This document shows positions 1 through 64,000 of a stretch of DNA of 64,000 bases, one piece after another (position 1 is the stretch's first letter; every line of letters begins with the position of its first letter). This DNA is from Halobacillus halophilus DSM 2266 (GTDB taxonomy: Bacteria; Bacillota; Bacilli; Bacillales; Halobacillaceae), in contig NC_017668.1 of assembly GCF_000284515.1 (NCBI RefSeq), forward strand, positions 496,001-560,000, in the 5' to 3' direction. The translations under genes and the position numbers were made by a program. The notes beneath the pieces are model-generated. The model saw only the letters and a list, made by a program, of their open reading frames with translations, had not been told where the DNA came from and made no database searches.

Positions 1-210
1 TTCATCGAAGCTTATGAGAACGACTTTCGGGAGCTGCTCACGTTTCGTCTGCGTTATAAAAAGGAAGCGGAAAGCTATGAAAAAATTCACTTACTTCCGC
101 TGGATCGATTGTCGAAACGGGATAAGCAGCAACTCAAACATTTGATTAGACGGGGGCAGCAGCTGTTTGCTAAATCCAAATCAATTCTTAAAGAAGAGAG
201 TTCCTTATGA
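1..210 (+). CDS. C-terminal end of DUF294/CBS nucleotidyltransferase-like protein (partial)
   Basis: The frame is open from the first base and stops at TGA 208-210, leaving the last 69 residues of a protein that begins outside the window. The tail has the pattern LPLDRLSKRDKQQLKHLIRR, which resembles the helical C-terminal 'putative nucleotidyltransferase substrate binding' domain of DUF294 proteins. In Bacillaceae such CBS/DUF294 proteins are commonly encoded just before a DnaQ-like exonuclease, and that is the arrangement here: the stop overlaps the next start as ATGA. The family role is poorly known. The identification rests on a short tail plus context. Confidence 0.55.
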   Translation, partial: FIEAYENDFRELLTFRLRYKKEAESYEKIHLLPLDRLSKRDKQQLKHLIRRGQQLFAKSKSILKEESSL

Positions 211-929
211 ATCCTTTTATGCAATTTGTAAAGGATGTTTCAGGTCGCCTGGGGAGCGGCTTTTCATCCTTAAATCGAAATGACCCTTCTAAAGAAGCTT
301 ATATAAGAAACTTGGAGCGGCAGTTAAAAAACAAAGATGACCTGGATGTTCCGTTTGATGAATTAAATGTTGTGGTGTTTGATTTGGAAACGACCGGGTT
401 TTATCCTTACAAAGGTGATGAAATTTTATCCATAGGCGCTGTAAAAGTAGAAGGGACTAACATTATTGAAGAAGAAACATTTTACTCCCTCGTTTATAGC
501 GAATCAGGTCCTTCGAAAGAAATAGAAGATCTAACTGGGATCACCAGCGATATGCTGATAGAAGCGGAACCTCTTCGAGAGGTACTTCATGACTTCTATT
601 CTTTTATTAGAAGTGATGTACTCGTGGCCCATCACGCGAATCACGAGAAGCAGTTTATGAATCATGCCACGTGGCTCGCTTTGAGAAAAAATTTTCAGCA
701 CCGCATTGTAGATACCACTTTTTTAACCCGGATTGCTCACCAGGAAAAAAAACTGGTCAGTCTGGATGATTGTTGCAAACATTATGGCATTGCTATTGAC
801 CAGCGTCATCATGCTTTGGATGATGCAATGGCGACAGCGAAGCTATGGGTGGAAAGTATTCAGGACATCAAGCAAATGGGTTACACAAATTTGGGAGACG
901 TTTACACGCATCTCGCGACTTTAGAGTAA
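207..929 (+). CDS. 3'-5' exonuclease, DnaQ/DEDDh family
   Basis: A 240-residue protein with an RNase-H-like exonuclease domain. Exo I is visible as FDLETTG (residues 58-64), and the C-terminal Exo III region has HHALDDA, giving the DEDDh set of metal-binding acidic residues and the catalytic His. Such enzymes remove nucleotides from 3' ends using two metal ions. The exact role (proofreading, repair or RNA turnover) cannot be read from the sequence. The first 45 residues are a charged N-terminal extension. It is translationally coupled to the DUF294 gene by an ATGA overlap and followed by a terminator. Confidence 0.85.
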   Translation: MNPFMQFVKDVSGRLGSGFSSLNRNDPSKEAYIRNLERQLKNKDDLDVPFDELNVVVFDLETTGFYPYKGDEILSIGAVKVEGTNIIEEETFYSLVYSESGPSKEIEDLTGITSDMLIEAEPLREVLHDFYSFIRSDVLVAHHANHEKQFMNHATWLALRKNFQHRIVDTTFLTRIAHQEKKLVSLDDCCKHYGIAIDQRHHALDDAMATAKLWVESIQDIKQMGYTNLGDVYTHLATLE

Positions 930-940
930 GATCCTTAAGG

Positions 941-968
941 AAGCTTTGGCTGAGGCCAGAGCTTTTTT
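941..968 (+). terminator. Rho-independent terminator after exonuclease gene
   Basis: Stem AAGCTTTGGC / GCCAGAGCTT with a TGAG loop and one G-U pair, followed directly by a T run. It ends the DUF294-exonuclease operon. Confidence 0.75.
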
Positions 969-1039
969 AAATGAGTTAAGTTTGAGGGGAGATGATACAG
1001 GAAACAGTCACATAGAGTGAGTAAAGGAGGATAATCAAT

Positions 1040-1291
1040 ATGGGAATTATATTATATTTAATTGTCGGAGGTTTAATCGGCTGGCTTGCAGGAGCCATTA
1101 TCGGACGTGACATGCCGCTTGGAATTATAGGTAACATTATTGCTGGAATTGTAGGGGCATGGATCGGCGGCGAATTACTAGGATCGATCGGACCGAGTTT
1201 AGCAGGAATAGCAATCATTCCTGCCTTAATAGGGGCCATAATCTTTGTGTTTATTGTCAGCTTAGTTATGAAAAACACACGAAAGAAATAA
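1040..1291 (+). CDS. GlsB/YeaQ/YmgE-family stress-response membrane protein
   Basis: An 83-residue, strongly hydrophobic, Gly/Ile-rich protein with about three membrane segments (IILYLIVGGLIGWLAGAIIG, a glycine-rich middle helix, and a C-terminal helix ending in a Lys/Arg tail). This is the usual size and pattern of the transglycosylase-associated/GlsB family of small membrane proteins linked to general stress. The start is supported by AAAGGAGG about 9 bases upstream. It is a single-gene unit between two terminators. The molecular function is unknown. Confidence 0.85.
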   Translation: MGIILYLIVGGLIGWLAGAIIGRDMPLGIIGNIIAGIVGAWIGGELLGSIGPSLAGIAIIPALIGAIIFVFIVSLVMKNTRKK

Positions 1292-1297
1292 TATATC

Positions 1298-1335
1298 AAA
1301 CAACTCAAGGCCGAAAAAGTCTTGAGTTGTTTTTA
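1298..1335 (+). terminator. Terminator after GlsB-family gene
   Basis: Perfect stem ACAACTCAAG / CTTGAGTTGT around a short loop, followed by TTTTAT. Confidence 0.8.
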
Positions 1336-1520
1336 TACAGAAGAATATTGTATAAAATAAAATAAGGTTTCATTTTCAAAAGTAAAGAGGCCTGCCGAGC
1401 AGGTATAATAAATTTCAAGAATCAAACATTAAATAGATACGGTTTGTTGGGATCAGGTATAGAGACCTGGACGTTGATCGAATATTTATAAATACGTATA
1501 TCAAAAAAGGAGATGCGTTG

Positions 1521-2996
1521 ATGACACAGCGAAAAGAAAAAGTAGAAACTGGATGGAACTTCGACCATAGCTATGCGCGTCTGCCAGAGCTTTTTTTTCA
1601 GAGTTCTGACCCGGAACCTGCGCATGCCCATCGTTTAATAATTGCTAATGATAGACTTGCTGACTATTTGGGGTTAAACACGGAGTGGCTTCATAGTGAG
1701 GAAGGTAAAGAGGTGCTAGCTGGTAATATAGTACCCGATAGTGCGTTTCCTTTAGCTCAGGCCTATGCGGGTCATCAGTTCGGGCATTTCACCATGCTCG
1801 GCGACGGAAGGGCTTTACTGCTAGGCGAGCAGATTACTCCTCAGGATGAACGGGTAGATATTCAACTTAAAGGATCAGGCCGCACCCCATATTCTCGTGG
1901 AGGAGATGGACGGGCACCACTTGGGCCGATGCTTCGCGAATATATAATTAGTGAGGCTATGCATGCGCTTGGTGTTCCTACGAATCGCAGTCTGGCTGTC
2001 GTTGCAACGGGTGAGTCCGTGATTCGGGAAACGGAACAACCGGGAGCGGTCCTTACTCGAGTAGCCAGCAGTCATCTGAGGGTTGGAACCTTCCAATTTG
2101 CAGCAAGATGGGGAACGTTGGAGGATTTGCGAGCTTTGGCTGATTACACGGTGCACAGACATTTTCCAACTATTGAATCGGATGAAAATCGCTATCTTTC
2201 TCTGCTGCAACAAGTAATTGAACGCCAGGCGAAGCTGATTGCTAAGTGGCAGCTGATCGGTTTTATTCATGGAGTCATGAACACAGACAATATGGCGATT
2301 AGTGGAGAAACTATTGATTACGGTCCTTGTGCCTTTATGAACACCTATGATCCGGCAACCGTGTTCAGTTCTATCGATATCCAAGGAAGATATGCTTATG
2401 GCAATCAACCGGACATTGCGGGCTGGAATCTCGTGCGATTTGCTGAAACCCTGATCCCCTTGATCCATGAGAATCAGGATGAAGCGATAAAAATAGCTGA
2501 ACGCGAACTTTCACATTTCACCAGTCTTTACGAGGCAAACTGGCTGGATGGCATGAGAAGAAAACTTGGTATTTTTAATCAAGAAACAGAAGACAAGGAA
2601 CTTGCAGAAGACTTGCTTCGTATGATGAAGGAATATAAAGCAGACTTCACCAATACGTTCCGGGCGCTTACATTTGACCGATTGGAAGATATGTCTATAT
2701 TTGAAGCTCCTGAATTTAAAAAGTGGCTGGAACAATGGCGAAATAGATTGGACAGGCAGGAAGAATCAAAAGACACTTCCTACCAGTTGATGAAGAATAA
2801 TAATCCTGCTGTCATTCCCCGGAACCACCGGGTAGAAGAAGCGATTGAAGCTGCAGTGAAAGAAGAAGACTTTAGCGTGCTGGAGCAGCTCCTTGGGGTT
2901 CTTTCCAACCCTTATGCGCATTCCTGTGAACAGGAAGCCTATACGGCGCCTCCGGAGCCAACTTCCCAGCCTTATCGTACGTTTTGCGGAACCTGA
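1521..2996 (+). CDS. selO: SelO-family protein adenylyltransferase (YdiU)
   Basis: 491 residues, the normal SelO length. SelO pseudokinases bind ATP in a flipped orientation and transfer AMP to Ser/Thr/Tyr of target proteins, with proposed roles in redox stress. Family hallmarks are present: [40 protein letters not shown], the metal-binding MNTDNMAI segment and [13 protein letters not shown]. The C-terminus is FCGT, so a Cys sits at the antepenultimate position where vertebrate SelO has Sec. ATG 1521 is preferred over TTG 1518 because AAGGAGA lies 8 bases before it. It is a single gene with its own terminator. Confidence 0.92.
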
Positions 2997-3010
2997 AGGC
3001 TCTTAAATGT

Positions 3011-3048
3011 AAAAAGATCCTTCTCCATATTAGGAGGAGGATCTTTTT
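3011..3048. terminator. Terminator after selO
   Basis: Stem AAAAAGATCCTTCTCC / GGAGGAGGATCTTTTT, with T runs in both directions. It is positioned 15 bases after the selO stop. Confidence 0.8.
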
Positions 3049-3297
3049 GTGGCTAACGCTTGACAATAGTATGAGGGAAGGGGTAATAGTTCTTTTATAC
3101 CTGATTAAATAAAGTTTATAAAAACTTGAATTTTTTTATCATTCATCGGCAGAAGACTCCCTCTTCAAGCGCCGTGTCGAAGACCGGTGACAAGGGGGAG
3201 ATGAATGCCGTCTCCGAAAGGCGAATGTCTTTGAATATTCTCCCTTCCGTGATATCCTAAAGCAAGAACGTATGTTCCTGATTGGGAGGTGGAAAGG

Positions 3298-4428
3298 TTG
3301 AAGCATAAAGCGTATAACTTTCGTATCTATCCAAATAAAACCCAAGAATCGCTCATCGCTAAGACAATCGGATGCGCTCGTTTTGTCTTCAATCATTTCC
3401 TCTCGGAATGGAGCAGTGCCTACAGGGAAACCGGAAAAGGTTTGAGTTACTCTACTTGTTCCAAACAACTACCCAAGCTTAAAAGAGAATTCCTTTGGTT
3501 AAAGGAAGTGGATAGCACGGCCATCCAAACTTCGGTCAAACATCTTTCTGACGCTTATAAACGGTTTTTCAAAAAGCAAAACCAAGCTCCACGGTACAAA
3601 TCAAAGAAGAACAGAGTCCAGTCCTACACCACAAAATGCACAAACGGAAATATTGCCATCCAGGATCACAAAATCAAGCTGCCTAAGCTGGGGCTTGTGA
3701 GATTTGCCAAGAGCCGTGAAGTGAAAGGTCGCATCTTGAGTGCGACGGTTCGCCGCAATCCGACCGGAAAATATTCTGTATCCATTCTTGTTAAAACAGA
3801 TATTCAGGAACTTCCTAAATCCAACACTTATGTTGGCATTGATCTCGGATTGAAAGACTTCGCTGCTCTCTCGAATGGCACCACCTATCAAAACCCACGA
3901 TACCTACGTAAGACCGAAAAGAAACTAGCAAAAGCTCAACGTATCCTTTCCCGAAGGGAAAAGGGATCTTCGAATTGGCATAAGCAACGCATTAAAGTAG
4001 CTAGACTTCACGAGAAGATAGCGAACTCCCGCAAAGATTATCTGCATAAGATTTCTACCGAAATCATCAAAAACCACGATGTGATCGGTGTAGAAAATCT
4101 CCAAATTTCCAGTATGCTCAAAAACCGAAAACGATCCAAATCGATTAGTGATGTGAGCTGGTCGATGTTCACGTCTATGCTCGAATACAAAGCAAAGTGG
4201 TACGGGAAGCAGTTGGTAACCGTATCGAAAGTTTTTGCGAGTTCACAGCTGTGTTCCAAGTGCGGATACCAAAACAGTGAGGTAAAGAATCTCGCTGTTC
4301 GAACGTGGGATTGCCCAGATTGCGGCTGCCACCACGACCGCGACCTAAATGCGAGCTTCAATATATTGAAGGAGATTCAAAGAATCCTTTACAACCGTCG
4401 GTGCGACGGGGCTAGCCTAATCATTTGA
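3298..4428 (+). CDS. tnpB: RNA-guided endonuclease TnpB, IS605/IS1341 type
   Basis: A 376-residue TnpB, full length and apparently intact. The N-terminus [14 protein letters not shown] is the conserved HTH/wedge start. The RuvC nuclease triad is visible as GIDLG (D182), GVENL (E266) and DRDLNASFN (D349). A four-Cys zinc ribbon (CSKCG ... CPDCG, residues 319 on) interrupts RuvC as usual. TnpB uses an RNA from the element's right end to cut DNA next to a short target-adjacent motif, favouring element retention. TTG 3298 is preferred over GTG 3289 because GGGAGGT lies 7 bases before it. Confidence 0.92.
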
Positions 4429-4504
4429 ATGAACCGTTAGGTTCGTGCTCTTAGGAATCCCCCAACTTCAAGGAGTGTCAGCGAGTAAGTGGGGGGTAGT
4501 TCAA
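4381..4504 (+). ncRNA. Predicted omega/right-end guide RNA of TnpB
   Basis: The 3' end of tnpB and the following 76 bases contain three consecutive hairpins: CCGTCG-GTG-CGACGG (4395-4409), GAACC-GTTA-GGTTC (4431-4444) and CCCCCAACTT ... AAGTGGGGG (4459-4495), then GTAGTTCAA. This matches the known layout of TnpB guide RNAs, whose scaffold overlaps the end of tnpB and whose guide begins right after the element end. The guide would therefore start near 4505 (AAACTGAAACTGCC). The 5' boundary is a guess. Confidence 0.6.
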
Positions 4505-4505
4505 A

Positions 4506-4536
4506 AACTGAAACTGCCTGCCAAAATGGCAGACAG
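4506..4536 (-). terminator. Terminator of the minus-strand spore-coat genes
   Basis: Stem CTGCCTGCCA / TGGCAGACAG with one mismatch. On the minus strand it is followed by a T-rich stretch that is interrupted by the inserted tnpB element, suggesting the element landed in or beside the terminator tail. Confidence 0.5.
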
Positions 4537-4687
4537 CAAGCCTTGCGTATGGTACCTCTGACTATGAAAGTGACTACGGATTATTCCGTAGTTCAGGCAA
4601 GTCAGGATATTGGGAAATAGAATACTTTTTAAGTTTTCTTTTACATTAAACGCTGGTTTCTTGTCCTCTTTTAATTCTGACAGCCTA

Positions 4688-5116
4688 TTATAATATGTCC
4701 AGTTTAGCCACGATGGCAACAAGAACTTGAAGAAGAGCCTGTATATTCACTGCTAAATCAGTATCAGTTGTTACTACCTTTACATTTTTGGAATGTTCAA
4801 TAATGGTTTTCTGTCTGTTGCTTTGTTTTGTTTTAATAAATTGTTTGATATCTTGTGCTACGGCCTTCCCTTGATCAGAGTCGCCAATAGTGATACTAAT
4901 TACGGCGGCAATAGCAGCCTGGATTCCCAATTGCAGAGAAACAGACGCTTGAGTATCAGTAGTTTTTACGTGTACTTCTTCGGAGTCTTTTACAATAATC
5001 CATTCATAGGATTTTTGTTCATTTTTAACAATTTGGTCGGCGTCCTGCATCTCATCGGCTCCATCGTCTTTAGCACCACAATAATGGTCTAGTGCTCTCC
5101 ATTTCTTTTCTTCCAT
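4688..5116 (-). CDS. Spore coat protein X-domain (CotX family) protein
   Basis: A 142-residue protein with two copies of the CotX-type repeat. The first is VHVKTTDTQASVSLQLGIQ leading into AAIAAVISITIGDSDQGKA, and the second is VKVVTTDTDLAVNIQALLQVL. Such proteins belong to the crust/outer coat of Bacillaceae spores. The ATG is preceded by AGAGGTG. It lies 27 bases downstream of a close paralogue (5144-5623) and probably shares its transcript. The N-terminus differs from the paralogue (Trp/Cys-containing MEEKKWRALDHYCG). Sporulation-specific expression is expected from the family and is not shown here. Confidence 0.82.
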   Translation of the reverse strand: MEEKKWRALDHYCGAKDDGADEMQDADQIVKNEQKSYEWIIVKDSEEVHVKTTDTQASVSLQLGIQAAIAAVISITIGDSDQGKAVAQDIKQFIKTKQSNRQKTIIEHSKNVKVVTTDTDLAVNIQALLQVLVAIVAKLDIL

Positions 5117-5143
5117 GTTTTTTCACCTCTTTTAAATATTTAA

Positions 5144-5623
5144 TTAAAATACATCTAACTCAGCGACTAAGGTTACAAGTACTTGAAGCAAAGCTTGAAT
5201 ATTTACCGTCAAATCAGTATCTGTGGTAGTTATATCTACATCTTTTGAGTTATCAACGAAGATTTTTTGGTAGTTTGTTTGTTCAGAGTCGAACTTCTGA
5301 ACGATTTCTTGAGCGATTGCCTTGCCTTTATCAGAATCACCAATAGTGATACTGATTACTAGAGCAATAGCTAATTGAAGCCCGGCTTGAAGAGAAATAG
5401 CTGCTTGGGTATCAGTGGTGTGGACACTCACATTGCAAGAGTTTCTAATCCAAATTAGTTCGTCAGATTCCTGATCATTTAACGAAACTTGAGTACCATC
5501 TTCAAGCACAATTGCCGCATCATGATCACTTCTGCAATCTTTCTCATTTTTTCCATGATAGTAGTTTCCGGGGTGGTGATCTCCGTGATAATAGTTATGG
5601 TCATAACTATATTTCTTGTTCAT
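5144..5623 (-). CDS. Spore coat protein X-domain (CotX family) protein with His/Tyr-rich N-terminus
   Basis: A 159-residue paralogue of the downstream coat gene, with the same two repeats (VSVHTTDTQAAISLQAGLQ and VDITTTDTDLTVNIQALLQVL) and the linking segment ISITIGDSDKGKAIAQEI. It has an unusual N-terminal tail of about 30 residues rich in His, Tyr, Asn and Asp (YDHNYYHGDHHPGNYYHG) that could bind metal or crosslink in the coat; that part is inference. AAGGGAG precedes the ATG. It lies between the CotW-like gene and the second CotX-like gene, all in one direction. Confidence 0.83.
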   Translation of the reverse strand: MNKKYSYDHNYYHGDHHPGNYYHGKNEKDCRSDHDAAIVLEDGTQVSLNDQESDELIWIRNSCNVSVHTTDTQAAISLQAGLQLAIALVISITIGDSDKGKAIAQEIVQKFDSEQTNYQKIFVDNSKDVDITTTDTDLTVNIQALLQVLVTLVAELDVF

Positions 5624-5736
5624 TATTTAACACTCCCTTTCTTGGTATAATATATAGTATTATTTCTATGAAGAAATGGAGTGTGCTTTATGGCTGATTA
5701 AAGCAACCATTTTTAATTGATTTAGAATATTTCATA

Positions 5737-5760
5737 GAAAAAGCTGCCATTATGGCAGCT
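5737..5760 (-). terminator. Terminator after the CotW-like gene
   Basis: Stem AGCTGCCA / TGGCAGCT with a TTA loop. On the minus strand it is followed by TTTTTC, just downstream of the CotW-like stop. Confidence 0.75.
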
Positions 5761-5783
5761 ATCTTGGGATATTTTATAAACTA

Positions 5784-5999
5784 TTATTGTATATCCTTTT
5801 TGTTAGAGTCTATCAATGTGTCCACCTGACTGCTGAGATCATCCACCATGTCTTTAATACGCTTCTTTTGTTCGTCTGACAGTTTTTCCTTTATTTTATT
5901 CTCATTAACGCCATTCTTTTTGAAAATATCACTAATTAATAGGTCTAGAACCGAATTGGGAATTGGTTTTGAATGTTTTTTTGAAGAGTCTTCACTCAT
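5784..5999 (-). CDS. CotW-like small spore coat protein
   Basis: A 71-residue, Lys/Asp-rich helical protein. The segment SVLDLLISDIFKKNGVNENK followed by LSDEQKKRIKDMVDDLSSQ resembles the N-terminal half of Bacillus CotW as I remember it (IFSKHGV..DK, SDEEK, LVKDLQ). CotW forms part of the spore crust together with CotX, which fits the two CotX-domain genes immediately downstream. AGGAGGG precedes the ATG. It is shorter than B. subtilis CotW (about 105 residues), lacking the Lys/Gln-rich tail. The assignment is by motif and context only. Confidence 0.6.
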   Translation of the reverse strand: MSEDSSKKHSKPIPNSVLDLLISDIFKKNGVNENKIKEKLSDEQKKRIKDMVDDLSSQVDTLIDSNKKDIQ

Positions 6000-6034
6000 A
6001 GTAAATAGCCCTCCTAATAAGAGTTTTATGTTAA

Positions 6035-6043
6035 TAGCATATG
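6035..6043 (-). promoter_or_regulatory. Possible sigma-K -10 element for coat genes
   Basis: The minus strand reads CATATGCTA, an exact fit to the sigma-K -10 consensus CATANNNTA, 36 bases before the CotW-like start. No convincing AC-type -35 was found, so this is tentative. Late mother-cell control would fit the coat genes. Confidence 0.35.
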
Positions 6044-6263
6044 CTCTAACTTTTATAGGGACACCATGCTATTAGCCTTTTTATAAAAATAGGAACAATG
6101 CCTGCTTTGTGAATAACTCAGATATTCTTTTTTCATCTAAGGTCTCTTGGGATAAAAGCTTTCCAATCTTATGCTGAAATTCGCAGTCTTGTGTGATTAA
6201 AGAGCGCAAGTGTTAAAATGGACAGTCTAGAAAAAATCAATGCAACTAGAAGGGCGAGTATAT

Positions 6264-7481
6264 ATGGGGCGTCGGATTTATGTCTTTTTCACGATTATCA
6301 TTATTATTCTCTGCATTTATGGAGCAAGAGGATGGATATTCTCAAGTGAACAGGGAGACTGGGTGGGGGCATGGAGTACAAGTATGATAGCTCCTTATAC
6401 AGAAGGAATTTCCCAAGAGGGATTTGAGAATCAAACTGTTCGCTCGATTATTCAGCCCCATATTGATGGAAAGAAAATGCGCATACGGTTGTCGAATGAA
6501 TTTGGTTCTTCGCCTTTCACCATTGAGGAGGTACACGTAGCTGCTTCCAAGAATGAAGCAGAAACGATTCCGGGAACAGACCGGAAAGTCACATTTGGCG
6601 GGGAAGAAAAGATAAGTATTCCTCCTGGTGAAAAAATAGTGAGTGATCCCGTTCGGCTGAAGGTGAATCACATGGAGGAATTAGCGGTCAGCTTTTATGT
6701 TCGTGAACCTACCGGCCCTGCTACGTGGCACCCTCTCTCCATCCAGGAGACGTATATTTCAGCATCCGGCAATCATGTTTCTGATTCTAGTGCATCCGCA
6801 TTTGAGAGAAACGAAGAAGCCTGGTTCTGGCTGGACGGAGTTGATGTTATCGCAGAACCTCTAGTAAAAGGATCTATCGTAGTAATAGGCAGTTCCATTG
6901 CAAATGGGAATTATTCTACAGTCAACGCTGACCATCGTTGGCCTGACTATTTAGCGCAACGAATGAATCGGGAAACGTCGGGGAGTAACATGTCCGTATT
7001 AAACGCCGGCGTTTCGGGTAATCATTTGATCAATAGCGGAGTAGAAAGAGGAGAAAATGCGTTAGCAAGATTAGAGCGCGACGTGTTTAACGAAACAGCG
7101 GTTACGTCAATAATTTTTCATCAGGGACTAAATGATATTAGACATCACCCTGAATATGGAGCGGAAAAAATAATCCAACGAATAAAAGAAATTATTCAGG
7201 CCTCTCACGATGAAGGACTTAAAATTTATGGCGGTACGTTAACTCCTTTTAAAGGTTCAAGTATGTACACGAAAGAAGGAGAAGAGACCAGGCAGGCGGT
7301 TAATGAGTGGATCAGGACCAGTAAAGCGTTTGATGGTATCATTGACTTTGACAAAGCAGTGCGAGATCCCGATCATCCTAAGCGGTATCTTCCTGAATAT
7401 GATTCTGGGGACCATTTGCACCCTAACGATTTAGGCTATAAGAAAATGGCCGAATCCATAGATCTCTCCATGTTTAAATAA
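6264..7481 (+). CDS. Membrane-anchored or secreted SGNH/GDSL-type esterase
   Basis: 405 residues. An N-terminal hydrophobic helix (VFFTIIIIILCIYGA) exports or anchors the protein. The C-terminal half carries the SGNH hydrolase blocks: VVIGSSIANG (nucleophile Ser near 211; GSS replaces GDS), NAGVSGN (Gly), HQGLNDI (Asn) and DSGDHLHP (Asp383/His386). The N-terminal half (WVGAWSTSM, MRIRLSNEFG) matches the accessory beta-domain of the GDSL family that includes xylan/sugar acetyl-esterases. ATG 6264 has AGAAGGGCG upstream, so it is preferred over ATG 6240. Substrate unknown; monocistronic. Confidence 0.85.
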   Translation: MGRRIYVFFTIIIIILCIYGARGWIFSSEQGDWVGAWSTSMIAPYTEGISQEGFENQTVRSIIQPHIDGKKMRIRLSNEFGSSPFTIEEVHVAASKNEAETIPGTDRKVTFGGEEKISIPPGEKIVSDPVRLKVNHMEELAVSFYVREPTGPATWHPLSIQETYISASGNHVSDSSASAFERNEEAWFWLDGVDVIAEPLVKGSIVVIGSSIANGNYSTVNADHRWPDYLAQRMNRETSGSNMSVLNAGVSGNHLINSGVERGENALARLERDVFNETAVTSIIFHQGLNDIRHHPEYGAEKIIQRIKEIIQASHDEGLKIYGGTLTPFKGSSMYTKEGEETRQAVNEWIRTSKAFDGIIDFDKAVRDPDHPKRYLPEYDSGDHLHPNDLGYKKMAESIDLSMFK

Positions 7482-7677
7482 ATGACTTATCCAGGACAGT
7501 CAGTTTTCTCTACAATTCGGGAAAATATTAAGTTAATTTCCCGGGGAATATTAATTTCAACATAATCCGAGTGAATTCTGTGTACGACTTCCTTGGAAGT
7601 CCATTTAGGCTTTTCACATAATATTAGAAGAAGTTCAATCCTCTATAAGGTCTAACCATAAGGCGTGACAGATACGA

Positions 7678-7882
7678 GTGAAGCTTCCTATTAGTTGTAG
7701 AGGATGAAGAGAAAATTGCCAGAGTCTTAGAGCTCGAGCATGAGTACGAAGGGTATAAAATAGTGAAAGCCTAAGATGGTTTAGAGAGCTTGCAGCAAAT
7801 TCGTGAACATATAAGATTGATAGGCAGACTGGAGAAGTTATTGAATCAGAAAAAGATCAGGATGACGATTAATTTTACTTAA
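7678..7882 (+). pseudogene. Decayed OmpR-type response regulator receiver fragment
   Basis: From 7688 the frame reads LLVVEDEEKIARVLELEHEY then EGYKIVKA, stop (TAA 7772-7774), DGLESLQQIREH. This is the start of a response-regulator receiver domain (VEDE acidic pocket, EGY, A-DG). The natural start GTG 7678 (GTG AAG CTT) is out of frame with it by one extra base near 7687, and TAA replaces the residue before DG. The phospho-Asp half of the receiver and the DNA-binding domain are missing. No sensor kinase remains nearby. This is clear gene decay. Confidence 0.65.
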
Positions 7883-7913
7883 GGCTGCAGTAGAGGCAGT
7901 CTTTTTCTTTTTT
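7881..7913 (+). terminator. Terminator behind the response-regulator remnant
   Basis: Stem AAGGCTGC / GCAGTCTT (one G-U pair) followed by TTTTTCTTTTTT. Probably the original terminator of the decayed operon. Confidence 0.65.
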
Positions 7914-7992
7914 CTATATATAGCGTATTATAATAGGAAAGATAGCCTTATTTAAATTTTCGTTATTGTATAAGGAAAGGAGAATAGATCAT

Positions 7993-8364
7993 ATGTATAA
8001 AGGTATTCATCACGTTTCTCTGTTGGTTACAGATATTGAACGAGCCAAACATTTTTACGGTAAGGTGTTAGGATTTGAAGAGAGCAGCAAGCGGCCAGAA
8101 TTTGGATTTCCCGGCGCCTGGTATCAGGTAGGAGAAACTCAGATTCATTTAATTGTACATAATGAGGGCAAAACTTTACGTGGAACAACAGAAATTGATT
8201 CAAGGGACGGTCATTTTGCTGTGAGGGTAAAGGACATAGAAGCTTTCCTTGAAAGAATGGAAACCTATGGCGTAGAGATATTAAATAAACCTCACAATAA
8301 AACCGACTGGCACCAAGTATATATTTGTGATCCTGACGGAAATGTTATTGAATTTAACAAGTAG
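7993..8364 (+). CDS. VOC/glyoxalase-fold metalloprotein
   Basis: A 123-residue vicinal-oxygen-chelate protein with two beta-alpha-beta-beta-beta modules. GIHHVSLLVTDIERAKHFYG opens module 1, and QIHLIV, GHFAVRVKD and the final DPDGNVIEFN supply candidate metal ligands (His, His, His, Glu). Members include glyoxalase I, fosfomycin-resistance enzymes and dioxygenases; the specific activity cannot be assigned. ATG 7993 is chosen because AAAGGAGA sits 8 bases upstream; the longer TTG start at 7966 has no ribosome binding site. Confidence 0.85.
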   Translation: MYKGIHHVSLLVTDIERAKHFYGKVLGFEESSKRPEFGFPGAWYQVGETQIHLIVHNEGKTLRGTTEIDSRDGHFAVRVKDIEAFLERMETYGVEILNKPHNKTDWHQVYICDPDGNVIEFNK

Positions 8365-8453
8365 CAGGCAGAGTATAAGCCACCATTGATTTAACGGCGT
8401 GCGCCTAATGGATCAGTGCACATTTGGTTATAAAAAAACAAGAATACGTGTTA

Positions 8454-8490
8454 AAAAGAGAGATTCCGTGAATTCGGGAATCTCTCTTTT
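8454..8490. terminator. Strong terminator after the VOC gene
   Basis: Stem AAAAGAGAGATTCC / GGAATCTCTCTTTT, with A and T runs on both sides (works in both directions). Confidence 0.8.
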
Positions 8491-8513
8491 AGGTTCATCT
8501 CTCTTCTTCTCCT

Positions 8514-8530
8514 GCATAACCAGGTTATGC
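8514..8530. promoter_or_regulatory. 17-bp palindrome upstream of the ZIP transporter gene (possible operator)
   Basis: GCATAACC-A-GGTTATGC is a perfect inverted repeat 64 bases before the ZIP start codon and just before a TATAGT-like -10. It could be a metal-regulator site, but it does not match a Zur or MntR consensus that I can vouch for. Confidence 0.35.
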
Positions 8531-8594
8531 CTGTACATATAGTGAATAAGAACATGAAAGTCTCACTCTTCCATCAAAGCCAAGGAGGCTGGCT

Positions 8595-9326
8595 ATGGAT
8601 TCAAATGTTATGGTAATGATGGCTTCGGCTTTGGTTACAGGACTGGGAGCTATCCCTGTGTTATTTATTCGCAACATTTCCCACAGAAGAATGGACGCAA
8701 TATTAGCTTATACGGCAGGGGTAATGATGGCGGCTTCAACTTATGGTTTAATACCTGCTTCCTTAAAACTAACGAACTTATATATTCTTGCGTTTGGTGT
8801 GCTCGCTGGAGCACTGCTATTAAATATGCTTGAATATTTTATTCCCCATACAGACATGGATCATCAGAGGGTTGATATTACGCTTTCTTCTCAATCATGG
8901 ATGCTGATTATGGCAATGACCTTACACAATATTCCAGAAGGGCTATCTGTAGGGGCGAGTCTAGCCAGCGAAATAGAGAGCCTTGGTCTGGTAGTTGCTC
9001 TGTCCATGGCTCTTCAAAACGCACCGGAAGGGTTCCTGGTGGCCATATTTTTAGTTAATCAACGAGTTTCAAAACCTACAGCCATTACGTTTGCGATGGC
9101 CACAGGAATTATGGAATGTCTGGCAGGATTTGCAGGCCTGTATCTCGTTCAAATTGCATTATTCCTTGTCCCTTATGGACTGGCATTTGCAGCAGGAGCC
9201 ATGTTGTTCATTGTTTATAAAGAACTTATTCCGGAAAGTCATGGACATGGATATGAGCGACTGGCAACATTTTCATTCCTGCTCGGTTTACTAAGTATGA
9301 TTGGATTAGTCGAGTGGTTCAGATAG
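8595..9326 (+). CDS. ZIP-family divalent metal transporter
   Basis: A 243-residue polytopic membrane protein of about eight helices. The signature metal-path motifs are HNIPEGLSVG in TM4 and QNAPEGFLVA in TM5, where ZIP proteins coordinate Zn/Fe/Mn. The end shows ELIPESHGHGYERL. ZIP transporters import divalent cations into the cytoplasm. CAAGGAGG precedes the ATG. Monocistronic. An upstream 17-bp palindrome may regulate it. Metal specificity cannot be told from sequence; zinc is the usual default. Confidence 0.88.
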   Translation: MDSNVMVMMASALVTGLGAIPVLFIRNISHRRMDAILAYTAGVMMAASTYGLIPASLKLTNLYILAFGVLAGALLLNMLEYFIPHTDMDHQRVDITLSSQSWMLIMAMTLHNIPEGLSVGASLASEIESLGLVVALSMALQNAPEGFLVAIFLVNQRVSKPTAITFAMATGIMECLAGFAGLYLVQIALFLVPYGLAFAAGAMLFIVYKELIPESHGHGYERLATFSFLLGLLSMIGLVEWFR

Positions 9327-9448
9327 TCAGGAAATTAGGAGACTGAAAAATGTTATAAGTCTTTCCGTAAGTGGAAGGAAAGTTAAGCTCTTTGTCGAAG
9401 TAAAGCAGATGAAGAGTTTAGGTTTTATCAATGAAAGGGGAGATTCTT

Positions 9449-10063
9449 TTGTTTAAGAAACTGGCCAGTGACGCTTTAGGATTAAGTGATATTGGTAAAA
9501 TTATTAATAAAGAAGATTTTGATAAAACACAGTCGGATGACTTTGTACTGACAGAGGATGAGGAGAAGATATTTTTCCTCATTAAATCAAAATCCGACGA
9601 ATACTGCTTTACTAACAGAGCACTGATCCATTTGGATGGAGAAAAGGCGTCGAGCAGTAAACGTAATATTTTACGGTATGATTACTACAAACATCATATC
9701 AGTAACCCCTCGATCGAAACGGCCGGTACGATCGATTTGGATTTAGAAATTAAATTCACCATGGGAAATAAAGTATTCAGTATTGATATTGCTAAGGATG
9801 AGGGAGAAGCGATTGCTGATTTGTATAAATCACTTGTAGCGATTTCTCATATTCAGGAGGAAAATCGCCTATATTCGGATTTTGCCAGAGATAGCCTTGG
9901 CACAGCAAGCTCGTTGATTAAGGATAACCGTTTCCACGATCATGATATCTCGAAGGAATTCGAACAGGCAGCTAATTTTGCTTATGGCTGGTATGAACAG
10001 AAGCATCGCGAAAATACACAGAAGGATTTCAAAGAGGTATTTGAAAAGTATATCCATAATTAA
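9449..10063 (+). CDS. PH-domain protein, YvbH-like
   Basis: 204 residues from TTG 9449. The sequence begins FKKLASDALGLSDIGKII, typical of Bacillus YvbH-type proteins, which combine a bacterial PH domain (roughly residues 1-125) with a C-terminal helical extension (YAYGWYEQKHR-like end, here FAYGWYEQKHR). No enzymatic motif is visible and the function is unknown. TTG 9449 has AAAGGGGAG 8 bases upstream; ATG 9431 has none and would place the ribosome binding site inside the gene. Single gene with a terminator. Confidence 0.75.
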   Translation: MFKKLASDALGLSDIGKIINKEDFDKTQSDDFVLTEDEEKIFFLIKSKSDEYCFTNRALIHLDGEKASSSKRNILRYDYYKHHISNPSIETAGTIDLDLEIKFTMGNKVFSIDIAKDEGEAIADLYKSLVAISHIQEENRLYSDFARDSLGTASSLIKDNRFHDHDISKEFEQAANFAYGWYEQKHRENTQKDFKEVFEKYIHN

Positions 10064-10069
10064 ACGTAA

Positions 10070-10098
10070 AGGAGAGCCTTTCTAAAGGTTCTCCTTTT
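10070..10098 (+). terminator. Terminator after the PH-domain gene
   Basis: Stem GGAGAGCCTTT / AAAGGTTCTCC with one G-U pair, followed by TTTTTT. Confidence 0.8.
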
Positions 10099-10364
10099 TT
10101 GTTAGCAAGTTTATAGGGACTAAAGCACCTGCTTGTTTCTTTATGAAATCTCAAACTCGCTTGAAACAAGAAATATTGTTAAACTTATTAATGGTATTTT
10201 TCGCTGCAAAGCATAATTGAGGTTTTGCCAGCGCATTTATTCCCCACTTCCGATCTTTACTCATGAACGGTTTTAAGGGAGAACTATTTACTATTAAAGA
10301 ATTTACTCAGAAGACGTAGTCCATTTAAGGTTTTAATATGTCCATTTTAGGAGGAAACTGTACC

Positions 10365-11585
10365 TTGATTATTGCGATTATTTTTTTATTATTTGTCTCA
10401 CTCTTCTTTTCGGGGAGCGAAACAGCTTTAACAGCTGCCAATAAAATGAAGTTACAATCAAGAGCAAATAATAATGACAAGAAAGCAGAAAATCTGCTCC
10501 AGCTAATCTCAAGACCGAGTGAGTTCATTACCACTATTTTAATCGGGAATAACATTGCGAACATTTTATTGCCCACTCTTGTGACCACCCTTGCGATTCA
10601 ATATGGGTTCAGTGTAGGGTTAGCTTCAGCTATTCTGACGGTGACGATTATCATTTTCTCCGAAGTCATTCCGAAATCTATAGCAGCTGCATTTCCTGAT
10701 CGTATTTCTCTATTGGTATCACCTGTGATTCGTTTTTTTGTATTTGTATTTAAACCAATTACCATTGTACTTAATAAACTGACAGGTGTTATCACTAAGG
10801 CCCTTGATAAAGGTCAACCTAATGAAGTTTCCATTTCTAAGGAAGAGTTGAGAACTATGGTAGATATTGCAGACTCTGAAGGAACCTTTAACGAAGAAGA
10901 ATCTCTTCGTATCAAAGGTGTATTGGATTTCTATAATCTGAATGTAAAGGACGTCCTGAAGACCCCGAGGGTAGATATGATTGCTCTTCCCGCAGATGCT
11001 TCTTTTGAAGAAGTAAGAGATATCGTAATTCAGAACCCTTACACACGATATCCTGTGTATAGAAAAGACATGGATGACATCATAGCTGTTTTCCACTCGA
11101 AGTATTTGACCTCCTGGTCCATGGATCCTGAAAAACCATTAGAGACTTTTACTTACAAGGAACCATTAATCATTTACGAGTTCCAGAAAATTGAGTGGGT
11201 ATTTAAAAAGATGACGAGAGAACAAAAACACATGGCTATTGTTCTCGATGAATATGGCGGCACCGAAGGGATTTTATCACACGAAGATGTTATTGAAGCT
11301 ATGATTGGGCTGGAAATTGAAGATGAGATGGACACTCAAACGGATACGATTATTGAGAAAGTTTCAGAAAATGAGGTTATCTGTGATGGGAAAATAACTC
11401 TGCGCCGATTAAATTCGATCTTTGATACGGAGATACCTGAGGAAGAAGATGTACTGGCAGGATACTTATTAGAGGAGTTTAACGTGTTTCCGGAAGAAGG
11501 AGATGTATTGGAGAGAAACGGCATTTCATTTAAAATACTTGAGATTCAAGGCAGAAAGATCAAAAAAGTCCAGGTGGTTAAATAA
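10365..11585 (+). CDS. CNNM/CorC-type (hemolysin family) membrane protein with CBS pair
   Basis: About 406 residues. An N-terminal DUF21 membrane domain of about four helices contains FFSGSETALTAANK. Two CBS domains follow (around TPRVDMIALPADASFEEVRD and the region containing MAIVLDEYGGTEGILSHEDV), then a C-terminal CorC/HlyC domain. Relatives are implicated in magnesium/cobalt homeostasis, probably efflux. TTG 10365 is preferred: GGAGG lies 10 bases upstream, while ATG 10338 would put that site within the gene. No M-box riboswitch is recognisable in the 260-base leader. Confidence 0.85.
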   Translation: MIIAIIFLLFVSLFFSGSETALTAANKMKLQSRANNNDKKAENLLQLISRPSEFITTILIGNNIANILLPTLVTTLAIQYGFSVGLASAILTVTIIIFSEVIPKSIAAAFPDRISLLVSPVIRFFVFVFKPITIVLNKLTGVITKALDKGQPNEVSISKEELRTMVDIADSEGTFNEEESLRIKGVLDFYNLNVKDVLKTPRVDMIALPADASFEEVRDIVIQNPYTRYPVYRKDMDDIIAVFHSKYLTSWSMDPEKPLETFTYKEPLIIYEFQKIEWVFKKMTREQKHMAIVLDEYGGTEGILSHEDVIEAMIGLEIEDEMDTQTDTIIEKVSENEVICDGKITLRRLNSIFDTEIPEEEDVLAGYLLEEFNVFPEEGDVLERNGISFKILEIQGRKIKKVQVVK

Positions 11586-11663
11586 CTTTGTGAAGCAGGG
11601 AGTTCAGAAGACACTAATCCATGATAACCTTAGCCTCTTGCAATGACAGTCCCTACATTTAAT

Positions 11664-11693
11664 AATGAGCGATCTTATAAGGTCGCTTCATTT
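11664..11693 (+). terminator. Weak terminator-like hairpin
   Basis: AATGAGCGATCTT and AAGGTCGCTTCATT pair with a one-base bulge. Followed only by TTAT, so efficiency is doubtful. Confidence 0.4.
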
Positions 11694-11797
11694 ATGTGTG
11701 TAACCAATATTCTTTCGGTCTTTCATGGAAACTCCCGCATAAGATGACTCTTTTTATTCATACTAAGATAATCAAGAATTTCTGGAGGAGTCAGCAT

Positions 11798-12886
11798 ATG
11801 AACATAGCAATTATGGGATCCGGTCTAGCAGGACTTTCGTGTGCATTAACCCTTGAAAAATATGGCTATCAAGCGGATATTTTTGAAAGACGGGAAGAAG
11901 TAGGGGATCGATTTGTCATAGCGGAAGCCATGTTTTCCATGTTTCACACTCCTTATGATGACGCGATTAAATTTCTATCGGAGACACATGATATTCACTT
12001 AAAGCCTTCCAGCAATCTGCAAAAAGTATATTTTTATTCAAAAAATGAGTCTTCCTTTATCAATGGCCATCTTGGATTCACCAATATGAGAGGGAAACAC
12101 CCTGATTCTTATGAAAAGCAAATGGAAAGTCAGCTGAAAGGAAAAATTAAATATAACCAGAATGTTACTTATGAGGAACTCTCAAAAGAATACACGCATA
12201 TCGTTTTAGCTACAGGGGATCCACTGGATACAAAAAAAATACAGGCCTATGATGTTGCCTTTAAAGCAAGTTTTAAAGGAGCAGTCATCAGGGGCGATTT
12301 TAATAGGACAGAGGCTCATGTGTTTTTTAATCACGATTATGCTCCTAAAGGAATGGCCTATTTACTGCCCCATTCTGATTGTGAAGCTTCGCTTGTACTG
12401 GTTTATCCACAATATCCTGAGAATGAGCATTTAGATAAGGACCAGTTATGGAAGATGTGTTGGGAAGATTGTTGTAAACGATTGGATCAAGAATTTGCAA
12501 TTATCAATGAGTATTCCATAAAGGATTATCGCATTGGAAAGACAGAAACCGATCGAATTGGAAATACATTTTTTATTGGAAATTGCTGGGGATCTATTAC
12601 GCCTGTATTTGGCTTTGGCCAATTTGAATCGATGCTGACAGGAATCTATGCAGCGCATGATATTGCAGGTGTTGGTGATTACACTAAACTTGTTAAGCCG
12701 CTTTCTCAGAGTTATCATGATTCTCTTACCTTACGCAGAACCATGGAGAAATTCAACAATGATCATTTGGATCTAATTACAAAGTCAATTAACATTCAGT
12801 TAATTGAGAGTATGATTACAAATAAAGATTTAAATTTAATGAAGATCTTGAGCCGCATCATTCATCCGTTTAGTCGAAAAGCATAG
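11798..12886 (+). CDS. FAD-dependent oxidoreductase, geranylgeranyl-reductase-like
   Basis: 362 residues. The N-terminus IAIMGSGLAGLSCALTLEKY with FERRE is a Rossmann dinucleotide (FAD) fold, and HIVLATGD is the second FAD-contact region. Near the C-terminus FIGNCWGSITPVFGFGQFES resembles the GD-type motif of the squalene epoxidase/geranylgeranyl reductase group. The substrate is unknown and no neighbour hints at one. ATG 11798 is preceded by TGGAGGAG; the longer frame from GTG 11696 has no ribosome binding site. No terminator follows clearly. Confidence 0.7.
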   Translation: MNIAIMGSGLAGLSCALTLEKYGYQADIFERREEVGDRFVIAEAMFSMFHTPYDDAIKFLSETHDIHLKPSSNLQKVYFYSKNESSFINGHLGFTNMRGKHPDSYEKQMESQLKGKIKYNQNVTYEELSKEYTHIVLATGDPLDTKKIQAYDVAFKASFKGAVIRGDFNRTEAHVFFNHDYAPKGMAYLLPHSDCEASLVLVYPQYPENEHLDKDQLWKMCWEDCCKRLDQEFAIINEYSIKDYRIGKTETDRIGNTFFIGNCWGSITPVFGFGQFESMLTGIYAAHDIAGVGDYTKLVKPLSQSYHDSLTLRRTMEKFNNDHLDLITKSINIQLIESMITNKDLNLMKILSRIIHPFSRKA

Positions 12887-13061
12887 AAAAACTCTTAACC
12901 ATTCCCCTCGTTTTATTAACTAAGAGCGTAGGTCTATTCCAGTTCTTCTGGAACAAAGGACTGATGCTTGTGTACTAGCTTGAACGGATTGAATAAATGA
13001 TCATTCGCCTGAAGCAAAGTTGAATGTGATAAGCTATGAATAATAGAGGAGGGGAATAAGA

Positions 13062-13829
13062 ATGAGTGAGCGAACAGCATCCACCGTACAATCTGTAGAC
13101 CGGGCTTTAACTATTCTTCAGCTTTTACAAGAGAACCCTGATGGGCTTGGAGTTACAGAAATTGCTCATCGTTTAGATGTGGCAAAAAGCACGGTTCATA
13201 GACTGCTGGCTTCATTAAAACAAAAAGGGTATGTCAGACAAGATGACATGCTTGAGAAGTATCGTCTAGGATTAAAATTGCTTGAACTTGGCGAGACCGT
13301 CTCGGAAAACATGGATATCCGAACAACTGCAAATCCTTATTTGGTTAAGCTCGCCCAGGAGACAGGCGAGACTATTCATTTAGGAATAAGAGAAGAGGCA
13401 GAAGTCATATATGTGGATAAAGTAGAGCGGTATGCTCCGATTCGTATGTACTCTTCCGTTGGTAAACGGGCTCCGTTATATTGCACGGGCATTGGAAAAG
13501 CCCTGCTCGCTTTTGCTTCCAATGAAGCAGAGGATCATCTAATGAGTACCCTCACACTAAAGAAGTTTACGCCCCATACCATTACGGATAAGGATAAGTT
13601 GAAAAAGCACCTGGGGCACATACGTGAACGGGGTTATTCGATAGATAATGAAGAGCATGAAGAGGGGATCCGTTGTACAGCAGCACCGATTTGGAATCAT
13701 CGCGGCGAAGCGATAGCGGCTATTAGCGTGGCTGGTTCCACTTCAAGGATGACAGAAGAAAAAGTTGAATCTTGTACGGGCAGTCTCTTGCATACCGCAC
13801 TTGAGATTTCACGTAGGCTTGGATATTGA
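13062..13829 (+). CDS. IclR-family transcriptional regulator of the galactonate operon
   Basis: 255 residues. An N-terminal winged HTH (VTEIAHRLDVAKSTVHRLLA) is followed by an IclR effector-binding domain (ALLAFA..., ending AAISVAGSTSRMT). AGGAGGGG precedes the ATG. It sits directly upstream of eda-dgoK-dgoD in the same direction, and a palindromic site lies over the operon's transcription start region, so local control of sugar-acid catabolism is likely. It resembles KdgR-type IclR proteins. The effector (for example 2-keto-3-deoxy-galactonate or galactonate) is inferred. Confidence 0.85.
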   Translation: MSERTASTVQSVDRALTILQLLQENPDGLGVTEIAHRLDVAKSTVHRLLASLKQKGYVRQDDMLEKYRLGLKLLELGETVSENMDIRTTANPYLVKLAQETGETIHLGIREEAEVIYVDKVERYAPIRMYSSVGKRAPLYCTGIGKALLAFASNEAEDHLMSTLTLKKFTPHTITDKDKLKKHLGHIRERGYSIDNEEHEEGIRCTAAPIWNHRGEAIAAISVAGSTSRMTEEKVESCTGSLLHTALEISRRLGY

Positions 13830-13894
13830 AAAAGAGAAAGATAGTTGACAAAGACAGCTGGAATACTTTAGTTTTCTAGTAGTTGATCTTTTTT

Positions 13895-13933
13895 TATAAT
13901 TATAAAATGGAACGATGTTCCGTAATGAGGAAC
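13895..13933 (+). promoter_or_regulatory. eda-dgoK-dgoD promoter and palindromic operator
   Basis: TATAAT at 13895-13900 is followed by GGAAC-GAT-GTTCC (13909-13921) and a further half-site GGAAC at 13929-13933. The palindrome covers the expected start of transcription, the right place for a repressor such as the adjacent IclR protein. The -35 is poor. Confidence 0.5.
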
Positions 13934-13952
13934 GTTTGGAGAGGAGATTTTG

Positions 13953-14588
13953 ATGACCGTACTAGAATTGATTGAAAAGGAAAAGCTGGTGGCCATTCTG
14001 CGGCTTCAAGATACACAATATCTCGAATCTATAGTGAAAAGTCTATATGACGGCGGCATTCGTATTGTTGAAATAACGATGAATACACCACGTGCACTGG
14101 AAACCATTCAACAAGTGAAGAAGCAATATCCGGATATGATCGTTGGAGCGGGGACTGTACTTGATGGCAGCTCGGCCCGCGAAGCTATTCACTCAGGAGC
14201 TGATTTCATGCTGGCGCCGACGTTGAAGGAGGAAACCATTCAAACTGGAAACCGTTATGACATCCCAGTGATTCCGGGCGTTTTTACACCAACCGAAGTT
14301 TTAACGGCCTACGAGTACGGGGCATCCCTGGTAAAGGTTTTTCCTGCAACTCAGGTGAATGCTCGTTATATAAAGGATTTAAAAGGCCCCATGCCATTCA
14401 TTAATGGAATGGCGGTCGGAGGGATTTCATCATCGAATTTAGAAGAGTATTTGAAAACGGGCTGGCACTCCGTTGGGCTTGGGAGTGCATTGGTTCATCC
14501 AACATGGGTGGAACAAGAAGAGTTTTATAAAATTGAAGCAGCAGCGAGAGAGCTTGTGGCCATTCGAGATCAAGTCTTTAAAGATTGA
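13953..14588 (+). CDS. eda: 2-keto-3-deoxy-6-phospho-gluconate/galactonate aldolase
   Basis: A 211-residue class I aldolase of the KDPG/KHG family. Schiff-base Lys lies in ASLVKVFPA, the catalytic Glu in VEITMNTP, and the phosphate-binding Arg in AILRL; IVGAGTVLD and VGGISSSNL are further family motifs. It splits KDPG or its galactonate epimer into pyruvate and glyceraldehyde-3-phosphate. Because it is followed by dgoK and dgoD, the physiological substrate is probably 2-keto-3-deoxy-6-phosphogalactonate, an inference from context. ATG 13953 is preceded by GAGAGGAG. Confidence 0.88.
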   Translation: MTVLELIEKEKLVAILRLQDTQYLESIVKSLYDGGIRIVEITMNTPRALETIQQVKKQYPDMIVGAGTVLDGSSAREAIHSGADFMLAPTLKEETIQTGNRYDIPVIPGVFTPTEVLTAYEYGASLVKVFPATQVNARYIKDLKGPMPFINGMAVGGISSSNLEEYLKTGWHSVGLGSALVHPTWVEQEEFYKIEAAARELVAIRDQVFKD

Positions 14589-14599
14589 GGAGGGACGTT

Positions 14600-15607
14600 A
14601 TGGCAAAAATAATCATCGATTGCGGAACGACCAATTCGCGTCTGCGCCTGTCAGCAGGAGAAGAAGGTCAATTGACCGATGTTCTTAAAATAGAAGCCGG
14701 TATCCGAAATACGGCAATGGATGGAAATACAGATCGTCTAAAATCGTATTTGCAAGAAGGGATTCGGTCACTGGTGGAGCGTAATGGATTAGAACGATCA
14801 GATGTGGATTATATGGCGGCTTCGGGCATGATCACATCAAATATCGGTCTTTTCGAAGTTCCACATGTGACTGGACCTGCAGGGGTGAAAGATTTAGCTG
14901 CTCAAGCAAAAATGGTCAGGCTCGAAGAATTTTTTCATATTCCCTGTTTGTTTATTCCGGGTATGAAGAGTATCAGTCTCGAAGGAACGGCAGAAAGTAG
15001 TTCGATAGATGAGTATGATGTGATGCGCGGGGAAGAAGTGGAATCGATTGGGCTTTGGAATCAGCAGCGGCCGCATGGTGAAGGACTAATGGTTCTGCCA
15101 GGCTCCCATACGAAATTCGTATTTGTCGAAGAGGATGGGACCCTGAAGAAAAGTTACACGACACTTGCTGGCGAACTTTTGAAAGCGGTTCAATCAGAAA
15201 CGATTCTGTCCGGCTCGCTTAAGGAGGAGTTGATTGAGTCATTCATCTCTCGTTACTTTGATGAAGGGTTCACATCGTGTGAGAAAGTCGGAGTCACACG
15301 GGCTTTGTTCCACGTTCGTCTCCTGGATCTGCAAGGTAAAGTTAATGCTAATGAACGAGCCAACTATATGGCTGGGGTCCTTTTTCATGAAGATTGGAAA
15401 GCTCTTAAACTAGCACTTTCAAAGCTGGATAGACTTGATTGGGTTATGGTTGGAGGTTCCAGTCCGCTCAGAGAATTGTTTGTTTATCTACTGCAAAAGC
15501 TTGAACAGGATTGTGAAATTCGTGAACTTGATGAAAAAAGCAGTGATATGGCCGCGTTTCATGGAGCGCTGGAAGTCATAAAAGCTTATGAGGAGGAACA
15601 GAAATGA
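14600..15607 (+). CDS. dgoK: 2-keto-3-deoxy-galactonokinase
   Basis: 335 residues. The start [14 protein letters not shown] is the phosphate-1 motif of the ASKHA kinase fold. [22 protein letters not shown] and the C-terminal [13 protein letters not shown] (adenosine loop) match the DgoK family (COG3734). It phosphorylates 2-keto-3-deoxy-galactonate at C6 for cleavage by the aldolase. ATG 14600 has GAGGAGGG upstream, and the longer frame from TTG 14585 is rejected. It overlaps dgoD by ATGA (15604-15607), so the two are translationally coupled. Confidence 0.9.
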
Positions 15608-16752
15608 AAATTAGAAGTTATGAACTATTTCAAGTACCGCCAAGGTGGTTATTCTTAAAGATTGAAACGGATGAAGGGATTGCCGGATGGGGAGAACCGG
15701 TGATTGAAGGAAGAGCCCACACAGTAAAGGCAGCCGTTGAAGAATTGATGGAGAATTTAATTGGAAAGGATCCTTTCCGAATTGAGGACCACTGGAATAT
15801 GCTTTACCGCTCAGGCTTTTATCGGGGCGGACCGATTCTGATGAGTGCTCTTTCCGGAATCGATCAGGCATTATGGGATATTAAAGGGAAGTATTACAAT
15901 GCGCCCATCTATCAATTGCTCGGGGGAGCCTGCCGTGACTCTATTAAAATTTACTCATGGATTGGCGGCGACCGTCCTTCTGATGTAGGCCAGGCCGCTA
16001 AAGAAGCGGTAAATACAGGATTTCAGGCGATTAAGATGAATGGAACGGAAGAAGTGCAGTATCTTGACTCCTATGAAAAAATCGATGAAACTGTGGAGCG
16101 GGTAGCATCCGTACGGGAAGCGGTTGGCAAAGGAGTAGGGATAGGAATCGATTTCCACGGACGAGTACATAAGCCAATGGCTAAAGTACTGGCTAAAGAA
16201 CTGGAACCCTACCGCCCTATGTTCCTGGAAGAACCTGTGCTTGCCGAAAATAATGAAGGACTGAGGGAAATTGCGCAACATACGCATATTCCTATTGCTA
16301 CGGGTGAACGAATGTTCTCCCGCTGGGACTTTAAGAATCTATTATCCGATGGATATGTTGATGTGATCCAGCCGGACATCTCCCACGCAGGAGGAATTAC
16401 GGAAACTAAGAAGATTGCTTCGATGGCGGAGGCGTACGATGTAGCTCTGGCTCCGCATTGTCCACTTGGACCTATCGCTCTTGCTTCCTGCCTGCACGTG
16501 GACGCTACATCTCATAACGCAACCATTCAGGAGCAAAGCCTTGGGATTCATTACAATAAAGACAATGATCTGCTGGATTATATAAAAGACCGTAGTGTGT
16601 TTGATTATGAGAATGGTTTTGTAAAGATTCCACAGGGGCCTGGGCTCGGCATTGAAATTGATGAAGAGTATGTTAGAAAACGAGCAAAAGAAGGGCATAA
16701 CTGGCATAATCCGATATGGCGTCACGATGATAACAGTATAGCTGAATGGTAA
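15604..16752 (+). CDS. dgoD: D-galactonate dehydratase
   Basis: 382 residues, the same length as E. coli DgoD. It is an enolase-superfamily (mandelate racemase group) enzyme converting galactonate to 2-keto-3-deoxy-galactonate. Metal ligands and catalytic residues are seen in GIDFHGRVH (Asp, His), FLEEPV (Glu), ATGERM (Glu) and [13 protein letters not shown] (His). The tail [20 protein letters not shown] is typical of DgoD. It is the last gene of eda-dgoK-dgoD and is followed by a strong terminator. No galactonate transporter lies within the operon. Confidence 0.93.
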
Positions 16753-16756
16753 GGGA

Positions 16757-16793
16757 AAAAGGAAAGCCCTATTCAACGGGGCTTTCCTTTTTC
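16757..16793 (+). terminator. Terminator of the galactonate operon
   Basis: Stem AAAGGAAAGCCC / GGGGCTTTCCTTTTT with an ATTCAAC-type loop. It starts 5 bases after the dgoD stop. Confidence 0.85.
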
Positions 16794-16900
16794 AATGAAA
16801 AAATTTTTTATTCCGCCTTGAGATGGATGGAAATCCTTATTATGGGAGTGGACAAAGGATACGATCACGATTTTTATGAAAATTAGTTTCATAATCAGGG

Positions 16901-16928
16901 TTGAATTGAAAAAAATTTTATGTATAAT
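16901..16928 (+). promoter_or_regulatory. Sigma-A promoter of gntK-gntP
   Basis: TTGAAT (16901-16906), 16-base spacer, TATAAT (16923-16928), in an AT-rich region 120 bases before gntK. Transcription would start near 16935. Confidence 0.7.
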
Positions 16929-16993
16929 CATTAGTGAAAGAAAAAAATTTCGTTAGCAAATCCAGCTTTTAAAAGATATTTTTTTCTGCGAAT

Positions 16994-17007
16994 TGAAAGC
17001 GGTTACC
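16994..17007. promoter_or_regulatory. cre site (CcpA binding) in the gntK leader
   Basis: TGAAAGCGGTTACC fits the cre consensus TGWAANCGNTNWCA at 13 of 14 positions. It lies about 60 bases downstream of the predicted transcription start, where CcpA typically blocks elongation, giving glucose repression of gluconate use. Confidence 0.65.
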
Positions 17008-17049
17008 GTTTAACTTATCAATCTAGCACATGTCGTGGAGGAAAATGAT

Positions 17050-18597
17050 ATGAAAAGAGAACTTATTGTCGCCATCGATATTGGTACAACTAGTACGAAA
17101 ACATTAGCTTACGATCAGGAAGGTCGTATATATGCGGAGGTAGAAAAAGAGTATCCGCTCTATTCTCCTGAAGCGGATCGTAAAGAACAGGATCCCGATG
17201 AAATCTATGAGGCTGTTATTTATACGCTGACAGAGGTTTCACGCACGGTTAAGCAAAAAGGTAGAGAGATTGCAGCTGTCAGTTTCAGCGCAGCTATGCA
17301 CAGCCTTTTGGCTGTAGACGAAGATGGACGTTTACTGACCAACGCTCTTACATGGGCTGATCAGCGTTCAGTTAAAGAAGCGGAAGAGCTGAAAGCGGGA
17401 AGAGGACATGAAATATACTTGCGCACTGGAACGCCGGTGCACCCGATGTCTCCACTTACAAAATTGATTTGGATGAAACGGCATGAACCTGAACTGTTTG
17501 CTAAGACGTCTAAATGGATTTCCCTTAAGGAATACGTTTTCTACAAGTTATTTAACCGCTTCGTCGTCGATCATTCCATTGCTTCAGCAACAGGTCTCTT
17601 TAACTTAAAGGAACTGACTTGGGATCAAGAAGCTCTGGAAACAGCAGGAGTTTCAGCGGAACAGCTGTCTGAACCTGTCCCAACGACAGAAATCATTCGC
17701 GGACTTTCCAGTGAACATGCTGAGGCACTGGGCCTTGACTCTGAAACCCCTTTTGTAATCGGTGCAAGTGATGGAGTACTTGCGAACATAGGCGTTGGGG
17801 CGATTACGCCTGGCTCAATTGCCTGTACGGTAGGAACAAGTGGGGCGATTCGAACAGTGGTGTCTGAGCCGGCGGTTGATCCCAAAGGCAGAACGTTCTG
17901 CTACGCGCTTACGGAAGATCAGTGGGTAATTGGCGGACCGATTAATAACGGTGGGATTTCATTCCGCTGGGTGCGTGACCAATTGTTTCCGGACTTACAA
18001 GAGAAAGCAGCTGCCAATGGGGAAAGTGCTTACGATGAATTAACTAGACGTGCCTCCAGTGTAAGTGCCGGGTCAGGCGGATTGTTGTTCTTACCTTATT
18101 TAACGGGAGAGCGCGCTCCATTCTGGGACGCAGACACAAAAGGTGTTTTCTTCGGATTGACGCTTGATCATGGAAGAGATCATATGATTCGCAGTGTGCT
18201 TGAAGGCGTCATGTTCCAAATGTATTCGGTAGCGCTTGCGTTGACAGAAGCGGGTGTGGAGCCGGTAGAATACCGCGCAGGCGGAGGGTTCGCACGCTCT
18301 GAGCTGTGGCGCCAGATTATGACAGACATGTTTGAAACAGACATGATCATTCCAGAAAGCCACCAGGGCTCATGCTTAGGTGCTGCCTGGCTTGCTATGA
18401 AGTCTTTAAACTGGATTGATGATCTCTCAAGTATCCAGAACATTCTTCAAACGACAGTGAAACACACGCCGATTGCAGAGAATGTACACACTTATCGCTT
18501 GCTAAAACCTATTTATTTAAGATTAGCCAGGAAATTGCCTGATGAATTCAGTGCTATTTCAGACGTTCAGCGAGAACTTATGGACAACCATAAATAA
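17050..18597 (+). CDS. gntK: Gluconokinase, FGGY family
   Basis: 515 residues. The start VAIDIGTTSTKTLAYD is the ATP/phosphate loop of FGGY sugar kinases. SFSAAMHSLLAVD, ALTWADQRS, GTSGAIRTV and FLPYLTGERAPFWD are the typical gluconokinase blocks. It phosphorylates gluconate to 6-phosphogluconate. ATG 17050 is chosen because GGAGGAAA lies 6-9 bases before it; GTG 17035 lies too close to the ribosome binding site. It is in an operon with gntP (30 bases downstream). Unlike B. subtilis, no gntR precedes it and no gntZ follows. Confidence 0.9.
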   Translation: MKRELIVAIDIGTTSTKTLAYDQEGRIYAEVEKEYPLYSPEADRKEQDPDEIYEAVIYTLTEVSRTVKQKGREIAAVSFSAAMHSLLAVDEDGRLLTNALTWADQRSVKEAEELKAGRGHEIYLRTGTPVHPMSPLTKLIWMKRHEPELFAKTSKWISLKEYVFYKLFNRFVVDHSIASATGLFNLKELTWDQEALETAGVSAEQLSEPVPTTEIIRGLSSEHAEALGLDSETPFVIGASDGVLANIGVGAITPGSIACTVGTSGAIRTVVSEPAVDPKGRTFCYALTEDQWVIGGPINNGGISFRWVRDQLFPDLQEKAAANGESAYDELTRRASSVSAGSGGLLFLPYLTGERAPFWDADTKGVFFGLTLDHGRDHMIRSVLEGVMFQMYSVALALTEAGVEPVEYRAGGGFARSELWRQIMTDMFETDMIIPESHQGSCLGAAWLAMKSLNWIDDLSSIQNILQTTVKHTPIAENVHTYRLLKPIYLRLARKLPDEFSAISDVQRELMDNHK

Positions 18598-18626
18598 ATA
18601 TCTAATAAAGAGAGGAGAAGATTAAA

Positions 18627-19979
18627 ATGGAATCGACAGCGGGGTTAGTGATTGTAGCCGTATTAGCGGTTGTGGCCTTATTATTTTTAGTTATGAAAAC
18701 CAAGCTTCAAGCCTTTGTAGCGTTACTTACCGTCAGTATTTTAGTTGGTTTGGCCGTAGGAATGAATCCAGGAGATATCATAACAACAATTGAGGACGGA
18801 ATGGGAGGTACCCTTGGTTACGTAGCCGTAATTATCGGTCTTGGTGCCATGTTCGGTGAAATTCTTCGTGTTTCAGGAGGAGCGGAACGACTCGCTCTTA
18901 CACTAATTGATAAGTTTGGAGAAAAGAACATTAGCTGGGCACTTGGTTTAACCGGTTTTATTGTATCGATCCCGGTTTTCCTTGATGTTGCGCTCGTTAT
19001 CTTAGTTCCAATGCTTTACAGTTTGACACAGCGTACGAAAAAATCTTTATTATACTTTGGTATTCCATTACTTGCGGGTCTTGCGGTTACGCATAGTTTT
19101 ATCCCGCCGACTCCTGGTCCGATCGCCGTAGCTTCTTTGCTTGGCGCAGACCTGGGCTGGGTCATCCTATTCGGTTTCTTAGCTGGTATTCCGGCTATGA
19201 TTCTTGCGGGACCAGTCTTTGGTAAGTATATTTCCAATAAAATTCATGTTGGAGTTCCAGAATATATGCTCGAACAAGTGAAGAATGTGGATTACGATCA
19301 AAAGAATCTTCCTAGCTTTGGAAGTGTTGTAGCGATCATTACCCTTCCCCTTGTGTTGATTCTAATCAATACGTTGTCAGGTCTTGTGCTGCCCGATGAC
19401 AGCACGGCACAGAGCATTCTTACGTTCGTGGGTCACCCATTTGTAGCGTTAACGATAGCGGCATTGCTGACGTTCTACATTTTCGGAATTAAACGCGGTT
19501 ATTCCAAGGAACAAGTACAGGAAATTACGACGAAAGCCCTTGAACCGGCCGGTATTATTATCCTGGTAACTGGTGCCGGTGGCGTATTCGGTGAAATGCT
19601 GATTCAATCTGGCATCGGAGATATTCTTGCCAATGCCATGGAACAGACGCAGATGCCAATCCTTGTATTTGCCTTCCTTACAGCTACAGTTGTACGTGTC
19701 GCGCAGGGTTCTGCTACCGTTTCAATGATTACAGCGGCTGGACTAGTTTCTCCACTGCTTGATACCTTTGATGTAAGTGAACCTATGCTCGGTCTACTGG
19801 TTATTGCAATTGCATCCGGTGCAACGGTTGTATCTCACGTTAACGACTCTGGTTTCTGGTTAGTAAACCGTTATTTCGGATTGACGGAAAAAGAAACACT
19901 TCAATCCTGGACGGTTATGGAAACCATTATCGGTCTTGTAGGATTTAGTGTTGCATTGATTCTGAGTATTTTTGTATAA
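18627..19979 (+). CDS. gntP: GntP-family gluconate (sugar acid):H+ symporter
   Basis: A 450-residue, very hydrophobic protein of 12-14 helices with family motifs: GGTLGYVAVIIGLGAMFGE, HSFIPPTPGPIA, VARVAQGSATV-type (VRVAQGSATVSMITAAGL) and HVNDSGFWLVNRYFG near the end. GntP carriers take up gluconate and related aldonates. GAGAGGAG precedes the ATG. It is the second gene after gntK. It could also supply galactonate to the neighbouring dgo operon, which has no transporter of its own; this is inference. Confidence 0.92.
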   Translation: MESTAGLVIVAVLAVVALLFLVMKTKLQAFVALLTVSILVGLAVGMNPGDIITTIEDGMGGTLGYVAVIIGLGAMFGEILRVSGGAERLALTLIDKFGEKNISWALGLTGFIVSIPVFLDVALVILVPMLYSLTQRTKKSLLYFGIPLLAGLAVTHSFIPPTPGPIAVASLLGADLGWVILFGFLAGIPAMILAGPVFGKYISNKIHVGVPEYMLEQVKNVDYDQKNLPSFGSVVAIITLPLVLILINTLSGLVLPDDSTAQSILTFVGHPFVALTIAALLTFYIFGIKRGYSKEQVQEITTKALEPAGIIILVTGAGGVFGEMLIQSGIGDILANAMEQTQMPILVFAFLTATVVRVAQGSATVSMITAAGLVSPLLDTFDVSEPMLGLLVIAIASGATVVSHVNDSGFWLVNRYFGLTEKETLQSWTVMETIIGLVGFSVALILSIFV

Positions 19980-19985
19980 AACAAT

Positions 19986-20019
19986 GAAGAGACTTCCCGT
20001 TATAGGGAGTCTCTTTTTT
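19986..20019 (+). terminator. Terminator after gntP
   Basis: Stem AGAGACTTCCC / GGGAGTCTCT followed by TTTTTT. Repeat element A begins 8 bases beyond the T run. Confidence 0.85.
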
Positions 20020-20026
20020 GCGTTTT

Positions 20027-20640
20027 GGCTCTGTTAATCTACATATTGATTTATTACAGTTAAGCTTCCTTTTCTTTAAGACTCAGTTTCGAGATAAATG
20101 GGTCCTTTACGTTATATGGAAAAGGGCTGATGGGGAAATAACTCGCTTTCCTATGGGGGAACGGTGAGCTTCCTCGTCGTTTCACTCCCTGTGGGATCTC
20201 ACCTAGTCCCTTCTCCCATGGGAGTCTCATCATTTCCCCACCAACCCCACTATAATGTTGCGAACGGACCCTCCCAGAAGATGAAAGTTCTTCTCCTTAA
20301 TCTGCATTAAATGCTTTTATAACAGGCTATTGTGCATCGTTATACCCTGAAAATAGGTACAGAACCCCCTGGTCTAATTCCTTACGAGTTAAAGTGGTTT
20401 CGAGCTTCTGATTTGGCCAGGTCCGGAGGGGGATGATGAAGACTCCTGCGGGATAAACATGATCGGTGAGACCCCAGAAGTCGAAGACTGAGGAGGCTCA
20501 GCACATGCCCGCGGAAAGCGAATCATCCCCCGCAGGACCTTTCTTGTCATAAAAGTATCTCGAAACTGAGTCTTCCACAATCCGGCCCGATAGCTGAAAA
20601 CTTCTTTGATAAAAGACCAAAAATAACTTTTAACATTGCT
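20027..20640 (+). repeat. Composite inverted repeat element, copy A
   Basis: Copy A of a five-member family. The left outer end GGCTCTGTTAATCT matches copy B. The core (20078-20574, 497 bp) is bounded by a perfect 19-bp inverted repeat (AAGACTCAGTTTCGAGATA and its complement). Inside are two oppositely oriented GC-rich hairpin modules of about 115 bases containing GACTCCTGCGGGA and GAGGAGGCTCA. The right outer end (to about 20640) is degenerate. No coding capacity is credible. Length and layout suggest a non-autonomous MITE-like element. Orientation class is the same as B and E. Confidence 0.75.
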
Positions 20641-20771
20641 TTGTTTTTAATAGGGCACGGTCATCTTAAACTAATTCTATTAACAATCCATTGAATTTTC
20701 AGAAAACTATAGATATAGTGAAAGTATTGAAGCTGTTTTACTAAAAAGAAATGGCTTTTTTATTTGAAAAC

Positions 20772-20795
20772 GACATACTATCCAGTTAGTATGTC
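20772..20795. promoter_or_regulatory. TetR-type operator upstream of the phosphotriesterase-like gene
   Basis: GACATACTA-TCCAGT-TAGTATGTC, a perfect 9-bp inverted repeat 25 bases before the start codon. It is nearly identical to the site at 39936 in front of the acyl-CoA dehydrogenase operon, and it resembles sites near the TetR gene at 22331. Confidence 0.65.
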
Positions 20796-20819
20796 AAAAT
20801 TCCGGAGGTGAATGTTTAC

Positions 20820-21797
20820 ATGGGAATGGTAGAAACTGTACTTGGTCCGTTGGAGACAGAGAAGTTAGGGAAAACATTGATTCATGAGCATTTCTATTTT
20901 GGTTATCCAGGATTTCAAGGTGATATGACACTTGGAGGATTTGACTTTGAAGAGAAAAAGCGTCAGGGCATAGAAATTGCTGAAATGGTCCAACAGCAAG
21001 GGGTTGAAACAGTGGTGGATCCGACGCCCAATGAGTGTGGGCGTGACGTTCGGCTGCTCCAAGCTGTTTCGGAAGATACTGGGCTGAACATTATTTGCGC
21101 AACCGGCTTTTATTATGAAGGTGAAGGAGCAACTCCATATTTTAAGTTCCGCCAGCAGCTGGGAACGGCAGAAGAAGAAATTTATGAAATGTTCATGGAA
21201 GAGATTACGCATGGAATTGAAGGGACAGGTATTAAACCAGGAATTATTAAACTTGCCTCCAGTAAAAACGAAATTACATCTTATGAACGTATGTTTTTTC
21301 GAGCAGCGGTAAGGGCGCAGAAAGAGACAGGTATTGTGCTTTTAACACATACCCAGGAGGGAACAATGGGACCTGAGCAGGCGGCGTTTCTAATTGAAGA
21401 GGGAGCGGATCCTTCAAAAGTTGTGATTGGCCATATGTGCGGAGCAACCGATATAAATCAGCACTTACAGGTACTCAATCAGGGAGTTTATATGGCGATG
21501 GATCGATGGGGATTACAGGGCATTGTTGGAGCCCCTATGGACGAAGAGAGAAAGGCTGTACTCGCTGGTTTGCTTGCATTAGGTTATGAAAAACAATTGT
21601 TTCTTTCCCATGATACGGTCAATGTATGGTGGGGACGCCCTCCCGTTTTACCCGATCAGCTTATGAATCTGCTTCAAAACTGGCAGCCGGATCACTTATT
21701 TAAACGAGTAGTGCCAGAACTTAAAGAAAAGAATGCGATAACAGAAGAACATCTGGCACAAATCTTTATTTCGAATAGCTCTCGTTTGTTTTCATAA
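20820..21797 (+). CDS. Phosphotriesterase-family (PTE/PHP-like) metal-dependent hydrolase
   Basis: A 325-residue amidohydrolase-superfamily barrel. Metal ligands: HxH in LIHEHFYF, the bridging Lys in GIIKLASS, His in LLTHTQEGT, His in VIGHMCGATD, and the final Asp in SHDTVNVWW. This set defines the phosphotriesterase/lactonase subgroup. Activities in the family include lactone, phosphotriester and N-acyl hydrolysis; the substrate here is unknown. ATG 20820 (GGAGG 11 bases upstream) is taken; GTG 20808 overlaps the ribosome binding site. A palindromic TetR-like operator lies just upstream, suggesting inducible expression. Confidence 0.85.
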   Translation: MGMVETVLGPLETEKLGKTLIHEHFYFGYPGFQGDMTLGGFDFEEKKRQGIEIAEMVQQQGVETVVDPTPNECGRDVRLLQAVSEDTGLNIICATGFYYEGEGATPYFKFRQQLGTAEEEIYEMFMEEITHGIEGTGIKPGIIKLASSKNEITSYERMFFRAAVRAQKETGIVLLTHTQEGTMGPEQAAFLIEEGADPSKVVIGHMCGATDINQHLQVLNQGVYMAMDRWGLQGIVGAPMDEERKAVLAGLLALGYEKQLFLSHDTVNVWWGRPPVLPDQLMNLLQNWQPDHLFKRVVPELKEKNAITEEHLAQIFISNSSRLFS

Positions 21798-21862
21798 GCG
21801 ATCAAGATTAACCCGGGGAATTCTTGTAGACATTCTACTATACAAGTAAAAGAACATAATTA

Positions 21863-21906
21863 CAGAAAGCACATCCGATGATAGCTGAGTATCGAATGTG
21901 CTTTCA
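21863..21906 (-). terminator. Hairpin terminator between PTE gene and YjcZ remnant
   Basis: GAAAGCACAT ... ATGTGCTTTC with additional inner CGAT/ATCG pairing. It can serve the minus-strand YjcZ remnant, and from the other side the PTE gene. Confidence 0.6.
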
Positions 21907-21907
21907 A

Positions 21908-21992
21908 TTAATATACGAATGCTTCTCCTACGATGATAAGGAAAATAAACAATCGCGTAACCGTATCCTAAGCCGCGATATCCGAATCCCAA
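21908..21992 (-). pseudogene. YjcZ-family small sporulation protein, frameshifted
   Basis: The minus strand from TTG 21992 reads LGFGYRGLGYGYAIV, the Gly/Tyr-rich start of YjcZ-type proteins. After that, only a one-base frame change gives the expected hydrophobic end FIFLIIVGEAFVY and a stop at 21908-21910. The two halves together match the known 'GYGYGFALIVVLFILLIIVG' style of the family. A terminator lies right after. Either a pseudogene or a sequence error; it is too short for routine gene callers. Confidence 0.5.
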
Positions 21993-22155
21993 ATATTCAC
22001 TCTTGTTTGATAGTTGAGGCTTTCTAGCTTTATATCGTATGAGTAAGTATGAATAGGGGCTGTGTCACTTTCTGAGATAGAGAAATTGTAAGCTGAATTA
22101 CATCATCGTTTACTTTCTTTGAATTCAAAATACCTAAATGTTACAGTTGTTTTGT

Positions 22156-22169
22156 ACCAACCGGTTGGT
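22156..22169. promoter_or_regulatory. TetR-type operator, perfect palindrome
   Basis: ACCAACCGGTTGGT, a perfect 14-bp palindrome 162 bases upstream of the TetR gene's predicted start. It shares the central C-R-G-T core with the other TetR-like sites in the window. Confidence 0.5.
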
Positions 22170-22290
22170 TTTGAGGTTTTATCGTATTGGGGAATACAGA
22201 TAAGTGATCGAACGTCAGGGCAATTCACCTAGCAAAATGGCTGCTCATATCTTCCTACCTTGAAAAGGAGGATAGGCGGTCGTGTTTCTG

Positions 22291-22306
22291 TACCGGCCAG
22301 TAGGTA
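22291..22306. promoter_or_regulatory. TetR-type operator near the tetR start
   Basis: TACCGGCCAGTAGGTA, an imperfect inverted repeat (TACC/GGTA ends) 25 bases before the TetR start. Probable autoregulatory site for the TetR-OsmC operon. Confidence 0.45.
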
Positions 22307-22330
22307 TAAAAATACGGATTGGGTGATATT

Positions 22331-22897
22331 GTGAGTGAAAAGAAAAGAGAAATCATTAGCGCTGCAGCTGAGTTAATTCACACAAAAGGTTATGAGGCCA
22401 CAAAATTGAGTGATATTATGCAGGCTTCCGATATAGGAAAAGGTCAGTTCTATCACTATTTCTCTTCAAAAAGAGAGTTAGGTTTAACAATTGTGGATTA
22501 TTATGCTGAAATGTGGGATCGGGAATTGATTCAAGGTGTTTTCCACTCTTCTTTTTCTGCAGAAAAGAAGATGGAAAACATGTTGGAATGGGCTGTGAAT
22601 TATCATGTGAGCACTCAAGCACTCAGTGGATGCCCCTTTGGAAACCTGGCTATTGAAATGAGTGAACATGATGAAGAGTTTCGTCTTAAGATCAATAATC
22701 TGATCGATCAATGGATTAATCATCTTGCTGACGTAATGAAAGATTTACGTGGTGAAGATCAGGCTTTACAGCATGCTCGTGTTGTGGTTGCTCAAATTGA
22801 AGGTGGAATTTTGTTAATGAAAAATTATCAGGACATTTCCATCTTAAAAGATATTATTGCTATGATTCGATTAAACTACCTAGATAAAGGAGAATGA
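22331..22897 (+). CDS. TetR/AcrR-family transcriptional regulator
   Basis: 188 residues. The N-terminal HTH reads IISAAAELIHTKGYEATKLS then DIGKGQFYHYFSSKRELG, typical of TetR. The rest is an all-helical ligand domain with CPFGNLAIEMS (a Cys-containing pattern seen in the YezE/AcrR-like group). The start is ambiguous: GTG 22331 after GGGTGA is taken, with TTG 22319 possible. Its stop overlaps the next reading frame (ATGA), and AAAGGAG for the OsmC gene lies within its end, so the two form an operon. Operators upstream suggest autorepression. It may also act on the PTE-gene operator at 20772. Confidence 0.82.
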   Translation: MSEKKREIISAAAELIHTKGYEATKLSDIMQASDIGKGQFYHYFSSKRELGLTIVDYYAEMWDRELIQGVFHSSFSAEKKMENMLEWAVNYHVSTQALSGCPFGNLAIEMSEHDEEFRLKINNLIDQWINHLADVMKDLRGEDQALQHARVVVAQIEGGILLMKNYQDISILKDIIAMIRLNYLDKGE

Positions 22898-22902
22898 TTC
22901 AA

Positions 22903-23340
22903 TTGGCTAAAATGAACGAAAAAATATCAGCAGTGGCAAAAGGTATGAACACGAAAAGTACAGCTCGCGATCACCAGATCGTAATTGATGAGCCAGCAAA
23001 AATGGGTGGAAGCGACGAAGGTGCCAATCCTCTTGAAACATTGCTTGCTTCACTTGCGGGTTGCGAAAATGCCGTAGCCAACTTTGTAGCTAAAGAAATG
23101 GATTTTGATCTTCAGGGCATTGATTTTGAGATCAATGGAGAATTGGATTCCAGAGGAATGATGGGAGAAAAAGGTGTACGCCCTTATTTCCAGAAAGTTA
23201 CGGTAAATGCTACCGTGCACACCAGCGAATCAGAAGAGCGTGTGAAAGAATTACAGGAAACGGTAGACTCCCGCTGCCCTGTTTATACGACACTTGAAGC
23301 AGCAGATGTTGAACTCACACCGAATTGGGTTAAAGCATAA
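22903..23340 (+). CDS. OsmC/Ohr-family peroxiredoxin-like protein
   Basis: About 145 residues with the OsmC fold. The two redox Cys are in LAGCENAV and SRCPVYTT, and MGGSDEGANPLETLLASLAG is the family hallmark with the conserved Glu/Arg environment. These enzymes reduce organic hydroperoxides or act on related thiol chemistry. The start is TTG 22903 (AAAGGAG 10 bases upstream) or ATG 22912. Co-transcribed with the upstream TetR gene, suggesting induction by an electrophile or organic compound. A strong bidirectional terminator follows. Confidence 0.85.
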   Translation: MAKMNEKISAVAKGMNTKSTARDHQIVIDEPAKMGGSDEGANPLETLLASLAGCENAVANFVAKEMDFDLQGIDFEINGELDSRGMMGEKGVRPYFQKVTVNATVHTSESEERVKELQETVDSRCPVYTTLEAADVELTPNWVKA

Positions 23341-23347
23341 TTGTAGT

Positions 23348-23395
23348 TAAAAAAGCTGGAGCAGAAAGGAATTCCCTTCTGCTCCAGCTTTTTTA
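23348..23395. terminator. Strong bidirectional terminator
   Basis: AAAAAAGCTGGAGCAGAA pairs with TTCTGCTCCAGCTTTTTT. It separates the OsmC operon from the converging sulfur genes. Confidence 0.9.
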
Positions 23396-23463
23396 GTGTA
23401 TCTAAGTTTTTTGACGAGTCACGTCTTTTCAAATCGCAGCGCTTTGGTAGTCAATGGCTCCGC

Positions 23464-24588
23464 TTATACAGCACAGCGGTTTGGACCAACTTCCATTTCG
23501 CGTTTTTCTTCCTGATCTGGATCTTTCTGGCCCATATTAATTTGACGGATTTCTTCATGACTATTCGGCTGTGGAGGCAGTCCATCCGTGACAAGATGTC
23601 TGAACTCCTCATCGTCTTCTACATTTAAACGGTCATTATGCTCATACAGCTCGGCAAGCTTCGCCTGAACAGTGCCGTTTTGATTAACTTCCTTCATAGC
23701 ACCGAAATGAGCCGGCAGCACCGTTAAGTCCTGAGAAAGAAGCTGATAACGCTCATATAGTGTCTTACGCAGGTCATCCACCCAGTCATCGGCTTTTCCA
23801 GCCAGATCTGGTCGGCCAATAGAGTCTAAGAACAGAATATCGCCAGTGAGCAAGTATTGATTATCTACAATAAAGCTTGTACTTCCTATCGTGTGCCCCG
23901 GTGAATAAAAGGCAGAGATTTTAGCGGTATCGCCCACGGTAATCTCGGTCCCGTCTTCGAGTTTGTTATAGTTGAACGTTAAGCCTTCGTCATCTTTAGG
24001 CGGGAAGTAATAGTCAGCTTCGGTTTGGTCAGCTAATGTTTTTCCACCTGAGATGTGGTCGGCGTGAAGGTGAGTATCCAGTACATATTGAATGGATACA
24101 CCTTTTTCATCCGCAAAATTCTTATAAGTGTCTGTCATACGGACAGCATCCACTACGGCAGCTTCACCATTGGAAATAACCATGTAGGATAGGCAGCCTT
24201 TACCAAGGCGAAGGAATTGATAAAGTTCTCCTCCTCCAGAAAGATCCCCAATTTTCATAGGTTCTAAATGTTCGCTCCAGGCTGTCATACCACCTTCTAC
24301 ATAGGTGACGTCCGTGACTCCAGCCTCTTCTAGCATTTCCACACCTTTTTGGGAGGAAATCCCTTTTGCACAAACTACATAGATAGTCTGATCTTTAGGA
24401 AGTTGCTCTTTTACTGAAGATGGATCGTTCTCGAGCTGTTTATAAGGGACGTTAAGACTGCGGACATTCTCGCCTTCAATGGCCCAATCATTGAAATCTT
24501 CTTCTTTCCTAATATCAAGAATGAATACTTCTTTGTTTGAGAGAATTTTTTGTGCCAGCTGTTTAGCTGTTAATGGTTGTAATGCCAT
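23464..24588 (-). CDS. Rhodanese-metallo-beta-lactamase fusion (persulfide dioxygenase-like, YrkH type)
   Basis: 374 residues. The N-terminal rhodanese domain (about 1-110) has the active Cys in VVCAKGISS. The C-terminal metallo-beta-lactamase domain has [30 protein letters not shown] and LPAHFG, the ligands of persulfide dioxygenase/ETHE1-type iron enzymes. Such fusions handle persulfides and sulfite in the cytoplasm. GGAGGGG precedes the ATG. It follows the TauE permease gene by 24 bases on the minus strand, so it is probably an operon for sulfide/sulfite detoxification. The C-terminal tail ends NRCAV with an extra Cys. Confidence 0.85.
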
Positions 24589-24612
24589 AATTACCCCTCC
24601 AATTTAAAATCG

Positions 24613-25389
24613 TTAGAATAAAATATCTGACCATACTTTAATAGCTGTTCCTGCAATTAATAATGCTAAAATCCATTGCAGTACGTTTGTATTCGTGTTT
24701 TGTCCTGCTTTAGCTCCAAGCTGGGAAGTGAGGATACTTGCAACGGCAATGACGGCTGCAGGCAAGAGTGGAACATCTCCAGAAAACAGCTTACCTGTTA
24801 CTGCTCCTACTGAGGAGATGAACGTTATTGCCAGGGAAGAAGCAATCGTGATTCTCGTCGGTATTCGAAGCATAACGAGCATGATAGGGACAAGTAAGAA
24901 TGCTCCTCCTGCTCCCACAATACCGGCACCTATTCCGACAATAAAGGCAGAACCAGAGGCAATCCATTTATTGAATGAGATATTTTCCCGCTGCTCGTTG
25001 CTGGCTTTGGCAGGGATGAACATCATAACGACCGCTATCAAAGCTAATATAGCATAGATCAAGTTGATGATGTGTTCGGATAGATACTTTGCTCCAAAAC
25101 CGCCGATGAGGCTGCCTATTAAAACAGCAATTCCCATATATAAAATCAGCGGTTTATAGAGTTGGTTTCCTTTCCGGTACCCGAGTGCTCCTCCAAAAGA
25201 AGCGGCTAATACTTGCACAGCTACGACGCCCGCAGCTGTATGGGCGCTGAATCCGCTAAACCCAAGTAAGGGCGGGATATAAAGAAGCATTGGATAATTG
25301 ACAATAGCGCCTCCTATACCAACAAGTCCAGATAGGAAGGAGCCTGCCAGACCAATAATAAATACTGTAATTAAAAAAGCCGCACTCAT
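24613..25389 (-). CDS. TauE/SafE-family sulfite/anion permease (YrkJ type)
   Basis: 258 residues with about eight membrane helices. The two halves carry the family repeats (GLAGSFLSGLVGIGGAIVNY and VGIGAGIVGAGGAFLLVP). TauE/SafE proteins move sulfite, thiosulfate or sulfoacetate-type anions. ATG 25389 follows GTGAGGTGAT at good spacing, so the two upstream in-frame ATG codons are unlikely starts. It is the first gene of a two-gene unit with the rhodanese-MBL enzyme, like yrkJ/yrkH in B. subtilis. Direction of transport is not predictable. Confidence 0.85.
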   Translation of the reverse strand: MSAAFLITVFIIGLAGSFLSGLVGIGGAIVNYPMLLYIPPLLGFSGFSAHTAAGVVAVQVLAASFGGALGYRKGNQLYKPLILYMGIAVLIGSLIGGFGAKYLSEHIINLIYAILALIAVVMMFIPAKASNEQRENISFNKWIASGSAFIVGIGAGIVGAGGAFLLVPIMLVMLRIPTRITIASSLAITFISSVGAVTGKLFSGDVPLLPAAVIAVASILTSQLGAKAGQNTNTNVLQWILALLIAGTAIKVWSDILF

Positions 25390-25456
25390 AACAATCATCA
25401 CCTCACCCAGCATAGCTTACATTTGTTTATTTACTTATCCCCTCACATAGTATGGG

Positions 25457-25470
25457 TACCACCACAGGTA
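25457..25470. promoter_or_regulatory. TACC-N6-GGTA inverted repeat upstream of the sulfur operon
   Basis: TACCACCACAGGTA lies about 70 bases before the TauE start. Similar text recurs at about 25529 (TTACCACCTCAGGTC). CsoR/CstR-type persulfide sensors bind related short inverted repeats, so this is a candidate operator. No such regulator gene is in the window. Confidence 0.3.
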
Positions 25471-25479
25471 TTTAGTTAA

Positions 25480-25880
25480 ACGAAAAAATTAATGTAAAAA
25501 CAGAAGGTCAGTAAAAACTCCCTTTATTTACCACCTCAGGTCATCCAGTAAAAGGAATTTCTTGAGGTGTACATTCTGGTGGTTATATTTATTCTTCACA
25601 GGTATCCAGTGAAGTAACCAAACTAACTATAGGGATGTTAAATAAGTTAAAGGATCAATCCAGCTTAGTCGAAGAATAGACTATTATCTATGCAAGCCAA
25701 TTGAAGTGGAAGTATTCTATGGAAATAATGTGAGAACCGGTAAATCAATATTTTAGAACCAATTTTCATTATCCGGGCTATTTAATAATCTCAATTCACT
25801 AATTTAGCCCTTACGGCTCACCGAACACTGCCCTGCCTTCTGAATATCATATTGATGAACATATTTGCGTTTTCAAAAAA
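25480..25880. other. Intergenic region without recognisable gene
   Basis: About 400 AT-rich bases between the divergent sulfur operon and the nucleotidyltransferase gene. Apart from TACCACC/GGTA-like repeats near 25529 and 25580, nothing supportable was seen in either strand. Confidence 0.5.
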
Positions 25881-25900
25881 TGCACAAAAGGTGGGAAGAT

Positions 25901-26599
25901 CCCTTGAAAAGAGATGCCTTTCACACAGCCCGCGCATTTATTGATTTATATTTTCCGGCTTGCCAGATTGCTGTACTCTCAGGAAGCGTCGTTCGTGGCG
26001 AGGAGACGCATTCATCAGATCTGGATATCGTGATTATTGATCAGGAACCCTTTCGAAAATCGTATTATTATTGCGAATGGCCGATTGAAGCGTTTGTCCA
26101 TAATGAAAATTCCCTGGAAGATGCGTTTTTTATAGAAACTCAGCATGGAGTACCCTTGATGACCCGCATGTGTGCGGAGGGTACGGTCCTCAAAGGGGGC
26201 AAGGAAGCTGAAAAAATTATAGAAGAAGCCCAAGGCAGTTTATTAGAAGGCCCTAGTGCTTTATCTCCGAGTAAACTGGATGAATTGCGGTACGCGATTT
26301 CCGACAAGTTGGATGATCTGGAGGGATCCACCATGCCGGAAGAAGATATTTATTCCGTCAGTGCGCTGATAGAAAGTCTGCACCAGTTTATCCTAAGAAT
26401 CAATCAGAAGTGGGTAGGAGAGGGTAAATGGATGTATCGTTCTCTGAAAAACTATGACGAAGCTTTGGCTGGCCAGTTAACAAAATGCCTTCAATCCTTT
26501 TATACTCGTCAGGAAAAAGGTGAATTAATCAAGTTCGTGGATGAAATTCTGGCTCCTCATGGGGGAAGGCTTTTTCATGATTATTATGCCAGGTTTTAA
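25901..26599 (+). CDS. Nucleotidyltransferase-fold protein
   Basis: 232 residues. LSGSVVRGEETHSSDLDIVI is the GSxxRG...SDLD signature of pol-beta-type (MNT/kanamycin) nucleotidyltransferases, with two acidic metal ligands. A C-terminal helical domain (about 120-230) resembles substrate-binding domains of this superfamily. Aminoglycoside modification is possible but unproven; the substrate is unknown. TTG 25901 is chosen since AAAGGTGGG lies 9 bases upstream; ATG 25880 and TTG 25865 lack a site. Single gene. Confidence 0.75.
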   Translation, partial: PLKRDAFHTARAFIDLYFPACQIAVLSGSVVRGEETHSSDLDIVIIDQEPFRKSYYYCEWPIEAFVHNENSLEDAFFIETQHGVPLMTRMCAEGTVLKGGKEAEKIIEEAQGSLLEGPSALSPSKLDELRYAISDKLDDLEGSTMPEEDIYSVSALIESLHQFILRINQKWVGEGKWMYRSLKNYDEALAGQLTKCLQSFYTRQEKGELIKFVDEILAPHGGRLFHDYYARF

Positions 26600-26739
26600 T
26601 GCAGTACGAGTGGCTGAACTATGTAAAACTTAGACAACTCAACATATTGCGATGTTGCAGATGCTCCAGTAGTTTGAAAGTGGCAGCTAAGAAATTTGTG
26701 CTGGATACTCATGAACTGTTAAAAAGTTAAAAGGATGAT

Positions 26740-26766
26740 AAAACGCAGCAGGCTGGCTGCGTTTTT
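26740..26766 (+). terminator. Terminator downstream of the nucleotidyltransferase gene
   Basis: Stem AAAACGCAGC / GCTGCGTTTT with a short loop and TTTT tail, 140 bases after the stop codon. The intervening 140 bases hold no supportable gene. Confidence 0.75.
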
Positions 26767-26904
26767 AATTTTGACAAAAACGTGCATAGCAGGCTCTTTT
26801 CAATTTTTAAATTGTGCGGTACGATACTCTATAATCTTTAGCGTTGTGATAGAATGACACTGCAACGAGTGAAAGTAATAAAGTGATGTGGAAGGAGTGG
26901 TTGT

Positions 26905-27696
26905 ATGAGCACTGGAATGGGCTCTGGACTATGGAAAGACTGGAGGCTTCATGTTCTTGTATTAATAACCGTCTTAGTAACGGAAGCAATCGGCACGTAC
27001 AGTTTTACCATTGGCCCGGGTGTGGTTCTGCTGCTGCCGATGCTGTATGCGTTAATTATTGGTCTGATCTTGTATTTTACTCCTATTGTGAAGGAAAAGC
27101 AGTCTAAGAACGCTGAGCCGATTATCGTTCTCGGTGTAGCCCTTCTTTTGGCTAAGATTGGCGTTATCATTGGTCCGTCTCTGCCTCAGCTGATTGAAGC
27201 AGGCCCAGCTTTATTACTGCAGGAGTTAGGGAACCTGGGTACGATTCTTCTCGCTTTACCTGTAGCCGTATGGCTTGGATTAAAACGTGAGTCGATTGGA
27301 ATGACGCACTCTGTAGCCAGGGAACCCAACGTAGGACTGATTATGGACAAGTACGGCATCAGTTCAGCTGAAGGTCAGGGTGTTATGGCGGTTTATATCT
27401 TTGGGACGGTTTTTGGAGCGGTATTTATGGGGCTGATTTCTGGCTTTCTGGCTACAGTGACCCCGCTTCATCCTCTTTCTTTTGCAATGGCCTCCGGAAT
27501 CGGTAGCGGCAGTATGATGGCAGCAGCAAGCGGGTCGCTTATTGAAGCGTTTCCTGATTTAGAAAACCAGATAGTAGCATTTGCGGGAGCAAGTAATCTA
27601 TTATCTCTTTCAACAGGCCTTTACATTAGTATTTTTATAGGGCTGCCCCTGACAGAAAAGCTGTATGGCGTCATGACTAGAAAACAGAAAGGGTAA
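26905..27696 (+). CDS. DUF3100 family membrane protein
   Basis: A 263-residue protein with about eight membrane helices. Conserved-looking patches are TIGPGVVLLLPMLYALIIG, VAREPNVGLIMDKYGISS and FAMASGIGSGSMMAAASGSL. These match the DUF3100 family, which has no proven function but looks like half of a carrier. AAGGAGTGG precedes the ATG. It is followed 15 bases later by a small membrane protein and then by an M20 amidohydrolase. The three probably form one unit for uptake and hydrolysis of an amide-type compound (inference). Confidence 0.78.
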   Translation: MSTGMGSGLWKDWRLHVLVLITVLVTEAIGTYSFTIGPGVVLLLPMLYALIIGLILYFTPIVKEKQSKNAEPIIVLGVALLLAKIGVIIGPSLPQLIEAGPALLLQELGNLGTILLALPVAVWLGLKRESIGMTHSVAREPNVGLIMDKYGISSAEGQGVMAVYIFGTVFGAVFMGLISGFLATVTPLHPLSFAMASGIGSGSMMAAASGSLIEAFPDLENQIVAFAGASNLLSLSTGLYISIFIGLPLTEKLYGVMTRKQKG

Positions 27697-27711
27697 AGGA
27701 GGAAGCTTGCC

Positions 27712-28164
27712 ATGTTAAAAAATATTCAGGAATGGTCTTTATTATTAGTTATTTTTGGCGTAACATCCTTGCTTGGCAACTGGCTCGGATATGACATTAT
27801 GCCTCTGGCTGCAGCCCCGGGCATGCTTGTTCTGGTGCTTGTCTGTCTGGCAGGATTTATCCTGCACAGGCTTATCCCTATTGAATTCCCTAGTGTCGCC
27901 TACATAGCGATTATCGGTGTGCTCATTTCCATGCCGTGGATGCCTGGCTCGGATTATATTGTCGCCTGGACGAATGAAGTTGAACTGCTGGCTCTTACCA
28001 CACCTATACTTGCCTACGCGGGAATCGCGATCGGCCGTTCATGGACCGATTTTGTACGACTGGGCTGGAGAACTATCGTAGTTGCCAGCCTTGTACTGCT
28101 TGGTACTTTTCTTGGATCTGCGATGATTTCTGAGTTGATTTTAAGTCTTCAAGGTATTATTTAA
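27712..28164 (+). CDS. Small membrane protein, predicted partner of DUF3100 protein
   Basis: 150 residues with four or five hydrophobic helices (LLLVIFGVTSLLGNWLGYDI, PGMLVLVLVCLAGFILHRLI, YIAIIGVLISMPW, LTTPILAYAGIAIG, a C-terminal helix). No named domain is recognised. AAAGGAGG is 12 bases before the ATG, and the gap to the DUF3100 gene is only 15 bases. The pair resembles split carriers in which two short membrane proteins form one transporter. This is suggestive only. Confidence 0.7.
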   Translation: MLKNIQEWSLLLVIFGVTSLLGNWLGYDIMPLAAAPGMLVLVLVCLAGFILHRLIPIEFPSVAYIAIIGVLISMPWMPGSDYIVAWTNEVELLALTTPILAYAGIAIGRSWTDFVRLGWRTIVVASLVLLGTFLGSAMISELILSLQGII

Positions 28165-28299
28165 GAGGGAATAGTTGACTATCTTGGAGTACTGCACGGT
28201 TCTAGTTCCGAAAATTCGCGTATTAGAGAATAAAGATAGAGTTGTCACGGTATTAAAGAAGGAAAGTTATATAAAAATACAGGGAAAGCGAGTGATCGT

Positions 28300-29592
28300 G
28301 TGAGTTCGGAATGGGATTTACATCGAGAATTAATCAAGGATTACGATAATCGTTATGATTATAATGGCGTAAGCGGAGACCGCCTGGCCAGGCGCCTGCA
28401 TCTTCTGTCTGAGATTGGATTAACAGAAGATAAAGGAAGCATGCGCATTGGCTTTTCTCAAGAAGAGAAGCAGGCTAAAGAGCTGGCCATCGAGTGGATG
28501 AAGGAAGCGGGGCTTGCGATATCTAAGGATGGAGCTGGAAATATATTCGGTCGTTTAGAAGGTAAAGATCCTGAGAAACCCGCCGTTTTAAGTGGTTCAC
28601 ACCTGGATAGTGTACCTAACGGTGGCCACTTTGACGGACCTCTCGGAGTTCTTTCAGCTCTTGAAGTAGTTGAGGCGTGGAGAGCAAGTGGTTATCAGCC
28701 TGATGTGCCGTACGAAGTGGTTATCTTTTCCGATGAAGAAGGAGCCCGCTTCAACAGTGGTCTTACAGGGAGTCGTGCTATGACAGGAACGGCGGATATT
28801 GAGCTGCAAGGAGAACTTACTGATCAGGATGGAAAAAGCTTTGAGGAAGTCATGAATGGAATTGGGCTTTCTACTGAAACCTTTGCCGGTGCTGTTCGAA
28901 ATTTAGAAGAAATCGAGACGTTTGTGGAAGTCCATATTGAACAAGGAAAGAGACTTGAGCAGAATAACCTGCCAGTTGGTATTGTCGAAGGAATTGCTGG
29001 ACCGAGCTGGCTGGAATTTGATTTCATTGGAGAAGCTGGTCACGCCGGCAATACGCCTATGACGGAGCGTCAGGATGCGCTGGTGGCGGCTGGAGAATTC
29101 ATTCGAAATATTTATGATCTTCCAAGGGAATATAGTGATTCTGCTGTAGCAACGGTAGGTAAGCTGAATGTATATCCGAATGGAATTAACGTTATTCCTG
29201 GAAAAGTTGCTTTGAATGTCGATGTTCGTGATATCTTCGAAGAAACTAGGAACCAATTGATTGAACGGATTGAGAAAGAAGCGGCACGGATTTCAAAAGA
29301 GCTTGAGGTGGAATACCGCTTTCGTCAGACCTTGAAAGTAGATCCTGTACCGATTCCTGATCACTTAAAGGAAAAGCTGGGTCAGGCTTTAGAGCAGCAC
29401 GGTATTGAGCCAATGGAGCTGCCAAGCGGAGCCGGACACGACGCTTTGATTATCGGCCATTATTTGCCTGTCGCTATGCTGTTTGTTAAGAGTAAAGACG
29501 GTGTCAGCCATACTCCGGATGAATGGTCTTCGCTGAATGATTGTGTCCAGGGAGTACATGTATTGAAATCGTATATCGAATCATTTTCTTAA
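28300..29592 (+). CDS. M20-family Zn-dependent amidohydrolase (N-carbamoyl-amino acid/allantoate hydrolase type)
   Basis: 430 residues. The binuclear metal site is visible: GSHLDSVPNGGHFDGPLGVL (His, Asp), FSDEEGARF (Glu pair) and VEVHIEQG (His). The lid/dimerisation domain contains FDFIGEAGHAGNTPM, and GAGHDALIIG supplies the last ligand region. Members hydrolyse N-carbamoyl-L-amino acids, allantoate, ureidoglycine or related amides. The GTG start follows AAAGCGAGTG. It lies 135 bases behind the membrane pair and is closed by its own terminator. Confidence 0.85.
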   Translation: MSSEWDLHRELIKDYDNRYDYNGVSGDRLARRLHLLSEIGLTEDKGSMRIGFSQEEKQAKELAIEWMKEAGLAISKDGAGNIFGRLEGKDPEKPAVLSGSHLDSVPNGGHFDGPLGVLSALEVVEAWRASGYQPDVPYEVVIFSDEEGARFNSGLTGSRAMTGTADIELQGELTDQDGKSFEEVMNGIGLSTETFAGAVRNLEEIETFVEVHIEQGKRLEQNNLPVGIVEGIAGPSWLEFDFIGEAGHAGNTPMTERQDALVAAGEFIRNIYDLPREYSDSAVATVGKLNVYPNGINVIPGKVALNVDVRDIFEETRNQLIERIEKEAARISKELEVEYRFRQTLKVDPVPIPDHLKEKLGQALEQHGIEPMELPSGAGHDALIIGHYLPVAMLFVKSKDGVSHTPDEWSSLNDCVQGVHVLKSYIESFS

Positions 29593-29605
29593 TCATGTAA
29601 ACTAT

Positions 29606-29640
29606 GGGAGTTCCCTTATTGGGGACTTCTTTTTTTATTT
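29606..29640 (+). terminator. Terminator after the M20 hydrolase, invaded by element B
   Basis: Stem GGGAGTTCCC / GGGGACTTC followed by TTTTTTTATTT. The last eight bases (TTTTATTT) are duplicated on the far side of element B, so the element inserted in the terminator's T tail. Confidence 0.8.
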
Positions 29641-30256
29641 GGCTCTGTTAAACTTCCGTGTTGATTTTAAGGTAAAGCTCCCTTTTGTTAAAGACTCAGT
29701 TTCGAGATAAATGGGGCCGTTACGTTAGATGGATAAGGGTTGGTGGGGAAATAACTCGCTTTCCTGTGGGGGAACTGGTGAGCCTCCTCAGTCGTTTCAC
29801 TCCCTGCGGGATCTCACCTAGTCCCTTCTCCCATGGGAGTCTCGCCATTTCCCCACCAACCCCGCTATAATGTTGCGAACGGACCCTTCCAGAAGATGAA
29901 AGTTCTTCTCCTTAATCTGCATTAAACGCTTTTATAACAGGCTATTGTGCATCGTTATACCCTTAAAAATAGGTACAGAACCACCTGGTCTAATTCCTTA
30001 CGAGTTAAAGTGGTTTCGAGCTTCTGATTTGGCCAGGTCCGGAGGGGGATGATGAAGACTCCTGCGGGATAAACATGATCGGTGAGACCCCGGAAGTCGA
30101 AGACTGAGGAGGCTCAGCACATGCCCGCGGAAAGCGAATCATCCCCCGCAGGACCTTTCTTCTCATAAAAATATCTCGAAACTGAGTCTTCCACAATCCG
30201 GCCCTATTGCGTAATGAGGCTCTTATGAAAAATCAACATTAAACTTTAACAGAGCC
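29641..30256 (+). repeat. Composite inverted repeat element, copy B (best-preserved, with target duplication)
   Basis: 616 bp. Outer ends GGCTCTGTTAAA at both termini form imperfect terminal repeats of about 28 bp (continuing to TGTTGATTTT). TTTTATTT flanks both sides exactly (29633-29640 and 30257-30264), an 8-bp target duplication that fixes the borders. The inner core 29691-30190 is bounded by a perfect 19-bp inverted repeat. Module 1 is closed by GGTTGGTGGGGAAAT (29739) and its complement (29847); module 2 by GGTCC...GGGGGATGAT and ATCATCCCCC...GGACC (30036-30155). No transposase; non-autonomous. Confidence 0.85.
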
Positions 30257-30391
30257 TTTTATTTTAATAGTTTAGTAAACTTAAATACTATCTTAGAGTT
30301 CTTATAAGCAGATAGTTTCACTATAGATCCAAATAAAGAGGGTGAAATTTCCAATTGATAGGTTGGGATTCCCGCGTTATCGTCAGAATTT

Positions 30392-30400
30392 TGATATAAT
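30392..30400 (+). promoter_or_regulatory. Extended -10 promoter for pbpC
   Basis: TGATATAAT, an extended -10, lies 55 bases before the pbpC start. No clear -35 is needed or seen. It lies downstream of element B, so the element does not obviously supply this promoter. Confidence 0.5.
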
Positions 30401-30454
30401 ATCTACTATTAAGATGGAATTTGTCCTATTTTGTCTAGAAGGAGGCAGTTATCA

Positions 30455-32476
30455 ATGAAGTGGCTAAAGGTTATTATTCTTTCTCTTGCTTTCATAGGTC
30501 TTGCAGGCTGTTCTGAAAACCCGAGTCCGGAAGAAACGTTCAAGGGCTATATGGCAGCGTGGGAAGATCAAGATTATGAAACAATGTATGGACTGCTGGG
30601 AGAGGATTCTAAAGAGAAGATAAGCGAAGCAGAGTTTACAGAGAGGTACAAGAACATTTACAAAGATATTAATGTAAGTGACTTAGAAGTTACATATAGT
30701 CTTCCTGAAGAAGAACAGGAATATGACCAGGAGGAAACTCAAACGTTTGCCTATAAGGCAAGCATGGATTCCATGGCCGGAACGATTAATTTTTCGCATG
30801 AAGCTGAACTTGTATTTGAAGAAGATGATGATAATGTGCCGTGGGCGTTAAAATGGAACCCTTCCATGATCTTTGCAGGAATGGAAGAGGGCGATACCAT
30901 TTATCCAGAAACCCTATCTCCTGAGCGTGGAGAGATCTTCGGCAAGGATAGAGAAGGACTTGCCGTAAATGGTACCATTCAGGAAGTTGGACTGGTACTG
31001 TCTAGAATGGAAGGCGAGGAAGAGGAAGCGAAACAAGGTTTGTCAGAGATCTTGAACATCTCTGTGGAAAGCATCGAACAAAAGCTAAGCCAGTCCTGGG
31101 TAAAGGCTGACTCTTATGTACCTATAGGGTCGGTGGCCAATGATGATGAAGAAAGTATTGCTGCCATTAAAGAATTAGCAGGGACCCAATTTAATGAGAT
31201 TGACAATGCACGTGTTTATCCACTGGGCAAAGCCGCCGCTCATCTGACCGGTTATGTGGACGATATTACAGCGGAACAACTGAAGGAGCGGGAAGGTGAA
31301 GGCTATACTTCCAATGATCAGGTTGGACAGACTGGTCTTGAGAGAGTGATGGAGCAACAATTGAGAGGCACACCGGGTGGAAAAGTTTCGATCTTAGATG
31401 AAAATAATGATGTGAAAGAGGTACTGGCCGAGAAGCCTGCTTCAGATGGAGAGGATATTACCCTTACGATCCAAACTGATGTACAGAAATCGGTGTATGA
31501 CCAATTAAAAGGAGACTCCGGTTCTGCTACCGCGATCAATCCTTCTACTGGAGAGGTAAGTGCTCTTGTGAGTGCTCCGTCCTATGACCCAAATCAATTT
31601 GTCTTAGGGATGAGTCAGGAGCGTAGAAACGAGTTGACGGAACACCCGGATCGTCCGCTTGTGAATAAATTTACTAAAACCTATTCTCCCGGATCGACGT
31701 TCAAACCGATTACGGCATCGATCGGTCTGGAATCAGGAACAATCAATCCAGTTACAGAGATGTCAATCCCTGAGCGAACTTACAGTGAAGAAGGCTGGGG
31801 CGGGTATTCAGTGACACGTGTTCCAGGAGCCAACGAAGAGAAGCAGGTGAATTTGCGTGATGCGCTTATACGATCAGATAATATTTATTTTGCGCGTTCT
31901 ATTTTAGATATTGGTGGAGAAACCTTTTTAGAGCAGTCGAAGGATTTTGGTTTTGGAGAAGACATCCCGCTATCCTATCCAATAAGCTCTTCACAGATTC
32001 TGAATGGAGATTCGTTTGGGAACAACGAACCGCTGCTTGCCGATACAGGCTATGGCCAGGGGGAAGTTCAGATGAGTACTTTACACTTGGCTATGACTTA
32101 CACCCCTTTTATTAATGAAGGTACGATGCTAAAACCTGTCTTAATGAAGAATGAAGAGAATGGGCAGGCATGGCATGAAAGTATCATGAGTCCGGAAAAG
32201 GCGTCTACCGTACGCGAATCACTGCAAGCGGTAGTGGAAAATGAAAATGGTACAGGGTACGAGCCGCAGGTGGAAGGGCTTGAACTCGCAGGAAAAACCG
32301 GAACGGCCGAGTTAAAACAATCTCTTGATCAAGAAAATGCGCAGGAGAACGGATGGTTTATTGCGTGGGATACCGAGAATCCTGATTTGATGGTTTCTAT
32401 GATGATCGAGGATGTCGAGGGTGGCAGCCACTACGTCGTTCCAAAAGTGAAAAATGTATTTAAGGAAATTCGCTGA
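30455..32476 (+). CDS. pbpC: Class B penicillin-binding protein, PBP3/MecA-like lipoprotein
   Basis: 673 residues. It begins with a lipoprotein signal (LAFIGLAGC). An NTF2-like MecA_N domain (PSPEETFKGYMAAWEDQDYE on) is followed by a PBP dimerisation domain and a transpeptidase domain. Catalytic motifs: SPGSTFKP (Ser414), SDN (474-476) and KTGTAE (K614). It crosslinks peptidoglycan outside the membrane; B. subtilis PbpC (PBP3, 668 residues) has the same layout, and the family includes low-affinity beta-lactam-resistant PBPs. AGAAGGAGG precedes ATG 30455. Monocistronic. Confidence 0.9.
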   Translation: MKWLKVIILSLAFIGLAGCSENPSPEETFKGYMAAWEDQDYETMYGLLGEDSKEKISEAEFTERYKNIYKDINVSDLEVTYSLPEEEQEYDQEETQTFAYKASMDSMAGTINFSHEAELVFEEDDDNVPWALKWNPSMIFAGMEEGDTIYPETLSPERGEIFGKDREGLAVNGTIQEVGLVLSRMEGEEEEAKQGLSEILNISVESIEQKLSQSWVKADSYVPIGSVANDDEESIAAIKELAGTQFNEIDNARVYPLGKAAAHLTGYVDDITAEQLKEREGEGYTSNDQVGQTGLERVMEQQLRGTPGGKVSILDENNDVKEVLAEKPASDGEDITLTIQTDVQKSVYDQLKGDSGSATAINPSTGEVSALVSAPSYDPNQFVLGMSQERRNELTEHPDRPLVNKFTKTYSPGSTFKPITASIGLESGTINPVTEMSIPERTYSEEGWGGYSVTRVPGANEEKQVNLRDALIRSDNIYFARSILDIGGETFLEQSKDFGFGEDIPLSYPISSSQILNGDSFGNNEPLLADTGYGQGEVQMSTLHLAMTYTPFINEGTMLKPVLMKNEENGQAWHESIMSPEKASTVRESLQAVVENENGTGYEPQVEGLELAGKTGTAELKQSLDQENAQENGWFIAWDTENPDLMVSMMIEDVEGGSHYVVPKVKNVFKEIR

Positions 32477-32495
32477 TTTCGGCTGTTTCTTACCT

Positions 32496-32537
32496 AAGAT
32501 TCCCTCAGTTTTCAATGTTGAGGGAATCTTTTTTTAT
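32496..32537. terminator. Bidirectional terminator after pbpC
   Basis: AAGATTCCCTCA pairs with TGAGGGAATCTT, followed by a T run. Probably shared with the converging minus-strand gene at 32556. Confidence 0.85.
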
Positions 32538-32555
32538 TATTAAGCTGGTCAACAA

Positions 32556-32819
32556 TTAGTCATCGCCGCCACCAGAATCCCCGCCAATGTCAAATTCACC
32601 ATCCATGTCGAATGAGTCTCCTCCAGATGAGTAGTATTTAGCATCCGGTTTCCCCAGCACCTGGTTTTTTCTTTGCTCATATGTACGTATGAATCGTAAG
32701 ACAGAGAAACCGATCCCTCCAAATAGAGTAGTCATAATCAGGAAGTCAATTTGAACAAATAAAGTGATGCTGAGAGAAATTATGGCTGCGATTAATAAGA
32801 GGATTTCTAAATCATAGAT
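32556..32819 (-). CDS. Small two-helix membrane protein with acidic Gly-rich tail, no standard start codon
   Basis: The minus-strand frame reads YDLEILLLIAAIISLSITLF, a second helix, RFIRTYEQRKNQ, then an acidic tail (GDSFDMDGEFDIGGDSGGGDD) and TAA at 32556-32558. The frame has no usable ATG/GTG/TTG before the first helix: AAAGGAAG is followed by ATC (32819) in frame and by an out-of-frame ATG (32815) that one added base would restore (giving MDLEILLL). It is either an AUC start, a fresh one-base deletion, or a sequence error. No function is known. Confidence 0.45.
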   Translation of the reverse strand: MYDLEILLLIAAIISLSITLFVQIDFLIMTTLFGGIGFSVLRFIRTYEQRKNQVLGKPDAKYYSSGGDSFDMDGEFDIGGDSGGGDD

Positions 32820-33054
32820 TCCACTCTTCCTTTCAGATTGATCTGCTATCCAATATACGAATAGTAAATGAATTTGTTTCAGAATCTATAAGTTATTTAA
32901 CGGGGAATTATCAAATAAATTACGTTCATTTGCTAAAGGGAAGAGAAAAATGTGGTAAATTTATAGTATAGAAAGAAAAAGGCACGACAGGTCTTTTTAC
33001 CTTTTTTATGAAATGATAAGGCCTTGAAGTGTACTTCATAATGGAGGGCTGGAT

Positions 33055-35109
33055 ATGTGGTTATCCAATGCGGATAAAGAACTGCGTGAGGAAGAATGGA
33101 ATACCACTCTTATGGAATTGGAAAATGACCAGTTTGTTGGCCGTAGTAGAGAATTGCAGCATTTTCGTGAATTTATTGAAAGCAGTAAGGACACTAAACG
33201 CATTTTACACGTTTATGGCATGGGAGGGATTGGTAAAACTTTCTTGATTCATGCATTTCAACGCCTGGCAGAACGCCTGGATGGAATGGTTTTCCTGGGG
33301 TTGGATAGTGAGGATTTTGCCCAGTCCCCTTCTATGCTTGCTGAGCAGTTATTATTTCAATTAGATGCTAAATTGTCCCTGAAACTCTCCAACTCTCATG
33401 AACCCCCTCTTAATCAGTGCCTGCATATGTTAAAAGAATCTTCTAAAAACCACCGAATTATTATAGCTGTCGATACTTATGAAAAGATAGGCTCACTGGA
33501 CCGCTGGTTCCGTGAAGTCTTTCTCAGATCCCTCCCTGAATCGATTTCGATCATTCTTGCCGGCCGCCATCCTCTGACAGCAGGCTGGATGGAGTCACCA
33601 GCCTGGCGGTCCATCATAACGCAAGTGAAACTAACAGCCTTTACCTATGACCAGACTCGACTGTATTTGAGTAAGGCAGGCGTAACGAAACACTCGGAGA
33701 TCCAGGACTATTGGCGCTTTACTAATGGGCATCCCCTTACCTTGTCCCTATCGGCAATGGCTTACGGCAATAAAGAAGATACAGATCATCATCCTCACGA
33801 AAAGCAAGAGATTCTCACCTATCTCACCTCAAAGTGGCTGAGTGAAGTAAACGACCCGGAGCTTCAGCGACTGTTAGAAGCTGCTGCCGTGCTGCGTCAC
33901 TTTGATCAAGCTACCCTTAATTTCATTTTAGATGAAAGAACGACCACCACCGCATTTACCAGGCTCACCTCTCTTTCCTTTGTGAACCGCACCAATCATG
34001 GATGGGGCATTCATGAAATTATCAGATCAGCCATTGTATTAAATATACAGGAGCGGACACCTGAACACTATGAGTCTTTAAAAAGGCGGAGTGCTTCCTA
34101 TTATCTTCAGCAAATAAATCGAAATCAGAGTTCTACCTGGGAGATTGCCGAATATTTTTACCATCTTGGTGAAGAGGTGATCCGCTCTGCATTTTTTCAG
34201 GAAAAAGACCAACAGAAAAAATATATTGAACCTGTCGGGGCACATAACTTCAAAGAGGTAGAAGAATATTTTCAGAAAAGAAACCGTTACGATCAAGACA
34301 GTGTAGCTCATTACTACAACCGGGAAACAGACACAACTTACCACTACTATGTATCCGCTGAACATAATCAAAAGGAAAATGATCTTATAGGAGCTGAGTA
34401 TGTAAGAAAATTAGGATTCAACGTGGGCAGGATTGTAAAAAACGAGGAAGGGGACATGGTTGGACTTTCCCTTATAGTGCCGATTAATAAGCACACCATT
34501 GAACAATTAAAAAAAGAGCCGGTTTCCCGGGCTTACTTCAGCCAGTTATCCAAGGAAGAGGTAGAAGAATACCGTGTAGATGAAGATTCTTATGCAGGGT
34601 GGTTTATTCGGATGCTGGATTGTTTAAATCCGGAAGATAGTCATACACGGTCTTTTCTCTTGTACAGTTTATTTCCACTTTTATTGTCCGGGGGCAGAAT
34701 CATCACTTCTACCCCCATTCCTTTCTTTCAGCAATTAACTCAGGCTTTTGGATTCGAAAAGGTTCCGAATGCTACTCATTATGATTTTGGTCCTGATCAG
34801 CCTTCTCCAACATTTCTACTGGACGTGAGAGGACCGCGTTTAATCCAGTATTTAAAACAATTTTCACAGACTGTTTCTCTTGAGAAAGATCATGTGCTTC
34901 ATGTCGCAGACCGTCACCAGTTAACGAAACGGGAAAAAGAAATCCTGCTGAGTATTCACGGGGAACTTTCTAATAAAGCCATAGCCGAGCAACTGCATAT
35001 TACTGAAATTACCGTAAAAAAACATGTGGGCAGCATTCTGAAAAAGTTTCAGGTTAAAAACCGAACCCAGCTCATGAAAAGAATTATGGAAATGTCTCCT
35101 TACCTTTAA
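33055..35109 (+). CDS. STAND ATPase-LuxR transcriptional regulator with central GNAT-like region
   Basis: 684 residues. The N-terminal NTPase has FVGRSRELQHF, the P-loop GMGGIGKT (55-62), Walker B IIIAVDTYEK and a sensor-like IILAGRHPLT. Residues about 390-560 (HYYNRETDTTYHYYVSAEHN, then GLSLIVPINKHTIEQL) look like an acetyltransferase-fold sensor, which is tentative. The C-terminus is a LuxR/GerE HTH (LTKREKEILLSIHGELSNKA, then ITEITVKKHVGSILKKF). It resembles LAL-type regulators that oligomerise on ligand binding. GGAGGG precedes the ATG. No partner operon is obvious. Confidence 0.83.
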   Translation: MWLSNADKELREEEWNTTLMELENDQFVGRSRELQHFREFIESSKDTKRILHVYGMGGIGKTFLIHAFQRLAERLDGMVFLGLDSEDFAQSPSMLAEQLLFQLDAKLSLKLSNSHEPPLNQCLHMLKESSKNHRIIIAVDTYEKIGSLDRWFREVFLRSLPESISIILAGRHPLTAGWMESPAWRSIITQVKLTAFTYDQTRLYLSKAGVTKHSEIQDYWRFTNGHPLTLSLSAMAYGNKEDTDHHPHEKQEILTYLTSKWLSEVNDPELQRLLEAAAVLRHFDQATLNFILDERTTTTAFTRLTSLSFVNRTNHGWGIHEIIRSAIVLNIQERTPEHYESLKRRSASYYLQQINRNQSSTWEIAEYFYHLGEEVIRSAFFQEKDQQKKYIEPVGAHNFKEVEEYFQKRNRYDQDSVAHYYNRETDTTYHYYVSAEHNQKENDLIGAEYVRKLGFNVGRIVKNEEGDMVGLSLIVPINKHTIEQLKKEPVSRAYFSQLSKEEVEEYRVDEDSYAGWFIRMLDCLNPEDSHTRSFLLYSLFPLLLSGGRIITSTPIPFFQQLTQAFGFEKVPNATHYDFGPDQPSPTFLLDVRGPRLIQYLKQFSQTVSLEKDHVLHVADRHQLTKREKEILLSIHGELSNKAIAEQLHITEITVKKHVGSILKKFQVKNRTQLMKRIMEMSPYL

Positions 35110-35127
35110 GCTCCCCCAAGACCTGAA

Positions 35128-35484
35128 TTAATGAGATTCCGGAGGCTTAATAATCGTATATTTTCCTATAACAGGAAGGGGTTTTTCTTCCCCTTTGGAG
35201 GCATTGATAATTCCCATGATCAAAAGAGCTAAGATTAAGAGGTTTCCAATAGGGAGAATGATCAGCCAGCCGAGAATAGGGACCACGGTTCCCACTGTAT
35301 TAACGGCTAAAAGCAACAGAAACAAAAGAAAACCCTGGTTTCCATGATACATGGCAAATTTTGAGTCTTTAGCGGCCAAGAGAGGGAGGAAAAATACAAG
35401 ATACGCTAAGATGGCAATGACCTTATTGTCTTCAATATCCTTTGCAACTCCGCTGTTATTTTTAACATTTTGTGAATCCATCAT
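35128..35484 (-). CDS. DUF4870 (Tic20-like) membrane protein
   Basis: 118 residues with three or four membrane helices. VIAILAYLVFFLPLLAAKDS, FAMYHGNQGFLLFLLLLAVN and GIINASKGEEKPLPVIGKYT match DUF4870, a widespread small membrane family of unknown role. AAAGGCGG precedes tandem ATG codons (35484/35481). It converges on the STAND regulator gene (18 bases apart) and is transcribed away from the lipoprotein gene across a 200-base spacer with two palindromes. Confidence 0.85.
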   Translation of the reverse strand: MMDSQNVKNNSGVAKDIEDNKVIAILAYLVFFLPLLAAKDSKFAMYHGNQGFLLFLLLLAVNTVGTVVPILGWLIILPIGNLLILALLIMGIINASKGEEKPLPVIGKYTIIKPPESH

Positions 35485-35550
35485 GTCGCCCGCCTTTCTG
35501 TTTAATGTAAATGCTGTACTTTAAAAGTAATACGGATGTTCACCAAAAGG

Positions 35551-35570
35551 AATTATACCTAGGTATAATT
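35551..35570. promoter_or_regulatory. Perfect 20-bp palindrome in a divergent promoter region
   Basis: AATTATACCTAGGTATAATT, in the spacer between the divergent DUF4870 and lipoprotein genes. A related site TATACTGGGGTATA lies at 35593-35606, with centres 39 bases apart. Both contain a TATAAT-like -10. Probable tandem operators for one dimeric regulator. Confidence 0.55.
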
Positions 35571-35688
35571 TTTTCGATGGATCCATAAAAACTATACTGG
35601 GGTATAATTTTTCTTTTCGTGTTTGCTTGGTAAGCTTAATGAGAAAGAGACGGACTGGTAAAGGCAATTAAAAAGGAGGGCGTCTTTA

Positions 35689-36516
35689 ATGAAGCTGCCG
35701 GTATTCATTCGTTTTATCTCAATCGCCATGATGTTTATGTGGGTACTTTCTGGATGCGGTGGATCGGACAGTACGAATGAAAAGGAAAACAATGATCAAG
35801 CCGTAGAAGAATCCAGTGGAGAGGAAATGGATGAAGAAAACAGTACGGAGGAAGTAAGCGAAGTGACGAATACTAATACAGAAAGCAGTGAGGGGGAAGG
35901 GAGCGAAAGTACGGACACCGAAGCAGAGTGGGATGTGAGTAAACTCCAGCAAATCAAAGGGTTTACGGATATTATGGATAAGTTCTCTCTTATATCCTAT
36001 TCTTTTGATTCCCCTGGAAGCAGTTTAAAGATTACGATGCAAAGAGTGGGCGAAGAAGAAGTGGATGGGGAGTTAACGAACCATATCAAAGTTAACATGG
36101 AAGAAGACGGAGGATCAGGAGAGGCTATAGAGCTGTGGGTAAGCAGTGAAGGTGAAACGAAACGCATGGTTGCCGGAGGAGAGCGAATGGAAGGCGAAAT
36201 GCTGCAAATGGCAGGGCAATCCTATGTGATGATGCTCTTAATGCCTTTTAACATGACAGATCGCACGGAAGTGACGGATATCTTGAAAAACCAGACTGAA
36301 TACCCGGGTGTGAAGGTATCAAAACTCGGCAAGGATCAGAAGACAATTGGAGAAGTGAAAATGGATACTTACACATATGAAGTGACAAGTGAAGGAGAAA
36401 AATCCACCTGGGAAGTCGGGGATTTAGGAGACTATCAAGTTATGACCAGCTGGAAGGTGCAACAGGACCAGGGAGATGCCAGCTTTCAGATTTCAGATTT
36501 AGAACTTCGGAAGTAA
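35689..36516 (+). CDS. Secreted lipoprotein with acidic linker, function unknown
   Basis: 275 residues. The lipobox LSGC follows a hydrophobic signal (about residues 1-22). Next comes a Glu/Ser/Asn/Thr-rich low-complexity linker (about 25-80) and a folded C-terminal domain with many beta-type segments (LKITMQRVGEEEVDGELTNH). This layout is typical of Bacillaceae lipoproteins that bind or carry a hydrophobic molecule; no family name is claimed. AAAGGAGG precedes the ATG. The extreme acidity fits a halophile. Own terminator. Confidence 0.75.
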   Translation: MKLPVFIRFISIAMMFMWVLSGCGGSDSTNEKENNDQAVEESSGEEMDEENSTEEVSEVTNTNTESSEGEGSESTDTEAEWDVSKLQQIKGFTDIMDKFSLISYSFDSPGSSLKITMQRVGEEEVDGELTNHIKVNMEEDGGSGEAIELWVSSEGETKRMVAGGERMEGEMLQMAGQSYVMMLLMPFNMTDRTEVTDILKNQTEYPGVKVSKLGKDQKTIGEVKMDTYTYEVTSEGEKSTWEVGDLGDYQVMTSWKVQQDQGDASFQISDLELRK

Positions 36517-36627
36517 AGATGCAGCTCTTCTATCATAAAGCGTTTTTTTATAGGATTTTTTTAAAGCGTAGTATTTAACACTATTCAGGATCGGTAGAAG
36601 TGAAAAGAAAATCTAGTGATATCGGAA

Positions 36628-36659
36628 AGAGACTTCCTAGAAAAGGAAGTCTTTTTTTT
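36628..36659 (+). terminator. Terminator after the lipoprotein gene
   Basis: Stem AGACTTCCT / AGGAAGTCT followed by eight T residues. Confidence 0.85.
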
Positions 36660-36660
36660 G

Positions 36661-37040
36661 TGTGAGAGCACAAAGACTTATAATCTCAAAGTTTAAATAA
36701 ATCCAATAAAAGATGTTCACAATTCATACTGAAACACGGTGAAAAACGTCCCCGCACCTGTTTAAGACCTTTTTATCAATTTAATAAGTTTTTTCATAAA
36801 TAGTTCAAATGACCTGGATCCTATGTGTATCAAGGGTTTTCCGATGTGTTTTTTTAAGAAACAGAGGATAAGGACTTATGAGGCGCTTTGCTAAAGCATT
36901 GACACTAAAATTTACCATCAAGCACGTGTCATCACCTCATTGCCTAACAAACCGCTATTGAGCGGCTTTGACTTATTTGCGCTCCTTTATTAGTGTCTAA
37001 TTGTGCACTTGCCAGAAATTTCAGAAAAAATAAGTTCTTG
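36661..37040 (+). other. Long AT-rich leader upstream of ectA
   Basis: About 380 bases without a gene. It holds small hairpins (GCTTTGCTAAAGC near 36888; CCGCTATTGAGCGG near 36950) and TTGACA-like hexamers near 36898 and 36969, but no promoter with a convincing -10 partner. Ectoine genes are usually salt-induced, so regulatory signals are expected here. Confidence 0.4.
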
Positions 37041-37051
37041 AGGTGATATCA

Positions 37052-37555
37052 ATTCCAACAACTACAAAGGAAGTAAAAAAATATCAATTTTGTGAACCAG
37101 AGAAATCAGATGGAGCAGAAGTGTATGAAATGATTGAAAATATCCCCATTCTTGACTTGAATTCCTCTTACAGCTACCTGCTGTGGTGCGAATTTTTCAG
37201 CGATACCTCAGTAGTCGTAAAGGATGAAGGGAACACGGTTGGATTTATTTCAGGATTTATCCACCCCTCTTCACCAGATACCTTATTTATTTGGCAGGTG
37301 GCGGTAGCTGAATCGGAGCGAGGGCAAGGCCTCGCCACTAGGATGATTGATCATATTGTGGGGCGTCATGAAGATGTGAACTATATAGAAGCGACAGTTT
37401 CCCCTTCCAACAAACCTTCCCAACAATTATTTAAGGGTTTTGCCAAGAAGAAAGAAGTGCCTTGTGATATCAGTGTGTGTTTTGAGGAAGACGATTTCCC
37501 AGGGGATGACCATGAGCAAGAGAACACGTTTAAAATTGGACCACTAAAAAACTAG
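37052..37555 (+). CDS. ectA: L-2,4-diaminobutyrate acetyltransferase (ectoine synthesis step 2)
   Basis: About 167 residues, a GNAT enzyme making N-gamma-acetyl-diaminobutyrate. FCEPEKSDGAEVYEMIENIP then LDLNSSYSYLLWCEFF is the EctA hallmark, and VAVAESERGQGLATRMIDHI is the acetyl-CoA site. The start is unusual: GAGGTGAT (37040-37047) is an excellent ribosome binding site, and 8 bases after GAGG lies in-frame ATT (37052). The only standard codon, GTG 37043, lies inside that site. ATT is therefore the likely start. First gene of ectABC. Confidence 0.92.
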   Translation: MPTTTKEVKKYQFCEPEKSDGAEVYEMIENIPILDLNSSYSYLLWCEFFSDTSVVVKDEGNTVGFISGFIHPSSPDTLFIWQVAVAESERGQGLATRMIDHIVGRHEDVNYIEATVSPSNKPSQQLFKGFAKKKEVPCDISVCFEEDDFPGDDHEQENTFKIGPLKN

Positions 37556-37570
37556 GAGGACCTACTTTTA

Positions 37571-38860
37571 ATGACTAATTCTAATCAAAAAACGGACATG
37601 AGTGTTTTTGAAAATCTTGAATCAGAAGTACGAAGCTACAGCCGTAGTTTTCCAACTACATTTGAAAAGGCTAAGGGTTATCATATGTGGGACGGGAATG
37701 GCAACTCCTACATTGACTTTTTTGCAGGTGCAGGAGCCCTTAACTATGGACATAACGACGATGCTATGCAGCAAAAGCTGATTGAATATATACAAAGTGA
37801 TGGATTGCTACACAGTCTGGATATGGCGACAAATGCCCGGGCTGAGTTTTTGAAAAAGTTTAACGAAGTTATTCTAGAGCCGAGAAATATGAGCTACAAA
37901 ATTATGTTTCCTGGTCCTACAGGCACCAATACCGTTGAGAGTGCACTTAAAATTGCCAGAAAAGTAACCGGCCGTGAAAAGGTGGTCACGTTTACGAATG
38001 CCTTCCACGGCATGACGATCGGTGCGCTCTCCGTTACCGGAAATGCCTTTAAACGTCACGGAGCTGGAATTCCGCTAACATACAGCATGGCGATGCCGTA
38101 CGACGATTACATGGATGGCTACGATTCCCTGGATTACCTTGAAAGAATGATTCAGGACGGCGGAAGCGGTATTGATCTTCCAGCTGCTATTATCCTGGAA
38201 ACTGTTCAGGGAGAAGGCGGAATTAATGCAGCAAGCTTCGAATGGCTGAAAAAAGTGGAAGAACTGTGCCGTCGTCTGGATATCATGCTGATTGTAGATG
38301 ACGTGCAGGCAGGATGCGGGCGCACAGGTACATTCTTTAGTTTTGAAAAAGCAGGAATTTCACCAGATGTAGTGTGCCTGTCCAAGTCGATCAGTGGAAG
38401 CGGACTGCCCATGGCGATTACCTTGATCAAGCCTGAGTATGACCAGTGGGGTCCAGGTGAACACAACGGTACATTCCGTGGGAACAACCTGGCCTTCGTT
38501 ACAGCAACAGAGGCATTAGATTATTGGAAAACGAATGAATTCAGCGAATCGATCGAAGAGAAGAGTGGACTTTTCCAAAAACGCCTGTACCAGTTTGTAA
38601 AAGATTATCCGGAACTGGAAGGTGAGGTTCGCGGGCGCGGATTGATGCTCGGGATCGCCAGTAAAAAAGAAGGACTGGCAGGGCAAATTGCCGCTGAATC
38701 CTTCAAAAAGGGTCTGATTATTGAAACATCCGGACCAGATGATGAAGTCCTTAAGATGCTGCCTCCTTTAATAATCGACGAAGAAGGTATCTCTAAAGGT
38801 TTAGATATTATTGAAGAAAGCATAAAAGCCGTGCTAGGCAAGGAGGAAGCAAAAGTATGA
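37571..38860 (+). CDS. ectB: Diaminobutyrate-2-oxoglutarate transaminase
   Basis: 429 residues, a class III PLP aminotransferase converting aspartate semialdehyde plus glutamate to L-2,4-diaminobutyrate, the first step of ectoine synthesis. PLP contacts: [41 protein letters not shown] and the Schiff-base Lys in [26 protein letters not shown] is typical of EctB. AGGAGG precedes the ATG. It is 15 bases after ectA and overlaps ectC by ATGA. Confidence 0.95.
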
Positions 38861-39249
38861 ATGTAGTAAAACTTGAAGATCTAATCGGAACAGAACGCGA
38901 AGTAAAAGACGATAATTGGAAAAGCCGAAGGTTCCTTCTAAAGGATGATAATGTAGGCTTCAGCCTTCATGATACGGTGCTTTACGCCGGCACAGAAACG
39001 TATATTTGGTACAAGCATCATATTGAAGCGGTGTACTGCATTGAAGGAGAAGCTGAGATTGAAACGCTTAAAGATGGGAAGAAATATCAGATAAAACCGG
39101 GTACGATGTATTGCCTCGATGGACATGAGAAGCATTATTTACGTGCGAAAACGGATTTCCGTGTGGTTTGTGTATTCAATCCTGCACTGGTAGGAAATGA
39201 AGTACATGATGAAGAAGGTGTTTACCGCCTGCCGGAAGAAAGTAAATAA
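38857..39249 (+). CDS. ectC: L-ectoine synthase
   Basis: A 130-residue cupin enzyme that cyclises N-gamma-acetyl-diaminobutyrate to ectoine, the compatible solute of halophiles. [38 protein letters not shown] and [14 protein letters not shown] are the conserved cupin/iron-site blocks. Translationally coupled to ectB (ATGA), with AAGGAGGAAGC upstream. Last gene of the operon: no ectD hydroxylase or aspartokinase gene follows, so ectoine rather than hydroxyectoine is the expected product from this locus. Confidence 0.95.
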
Positions 39250-39253
39250 AAAC

Positions 39254-39293
39254 GAAGAGCGCTTGGAAGTCATTTTACTTCCAAGCGCTCTTT
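39254..39293. terminator. Terminator of ectABC
   Basis: GAGCGCTTGGAAGT pairs with ACTTCCAAGCGCTC, followed by TTTTT. Probably shared with the converging FbpA-like gene. Confidence 0.85.
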
Positions 39294-39312
39294 TTAATGG
39301 ACAGCGAGCTGG

Positions 39313-39471
39313 TTAACCAATTTTATCCTTGAGAAGATCGTATTCACTTTCCAGGTTTTCCAGTGGCATATTTAAAAGGTTCTTTCGTTTATATTTGTAA
39401 TTACGAGTTTGAGTTAGTTGGCAGATTAGGAAGTTCCTGCGCTGAATCACGGCATCTCGAAGTCTGGACAT
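39313..39471 (-). CDS. FbpA-family (Fur-regulated basic protein-like) small protein
   Basis: 52 residues, too short for routine callers: MSRLRDAVIQRRNFLICQL, then a basic middle (NYKYKRKNLLN) and MPLENLESEYDLLKDKIG. This matches the FbpA pattern (LR-AVE-RK-LI-KL ... LTL-ELE-EY). A strong site AAAGGAGG lies 8 bases before ATG 39471. In B. subtilis FbpA is iron-regulated; here no Fur box is visible. Instead a SAM-I riboswitch with terminator lies directly upstream, so expression should respond to S-adenosylmethionine. A cysteine is present. Molecular role unknown. Confidence 0.72.
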   Translation of the reverse strand: MSRLRDAVIQRRNFLICQLTQTRNYKYKRKNLLNMPLENLESEYDLLKDKIG

Positions 39472-39544
39472 TGATGATTCCTCCTTTGTTTATGAAAAAA
39501 ATTTAACGTTACCTGAATCTATAAACTTATTAAGGTATATCAAC

Positions 39545-39577
39545 AAAACAAAACCCCTTCTAGTGAGAAGAGGTTGT
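39545..39577 (-). terminator. Riboswitch-controlled intrinsic terminator
   Basis: On the minus strand AACCTCTTCT / AGAAGGGGTT pair around CACT, followed by TTGTTTTGTTG. It lies between the SAM-I aptamer and the FbpA-like gene and is the expected OFF structure. Confidence 0.75.
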
Positions 39578-39590
39578 GCGTTCGTTGTCC

Positions 39591-39702
39591 TCTCCTTATC
39601 TTTCAGACCATGGTCTGCTGGAAGGAGCACCTTCTATGACTTTGATAGAGGTTGCTGCGGGATCAAAAGACCAGTTTCCTCCCCCGGCTCGTTATAAGGA
39701 AT
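39591..39702 (-). promoter_or_regulatory. SAM-I (S-box) riboswitch aptamer
   Basis: Read on the minus strand, P1 is TCCTTAT ... ATAAGGA. The conserved core follows in order: CGAG, GGGGGAGGAAACTGG, GATCCCGCAGCAACC, AGAAGGTGCT, TTCCAGCA and TGAAAGATAAGG. This is the SAM-I consensus (compare GCAACC, AAGGTGCTA--TCC-GCA and the GAAGATAAG end of yitJ). Binding of SAM stabilises the aptamer and favours the downstream terminator. The only gene downstream is the FbpA-like small protein at 39313-39471. Confidence 0.9.
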
Positions 39703-39935
39703 TCGGTTTTAAAGTACACAATTTTATATGTACCACATAACAGAATATGTTAATCATATTTTGGAAAATCAATTCGGAATCGTTCATAATTATTATGCAA
39801 AAAATGACGAATTTATTCGATCTCCAATGAAAAAAATCGAAAGATAACAATGATCGCAATCATTTCGCAATTCACATCCAGATTTTATGCAATAAGTGTT
39901 GTATTTTCCGAAAATTTAAAATAATATAAATCTAA

Positions 39936-39957
39936 ACATACTAACCAGTAGGTATGT
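39936..39957. promoter_or_regulatory. TetR-type operator and promoter of the acyl-CoA dehydrogenase operon
   Basis: ACATACTAACCAGTAGGTATGT, a 22-bp near-palindrome 46 bases before the first acyl-CoA dehydrogenase gene. Just upstream are TTGTAT and TAATAT with a 17-base spacer, so the site covers the expected transcription start. It closely matches 20772-20795. Confidence 0.65.
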
Positions 39958-40002
39958 TGATTATCCATCTTTTTTAAAATAACAAAGATTGGGGATAGTG
40001 GT

Positions 40003-41172
40003 ATGCATTTGCGATTAACAGAAGAACAGGAAATGGTTAAAAAGACCATTCGTAAATTTGTAGAAAAGGAATTAATACCTTTAGAAAATGATGTGCTCCG
40101 CAACGAGCGGGAAGGAAAGCCAAGCCTTCCCGAAGGCAAGATGAAGGAGCTCCAGATGAAGGCGAAGGAAGCTGGATTTTGGGGAATCAATACCCCGGAG
40201 GAATATGGCGGTGCTGATCTTGGACAGATGATGCTTGCCATTGTGCAAATGGAAGTAGCAAGGACATTCGTTCCTTTCCAGTTTGGCGGTTCAGCCGACA
40301 ACATTCTGTATTACGGAAATGAGGAGCAGAAGCAGAAATATCTGATCCCTACCATTAACGGCGAGTTAAAATCCTGTTTTGCCATGACAGAGCCCGGAGC
40401 TGGTTCTGATACGCGGAATATCCGCATGACTGCTGTGAAAGACGGAAATGAGTGGGTGTTAAATGGAGAGAAAACATTTATCACCGGCGGAAATGAAGCG
40501 GACTTTGTCATGGTCATTGCGGTCACCGACAAGGAACTTCACCAATCGTCAGCTGGAAGAGAAGGGGTTACCTGCTTTATTGCCGACCGTTCGATGGGAT
40601 GGAAGTCTGAATACATCCATACGATGGGCGAGTGGGGTCCGGCGGCGCTCGTTTTCGATAACGTGAGGGTACCGGAAGAAAATATTTTAGGTGAGATAAA
40701 CCGGGGGTATGAACTTGGACTTGAATGGATTGGTTTTGCCAGGTGGGTTGTTGGCGCGAGAGCTGTGGGAGCAGCAGAACGGTTATTAAATATGGCGATT
40801 GATTATGCCAATGAGCGCGAGACTTTCGGAAAGCCGATCGGAACTCGTCAGGCTATTCAGTGGCAGATTGCCGATTCAGCGGTAGAGATCGAAGCAGCCA
40901 AATGGCTTGTATTGAACGCCGCTTTTACGCTCGACAACGGAGAGGATAATCGTCACTACGCTTCAATGGCTAAACTGTACGGCGCGACCATGGGGAATAA
41001 CGTGGTAGACCGAGTGCTTCAAATCCATGGTGGTATGGGCTACACAAGAGAGCTTCCAATCGAGCGTTGGTACCGTGAAGCTAGACTATGGAGGATTTAT
41101 GACGGTACAGACGAAATTCAGCGATTAATCATTTCCAGGAATCTATTAAAAGGACATGTGAAAATCGGCTAG
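40003..41172 (+). CDS. Acyl-CoA dehydrogenase
   Basis: A 389-residue FAD enzyme that makes the 2,3-enoyl-CoA. Family blocks: PEEYGGADLG, CFAMTEPGAGSDTRNIRM (FAD/substrate), WVLNGEKTFITGG, IQIHGGMGYT-type (LQIHGGMGYTRELPIERWYR) and the catalytic-Glu region IYDGTDEIQRLI. It opens an operon with SDR, MaoC pair, a second ACAD and a second SDR, behind a TetR-type operator. Substrate chain type is unknown. The ATG at 40003 follows GGGGATAGTGGT, a weak ribosome binding site. Confidence 0.9.
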   Translation: MHLRLTEEQEMVKKTIRKFVEKELIPLENDVLRNEREGKPSLPEGKMKELQMKAKEAGFWGINTPEEYGGADLGQMMLAIVQMEVARTFVPFQFGGSADNILYYGNEEQKQKYLIPTINGELKSCFAMTEPGAGSDTRNIRMTAVKDGNEWVLNGEKTFITGGNEADFVMVIAVTDKELHQSSAGREGVTCFIADRSMGWKSEYIHTMGEWGPAALVFDNVRVPEENILGEINRGYELGLEWIGFARWVVGARAVGAAERLLNMAIDYANERETFGKPIGTRQAIQWQIADSAVEIEAAKWLVLNAAFTLDNGEDNRHYASMAKLYGATMGNNVVDRVLQIHGGMGYTRELPIERWYREARLWRIYDGTDEIQRLIISRNLLKGHVKIG

Positions 41173-41194
41173 ATATTAAGGGAGGAAAATGGAC

Positions 41195-41959
41195 ATGGGA
41201 AATCATTTTGAAGGTAGAACCGCATTTGTAACCGGAGGAAGCCGTGGGATCGGGAAAGGAATTGCCCGTCGTTTCGCGGAAGAAGGAGCTAATGTAGCCA
41301 TTATTGATGTGAACGAAGAGGCTTTACAGGAAGTTGAGAGTGAATTTAAGGAAGATGGTTTTGATATTTACTGCAAAACAGCCAACGTCGTAGAGTTCAG
41401 TCAAGTGGAAGCGGCGGTCCAGGAGGTACATGAGAAATTCGGATCGGTTGATATTCTGGTGAATAATGCCGGGGTTATTCGTGACAATATGCTGTTTAAA
41501 ATGACCGATTCCGACTGGGATACGGTGATGGATGTTCACTTAAAAGGGTCCTTTAACTCAGCACGCGCGGTACAAAAGTATATGGTTGAAAATAAGTATG
41601 GACGGATTATTAATATTTCATCAACGTCGGCACTAGGTAATCGAGGACAGGCAAACTATGCAACAGCGAAAGCTGGTCTGCAGGGATTTACCAAGACTCT
41701 TGCAATTGAGTTAGGAAAATTTGGAATCACGGCAAATGCTGTAGCTCCAGGGTTTATTGAGACCGAGATGACGAAGGAAACAGCTGCCCGGATCGGGATT
41801 TCGTTCGAGGATCTGGTGCAGGCAAGCGTGGAGAAAATCCCGGCAGGACGGAGCGGGAAACCAGAGGATATCGCGAACGCTGTTGCTTTTTATGCGGATG
41901 AGCGCTCGTCGTTTGTAAACGGCCAGGTCATTTATGTTGCCGGCGGTCCTAAAGACTAA
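41195..41959 (+). CDS. SDR-family 3-hydroxyacyl-CoA/ketoreductase-type dehydrogenase
   Basis: A 254-residue classical short-chain dehydrogenase. TGGSRGIGKGIA binds NAD(P), followed by NNAGVIRDN, the catalytic Ser in INISSTSALG and Tyr/Lys in YATAK. It resembles FabG/PhaB-type enzymes; in this operon it most likely oxidises the 3-hydroxyacyl-CoA formed by the MaoC hydratase. ATG 41195 is taken because GGGAGG is then 9 bases upstream; ATG 41189 is too close. Confidence 0.88.
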   Translation: MGNHFEGRTAFVTGGSRGIGKGIARRFAEEGANVAIIDVNEEALQEVESEFKEDGFDIYCKTANVVEFSQVEAAVQEVHEKFGSVDILVNNAGVIRDNMLFKMTDSDWDTVMDVHLKGSFNSARAVQKYMVENKYGRIINISSTSALGNRGQANYATAKAGLQGFTKTLAIELGKFGITANAVAPGFIETEMTKETAARIGISFEDLVQASVEKIPAGRSGKPEDIANAVAFYADERSSFVNGQVIYVAGGPKD

Positions 41960-41979
41960 CAGGGAGGAGGAAGCTGACT

Positions 41980-42414
41980 ATGTTTGAGCATACGATTGGC
42001 AAAAGGTCTGAAAAAGTAAAAAACAGAGTAGAGCGAGGCGCCGTGAAAAAGTTTGCGGAAGCCATCGGGGATTTGCATCCTATTTATACGGATGAAGAAA
42101 ATTACTCCCGAAATATAGCGCCGCCGACATTTCCAAGAATATTCGATTACGGATCCATCGAAGAGTTGAACCTGCCGAATAAAGGATTGATTCACGGCGA
42201 ACAAAACTATCATTACGAGCGTCCGCTTTTTGTAGAGGAAGAAATACTCTGTTATGCCGAAGTAGAAGATTACTATGAACGCAGCGGTAAGAGCGGCAAT
42301 ATGGGATTTTTAAAAGTGAAAAGATATGGCGAAGATCCGGAAGGCAAGCTTATTTTCTCAGAAGAGCAGGTGGTTATTATCACGGAAGCAGTGCGAAAGG
42401 GGATGACGGTATGA
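41980..42414 (+). CDS. MaoC-like dehydratase, N-terminal-type (FAS1-like) subunit
   Basis: A 144-residue hotdog protein. FAEAIGDLHPIYTDEENY followed by IAPPTFPRIFDYG is the N-terminal half-type of MaoC/FAS1-like hydratases, and NYHYERPLFVEEEILCYAEV is the long hotdog helix/strand region. Such proteins pair with a second MaoC subunit to make a hydratase for bulky enoyl-CoAs. The stop overlaps the next start as ATGA, consistent with a 1:1 complex. GGAGGAGG precedes the ATG. Confidence 0.82.
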   Translation: MFEHTIGKRSEKVKNRVERGAVKKFAEAIGDLHPIYTDEENYSRNIAPPTFPRIFDYGSIEELNLPNKGLIHGEQNYHYERPLFVEEEILCYAEVEDYYERSGKSGNMGFLKVKRYGEDPEGKLIFSEEQVVIITEAVRKGMTV

Positions 42415-42830
42415 CTGGACTGAAGGACTTGCAAGTGGGCGAGTCACTCGAAGAGATTACACTCCCTCCTGTATCCAGGCTTGACCTTATTAAATATGCG
42501 GGCGCTTCAGGAGACTACAATCCGATTCATACGATTGATGAGGAAGCAGAAAAGGCTGGTCTTCCAGGGATTATTGCTCATGGAATGTGGACGATGGGAA
42601 ACTTAGCGAAGCTGTTCACACCTTATTTTGAGGAAGGTTTTATCCAGGACTATTCGATCCGCTTTAAAGGAATGGTTTTCCTGAACGATGTGATTACTCT
42701 GCATGCGGTTCTTGATGAACAAGGAGAAGAAGAGCTGAACTTCTCTGTCCGTGCCGCTAACCAGGATGGCAGAGACGTCATTAAAGGAAGCGTCGTATTT
42801 TGTAAGCGTTTTATTACAGCAGCTACATAA
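42411..42830 (+). CDS. MaoC-family enoyl-CoA hydratase, catalytic-type subunit
   Basis: A 139-residue hotdog protein with the hydratase-2 motif YAGASGDYNPIHTIDEEAEK (catalytic Asp/His), then GLPGIIAHGMWTMGN. It would hydrate trans-2-enoyl-CoA to the (R)-3-hydroxyacyl-CoA. Translationally coupled with the preceding MaoC-like subunit. No crotonase-type hydratase is present in the whole island, so this pair is the likely hydratase for the pathway. Confidence 0.86.
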   Translation: MTGLKDLQVGESLEEITLPPVSRLDLIKYAGASGDYNPIHTIDEEAEKAGLPGIIAHGMWTMGNLAKLFTPYFEEGFIQDYSIRFKGMVFLNDVITLHAVLDEQGEEELNFSVRAANQDGRDVIKGSVVFCKRFITAAT

Positions 42831-42855
42831 AACGGGGTAACGGAGGGACAATTTC

Positions 42856-44085
42856 ATGAATTTTGAATACTCACATAAAGTGAAAGATCTTCAGAAAAAA
42901 TTGAATACCTTTATGAAGGACTATATTTATCCCAATGAAGCGGTTTATGAATCCCAGCTTAATCAGCAGGACCGTTTTGCTGATGTGCCGCCTATTATGG
43001 AAGAGTTGAAAGGGAAAGCCAAAGAAGCCGGGTTGTGGAATTTATTTTTACCGGATAGTGAACGAGGAGCGGGTCTTTCCAATCTTGATTACGCTCCTCT
43101 ATGCGAAATTATGGGCCGATCGAGCATCGCGCCAGAAGTGTTCAACTGTGCTGCTCCGGACACAGGAAACATGGAAGTATTGGAGCGATATGGAACGAAG
43201 GAACAGAAAGAACAGTGGCTGCGTCCTTTATTGGATGGAGAAATCCGCTCCTGCTTTTCCATGACAGAGCCGGACGCCGCCTCCTCTGATGCGACTAATA
43301 TTCAAACGAGTATAGAACGAGTCGGGGATGAATACGTCATCAACGGAACGAAATGGTGGTCATCCGGAGCGGGAGATCCTCGCTGCAAGATTAGTATTGT
43401 TATGGGAAAAAACGATCCGGATGCTCCTAAGTATGACCAGCAGTCGATGATTCTGGTTCCTCTTGATACCAGGGGAGTGACGATTAAACGGACACTTCCG
43501 GTTTTTGGTTACGATCATGCGCCGCATGGACACGCGGAGATTGAGTTTACGGACGTTCGAGTTCCTGCTTCCAATTTGATTTGGGGAGAAGGAAAAGGGT
43601 TTGCTATTGCTCAAGGGAGACTGGGTCCGGGAAGAATTCATCACTGCATGAGAACGATTGGAGCAGCCGAACGAGCGCTGGAAGAAATGTGTAAACGGGT
43701 GCAGGAGCGTGAAACGTTTGGGAAAAAGCTTGCTGATCAGGGTGTGATTCGTGAATGGATTGCGGACTCGAGGATTGAGATTGAGCAGGCGAGGCTTCTT
43801 ACGTTAAAAGCGGCTCATATGATGGATACGATCGGAAACAAAGAAGCGAAGGCGGAGATTGCGATGATCAAAGTAGTGGCTCCGAATATGGCTCTGAAAG
43901 TCATTGACCGTGCGATTCAAGCGTTTGGCGCAGCAGGCGTCAGCCAGGATACGATTCTGGCGTCGCAGTGGGCAAATATCCGGACGCTACGACTGGCGGA
44001 CGGACCCGATGAAGTTCACCGCCGCGCGGTTGCTAAATATGAGCTTAAGAAAACGCAGGATCGGAGTGGCGAATATGCACGCTAA
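42856..44085 (+). CDS. Acyl-CoA dehydrogenase, FadE2/ACAD11-like
   Basis: 409 residues, slightly longer than typical ACADs. [20 protein letters not shown] and [20 protein letters not shown] (the GAGDPRC pattern) are typical of the ACAD10/11-FadE2 subgroup, and [18 protein letters not shown] replaces the usual YEGT-EIQ end. GGAGGG precedes the ATG. It is in the same operon as the 40003 ACAD, so the two might act on different chain ends or form a mixed complex (inference). It overlaps the next SDR gene by 11 bases. Confidence 0.88.
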
Positions 44086-44848
44086 ACAGCTTTTTGATCT
44101 TACGGATAAAGTGGCCATTGTGACCGGAGGAGGCCGGGGACTTGGTAAACAAATCGCAGAAGGTTTTGCGGAATCAGGTGCCCACGTTGTGGTTTGTTCA
44201 CGTAAGCTGGATGCCTGCGAAGAAGTAAGCAGCCAATTAAAAGAACTAGGCGTAGACTCACTTGCTTTTGAATGCGATGTTACGAATCCCGACAGTATGC
44301 AAAAGGTCGTGGATGAAACCGTCAATCATTTTGGACGCATCGATATATTAGTAAATAATAGCGGAGCGACCTGGGGAGCTCCGGCAGAGGAAATGCCGCT
44401 TGAAGCCTGGCAGAAAGTGTTTAACGTAAATGTGACGGGGACATTTCTCATGTCGCAAATCGCAGGAAAAGTTATGCTCGAGCAAGGGTCAGGCAAAATC
44501 ATTAACATTTCATCTGTCGCCGGCTTAAAAGGATCAGATCCAAAATACATGGACACGATTGGCTATAACTCAAGTAAAGGAGCTGTTCTTACCTTCACCA
44601 AGGATCTTGCGGTCAAGTGGGGGCCACGGGGAATATGTGTGAATGCGATTGCTCCAGGGTTTTTCCCGACAAAGATGTCCAAAGTACTTATGGAAAGAGG
44701 CGGAGATGCCTTTCTTGAAGGCACACCTTTACGGAAGTTTGGTAGCGAAGATGATTTAAAAGGAGCGGCTATTTTCTTAAGCTCAGCGGCTTCTGACCAT
44801 GTGACAGGTGACGTCATCATCGTGGATGGCGGCACACATGCCATGTAA
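44075..44848 (+). CDS. SDR-family dehydrogenase
   Basis: 257 residues. [20 protein letters not shown] is the NAD(P) site, with [18 protein letters not shown] and the catalytic YNSSK. It resembles gluconate-5-dehydrogenase/3-oxoacyl-ACP reductase-like SDRs. ATG 44075 (CGGAGTGG upstream) overlaps the stop of the preceding ACAD, so the long frame beginning at 43904 is rejected. It is the last gene of operon I; repeat element C starts 5 bases after its stop, with no separate terminator. Confidence 0.87.
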
Positions 44849-44852
44849 AAAA

Positions 44853-45526
44853 AGCTCTGTTAAGCGCTATTGTTGATTTTTCATGAAAAAACTTATTAAG
44901 CAATAGGGCCGAATAGTTGAAGACTCAGTTTCGAGGTAATTCAGGTCCGTCGCCGAAAAATAGATGAGGTCGGCTACGGAAACAACTCGCTTTCCTGCGG
45001 GGGAACTGGCAAGCCTCCTCGGTCGTTGACACTCCCTGTGGGGTCTCGCCTCGCTCCTTCTCCCGCGGGAGTCTCCTTGTTTCCTTCGCCTCCCTATGAA
45101 TGAAGAGTGAACGGACCCTTCTATAGGTGAAAAGGAAAGTTTGATCCGCCTCAAGTGCTTATATAACGGGATTCATTCAGCTGGATAAGCTCGTTGTTAA
45201 AAATGTCTCTCCATCATAAACCAGCGTTTTTTAAACATATTTCGAGCTCCATATATTGCAAGGTCCGGAGGGGGACGATGTAGACTCCTGCGGGATGAAC
45301 ATGATCGGTGAGACCCCGTAGAGCTTGCTCGAGGAGGCTCAGCACAGAAGAGGAGGTTCGACTAAGAACGCCACGTCCTGTGGCAACGTCGAACGACCCT
45401 GCGTCGTGCAGGGCCGGAAAGCGAAATCGTCACCCGCAGGACCTTCTGCTCAACAAATATCTCGAAATCAAGTCTTCCAGAAAAGGGAGCTTAACTTTAA
45501 AATAATCACGGAAATTTAATAGAGAC
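44853..45526 (-). repeat. Composite inverted repeat element, copy C (core inverted relative to arms)
   Basis: 674 bp. The left arm AGCTCTGTTAAG...TGTTGATTTTTCAT with AATAGGGCCG matches the right arm of copy B in reverse, and the right arm (GGGAGCTTAACTTTAA) matches B's left arm in reverse. The core (44920-45476) nonetheless reads in the same direction as B's core. The subfamily differs from A/B/E in its spacer and is shared with D. It contains a 68-base nested insert (45346-45413). Flanks are A-rich with no perfect duplication. Confidence 0.8.
45346..45413. repeat. Nested hairpin insert inside element C
   Basis: Absent from copies A, B and E at the same point of module 2. It is built from CCACGTCCTGTGG and CCCTGCGTCGTGCAGGG hairpins within a GTTCGAC...GTCGAAC inverted repeat. 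It looks like a second, smaller repeat family inserted in the first. Confidence 0.6.
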
Positions 45527-45547
45527 AAAAAATAGAGGAGTGAAATT

Positions 45548-46720
45548 ATGACAGAACGTGATGCGGTTATTGTATCAGCGGTACGAACAGCGATAGGCAA
45601 GCAGGGAGGGACACTAGCCAAAGTACCAGCCCATGTGCTTGGAGCAGAAGTGATTAAGGAAGCAGTCAAACGAGCTGGAGTCGACGTGGATATGATTGAA
45701 GATGTAATTATGGGAAACGTGTTAAGCGGTGGCGGCAATGTGGCGCGTCTATCGGCTTTACAGTCGGGGCTGTCTATTAACCTGCCTGGTTTAACAGTGG
45801 ACAGGCAATGCGGCTCCGGTCTCAATGCCATTTATCTCGCTGCGCAGGCCATTCGAGCAGGCAGTGGAGATGTCTATGTGGCCGGTGGCACGGAGAGTAT
45901 GAGTCAGGCGCCTTACTTGATGGAGCGCCCGGAAAGAGCTTTCAGCCCGGTTCCTCCGAAGTTTAAGAAATCACAGTTGGCACCAAAAGAGATTGGTGAT
46001 CCTCCGATGGGGATTACGGCTGAAAATCTTGCGGAGAAATACAGCATTCCAAGAGAAGAACAAGATCAATTCGCTCAGCAAAGCCAGCAAAGAATGGGGA
46101 TGGCGATAGAGGAAGGACGGTTTGAAGAGCAGATCGTACCGCTTGAGATACCCGTTCGAAAAGGCGCCCCCATTGAATTTAAGGTAGATGAACACCCAAG
46201 ACCTGATTCAACCGTGGAGGGTATGGCTAAATTACGTCCGGCTTTTCTTGAAGAAGGAACGGTAACCGCTGGAAACAGCTCTGGTTTAAATGATGCTGCT
46301 TCTGCTCTGATGGTTATGTCGAGAGAAAAAGCAGATGAAGCAGGCTTGACTCCATTAGCCACTGTGAAGGCTTGCGCCGTGGCCGGAGTAGATCCAAATA
46401 TTATGGGAATCGGTCCTGTGCCTGCCACTCAGAAAGTATTGGAAGAGACGGGTCTTGGTCTGGATGATATGGACATTATCGAGATTAACGAAGCGTTTGC
46501 TGCGCAGGTACTTGCTTGTAATAAAGAAATGGAGATGGATCTTGAGAAAGTGAATGTTAATGGAGGAGCGATTGCTCACGGGCACCCTCTGGGAGCGACA
46601 GGAGCCATTCTTGCGACTAAAGCCATTTATGAACTGAAACGAAGTGGTGGTCAATACGCTTTAGTTACAGCTTGCATCGGCGGTGGTCAGGGAATTGCGA
46701 TGATTCTTGAACGTGGATGA
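45548..46720 (+). CDS. Thiolase (acetyl-CoA C-acyltransferase)
   Basis: 390 residues. The nucleophilic Cys is in DRQCGSGLNAI, the His in GGAIAHGHPLGATGA and the second Cys in TACIGGGQG; NEAFAAQ is also conserved. It cleaves 3-ketoacyl-CoA with CoA, the last beta-oxidation step, or condenses acetyl-CoA. GAGGAG lies 9 bases before the ATG. First gene behind element C and upstream of the TetR gene. The short distance (22 bases) from C suggests the promoter lies in or across the element, or that transcription reads through. Confidence 0.9.
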   Translation: MTERDAVIVSAVRTAIGKQGGTLAKVPAHVLGAEVIKEAVKRAGVDVDMIEDVIMGNVLSGGGNVARLSALQSGLSINLPGLTVDRQCGSGLNAIYLAAQAIRAGSGDVYVAGGTESMSQAPYLMERPERAFSPVPPKFKKSQLAPKEIGDPPMGITAENLAEKYSIPREEQDQFAQQSQQRMGMAIEEGRFEEQIVPLEIPVRKGAPIEFKVDEHPRPDSTVEGMAKLRPAFLEEGTVTAGNSSGLNDAASALMVMSREKADEAGLTPLATVKACAVAGVDPNIMGIGPVPATQKVLEETGLGLDDMDIIEINEAFAAQVLACNKEMEMDLEKVNVNGGAIAHGHPLGATGAILATKAIYELKRSGGQYALVTACIGGGQGIAMILERG

Positions 46721-46792
46721 AATCCGTCGTTTTCGTGTGATTTAGGAATGTTATAATAACGTATCATCCCTAAACGAGAGGACAATGCAGCG

Positions 46793-47362
46793 ATGAAACA
46801 GAAAATGATTGATGTCAGCATTCATCTATTTGACAAAAAAGGCTTCACGGAAACGTCGATTCAGGAAATCGTGGACGAACTGGGAGTCACCAAAGGTACA
46901 TTTTATTATTACTTTACTAATAAACAGGAATTGTTAACGACGATTCATTTAAACTTCATTGAATTTCTCCTTAAAAAACAGGATGAAATTCTTCAGGATG
47001 AAGCAAAGGATTCCAGGGAAAAGTTGCGTGCGATGATTTATATGGTTCTGCAAAGTATTAACGAGCGAAAAAAAAGCGCGAGGATCTTTTTCCGTGAAAT
47101 GCGTAATTTGGGGCCCAAGTACCTGGAGCAGAATGTTGAAAAAAGAGATCAGTTCCGTAAAAATCTACAGCAGCTTGTGGAAGAAGGTATTCGTAAAGGA
47201 GAGTTTCAGGAAGACCTCCATGCCGACATGGTTACGCGCGGAATACTAGGAATGACAAACTGGAGTTATTACTGGTATAACCCTGAGGGAGATGTATCAG
47301 CTGAAGAACTCACAGACATTTATGTAGAGATCCTGTTAAATGGAATTAATAAAAGCGACTAA
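46793..47362 (+). CDS. TetR-family regulator of the catabolic island
   Basis: 189 residues. HTH: MIDVSIHLFDKKGFTETSIQ, then GVTKGTFYYYFTNKQELL. The C-terminal ligand domain (LQSINERKKSARIFFREMRN, then WSYYWYNPEGD) is typical of TetR proteins controlling fatty-acid or acyl-CoA genes (FadR/KstR-like). GAGAGGAC precedes the ATG. The only regulator in the island; likely ligand an acyl-CoA intermediate. A CTAACCGGTTAG site lies just behind it, upstream of the thioesterase, and a related site controls operon I at 39936. Confidence 0.87.
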   Translation: MKQKMIDVSIHLFDKKGFTETSIQEIVDELGVTKGTFYYYFTNKQELLTTIHLNFIEFLLKKQDEILQDEAKDSREKLRAMIYMVLQSINERKKSARIFFREMRNLGPKYLEQNVEKRDQFRKNLQQLVEEGIRKGEFQEDLHADMVTRGILGMTNWSYYWYNPEGDVSAEELTDIYVEILLNGINKSD

Positions 47363-47403
47363 CGTGATCGCTTCCCTTATTAAAGGGGTTTATTCAAAGG
47401 ATA

Positions 47404-47415
47404 CTAACCGGTTAG
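47404..47415. promoter_or_regulatory. TetR-type operator
   Basis: CTAACCGGTTAG, a perfect 12-bp palindrome (embedded in ATACTAACCGGTTAGAAG) between the tetR gene and the thioesterase, 15 bases before the start codon. It matches the core of the site at 39936. Confidence 0.55.
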
Positions 47416-47430
47416 AAGGGAGGGTGACAC

Positions 47431-47838
47431 TTGAATCATGAAATACGAGTGAGAGTCCGGTTCTGTGAAACGGATATGGCGGGGCACATAAACAATACGA
47501 GTTATTTCATTTATCTAGAGGAAGCCCGGGGGAAATTCTTTCAGGAAGTAATTCCGGAGGAGCTGAACTCATCTGGCCAGTTCATTTTGGCTTCCACGAA
47601 GTGCGATTTCGTCAGTCAGGCCTATTTTGGGCAGGAATTGATCGTGTCTTCCTGGGTCTCACACATTGGAAACAGCAGCTTCTACTTTACTCACAGCATA
47701 GAAGCAGCCAACACTGGAGAACGGATTGCAGATTCGGAAGCCGTAGTCGTTCATTTTAATTATGAAGCGCAGAAAAGTGAAACGATCCCACAACATTTGC
47801 GTGATGCACTTGAAAGTCATCTTGTACAGAATTCATAA
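47431..47838 (+). CDS. 4HBT-type acyl-CoA thioesterase
   Basis: A 135-residue hotdog protein. RFCETDMAGHINNTSYFIYL carries the D-x-x-G-H/N-x-Y pattern of 4-hydroxybenzoyl-CoA/YbgC-type thioesterases (Asp nucleophile or base). It hydrolyses acyl-CoA to acid and CoA, perhaps freeing CoA from dead-end products. The TTG start is supported by GGGAGGGTGA 6 bases upstream. It is followed 20 bases later by an SDR gene. Confidence 0.85.
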   Translation: MNHEIRVRVRFCETDMAGHINNTSYFIYLEEARGKFFQEVIPEELNSSGQFILASTKCDFVSQAYFGQELIVSSWVSHIGNSSFYFTHSIEAANTGERIADSEAVVVHFNYEAQKSETIPQHLRDALESHLVQNS

Positions 47839-47858
47839 GAAGAAAGGAGAGGGTAATC

Positions 47859-48638
47859 ATTTCTAGATTTAAAGGTACGATAGCTGTGGTAACGGGCGCG
47901 GGCAGCGGAATTGGCGAACAGACGGCTGCCCGGCTTGCCTCCGAGGGGGCTCAAGTTATTCTGGTGGGACGGACTGTATCCAAGCTCGAGCGAGCAGCTC
48001 AGCAGATTAATGATGGCCTGAGTGAACCCGCAGCTGTTATTTTTCAGGCGGATGTGACGAAAGAAGAGGAAGTACAGGGGCTGGCTGATTTTATTGAGCA
48101 GAAGTCAGGAGACCTTCACATTCTTGTAAACAATGCGGGAACCTCAGGGAATTCTAGCATTCTTAATATGGAAGAATCAGAGTGGGACAGAATCCAGAAC
48201 ACAAATTTAAAAAGCGTGTATCTGGTTTCAAAAGCACTTGGACGTCTCATGATCAATAGTAAGGAGCAAGATGAGGGAGAAGTCAATCGGTCGATTGTAA
48301 ATGTCGCTTCCTTATCTGGACATAAAGCAGGGGCCAAGATCCCTCATTACAGCTCCTCCAAAGCGGCGGTCATCAATTTTACCAAGTCACTGGCGTTAGA
48401 GTTTGCTCCTTATGGGATCCGGGTGAATTCGGTTTCCCCTGGTTTTGCAGAAACTCCATTGACTGAAGAAGGATTAAAAAATAAGCGATTTGAAGAAGCC
48501 ATTCAGCGCAATACGGCGCTCGGGCGGGTGGGGAGGCCTGAAGAAATTGCAAAGGTGATTACTTTTGCTGCGTCAGACGAAGCTTCCTACATGACGGGGT
48601 CAGATTTATTAGTAGATGGCGGATGGATGATTACTTAA
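47859..48638 (+). CDS. SDR-family dehydrogenase with apparent ATT start
   Basis: About 259 residues. A normal SDR N-terminus is seen only if translation begins at ATT 47859: (M)SRFKGTIAVVTGAGSGIGEQ. AAAGGAGAGGG lies about 6 bases before ATT. The first standard codon, GTG 47886, would delete the first beta strand and lies too far from the site. NNAGTSGN, NVASLSGHKAG and the catalytic YSSSK follow; the end ASYMTGSDLLVDGGW is typical. Probably a hydroxyacyl-CoA dehydrogenase in operon II. Confidence 0.87.
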   Translation: MSRFKGTIAVVTGAGSGIGEQTAARLASEGAQVILVGRTVSKLERAAQQINDGLSEPAAVIFQADVTKEEEVQGLADFIEQKSGDLHILVNNAGTSGNSSILNMEESEWDRIQNTNLKSVYLVSKALGRLMINSKEQDEGEVNRSIVNVASLSGHKAGAKIPHYSSSKAAVINFTKSLALEFAPYGIRVNSVSPGFAETPLTEEGLKNKRFEEAIQRNTALGRVGRPEEIAKVITFAASDEASYMTGSDLLVDGGWMIT

Positions 48639-48705
48639 TTTTTTCTAAAAAAGAAAACGCTTACAAAAGTTCTTTGGATCTGAACTTGAAAAAGGAGAGG
48701 TATTC

Positions 48706-50376
48706 ATGAAAACGAAGCACTATGATTTCTGGCCGAAATTAACGAAAACACTTACCGTGCCAGAAACATCTATTTATGACAATCTGAAAGTATCTGCAGC
48801 GCGTTACCCCGAGCACGAAGCGATCTATTATTACGGGGCAGCGTTGACATACCGTGAGCTGTTGGCAGAGGTTGATGATCTGGCTGGTTATTTACAGCAA
48901 TACTTAGAAGTGACCAAGGGGGAGAAAATTCTATTATTCCTGCAAAACTCTCCCCAATTCATTATTGGCTATTATGCCATCTTAAGAGCGGGAGCAGTAG
49001 TGGTCCCGATTAATCCTATGCTGAAAACAAATGAACTCGAATTTTACATTAAGGATGGCTCGATAAGAAATGCTTTGATCGGGCAGGAATTCCTGGAAGT
49101 GGTCGAGCCATTAGTGGAAAGTACATCGCTTGAACATCTGATTGTGGCTGCTTATTCCGATTATAAAGGAAACGAACTGGAAGATTATCTTCCGCCAGAA
49201 GTGTCTGCAGCAAGAGCGTCTTTAACAGGGGATCATCTGCATATATGGGCAGAGGCTCTGAAGCGTAAAGCAGAACCACAGGAGCAATCGGTGGCAGCGG
49301 ATGACTTAGCCGTACTTCCTTACACCTCAGGAACGACCGGACTGCCAAAAGGTTGTATGCATACCAACCGCACCGTACAGGCGAACACCATTGGAGCTTA
49401 TCACTGGGCTCGCGCGACGTCAGATTCAAGTACATTAGCCACTCTGCCGTTATTTCACGTGACCGGAATGATTCATAGCATGCTGATGCCAATTTTCAGC
49501 GGGAATAAGATAGTCCTTATGACAAGATGGAATCGCGAAGCTGCAAGGCAGCTGATTCGCGATCAGCAATGCACACACTGGGTGGCGATCAGCACGATGC
49601 TGGTTGATTTCCTTGCTAACCCTGCTGTTGAAGCAGAGGACCTTCGTTCACTTTATGCGATATCCGGCGGGGGAGCCTCTTTTCCAAAAGCCCTTGGAGA
49701 AAAGCTATACAATCTGACAGAGCTTGAATTTGTAGAAGGGTACGGCTTATCAGAGACCATTGCTCAAACCCATTTCAATCCGCCTGAAAGGCCAAAGCTT
49801 CAATGTCTTGGCATCCCGTCCTTTAATGTAGATTCGCGTATTATTGATCCGGCGACCAATGAAGAAGTTCCAACGGGGGAGATTGGAGAGATTATTGTAA
49901 ACGGCCCTCAAGTCATGCTCGGCTATTACAATCGTGAGGACGAAAATGAGAGCGCTTTTATAGATATAGACGGCAAGTCCTTTTTCCGGACCGGAGATAT
50001 TGGACGCTGTGATGAGGAAGGGTATTTCTTTATCGTCGATCGCTTGAAGCGGATGATCAATGCTTCCGGATTTAACGTATGGCCGACAGAGGTGGAGTCA
50101 GCTCTGTATGACCATCCCGCCGTTCAGCAGGCTTGTGTAGTTGGCGTGCCAGATCCGCGAAAAGGTGAAAATATTAAAGCCTTCGTCATTTTAAATGATG
50201 GGTACGAAGGAGAAGTGACAGAAGAAGAGATTGTGGCCTGGTCCAAAGAGCGGATGGCTGCCTATAAGTATCCAAGATTGGTGGAGTTCAGAAAAGAATT
50301 TCCTACGACCAATAGTGGAAAAATTTTGTGGCGTAAGCTGCAGGAGCAGGAGCGTGAGAAGGTGCAGGGCAGTTAA
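48706..50376 (+). CDS. Acyl-CoA synthetase (AMP-forming, long-chain-type)
   Basis: A 556-residue ANL-superfamily ligase. The P-loop YTSGTTGLPKGCMHTN, the acyl-adenylate motif EGYGLSETIAQTHFNP, FFRTGDIGRCDEEGYFFIVD (hinge Asp) and the terminal Lys in SGKILWRK are present. It activates a carboxylic acid to its CoA thioester at the cost of ATP to AMP. AAAGGAGAGG precedes the ATG. It lies immediately ahead of the Liv-type ABC transporter genes, implying that the imported acid is its substrate. Confidence 0.9.
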   Translation: MKTKHYDFWPKLTKTLTVPETSIYDNLKVSAARYPEHEAIYYYGAALTYRELLAEVDDLAGYLQQYLEVTKGEKILLFLQNSPQFIIGYYAILRAGAVVVPINPMLKTNELEFYIKDGSIRNALIGQEFLEVVEPLVESTSLEHLIVAAYSDYKGNELEDYLPPEVSAARASLTGDHLHIWAEALKRKAEPQEQSVAADDLAVLPYTSGTTGLPKGCMHTNRTVQANTIGAYHWARATSDSSTLATLPLFHVTGMIHSMLMPIFSGNKIVLMTRWNREAARQLIRDQQCTHWVAISTMLVDFLANPAVEAEDLRSLYAISGGGASFPKALGEKLYNLTELEFVEGYGLSETIAQTHFNPPERPKLQCLGIPSFNVDSRIIDPATNEEVPTGEIGEIIVNGPQVMLGYYNREDENESAFIDIDGKSFFRTGDIGRCDEEGYFFIVDRLKRMINASGFNVWPTEVESALYDHPAVQQACVVGVPDPRKGENIKAFVILNDGYEGEVTEEEIVAWSKERMAAYKYPRLVEFRKEFPTTNSGKILWRKLQEQEREKVQGS

Positions 50377-50471
50377 GGATTGATTGAATTGGTCAGGGAG
50401 TCCCAGGGACGATCTTTCGCTGTGTCACCTGGGCGTCCCGGACTTCAAAATCTGGTTAAAGGGGAAGTTCA

Positions 50472-51335
50472 ATGGATATTTTAACTCAGCAGCTATTCAA
50501 TGGGCTGACAATTGGCAGTGTTTATAGTCTGGTTGCATTAGGACTGACACTCGTTTACGGCATCCTTCACATTCCTAACTTTGCCCATGGTGCTTTATAC
50601 ATGCTTGGTGCTTATATCACTCTGACCATGATGCTGTTATGGGGAATTCATTATTGGATAGCCATGGCGGTTTCTGTTCTTGTGGTGGGACTGCTTGGGG
50701 TTCTTATGGATCGGCTGGTTTTTCACCCGCTTCGAAATGCCCCTCCGATCCACGATAAAATTGCGGCCATCGGAATGCTGTTGTTTCTCGAAGCATTTGC
50801 TCAGTTGATCTGGGGAGCCGACTACCGCACCATGACCACACCTTATGGACAAGTCATTAACCTTTTTGGCACAACGGCTACGATGCAGCGTGTGCTTATC
50901 AATGTCGGAGCCATAGCCGCCATGGTTCTGCTCTATCTGTTTTTGAAAAAGACGTATATCGGCTCCACCATCATTGCCATGGCGCAAAACCGGGAAGGAG
51001 CACATTTGGTCGGAATTAATACAAATAAAGTCGCGATGCTTACCTTTATGATTTCCGGCGGGCTGGCAGCCATTGCCGCCTCTTTATCGGCCCCGATCAA
51101 TCTTGTTTTTCCGGGAATGGGACACCTTGTCATCCTGAAAGCCTTTGTCATAATCATCCTTGGTGGAATGGGCAGCATTCCTGGAGCAATCCTTGGAGGT
51201 TATATCCTTGGATTTACGGAAAGTCTTGGCGCCACCTATATTTCTAATGATTATAAAGACCTCATTGCTTTTCTACTTCTCGTGATTATTCTATCCATTC
51301 GTCCTAAAGGACTTTTTTCCAGGGAGGGTTTTTAA
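50472..51335 (+). CDS. Branched-chain amino acid-type ABC permease (LivH type)
   Basis: 287 residues with about eight helices. LTIGSVYSLVALGLTLVYGI then HIPNFAHGALYMLGAYITL is the LivH signature, and the coupling segment VAMLTFMISGGLAAIAASLS and GMGSIPGAILGGYILG are also typical. It is one of two integral subunits of a Liv/HAAT ABC importer. TAA is followed at once by the LivM-type ATG. In a catabolic cluster with CoA ligases such importers often carry aromatic or fatty carboxylates rather than amino acids. Confidence 0.9.
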   Translation: MDILTQQLFNGLTIGSVYSLVALGLTLVYGILHIPNFAHGALYMLGAYITLTMMLLWGIHYWIAMAVSVLVVGLLGVLMDRLVFHPLRNAPPIHDKIAAIGMLLFLEAFAQLIWGADYRTMTTPYGQVINLFGTTATMQRVLINVGAIAAMVLLYLFLKKTYIGSTIIAMAQNREGAHLVGINTNKVAMLTFMISGGLAAIAASLSAPINLVFPGMGHLVILKAFVIIILGGMGSIPGAILGGYILGFTESLGATYISNDYKDLIAFLLLVIILSIRPKGLFSREGF

Positions 51336-52367
51336 ATGGGTGCATTTCTCAGGAAAAGAGGCTGGCTTATCGGATTTGTTTTATTGGCGGTCGTGTTTCC
51401 TTTTCTTTCGCAAAATGATTACTTTCTGCATGTGCTAACCCTTGCCTTCATCTGGATGATTGCAGTTTATGGACTGAATCTTCTGGCAGGTTATACGGGT
51501 TATCTATCCCTTGCCCACGCTGGATTTTTTGCCATTGGAGCTTACGCCTTAGGACTGCTGACGGTTAAAGCAGGGCTGAACTACTGGATTGCTCTCGTAC
51601 TTGCCTGTGTCATTACAAGTGCCATTGGTTTTGTCGTAGGGCTGGTTGCGTTGAGGACCCGGGAACACTTTTTTGCCATCTACACGCTGTGTGTCGGGTA
51701 TATCATCTATTTGGTGATCGATAAATGGGACAGCCTGACCGGCGGTGTACGCGGATTGATAGGAATTCCTGCGCCCGCAGCCATCGGTCCGATCTCGTTT
51801 GAAACGCCTCTCTCTCAATATTACCTGATTCTCTTTTTCTTACTGGCTACTATTTTTGTAATGTACCGGATTGTCCATTCTCTTTCAGGCCGTACGTTTA
51901 TCGCGATTCGGAATAGTGAAGACCTGGCTCAGACGATCGGGATCTCTACGATGAAAAATAAGCTGCTCGTCTTTGTCCTCTCTACGTTTTTCGCTGGTCT
52001 TGCGGGAGCCCTGTATGCTTCTTTTATCAGGTTTATCGGTCCTGATATTGGCTACATTACAATTATTTTTGATTTTCTAACCTACTTACTTGTCGGAGGT
52101 CTCGGGACTCTTGCTGGTCCAATTGTAGGAACCTTTCTTATTGTGAGCGTCTCTCAATCTCTTCAATTTTTACAAGACTATCGGATGCTTATTTTCGGTC
52201 CGCTCTTAACTTTGCTGATTATTTTTTATCCAAGGGGAATTGCGGGTGCGTATCTTGACTTTCGAATGAAGAGAAAAGCGAAGAAAAAGAAAGCCGTTCC
52301 GCCGAAGAAGCCTTCCTATGTTCGTCAGCCACAGGAAGATTCAGAGAAAAAGGTGAAGGAGGGGTAA
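51336..52367 (+). CDS. Branched-chain amino acid-type ABC permease (LivM type)
   Basis: 343 residues with about ten helices. GLNLLAGYTGYLSLAHAGFF and FIAIRNSEDLAQTIGISTMK are LivM hallmarks, with VGGLGTLAGPIVGT near the end. It has a strongly basic Lys/Arg/Pro-rich C-terminal tail of about 40 residues (KRKAKKKKAVPPKKP), longer than usual. It begins on the base after the livH-type stop (AGGGAGGG upstream), so the two subunits are coupled. Confidence 0.9.
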   Translation: MGAFLRKRGWLIGFVLLAVVFPFLSQNDYFLHVLTLAFIWMIAVYGLNLLAGYTGYLSLAHAGFFAIGAYALGLLTVKAGLNYWIALVLACVITSAIGFVVGLVALRTREHFFAIYTLCVGYIIYLVIDKWDSLTGGVRGLIGIPAPAAIGPISFETPLSQYYLILFFLLATIFVMYRIVHSLSGRTFIAIRNSEDLAQTIGISTMKNKLLVFVLSTFFAGLAGALYASFIRFIGPDIGYITIIFDFLTYLLVGGLGTLAGPIVGTFLIVSVSQSLQFLQDYRMLIFGPLLTLLIIFYPRGIAGAYLDFRMKRKAKKKKAVPPKKPSYVRQPQEDSEKKVKEG

Positions 52368-52370
52368 GGA

Positions 52371-53135
52371 ATGTTTATTGAAACCAGAAAGCTCACGAAG
52401 AAGTTTGGGGGACTGGTCGCCGTTAACGAAGTAGATTTCACGATTGAAAAGGGTAAGATCAACGCGATCATCGGTCCGAATGGGGCCGGGAAGTCTACGT
52501 TTTTTAACTTAGTAAGCGGGTCATACACGCCAAGTTCCGGGCAGGTTTTTTATAAAGGGAAGGATATTACGAAGCTGCCTCCTAATAAGATCGCTACTTT
52601 AGGGGTAGCACGCACCTTCCAGACCACGAATCTTTTTGAACAATCCACTGTTCTTGACAATGTGATCGTTGGACACCGGCTCAGGACGCGCTCCAACCTG
52701 TTCGATGCAGTCCTCCGAACCAAACGTTATAAAGAGGAGGAGAAAAAGTGCCGGGACAAGGCGATGGAGGTTCTTGATTTCGTTGAATTGACGCATGTAA
52801 GGGACGAGCTTGCCGTGAATATATCCCAGGAAGAGAAGAAGCGGGTTGCTTTCGCACTTGCGCTGGCTACGGATCCGGAGGTTGTTTTTCTCGATGAACC
52901 GACTGCTGGAATCAATCCGGGAGAAACGGAAGGCCTGGCAGCTTTGATGGAAAAAATGGTCAAGCGGGGCATCACCGTATGCTTGATTGAACACAAAATG
53001 AAAATGATTATGAAGCTTGCCGACAAGATCATGGTTTTAAATTACGGTGAAAAAATTGCAGAGGGAACTTCTGAGGAAATCATGAACGACCAGGCTGTTA
53101 TTGAAGCATATCTGGGAGGTGACGCCAGTGCTTGA
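52371..53135 (+). CDS. Liv-type ABC ATPase (LivG type) with degenerate signature motif
   Basis: 254 residues. Walker A GPNGAGKSTFFN, Q-loop TFQTTNLFE, Walker B VVFLDEPTAGINP and the switch His in LIEHKMK are intact. The ABC signature, normally LS(Y/G)GQ, reads VNISQEEKKRVAFALAL, so the conserved Gly and Gln are missing. It could form one normal and one degenerate ATP site with the LivF-type partner. ATG is preceded by AAGGAGGGG. The stop overlaps the next gene by 8 bases. Confidence 0.88.
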   Translation: MFIETRKLTKKFGGLVAVNEVDFTIEKGKINAIIGPNGAGKSTFFNLVSGSYTPSSGQVFYKGKDITKLPPNKIATLGVARTFQTTNLFEQSTVLDNVIVGHRLRTRSNLFDAVLRTKRYKEEEKKCRDKAMEVLDFVELTHVRDELAVNISQEEKKRVAFALALATDPEVVFLDEPTAGINPGETEGLAALMEKMVKRGITVCLIEHKMKMIMKLADKIMVLNYGEKIAEGTSEEIMNDQAVIEAYLGGDASA

Positions 53136-53835
53136 GTTATCGAATGTGTCGGTGAAATATGGAAGCTTTGCGGCAGTTAAAGATATTGATATTCAAGTGG
53201 GAGAGGGAGAGCTTGTCGTTTTACTTGGTTCAAATGGAGCGGGTAAAAGTACAACGTTTAATGCTATCAGCGGACTTCAAAAACCAAGCGCCGGAGACAT
53301 TATTTTTGAAGGAAAGTCGATCACGGGTTTATCACCAGATAAGATTGTCCAGGCAGGAATTGTGCAGTGTGCAGAGGACCGCAAGCTGTTTCCGCAAATG
53401 TCTGTTCATCAAAATTTGATTATGGGAGCCTATGTTCACCGCAAGAAGCGGAAACAAGTAAAAGAATCCATTTCCGAGGTGTATGAACTTTTCCCAATTC
53501 TACGCGAGAAAAAAGAGAATGCGGCCGGCTCGTTGAGTGGAGGGCAGCAGCAGATGCTCGCAATCGGCAGGGCGTTAATGTCCCGGCCGAAAATGATGCT
53601 TCTTGATGAGCCATCCATTGGACTTGCTCCTCTTATTGTAGAGCAGATGTTTGAGGTCATTCAGAAGATCAATAAGGATGGTACAACCGTTTTGCTAGCT
53701 GAACAGAATGCCTTTGCTGCCTTAAAAATTGCGGACAGGGGATATGTCTTTGAAAGTGGATCCATGGTTGTGCAGGGATCATCCGAAGAGTTGTTAGCCA
53801 ATGATACGGTTCGCAGGGCTTATATTGGAGCCTGA
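53128..53835 (+). CDS. Liv-type ABC ATPase (LivF type)
   Basis: 235 residues. Walker A GSNGAGKSTTFN, a complete signature LSGGQQQMLAIGRAL, Walker B MMLLDEPSIGLAP and LLAEQNA (switch region) are all present; QCAEDRKLFPQMSVHQN is typical of LivF. GTG 53128 is chosen since GGGAGGTGA lies 7-10 bases upstream; the longer frame from TTG 53101 is a read-in from the livG end. It pairs with the LivG-type subunit to drive transport. Confidence 0.9.
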   Translation: MLELSNVSVKYGSFAAVKDIDIQVGEGELVVLLGSNGAGKSTTFNAISGLQKPSAGDIIFEGKSITGLSPDKIVQAGIVQCAEDRKLFPQMSVHQNLIMGAYVHRKKRKQVKESISEVYELFPILREKKENAAGSLSGGQQQMLAIGRALMSRPKMMLLDEPSIGLAPLIVEQMFEVIQKINKDGTTVLLAEQNAFAALKIADRGYVFESGSMVVQGSSEELLANDTVRRAYIGA

Positions 53836-53907
53836 TGATGATGGATAGAAGACAGTGGAGCAGCGTTCGGTCAAAGACAAAACACCTATCCTTAAGGAGG
53901 AGATCTA

Positions 53908-55131
53908 ATGAAGGTTTTCAAATTATCTGCTTTTCTGGTGATGCTTTCGGTTCTGTTTATTTTAGGGGGATGTATTGATAATTCGTCCAATTCAGCGTCT
54001 GGTGATGGGGGCGGAGAAAATCAAACGGAAGCAACGGAAGCTGGAGAGGGAGAAGAACTGGTTAACATTGGTTATACGGGACCTTTGAGCGGGCCGGCAG
54101 CTTATTATGGAGAACGATCGTTGAACGGTCTGAAAATGGCAGTTGAAGAAATCAACAATAGTGGCGGGTTCGAGATTGATGGACAAACGTATAAGTATAA
54201 TCTCGTATCATTGGATGATAAATACCTCCCGAATGAGACGGCGGCTAATGCCAAACGTCTGCTTCAGGAAAATAGCACGCCCATTATTTATACCCCGCAC
54301 AGCGGAGGCGTAAAGGCCATGCAAGTGTTCAATGAGAAGGAAAACTTTCTTATTGGAGCCTACACGAGTGAGCCGGCAGTGACGGCTGAAGGCAACGAGC
54401 TGACGGTTCGAATTCCACCGAGCTATGATGGATATATCGAACCTTTCACTACTTATGCTATGGACAACTTTGGTAAGAAAATTGCGGCTCTTCCAACGTC
54501 CTCCCAGTACGGAAAAGACTGGACAGAAGCCCTGCTGCCGCATTGGAAAGAGCAAGGCGGAGAAGTGGTCTATAATTCTTCCATTGATTTCTCTAAGGAT
54601 ACGGACTTCTTCACATTAGTTACTAATGCCTTAGAAGGCGATCCGGACGTGCTGTTTATTGGCGGCCCATCTGAGCCAACAGCTAAGGTAGCCAAACAGG
54701 CAAGGGAGTTGGGTTTTGAAGGTGGGTTTATCGTGATGGATCAGGCCAAGCTGAATGAAATGAAAACTGTCACTGGTTCATTTGACATGCTGAATGGGGC
54801 GGTCGGTGTAACGCCGCTTGTAAATTCAGATTATCCAGGGACCGCTGAATTTATTGAAAAATATAAAGAGGAATATGGTGAAGAGCCAGGGTCTGAAGCT
54901 GGTTATCACTACGTTTCGATGTATGCCTTTATGGAATCTATGAAAGCTGCAGGAACGGTTGATGATCCTTCAGCCATCCGCTCTCACATGCAGGACGGAC
55001 TCGATGCGATTCCTGAAGAGAAAGAAGTGTACACGATTAAGCAGATTGAAGAAGATGGAGGATTTACTACAGGTTTACGGATTGCGGCTGTCGAAAACGG
55101 TGAAATAGTCACGATTAACGTGAACGAGTAA
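53908..55131 (+). CDS. ABC transporter substrate-binding lipoprotein (LivJ/K type)
   Basis: 407 residues. A lipoprotein signal ends FILGGC, followed by a Ser/Gly/Glu-rich spacer. The binding domain starts VNIGYTGPLSGPAAYYGERS and contains INNSGGFEIDGQ and VMDQAKLN, typical of periplasmic-binding-protein type I (Leu/Ile/Val-binding) proteins. It captures the substrate outside the membrane for the LivHMGF-type complex. AAGGAGGAG precedes the ATG. Last gene of operon II, with a terminator and then element D. Confidence 0.9.
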   Translation: MKVFKLSAFLVMLSVLFILGGCIDNSSNSASGDGGGENQTEATEAGEGEELVNIGYTGPLSGPAAYYGERSLNGLKMAVEEINNSGGFEIDGQTYKYNLVSLDDKYLPNETAANAKRLLQENSTPIIYTPHSGGVKAMQVFNEKENFLIGAYTSEPAVTAEGNELTVRIPPSYDGYIEPFTTYAMDNFGKKIAALPTSSQYGKDWTEALLPHWKEQGGEVVYNSSIDFSKDTDFFTLVTNALEGDPDVLFIGGPSEPTAKVAKQARELGFEGGFIVMDQAKLNEMKTVTGSFDMLNGAVGVTPLVNSDYPGTAEFIEKYKEEYGEEPGSEAGYHYVSMYAFMESMKAAGTVDDPSAIRSHMQDGLDAIPEEKEVYTIKQIEEDGGFTTGLRIAAVENGEIVTINVNE

Positions 55132-55136
55132 GTCTG

Positions 55137-55185
55137 ATGGAGCCAGTTGTATGAAGAGACTACACCATATAGCTGGCTTCTTTTT
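55137..55185 (+). terminator. Terminator after the substrate-binding protein gene
   Basis: GGAGCCAGTTGTATG pairs imperfectly with CATATAGCTGGCTTC, followed by TTTTTAT. Element D begins about 25 bases later. Confidence 0.7.
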
Positions 55186-55209
55186 ATACATACACAGCCC
55201 TGAAAGGAA

Positions 55210-55993
55210 GGTTGTGGTGAACGTTGTAATTCATAAGCGGGTTATTCCGCTAAAGGGCCGGATTGCGGAAGACTAAGTTTTGAGATAATTCGGGTCCGTC
55301 GCCGAAAAGTAGATGAGGTGGGCTACGGATACAACTCGCTTTCCTGCGGGGGAACTGGCAAGCCTCCTCGGTCGTTTACACTCCCTGTGGGGTCTCGCCT
55401 AGCTCCTTCTCCCGCGGGAGTCTCCTTGTTTCCTTCGCCACCCTATGATTAAAGCGTGAACGGACCCTTCAATAGATGAAAAGAGGTACTTGATCCGCCT
55501 TAAATGCTTATATAACGGGATTCATACATGTAGATAAGCTCGTTGTTAAAAATGTCTCTCCATCATAAACCAGAGTGTTTCAAACATGATTTCGAGCTCC
55601 ATATATCGCAAGGTCCGGCGGGGGACGATGAAGACTCCTAGCTTAGAAGCGGAAGCACCTTGGTCAGCGGCGTATGGACTGGACTGAGCTGGCGGAGATA
55701 AAGGAAACACGAAGAGCGTAGCGATTCGATGTTGACTTATCGTACAGAAGCGAGGGAAGTCTCACTAGACGCTAGGTGCTGGAGCTGGATAGATCTTCTT
55801 ATCATTTATGTCCAGATTTTCGAGTAAGACTAAAAAAAGTGTAAGAATGGGATGCACATGATCGGTGAGATCCCGCAGAACCGGAAAGCGAAATCGTCCC
55901 CCGCAGGACATTTCTATTCAAATATCTCGAAACTTTGTCTTACGCAATTGAGATTTATCTTTAAAAAATCAACACTGAAATTTAATAAAAATG
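55210..55993 (-). repeat. Composite inverted repeat element, copy D (core inverted relative to arms)
   Basis: About 784 bp; the outer left edge is degenerate. Left arm (GCTAAAGGGCCGGATTGCGG) and right arm (AAAAAATCAACACTGAAATTT) are reversed relative to A/B/E, as in C. The inner ends AAGACTAAGTTTTGAGATA and TATCTCGAAACTTTGTCTT have drifted. The core spacer (GAACGGACCCTTC, CTTATATAACGGGATTCAT) is the same subfamily as C. It carries a nested insert at 55640-55848. Confidence 0.75.
55640..55848. repeat. Nested repeat insert inside element D
   Basis: About 209 bases interrupt the GACTCCT|GCGGGA text of module 2. The insert begins AGCTTAGAAGCGGAAGCACC and includes GACGCTAGGTGCTGGAGCT, giving an AGCACCT/AGGTGCT inverted repeat. 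I recall similar text as a dispersed repeat in Bacillaceae. It has no coding capacity. Confidence 0.55.
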
Positions 55994-56042
55994 TTCCTGT
56001 TGAGTTAGGCGTTGATATTAATAAAACAAGGAGGAGATTTTA

Positions 56043-57254
56043 ATGATGAATTTTGAATTAACGGAAGAACAGGAAATGGTTAGAAAAGTGGTTCGTAAAT
56101 TCGTAGATCAGGAAATCAATCCCTATATTCAGGAATGGGATGAAAAGGGTCATTTTGAATCCTCTATTATGAAACGTCTCGCAGACCTTGATCTGATGGG
56201 AGTTTGTATTCCTGAACAGTACGGGGGGAGTGGAATGGATTACAATACGCTCGCGATTGTTTGTGAAGAATTAGAGCGGGGAGACACTGCCTTCCGTACG
56301 GCTGTTTCTGTTCATACAGGTTTAAATAGTATGACACTGCTGCAATGGGGCAATGAAGCCCAGAAACAGAAGTACCTCATTCCGCAGGCAAAGGGAGAAA
56401 AAGTAGGGGCATTTGGATTAACTGAGCCCAATGCTGGATCCGATGTTGCCTCTTTAAAAACGACTGCCACAAAAGAAGGAGACTTCTATATTTTAAATGG
56501 GCAGAAAACGTGGATTTCTTTATGCGACCATGCCGATCACTTCCTCGTTTTTGCCTATACAGATAAAAGTCAGAAGCATAAAGGGATATCGGCTTTTATC
56601 GTGGAACGGACTATGCCGGGATTCTCGTCCCAGGCCATCAAAGGCAAGCTTGGTATCCGGGCAGGTAACACGGGAGAGTTATTTTTTGATCATGTAAAGG
56701 TGCCGAAAGAAAATCTGCTCGGAGAAGAAGGAGAAGGGTTTAAGATTGCTATGGCCGCTCTCGACAATGGGCGCTTTACGGTGGCCGCCGGTGCATGCGG
56801 ACAGATTCTTGCGTGCCTTGAGGAAAGCGTGAAGTATTGCCACGAAAGAGAAACGTTTGGTAAAGAAATCGGCAAGCATCAGCTGGTCCAGCAGATGCTC
56901 GCTAAGATGGAAGCTGGCTATCAAATGTCCCGCCTCCTCGTATTTCGCGCGGGGGAATTAAAAAACCAGGGCAGACGGAATACGCGGGAAACGTCCCTTG
57001 CCAAATGGCAGGCCTGTGATTTTGCCAATGAAGCAGCGAATGATGCTGTTCAAATCCACGGGGCTTATGGCTATTCACATGAATATCCGGTAGAGCGATT
57101 TTTAAGAAATTCGAAAGCACCTGTCATTTATGAAGGTACACGGGAAATTCATACGGTCATGCAGGCGGAGTACGTGCTTGGGTATCGGTCTGATAAGACT
57201 TTATCACGATCACTCCCGGCATGGCCTTATGATGAGGTGAAGGAAGAAGTGTAA
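56043..57254 (+). CDS. Acyl-CoA dehydrogenase
   Basis: 403 residues. Blocks: PEQYGGSGMDYNTLAIVCEE, AFGLTEPNAGSDVASLKTTA, YILNGQKTWISLCDHADHF, VQIHGAYGYSHEYPVERFLR and the catalytic-Glu region VIYEGTREIHTVMQ. The GTREIH ending and overall pattern are close to glutaryl-CoA/short-chain-type ACADs. Tandem ATG at 56043/56046 behind AAGGAGGAG. First gene of operon III, 50 bases after element D. Confidence 0.9.
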   Translation: MMNFELTEEQEMVRKVVRKFVDQEINPYIQEWDEKGHFESSIMKRLADLDLMGVCIPEQYGGSGMDYNTLAIVCEELERGDTAFRTAVSVHTGLNSMTLLQWGNEAQKQKYLIPQAKGEKVGAFGLTEPNAGSDVASLKTTATKEGDFYILNGQKTWISLCDHADHFLVFAYTDKSQKHKGISAFIVERTMPGFSSQAIKGKLGIRAGNTGELFFDHVKVPKENLLGEEGEGFKIAMAALDNGRFTVAAGACGQILACLEESVKYCHERETFGKEIGKHQLVQQMLAKMEAGYQMSRLLVFRAGELKNQGRRNTRETSLAKWQACDFANEAANDAVQIHGAYGYSHEYPVERFLRNSKAPVIYEGTREIHTVMQAEYVLGYRSDKTLSRSLPAWPYDEVKEEV

Positions 57255-57270
57255 AGAAGGGGGACTGTAT

Positions 57271-58905
57271 GTGAAGGATTTAAAAAATCGCCCATGGTAT
57301 TCATCGTATTCTCCGGAAATGAAGACAGAAATAAACCTTCCAGAAAAGTCTCTCTATACACTACTTAAAGAATCGGCTCATGAATTCGGCGAGAGAACGG
57401 CAATCGTGTATGAAGATTGCCAGATCACCTATCAGCAATTGAAAGAGAATGTAGACCGGCTGGCCGGAGCGTGGAATGAACTTGGATTAACGAAAGGCGA
57501 ACGAGTCGGCCTGATGATTTCCAATCACCCGGACTATATCACGGCCTATTATGCTGCTCAAAGGCTCGGCCTGACCGTCGTTCAAATCAATCCGCGCTAT
57601 ACAGAAAGGGAACTGCTTCATATCATTGAAGACTCCGGTATGAACTATCTGGTGGCTGAGGAATACAATCGATTACTTGTTAATCAAGTAAAGGAAAAAA
57701 GCGGTATTACTTTTGTCTTTGTCTCAAAAGCAGAGCGAGATCTTCCCGAGTCGCTAGAAAATCTTATAAACAAAGCATATCCTCTGGAAAATGATATTCC
57801 TATCTCAGTTAAAGAAGATGTAGCTGTGATTCAATACACAGGGGGAACGACCGGTAAAATTAAAGGCGCTATGCTGACTCATTACAACTTAGTGGCTAAT
57901 GTTGTTCAGAGCCATACGATGTATGGAAAGCTAATGGATAAGGGGAAGGAAATCGTCCTTGCTGCTACCCCTCTTTATCACGTGTATGCCATGACAAGTG
58001 CTATGAATCTCGGTATCTATCTTGGCGCCACAATTCTGTTAATTCCTGAATTCAAAGTAAATGATGTAGCAGAAAAAATTAAAAAGTATCAGCCTACCTT
58101 TTTTCCAGGTGTTCCAAAGATGTACAGTGCTTTTGTCCAGTTTCCAAATATAGAATCCTATCGACTCGATTCGCTGAAGTTTTGTTCAAGTGGATCCGCT
58201 CCACTTCCTGTAGAGATTATTAGACGGTTTGAAAGTTTAACGGGGGCCATAATTGGAGAAGGGTTCGGTCTTTCAGAAGCGTCGCCTTCTACCCATCGGA
58301 ACCCTGCCGGCGGAATAAGAAAGATAGGAAGTATAGGTCTGCCTTTTCCTGGGACGGATTGTCGGATTGTAGATGATCACGATGAGATTCTTCCGATCAA
58401 TAGTGTAGGAGAGCTCATCATTAAAGGCCCGCAGGTTATGAAAGGTTATTGGAATCAGCCAGAAGAGACAAGCCAATCGTTAAGGAATGGCTGGTTATAT
58501 ACGGGAGATCTCGCCATGTGTGATGAAGATGGATACTTTTATATAGTGGGACGGAAAAAAGAGATGATTATTAATGGCGGATTTAATATTTATCCACAGG
58601 AAATTGAAAGCGTTTTATATGAACATCCAGCTGTAAAAGATGCAGCGGTAGTGGGAATTCCAGATAGGGATAAGGGGGAAATTGTAAAAGCCTATGTGGT
58701 TTTGAAAGAACAGCACAAGGTGGAGGTGAATGAGTTAAAAGAATACTGTTCCACCCGTTTAGCCCGGTATAAAGTGCCGAAGCATTACGAGATTCGTGGA
58801 GAACTTCCTAGAAATACAGTCGGTAAATTATTAAAGCGAAAACTGATAGAGGAAGAGAAAGCTAAAACCAGCGAAGTAATTCCTCCCCATGTCCGTAAAC
58901 AGTGA
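57271..58905 (+). CDS. Acyl-CoA synthetase (AMP-forming)
   Basis: 544 residues. The P-loop is YTGGTTGKIKGAMLTHYN, GEGFGLSEASPSTHRNP binds the adenylate, LYTGDLAMCDEDGYFYIVGR is the hinge, and TVGKLLKRK contains the C-terminal catalytic Lys. It resembles long- or medium-chain fatty-acid CoA ligases (FadD/LcfB type). GTG 57271 follows AAAGAAGGGGG. A second ligase in the island, so operon III can activate its own substrate. Confidence 0.9.
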   Translation: MKDLKNRPWYSSYSPEMKTEINLPEKSLYTLLKESAHEFGERTAIVYEDCQITYQQLKENVDRLAGAWNELGLTKGERVGLMISNHPDYITAYYAAQRLGLTVVQINPRYTERELLHIIEDSGMNYLVAEEYNRLLVNQVKEKSGITFVFVSKAERDLPESLENLINKAYPLENDIPISVKEDVAVIQYTGGTTGKIKGAMLTHYNLVANVVQSHTMYGKLMDKGKEIVLAATPLYHVYAMTSAMNLGIYLGATILLIPEFKVNDVAEKIKKYQPTFFPGVPKMYSAFVQFPNIESYRLDSLKFCSSGSAPLPVEIIRRFESLTGAIIGEGFGLSEASPSTHRNPAGGIRKIGSIGLPFPGTDCRIVDDHDEILPINSVGELIIKGPQVMKGYWNQPEETSQSLRNGWLYTGDLAMCDEDGYFYIVGRKKEMIINGGFNIYPQEIESVLYEHPAVKDAAVVGIPDRDKGEIVKAYVVLKEQHKVEVNELKEYCSTRLARYKVPKHYEIRGELPRNTVGKLLKRKLIEEEKAKTSEVIPPHVRKQ

Positions 58906-58957
58906 TTCAACTGGGGAAGGTAGATTCTTAAAATTTGTAATCCAGGGAGTGCTGACG

Positions 58958-60109
58958 ATGGATTTTAATTTTGATGAAGATATTCAAATGTTGAAGAACA
59001 GCGTGCGCGATTTTATTCAAACTGAAGTAGAAGCGGTAGCCATGGAGATTGAGAGAGAGGATAGAATTCCCGAACATATCATCGAGATGTCTAAAGAAAT
59101 GGGGTTGTTTGGTCTAAGCATTCCAGAAGAATACGGCGGTCTTGGTATAGGGATGGTAGGAAAGTGTGCTTTATATGAAGAAATTGGAGCCACTCATAAT
59201 GGCTACACCACGCTGGTTGGCGGTCACACGGGAATTGGTACGGTCGGTATTGTGGAAATGGGGAACGAAGCTCAAAAACAGAAATACCTGCCGAGGCTCG
59301 CACGCGGAGATTCGATCGGAGCTTTTGCCCTCACCGAACCAAGTGCAGGTTCGAATGCGACCAATTTAAAGACGACTGCGGTTAAACGTGGAGACAAGTA
59401 CATCCTTAATGGAACGAAGCACTATATTACCAATGCCACAGAAGCTGATATCTTCACCGTAATGGCGGTAACGGATGCAAGCAAAGGGGCGAAAGGAATT
59501 ACCTCGTTTATTGTGGAAAAAGATTTTCCAGGCTTCCAGGTCGGAGCTATTGAACCTAAAATGGGGCTCCATGGATCTCAATCAGCTGAAATTATTTTAG
59601 AAGATTGTGAAGTTCCTATCGAGAATGTGCTGGGAAAAGAGGGGGAGGGGTATGTGAATGCTCTAAAAATCCTTGCGAACGGAAGGGCAGGGCTCTCCGC
59701 CAGAAACTTAGGCTCCTGCCAGAAACTACTGGACTTATCGATGCAGTTTACACAGGAACGAGAACAATTTGGTGTACCAATCATTGAACATCAGGCTGTG
59801 GCTCATATGGTGTCGGAGATGGCCGTAGAAATCGAAGCGCTTCGCTCCTTTACGTACCGGATTGCGTGGATGGTGGATCAAGGTCAGAAAGTAATTAAAG
59901 AAGCGGCGATGCTCAAATTATATGGATCAGAAGTGTACAACCGGGTAGCTGATAAAGCTGTTCAGGTTCACGGCGGCATTGGTTACATATCTGATTATCC
60001 AATTGAGCGCTTCTTTCGCGATGCACGAATTACGAGAATTTATGAAGGAACGTCTGAAATTCAGAAGAACATTATTTCCAGCCAGTTGAAAAAGGAATAC
60101 AGCTTGTGA
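58958..60109 (+). CDS. Acyl-CoA dehydrogenase
   Basis: A 383-residue classical ACAD. PEEYGGLGIGMVGKCALYEE, AFALTEPSAGSNATNLKTTA, YILNGTKHYITNATEADIF, VQVHGGIGYISDYPIERFFR and the catalytic IYEGTSEIQKNII (Glu base) are present. ATG 58958 is chosen (CAGGGAG upstream, sequence MDFNFDEDIQML); the long frame from 58889 overlaps the ligase and is rejected. Probably acts after the 57271 ligase. Confidence 0.91.
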   Translation: MDFNFDEDIQMLKNSVRDFIQTEVEAVAMEIEREDRIPEHIIEMSKEMGLFGLSIPEEYGGLGIGMVGKCALYEEIGATHNGYTTLVGGHTGIGTVGIVEMGNEAQKQKYLPRLARGDSIGAFALTEPSAGSNATNLKTTAVKRGDKYILNGTKHYITNATEADIFTVMAVTDASKGAKGITSFIVEKDFPGFQVGAIEPKMGLHGSQSAEIILEDCEVPIENVLGKEGEGYVNALKILANGRAGLSARNLGSCQKLLDLSMQFTQEREQFGVPIIEHQAVAHMVSEMAVEIEALRSFTYRIAWMVDQGQKVIKEAAMLKLYGSEVYNRVADKAVQVHGGIGYISDYPIERFFRDARITRIYEGTSEIQKNIISSQLKKEYSL

Positions 60110-60128
60110 ACGGGAGAGGGGAGTATAA

Positions 60129-61313
60129 ATGATGGAACCGGTTGTGATTGTAAGTGCAGTCCGAACACCGATGGGAAAATATGGAGGAGCCATTAAAAAT
60201 CTATCCTCAGCCGATTTAGCTTCCATCTCCATAAGAGAAGCTGTTTCAAGGGCAGGGCTTTCCCCGGAGCAGGTGGATGAAGCGATTATGGGAGAGGTCC
60301 GGCAGACCACTCAGTCTTCTAATGTTGCCCGAGTCGCAGCTTTACGGGCAGGCATTCCTGAAGTTTCTCCCGCTTTTACAATTAACCGGCTTTGTGCTTC
60401 TGGTATGCAGGCTGTTGCCTCGGGGGTCCAGCAAATTGCTTTTGAACAAGCAGAGGTTATTGTAGCTGGTGGCACAGAAAGTATGAGTCAATCTCCTATC
60501 TACTTAAGAAATTCAAGATTTGGGGGAGATCAGCCAACTTTAGTCGATTCAAATAAGGAAGCTGGTCAGCAGCCTGAGGAAATCTATGGAAATGAGCTTG
60601 GGATGGGAATAACGGCAGAAAATGTTGCCGAACGCTATTCTATTTCAAGAGAAGACCAGGATGCTTTTGCTTTTGAAAGCCAAAGGCGGGCAGCTATCGC
60701 TTTGGATGCTTCAACGTTCAGAGATGAAATTGTTCCAGTCCAAGTAATCGAGCGAAGAAAGTCTTTGATTGTAGATCGTGATGAGCATCCCAGGCCTCAA
60801 ACGTCGTTAGATAAGCTCGCAAGCTTGCGACCCGTTTTCAAGGAAAATGGAACTGTAACTGCGGGTAATGCCTGCGGCAGGAATGACGGAGCAGCTGCTC
60901 TCGTGATCATGCAGGAATCAAAAGCCAAGTCATTAGGTCTAAAGCCTATGGCCAGGATTACAGACTGGGCTGTATCGGGAGTTTCTCCCGAAGTTATGGG
61001 AATTGGACCTATTCCTGCCGTTAAGAAACTGCTTGAGAAGACGTCTACCAAGATAGCAGATGTCGGTCTTATAGAACTGAACGAAGCTTTTGCTTCTCAA
61101 TCACTGGCGGTCATTCGGGAGCTAGGCCTGGATGAGGACCGAGTCAATATTCACGGTGGAGCGATTGCTCTTGGACACCCAGTTGGAGCAAGCGGGGCAA
61201 GAATTTTGAAGACGCTTTTACATGCGATGATAAGAAGAGACGAACAAAAAGGAATTGCCACCTTATGTGCCGGCGGCGGACAAGGAATGGCCATTTTGGT
61301 TGAAAAAATGTAG
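60129..61313 (+). CDS. Thiolase (acetyl-CoA C-acyltransferase)
   Basis: 394 residues. Nucleophilic Cys in NRLCASGMQAV, His in GGAIALGHPVGASGA, second Cys in TLCAGGGQG, and NEAFASQ. It closes the beta-oxidation cycle of operon III. Starts at ATG 60129 (or 60132) behind GAGAGGGG. It lies 20 bases after the ACAD gene and 15 bases before the first PaaI-type thioesterase. No hydratase or hydroxyacyl dehydrogenase is in operon III, so it depends on those of operons I/II or elsewhere. Confidence 0.9.
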   Translation: MMEPVVIVSAVRTPMGKYGGAIKNLSSADLASISIREAVSRAGLSPEQVDEAIMGEVRQTTQSSNVARVAALRAGIPEVSPAFTINRLCASGMQAVASGVQQIAFEQAEVIVAGGTESMSQSPIYLRNSRFGGDQPTLVDSNKEAGQQPEEIYGNELGMGITAENVAERYSISREDQDAFAFESQRRAAIALDASTFRDEIVPVQVIERRKSLIVDRDEHPRPQTSLDKLASLRPVFKENGTVTAGNACGRNDGAAALVIMQESKAKSLGLKPMARITDWAVSGVSPEVMGIGPIPAVKKLLEKTSTKIADVGLIELNEAFASQSLAVIRELGLDEDRVNIHGGAIALGHPVGASGARILKTLLHAMIRRDEQKGIATLCAGGGQGMAILVEKM

Positions 61314-61327
61314 GGAGGGGTTTCAGA

Positions 61328-61732
61328 GTGAGAGGTCAATCTTCTTTTTTTGAACACATAGGCTGTACTAAACATAAGGGACGAGAAGGTGAAATTCTTC
61401 TCACCCTTCAAGTGCAGCCGGAAATTCTATCGGCCGAAGGCACTATCCCTCCTGGTATATTCTCAAGCATGCTCGATATTGTGATTGGTTCAACCATAGG
61501 GGAATCGATCCAGCAGCCAACTACAACAGTAAATTTAAACATCAACTATTTCGACTTTGCGAATCGTGGACCATTTACTGCAGTGGGTACAATAATCTGG
61601 AGAAATGGAAAAGTGATTGCAGGTGAAGGAAGCGTAATGGACCGTGATGGAAACCTGACAGCCAAAGCGGCCGGGACTTTTAAAGTAATGGGCCGGTCAA
61701 TAGGGAGGGAAAGGCATGACAAAAACGATTGA
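61328..61732 (+). CDS. PaaI-type hotdog thioesterase paralogue lacking the HGG motif
   Basis: 134 residues with the hotdog pattern AEGTIPPGIFSSMLDIVIGS and TTTVNLNINYFDFANRGPFT. In active PaaI enzymes the segment is N-G-x-x-H-G-G-x; here it is EGTIPPGI, so the His-Gly-Gly is replaced by Pro-Pro-Gly while the catalytic-helix Asp is kept. It may be a non-catalytic partner of the following gene. The GTG start follows GGAGGGG. It overlaps the downstream paralogue by 17 bases. Confidence 0.8.
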   Translation: MRGQSSFFEHIGCTKHKGREGEILLTLQVQPEILSAEGTIPPGIFSSMLDIVIGSTIGESIQQPTTTVNLNINYFDFANRGPFTAVGTIIWRNGKVIAGEGSVMDRDGNLTAKAAGTFKVMGRSIGRERHDKND

Positions 61733-62120
61733 TGAAGTACGTGAAAGTTTTGAAGCCAGTCCATTCTTTTCCCATATTGGGTTTGAGATTATTCATTTCG
61801 AAGAGGGAAATGTTCTTCTGAATCTCCCCATTCAAGAAAAGCTGTTTAATGTGAATGGCACTCTCCATGGAGGTGTTCATGCGACCATGCTTGACTTGAT
61901 TATTGGAATGGCCATTCGCTCTACGACTAAAACCCGGTGTACAACGATGAATTTAAATATTAACTATTTGGCACCTTCGGCAGGCGGCAGCATAACGGCA
62001 AAGGGGAGGATCCTGCAGCAAGGTTACCGGATTGTAACGGCAGAAGGAGAGTTATATGATTCTGAAGGGACGATGCTGGCAAAAGGAATCGGTACGTATA
62101 AATTAATAAGGGATAAATAA
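61716..62120 (+). CDS. PaaI-type hotdog acyl-CoA thioesterase
   Basis: 134 residues. NVNGTLHGGVHATMLDLIIG is the complete PaaI/HGG motif with catalytic Asp, and TTMNLNINYLAPSAGGSITA is the second strand pair. It hydrolyses acyl- or phenylacetyl-type CoA esters. The ATG lies inside the end of the preceding paralogue (GGGAGGGAA upstream), so the two are made together, possibly as a heteromer. Last gene of operon III. Confidence 0.85.
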   Translation: MTKTIDEVRESFEASPFFSHIGFEIIHFEEGNVLLNLPIQEKLFNVNGTLHGGVHATMLDLIIGMAIRSTTKTRCTTMNLNINYLAPSAGGSITAKGRILQQGYRIVTAEGELYDSEGTMLAKGIGTYKLIRDK

Positions 62121-62152
62121 AAGCTCAGTCCAGGACTGAGCTTTATTTATCT
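62121..62152. terminator. Terminator between converging genes
   Basis: AAAGCTCAGTCC pairs with GGACTGAGCTTT, followed by ATTTAT. It overlaps the end of the minus-strand DUF488 gene. Confidence 0.8.
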
Positions 62153-62499
62153 TCTATTATTTCCTTTAGCACGACCGCGTGATTATGTTCTTTATCTTTA
62201 GCTCCGAATAGGAGAATTAAACGTTTATCCGCTGCCACTGCCTTCAATTCTTGAATTTTGGATTGTGCTTCAGAATTAGCCTTAATTTCTTTACGATAAG
62301 CTTCTTTAAAAGTATTAAATTTAGCAGGGTCATGGTTGAACCATTTTCTAAGATCCGGGCTTGGAGCAATTTCCTTAAGCCATTCGTCAAGTTCTGCATC
62401 TTCTTTAGAAATTCCTCTTGGCCAGACACGATCAATCAGTACCCTATGGCCTCCTAAAGTTTTATTTTCATCATAAATCCGCCTTAATAAAATGGACAA
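62143..62499 (-). CDS. DUF488 family protein (YeaO-like)
   Basis: 118 residues. LLRRIYDENKTLGGHRVLID, RVWPRGISKEDAELDEWLKE, IAPSPDLRKWFNHDPAKF and the end LLFGAKDKEHNHAVVLKE are the DUF488/YeaO hallmarks. The family is widespread and uncharacterised, with proposals of a uroporphyrin-III-methyltransferase-related or nucleotide-binding role that I cannot support from sequence. TTG 62499 follows GGGGAGG at 9 bases. Confidence 0.85.
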   Translation of the reverse strand: MSILLRRIYDENKTLGGHRVLIDRVWPRGISKEDAELDEWLKEIAPSPDLRKWFNHDPAKFNTFKEAYRKEIKANSEAQSKIQELKAVAADKRLILLFGAKDKEHNHAVVLKEIIEDK

Positions 62500-62541
62500 A
62501 AAAACAACCTCCCCGGGGGCTGATTCTTTAAGGTCAGTTTC

Positions 62542-62901
62542 TCAATCTTCTATTAACCAGTTCCACGCTTCTTCCAACTGGTTCGGTTTATAATCCTGTG
62601 CCTTTAAACCTGGTAAATAATCTGCTGCCTGTGTGCCTAGCTCTATCAGTGCTCTTTCAGTAACTACTGCGAATTTTGAAAACTGTCTCCATCGTTTTAA
62701 ATTAACCTTTGTACCTTCCCAGAAACCTTCAAGAGTGGAACCGTTAAGTTCAGGAACAAAGGCTAAAACTTTAAAATTTTGATCATCATCAAAATAGCCT
62801 TGTATATAATCATCAAGCATTCTCGCGTCATGACCCGTTAATTTCTCTCTAATGTCTATTACTATAGTGGATGCGTCTCGACTTGAAAGAAACGTAAACA
62901 T
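62542..62901 (-). CDS. STAS/SEC14-like (SpoIIAA-like) domain protein
   Basis: 119 residues from ATG 62901 (MFTFLSSRDAS). IVIDIREKLTGHDARMLDDY resembles the SpoIIAA-like family start (…G-L-T--D), and KRWRQFSKFAVVTERALIEL with W-LIED at the end completes the pattern. Such small proteins have a STAS/CRAL-TRIO-like fold and an unknown role. The upstream in-frame ATG (62955) lacks a ribosome binding site. It lies 42 bases upstream of DUF488 in the same direction. Confidence 0.72.
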   Translation of the reverse strand: MFTFLSSRDASTIVIDIREKLTGHDARMLDDYIQGYFDDDQNFKVLAFVPELNGSTLEGFWEGTKVNLKRWRQFSKFAVVTERALIELGTQAADYLPGLKAQDYKPNQLEEAWNWLIED

Positions 62902-63004
62902 AGAAGACACCTGCTTTCTATAGTAGATTAGGTTCGTGTGTTTACCTGTTCCCATTGAGTCATTGTATAAACATAGTGCTATCGATAAAGTGAGGTTTTT
63001 TGAT

Positions 63005-63608
63005 AGCTCTATTAAATCTCCAAGTTGATTCTTTAAGATAAGCTCCCGTTTGTTGAAGACTCAGTTTCGAGATAAATGGGTCCTTTACGTTAGATGGACA
63101 AGGGCTGGTGGGGAAATAACTCGCTTTCCTATGGGGGAACGGTGAGCTTCCTCGCTCGTTTCACTCCCTGCGGGATCTCACCTAGTCTCTTCTCCCATGG
63201 GAGTCTCGTCATTTCCCCACCAACCCAACTTGATTAAGAAAAACGGCCCCTACTAGAAGAGAAAGGTTCTCCTCCTTAATCTGTATGAAATGCTTTTATG
63301 ACAGGCTATTGTGCATCGTTACATCCTAAAATAGGTACAAAACCACATGGTCTCATTCCTCATCACACAGGTGATGGTTGAAGTGGTTTCGAGCTTCTGA
63401 TTTGGCCAGGTCCGGAGGGGGATGATGAAGACTCCTGCGGGATAAACATGATCGGTGAGACCCCGGAAGTCGAAGACTGAGGAGGCTCAGCACATGCCCG
63501 CGGAAAGCGAATCATCCCCCGCAGGACCTTTCTTGTCATAAAAGTATCTCGAAACTGAGTCTTCAACTATCCGGCCCTTTAGCTGAATATTTTGCTTTTA
63601 GAAAAGCC
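63005..63608 (+). repeat. Composite inverted repeat element, copy E
   Basis: About 604 bp. Left outer end AGCTCTATTAAATCT...GTTGATTCTTT matches B's left arm. The core 63056-63563 is bounded by AAGACTCAGTTTCGAGATA and its perfect complement. Both modules are complete, with the GGTGGGGAAATAACTCGC/CATTTCCCCACC and GGGGGATGATGA/ATCATCCCCC stems. The right arm is shortened to GGCCCTTTAGC...AAAAGCC. Same orientation class as A and B. It lies between two minus-strand units. Confidence 0.78.
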
Positions 63609-63639
63609 TAAAGGGGTGGTGGAAGTTAAGTTAAGCAAT

Positions 63640-63677
63640 AAAAAAAGAACGCCTGCTATTTAAAAGCAGGCGTTCTA
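63640..63677 (-). terminator. Terminator of the AbgT-type gene
   Basis: On the minus strand AGAACGCCTGC / GCAGGCGTTCT, followed by TTTTTTT. It begins 10 bases after the stop codon. Confidence 0.85.
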
Positions 63678-63686
63678 TAAATTCAA

Positions 63687-64000
63687 TTATTGATTAATAT
63701 ACATATCGACACCAGGACCGAATGGAATGCCAAGCAGTGCAAAGGCAACTAACAGTACGACCCAGATGGCGAAGAAGATAATACTGTACGGAAGCATGAG
63801 GGAAATCAATGTCCCTAAGCCAGCTTTCTTGTTGTACTCCCGCATAAAGGCAAGAACCACGATGATATATGGGTTCATTGGGGTGATAATGTTTGTTGAG
63901 GAATCGGCAATACGATAAGCTGCTTGAATGAATGCAGGGTGATAGTCCAATAGATAGAACATCTGCAGGAAGATCGGTGCTTCAAGCGCCCATTGGGCAG
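63687..64000 (-). CDS. AbgT-family transporter, C-terminal part (partial)
   Basis: The minus-strand frame is open to the window edge. The visible 104 residues read AQWALEAPIFLQMFYLLDYH, then FIQAAYRIADSSTNIITPMN, YNKKAGLGTLISLMLPYSII and GIPFGPGVDMYINQ-stop. The YRI-DS-TNIITPM and GLGTLIS-MLPYS patterns are the C-terminal signature of the AbgT family (p-aminobenzoyl-glutamate uptake or sulfonamide/pAB efflux). The start lies beyond 64000. A strong terminator follows the stop. Confidence 0.85.
   Translation of the reverse strand, partial: AQWALEAPIFLQMFYLLDYHPAFIQAAYRIADSSTNIITPMNPYIIVVLAFMREYNKKAGLGTLISLMLPYSIIFFAIWVVLLVAFALLGIPFGPGVDMYINQ

What the first reader, a model, noticed from the sequence alone, without database searches (positions are those of the whole stretch)
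29641..30256. Composite, double-inverted-repeat element present five times in 64 kb
Seen directly: copies A 20027, B 29641, C 44853, D 55210 and E 63005 share outer ends (GGCTCTGTTAAA... TGTTGATTTT), an inner 19-bp inverted repeat (AAGACTCAGTTTCGAGATA) and two opposed copies of a GC-rich hairpin module (GACTCCTGCGGGA ... GAGGAGGCTCA ... GCGGAAAGCGA). B has an exact 8-bp duplication TTTTATTT on both sides. So hairpin modules that I recall as dispersed repeats in Bacillaceae are here packaged as cargo of a transposable, transposase-less element. GGCTCT ends and 8-bp AT-rich duplications recall ISL3-like transposases, but that link is only a guess.
Basis: partly seen in the sequence, partly recalled or inferred. 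Interest (0 to 1): 0.75.

Follow-up and report, generated by a model that had tools for sequence, protein, structure and literature searches.

The report
Jumping shell with a swappable core
In a salt-loving soil bacterium, at least a hundred small transposon-like pieces carry a folded core that appears to be copied from piece to piece separately from the shell that jumps, a two-layered way for repeats to spread that would be unusual if confirmed.

Summary
Copies A-E are there, and 101 paired copies, these included, were read in the same genome (Halobacillus, probably H. halophilus). The outer shell is a transposase-less element with 8-bp AT-rich target duplications. Its partner is not ISL3: 10 of 32 fetched IS1595-family loci carry the same GGCTCTGTTAAA...TGTTGAT ends (7 with exact 8-bp duplications), against 0 of 30 ISL3 loci. 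The window's genome has no IS1595 match; 8 of 22 same-genus genomes keep fragments.

The unexpected part is the core. Across 53 copies, similarity of the core between the 19-bp inner repeats is unrelated to arm similarity, although the two arms correlate with each other. Eighteen copy pairs with cores at least 95% alike have arms at background. At 18 sites shared with a sister species, 22-26 of 36 arms (by method) match their own site best, but only 0-1 of 18 cores; core lengths differ and about half face the other way. So cores seem to be copied from site to site, replacing one another, with breakpoints at or just outside the inner repeats. Arm-guided ectopic gene conversion is my preferred mechanism (about 55%); a dedicated exchange enzyme is not excluded. 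Nested repeats, including Rfam Bacillaceae-1, form a third layer.

The parts
29641..30256 (+). Copy B: complete element, best preserved in the window; core in 'parallel' orientation (arm 1 - core - arm 2)
   Evidence: perfect ends, exact 8-bp duplication TTTTATTT; no such element at this place in G019 or G001
29641..29668 (+). Outer terminal repeat, type-1 arm end (GGCTCTGTTAAA...TGTTGATTTT)
   Evidence: Same ends flank IS1595-family transposase genes
29691..29709 (+). Inner 19-bp inverted repeat, left
   Evidence: 125 of 200 inner repeats are exact; core-exchange breakpoints lie here or just outside
29738..29861 (-). Left hairpin module of B (opposed copy)
   Evidence: (folded as 29733-29860): z -6.1 on the minus strand, -5.0 on the plus strand
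30036..30155 (+). Right hairpin module of B
   Evidence: (folded as 30039-30147): z -4.9 (+), -4.7 (-); 62 distinct family copies, 41 pairs, 98.1% of cells paired, 16 pairs with double-sided changes
30172..30190 (-). Inner 19-bp inverted repeat, right
30229..30256 (-). Outer terminal repeat, type-2 arm end
20027..20639 (+). Copy A (old insertion; arms found at the same place in G019 and G001, cores different)
44853..45526 (+). Copy C; core in 'inverted' orientation relative to arms
45346..45412 (+). Rfam RF01690 Bacillaceae-1 RNA nested in the right module of copy C
   Evidence: 69.5 bits against gathering 35
55210..55990 (+). Copy D (old; core 'inverted'; another dispersed repeat starts at 55640 inside its right module); ends approximate
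63005..63600 (+). Copy E (old; right end decayed, approximate)

Best explanation
A two-layer element. Layer 1, the shell (two unlike arms of about 50 and 66 bp with GGCTCTGTTAAA ends), is a miniature element moved in trans by an IS1595-family transposase, making 8-bp duplications in AT-rich DNA. No such transposase is found in the genome today; fragments survive in some congeners. Layer 2, the core between the 19-bp inner repeats (two opposed hairpin modules with a conserved fold), is copied from one shell to another and replaces the core already there, ending at or within about 14 bp outside the inner repeats. Most likely process (inferred): the GC-rich hairpins break or stall replication, the gap is repaired from one of the many other copies, and type-specific arm sequence next to the inner repeat sets the orientation (ectopic gene conversion). 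Shown: IS1595 ends, duplications, uncoupling of core from arms, kept orientation in the most similar copies. Inferred: breakage, repair pathway, any advantage to the host.
For: Shell: paired ends in 10 of 32 IS1595 loci, 7 exact duplications, 0 of 30 ISL3 loci; 16 of 42 placeable copies with near-exact 8-bp duplications against null 0.88. Core uncoupled within one genome: 12 pairs with cores 97.4-99.4% identical but 75-bp arms 57-81%, and one pair (L002, L003) with identical cores in different flanks (arms). Among 53 copies, arm 1-arm 2 rho 0.29 (0/500 permutations reach it) but arm-core rho 0.04 and -0.07; 18 pairs with cores at least 95% alike have arms 0.65/0.64 against a background of 0.63, while in those closest pairs the innermost 8 bp follow the core (0.90/0.81). 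Arms are uncorrelated with the core window next to them. Between species: ortholog ranks first for 26 of 36 arms but 1 of 18 cores, or 22 of 36 and 0 of 18 under stricter scoring. Flipped cores resemble each other at only 0.57-0.80, too little for a recent in-place flip. Orientation kept in 39 of 39 pairs with cores at least 90% alike. Core quarters lose correlation with distance, as conversion tracts would give.
Against: No break, repair intermediate or experiment was seen. Shared identity at each side is short (19-27 bp plus conserved arm bases), near or below the homology length usually quoted for RecA-dependent exchange in bacilli (recalled). Precise breakpoints fit a dedicated enzyme as well. 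In pairs with cores 90-95% alike the innermost 8 bp are already at background (0.68/0.64). G019 is a draft of about 90 contigs; how the window's own genome was assembled is unknown to me, and the identical L002/L003 cores could be an assembly collapse. In G001 some cores differ by plain loss. G019 cores are only weakly more like each other than like the window's genome (23.6 of 40), so cores look shuffled from an old shared pool rather than homogenised within a species.
Confidence: 0.6

Rival explanations
1. Site-specific cassette exchange: an unknown recombinase or transposase recognises the inner repeats (with their neighbours) and inserts or swaps cores in pre-existing shells.
For: Breakpoints sit at a 19-bp repeat that is strongly conserved (125 of 200 exact). 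The same repeat exists outside the shells as close outward-facing pairs (28 in the loci, 25 with a 22-bp spacer; these loci were fetched for holding the repeat, so this is no census). A minimal shell with only a 7-bp core exists (L149).
Against: Inner repeats are the same at both ends, so exchange through them alone should randomise orientation; similar copies keep it in 39 of 39 pairs. Core quarters are mosaic. No candidate enzyme was looked for beyond IS1595 and ISL3.
Confidence: 0.25
2. Ordinary IS1595-derived element with hairpin cargo; cores differ only because hairpin DNA decays, deletes and collects nested inserts quickly, helped by misassembly.
For: Deletions and nested inserts are real (copies C and D; in G001 site D has lost its core and sites A and E are truncated). 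At site C the G019 core looks like the shortened ortholog (rank 1, 2), and at one more site one end of the core is 0.97 alike (L401).
Against: Decay cannot give 97-99% identical cores inside arms that are 57-81% alike, nor cores closer to other sites than to their ortholog in 17 of 18 cases (18 of 18).
Confidence: 0.1
3. Invertible switch: the core flips in place at the inner repeats (phase variation).
For: Both orientations are common: 43 against 37 among 80 fully typed copies.
Against: Orientation follows the core tree with 3 changes (at least 2 forced by well-supported branches) against 16.7 in shuffles; flipped orthologs share only 0.57-0.80. A few founding flips are enough.
Confidence: 0.03
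4. ISL3-family transposase moves the shell.
For: Three ISL3 matches with equal scores are in the genome; ISL3 also makes 8-bp duplications (recalled).
Against: 0 of 30 ISL3 loci carry the paired ends, including the three in this genome.
Confidence: 0.02

Closest known systems
IS1595-family insertion sequences of the same order and their miniature derivatives
   Same: Ends GGCTCTGTTAAA...TGTTGAT, 8-bp AT-rich duplications; the fuller members hold a ~345-aa IS1595 transposase plus varied further frames
   Different: No transposase in the element or its genome; the core turns over separately from the ends
Bacterial MITEs in general (review PMC10969869: passages found by term)
   Same: Short, non-coding, terminal repeats, target duplications, high copy
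   Different: The terms 'nested', 'gene conversion' and 'IS1595' have no hit in that review's text; independent copying of the interior is the difference here
IS inversion by recombination between terminal repeats (ISWpi1 in Wolbachia, PMC3004938: abstract and discussion read)
   Same: Inversion of an element interior between short (23-bp) inverted repeats
   Different: There flips at 2 of 22 loci; here replacement by a different core, with flips as a by-product of donor type
REP/BIME/REPIN palindromic repeats (recalled; search listings only)
   Same: Short palindromic units in more than one arrangement, mosaic composites, gene conversion proposed (a title in a reference list seen)
   Different: No REP-type transposase link was tested; the outer shell is a DDE-type element
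Rfam RF01690 Bacillaceae-1 RNA
   Same: Nested inside one module of copy C
   Different: The hairpin module itself has no Rfam match at E<=1 in copies A and B or in six fetched loci

Membership tests
IS1595-derived MITE (outer shell) | Terminal repeats shared with an autonomous IS1595 element | tested here: met
   10 of 32 IS1595 loci (some loci are cut by contig ends, so a lower bound); NF033547 212 and 214 bits for two of them
IS1595-derived MITE (outer shell) | 8-bp target duplication | tested here: met
   16 of 42 placeable copies (of 100 rows) at 7-8 of 8; null mean 0.88
IS1595-derived MITE (outer shell) | No transposase gene inside; short | tested here: met
   B is 616 bp; no frame of 100 aa or more lies within A-E (one mechanical frame overlaps the right end of C); no IS1595 match in the genome
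IS1595-derived MITE (outer shell) | Cognate transposase in the same genome | tested here: not met
   0 PF12762 matches in own and 21 congeners; tblastn: none in own, fragments in 8 of 22 same-genus genomes. Not required for a relic MITE, but bars a claim of present activity
IS1595-derived MITE (outer shell) | Mobilised by an IS1595 transposase in a test | not testable with these tools
   Needs a transposition assay
ISL3-derived element | Ends shared with ISL3 elements | tested here: not met
   0 of 30 ISL3 loci
Site-specific invertible element | Frequent flips in place | tested here: not met
   3 changes on a 53-row tree; flipped orthologs poorly alike
Site-specific invertible or cassette element | Dedicated recombinase | not tested
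   No recombinase search was made
Gene conversion tract | Non-reciprocal copying with flanks left unchanged | tested here: met
   Near-identical cores held in two or more unlike shells; a copying enzyme would leave the same trace
REP/REPIN | Link to a TnpA-REP (RAYT) transposase | not tested
   No search made
Structured RNA module | Compensatory base changes in a conserved fold | tested here: inconclusive
   double-sided changes at 16 of 41 pairs, but the structure was taken from the same alignment, no shuffled control was run, and hairpin self-correction could also produce this

The most novel reading that the evidence does not exclude
The core is a mobile element in its own right that lives inside IS1595 shells: it spreads by copying itself from shell to shell and displacing the resident core, using its own recognition sequence (the 19-bp repeat with its neighbouring bases) and an enzyme not yet identified. 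The shell is then a landing pad that jumps rarely, while the core is replaced at most sites in the time the flanks diverge by roughly 5-12%.
Probability: 0.25. Interest if true: 0.82.

Novelty: new variant of a known kind. Interest (0 to 1): 0.62.

Why it matters
Repeats in bacteria are usually read as whole copies that jump and decay. Here shell and core have separate histories in the same few hundred bases, which makes it possible to measure copy-and-replace exchange between dispersed sites at natural rates, and gives a cheap test of whether hairpin-rich DNA drives it. It also warns that dating or classifying such elements from their interiors alone would mislead. The outer ends occur in 34 of 41 genomes searched, own included, so the IS1595 part probably matters for many genomes of the order.

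Tried and rejected
ISL3 as the mobilising family: rejected (0 of 30). In-place phase variation: rejected on the tree and ortholog identities. Whole-element transposition as the source of near-identical cores: rejected because arms differ. Simple decay: rejected for most sites, though it clearly adds to the differences in G001. Outward-facing repeat pairs as a circular-cassette junction: considered because they equal the two inner arm ends joined at CCC, but their flanks look like host DNA, not core, so not adopted. A clean empty site for copy B could not be shown: both sister species lack the element but also carry an extra stretch there. One search found nothing because I set the spacer one base too long. 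The 8-bp windows gave no value (threshold); one search measured them. In one search a looser arm threshold gave two own copies (L280, L345) and one G019 site the same arm type at both ends, with the stricter threshold, none of 80 fully typed copies did.

Rows dropped before counts: my script dropped rows with identical cores; one search shows that this removed three second readings of A, B and E and one real copy, L003, so 101 copies were read and 100 analysed. Of the 100, 98 got an orientation and 53 of ordinary length entered the tree and correlation tests. Of 18 shared sites, L384/L301 has arms that do not look orthologous (0.55) and L388/L025 was unclear for orientation; of the 18, 8 are flipped (7 without L384), 9 the same, 1 unclear. 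At the nine, the two 60-bp core ends are 0.58-0.97 alike, so a few cores may be partly retained. One search used 60-bp arm windows, which take in some flank on the type-1 side, and ranked cores by raw bit score, which favours long cores; one search repeats both without these faults (22 of 36 and 0 of 18). G019 copies were a sample of the positions listed, and L375 and L376 are one site, counted once.

Literature: ten searches in the open-licence library listed nothing that, by title or abstract, describes this element or this core exchange; subscription journals are mostly missing. Beyond PMC3004938 (abstract, discussion), PMC10969869 and PMC2267715 (passages) I saw listings only. Bacillus halodurans stem-loop families Bhal-1/Bhal-2 (PMC2267715) might be related; not compared.

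Full report
What is there. The window is 64 kb of a 4,150,632-bp contig in a genome of 4,170,008 bp in three contigs. In a capped listing, named genomes holding the inner repeat are mostly Halobacillus and Thalassobacillus; the size and three-replicon make-up fit H. halophilus DSM 2266 as I recall it, so I treat that as probable. All five copies exist as described, save that D has no clear left end. Copy B alone is pristine: perfect 12-bp ends and an exact TTTTATTT duplication.

Copy number and target duplications. The 19-bp inner repeat occurs 430 times with up to three mismatches, against 1 for the reversed control. I read 101 distinct paired copies, A-E included, and analysed 100. Both outer ends could be placed in 42 of the 100; 16 have 7-8 of 8 matching flanking bases (null mean 0.88, maximum 4 in 500 shuffles), exact repeats peak at length 8 (9 copies; none at 9), and the left flanks are 84% A+T.

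Who moves the shell. In 41 genomes, own included, the outer-end pattern occurs in 34, reversed control 0. Family searches for IS1595 (PF12762) and ISL3 (PF01610) transposases gave loci. Of 32 IS1595 loci, 10 have both ends paired at 20 or more of 30 bases around the gene, 7 of these with exact 8-bp duplications; of 30 ISL3 loci, none. Two of these transposases score 212 and 214 bits against the NCBIfam IS1595 model (cut-off 75). Several of the ten carry a further, different frame beside the transposase. The window's genome has no IS1595 match by profile, nor do 21 congeners; by tblastn 8 of 22 same-genus genomes keep fragments, the window's genome none. So the shell is an IS1595-family miniature element whose engine is not found in its genome.

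Two kinds of arm and a core that faces either way. Between outer end and inner repeat lie two unlike arms, type 1 (...AAGCTCCCGTTTGTTG) and type 2 (...CAATAGGGCCGGATTGTGG). All 80 fully typed copies have one of each. The core faces either way relative to the arms: 43 against 37. On a tree of 53 cores orientation needs 3 changes, at least 2 forced by well-supported branches (16.7 in shuffles), so flips are rare founding events.

The core travels without the arms. In the window's genome, 12 pairs have cores 97.4-99.4% identical with 75-bp arms only 57-81% identical; one more pair, L002 and L003, has identical cores and different flanks (arms). Over 53 copies, arm 1 and arm 2 distances correlate (rho 0.29, 0 of 500 permutations), arms and core do not (0.04, -0.07). 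In the 18 pairs with cores at least 95% alike, arms are at background (0.65/0.64 against 0.63), but the 8 bp next to the inner repeat follow the core (0.90/0.81); in the 21 pairs at 90-95% they no longer do (0.68/0.64). Orientation is kept in 39 of these 39 pairs. The two arms, some 500 bp apart, correlate (0.23, 0.29) while each is uncorrelated with the adjacent core window (0.11, -0.06, 0.01, -0.01); 12 of 16 neighbouring core windows correlate at 0.5 or more, four do not (0.21, 0.24, 0.31, -0.05). The 12 pairs are not identical, which speaks against collapse by the assembler; the one identical pair does not.

Between species. G019 is Halobacillus alkaliphilus FP5: its contig C67 has the length (120,547) and repeat positions of NZ_FOOG01000008.1. 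Eighteen sites share both flanks (at least 100 aligned bases at 78% or more, mostly 88-95%). Arms agree at 0.74-0.85 from 15 bp outward (random same-type arms 0.55-0.70) but the innermost 7 bp do not (0.63 against 0.72). The ortholog is the best match for 26 of 36 arms and for 1 of 18 cores; with windows kept inside the element and core scores corrected for length, 22 of 36 and 0 of 18. Core lengths run 122-923 against 163-864 bp. Orientation is the same in 9, flipped in 8 (7 if one site with doubtful arms is left out), unclear in 1; flipped cores are only 0.57-0.80 alike at their ends, so they are replacements, not recent in-place flips. Sites A, C, D and E read by eye show a matching outer arm or arms in G019 and G001 and a different core in each; in G001 part of this is loss, since D has no core left and A and E lack the right inner repeat. 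Cores of the two species are intermixed (best hit within G019 in 23.6 of 40), as if shuffled among sites from an old shared pool.

The modules. They fold strongly on either strand (z -4.7 to -6.1). Sixty-nine right modules from 98 copies (62 distinct) support 41 pairs with 98.1% of cells paired and double-sided changes at 16 pairs. The structure came from the same alignment and no shuffled control was run; hairpin self-correction is a rival to selection. No Rfam family matches the module in copies A and B or in six fetched loci, but Bacillaceae-1 RNA (RF01690) is nested in the module of copy C, and another dispersed repeat in that of D. The inner repeat also occurs outside shells as close outward-facing pairs. 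With up to two mismatches it is in all 25 genomes searched of the window's family, in some only once or twice, and in 2 of 16 others with one hit each; one genome also shows one hit of the reversed control.

Mechanism. Copying with fixed flanks and kept orientation points to arm-guided ectopic gene conversion, perhaps started by breakage at the hairpins. Repeat-only site-specific exchange should scramble orientation, but an enzyme that also reads the arms is not excluded. Recombination between 23-bp inverted ends is reported for ISWpi1 in Wolbachia (PMC3004938; abstract and discussion read), which makes short-homology events believable.

Verdict. Observation confirmed; interpretation partly supported; ISL3 replaced by IS1595; the independent turnover of the core is the finding worth following.

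Noticed in passing
window 39593-39700 (-): SAM riboswitch (RF00162, 74.1 bits).
   Followed up: no
window 45346-45412; L134 2011-2693: Bacillaceae-1 RNA (Rfam) sits inside a hairpin module of copy C and, by eye, a like sequence sits in the same module of a copy in H. alkaliphilus: this Rfam 'sRNA' behaves as a nested repeat.
   Followed up: partly
window from 55640; L049, L150, G019 site D: A further dispersed repeat (AGCGGAAGCACCTTGGTCAGCGGCG... and like forms) lies inside modules of several copies; in D it starts just after GACTCCT, which may be a preferred insertion point (by eye).
   Followed up: no
L080 6034-6093, L092 3446-3505, L113 455-514 and others of the 28: Close outward-facing pairs of the inner repeat (25 of 28 with a 22-bp spacer) outside shells in Halobacillus and Thalassobacillus; further single repeats look like longer versions with terminator-like hairpins (by eye).
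   Followed up: partly
L222, L229, L230, L232, L233, L234, L237, L238, L239, L242: IS1595 elements of the same order with these ends carry different further frames beside the transposase; two were searched: acetyltransferase-like (L222) and alpha/beta-hydrolase-like (L234), all listed matches below the models' cut-offs.
   Followed up: partly
L031 856-1528; L053 1501-2058: Elements with the same ends but no transposase seen: L031 holds a 185-codon hydrophobic frame, L053 only short frames; possibly passenger-only cassettes.
   Followed up: no
L149 5220-5380: Minimal 161-bp shell with the two inner repeats 7 bp apart and an exact 8-bp duplication TTTCATTT.
   Followed up: no
window left flanks of 20027, 29641, 63005: Several copies sit in or just after a T-run, in A and B that of a terminator-like hairpin; a possible target preference (by eye).
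   Followed up: no
window 29641-30256 place in G019 and G001: Both sister species lack copy B but have several hundred other bases between the same two genes.
   Followed up: no
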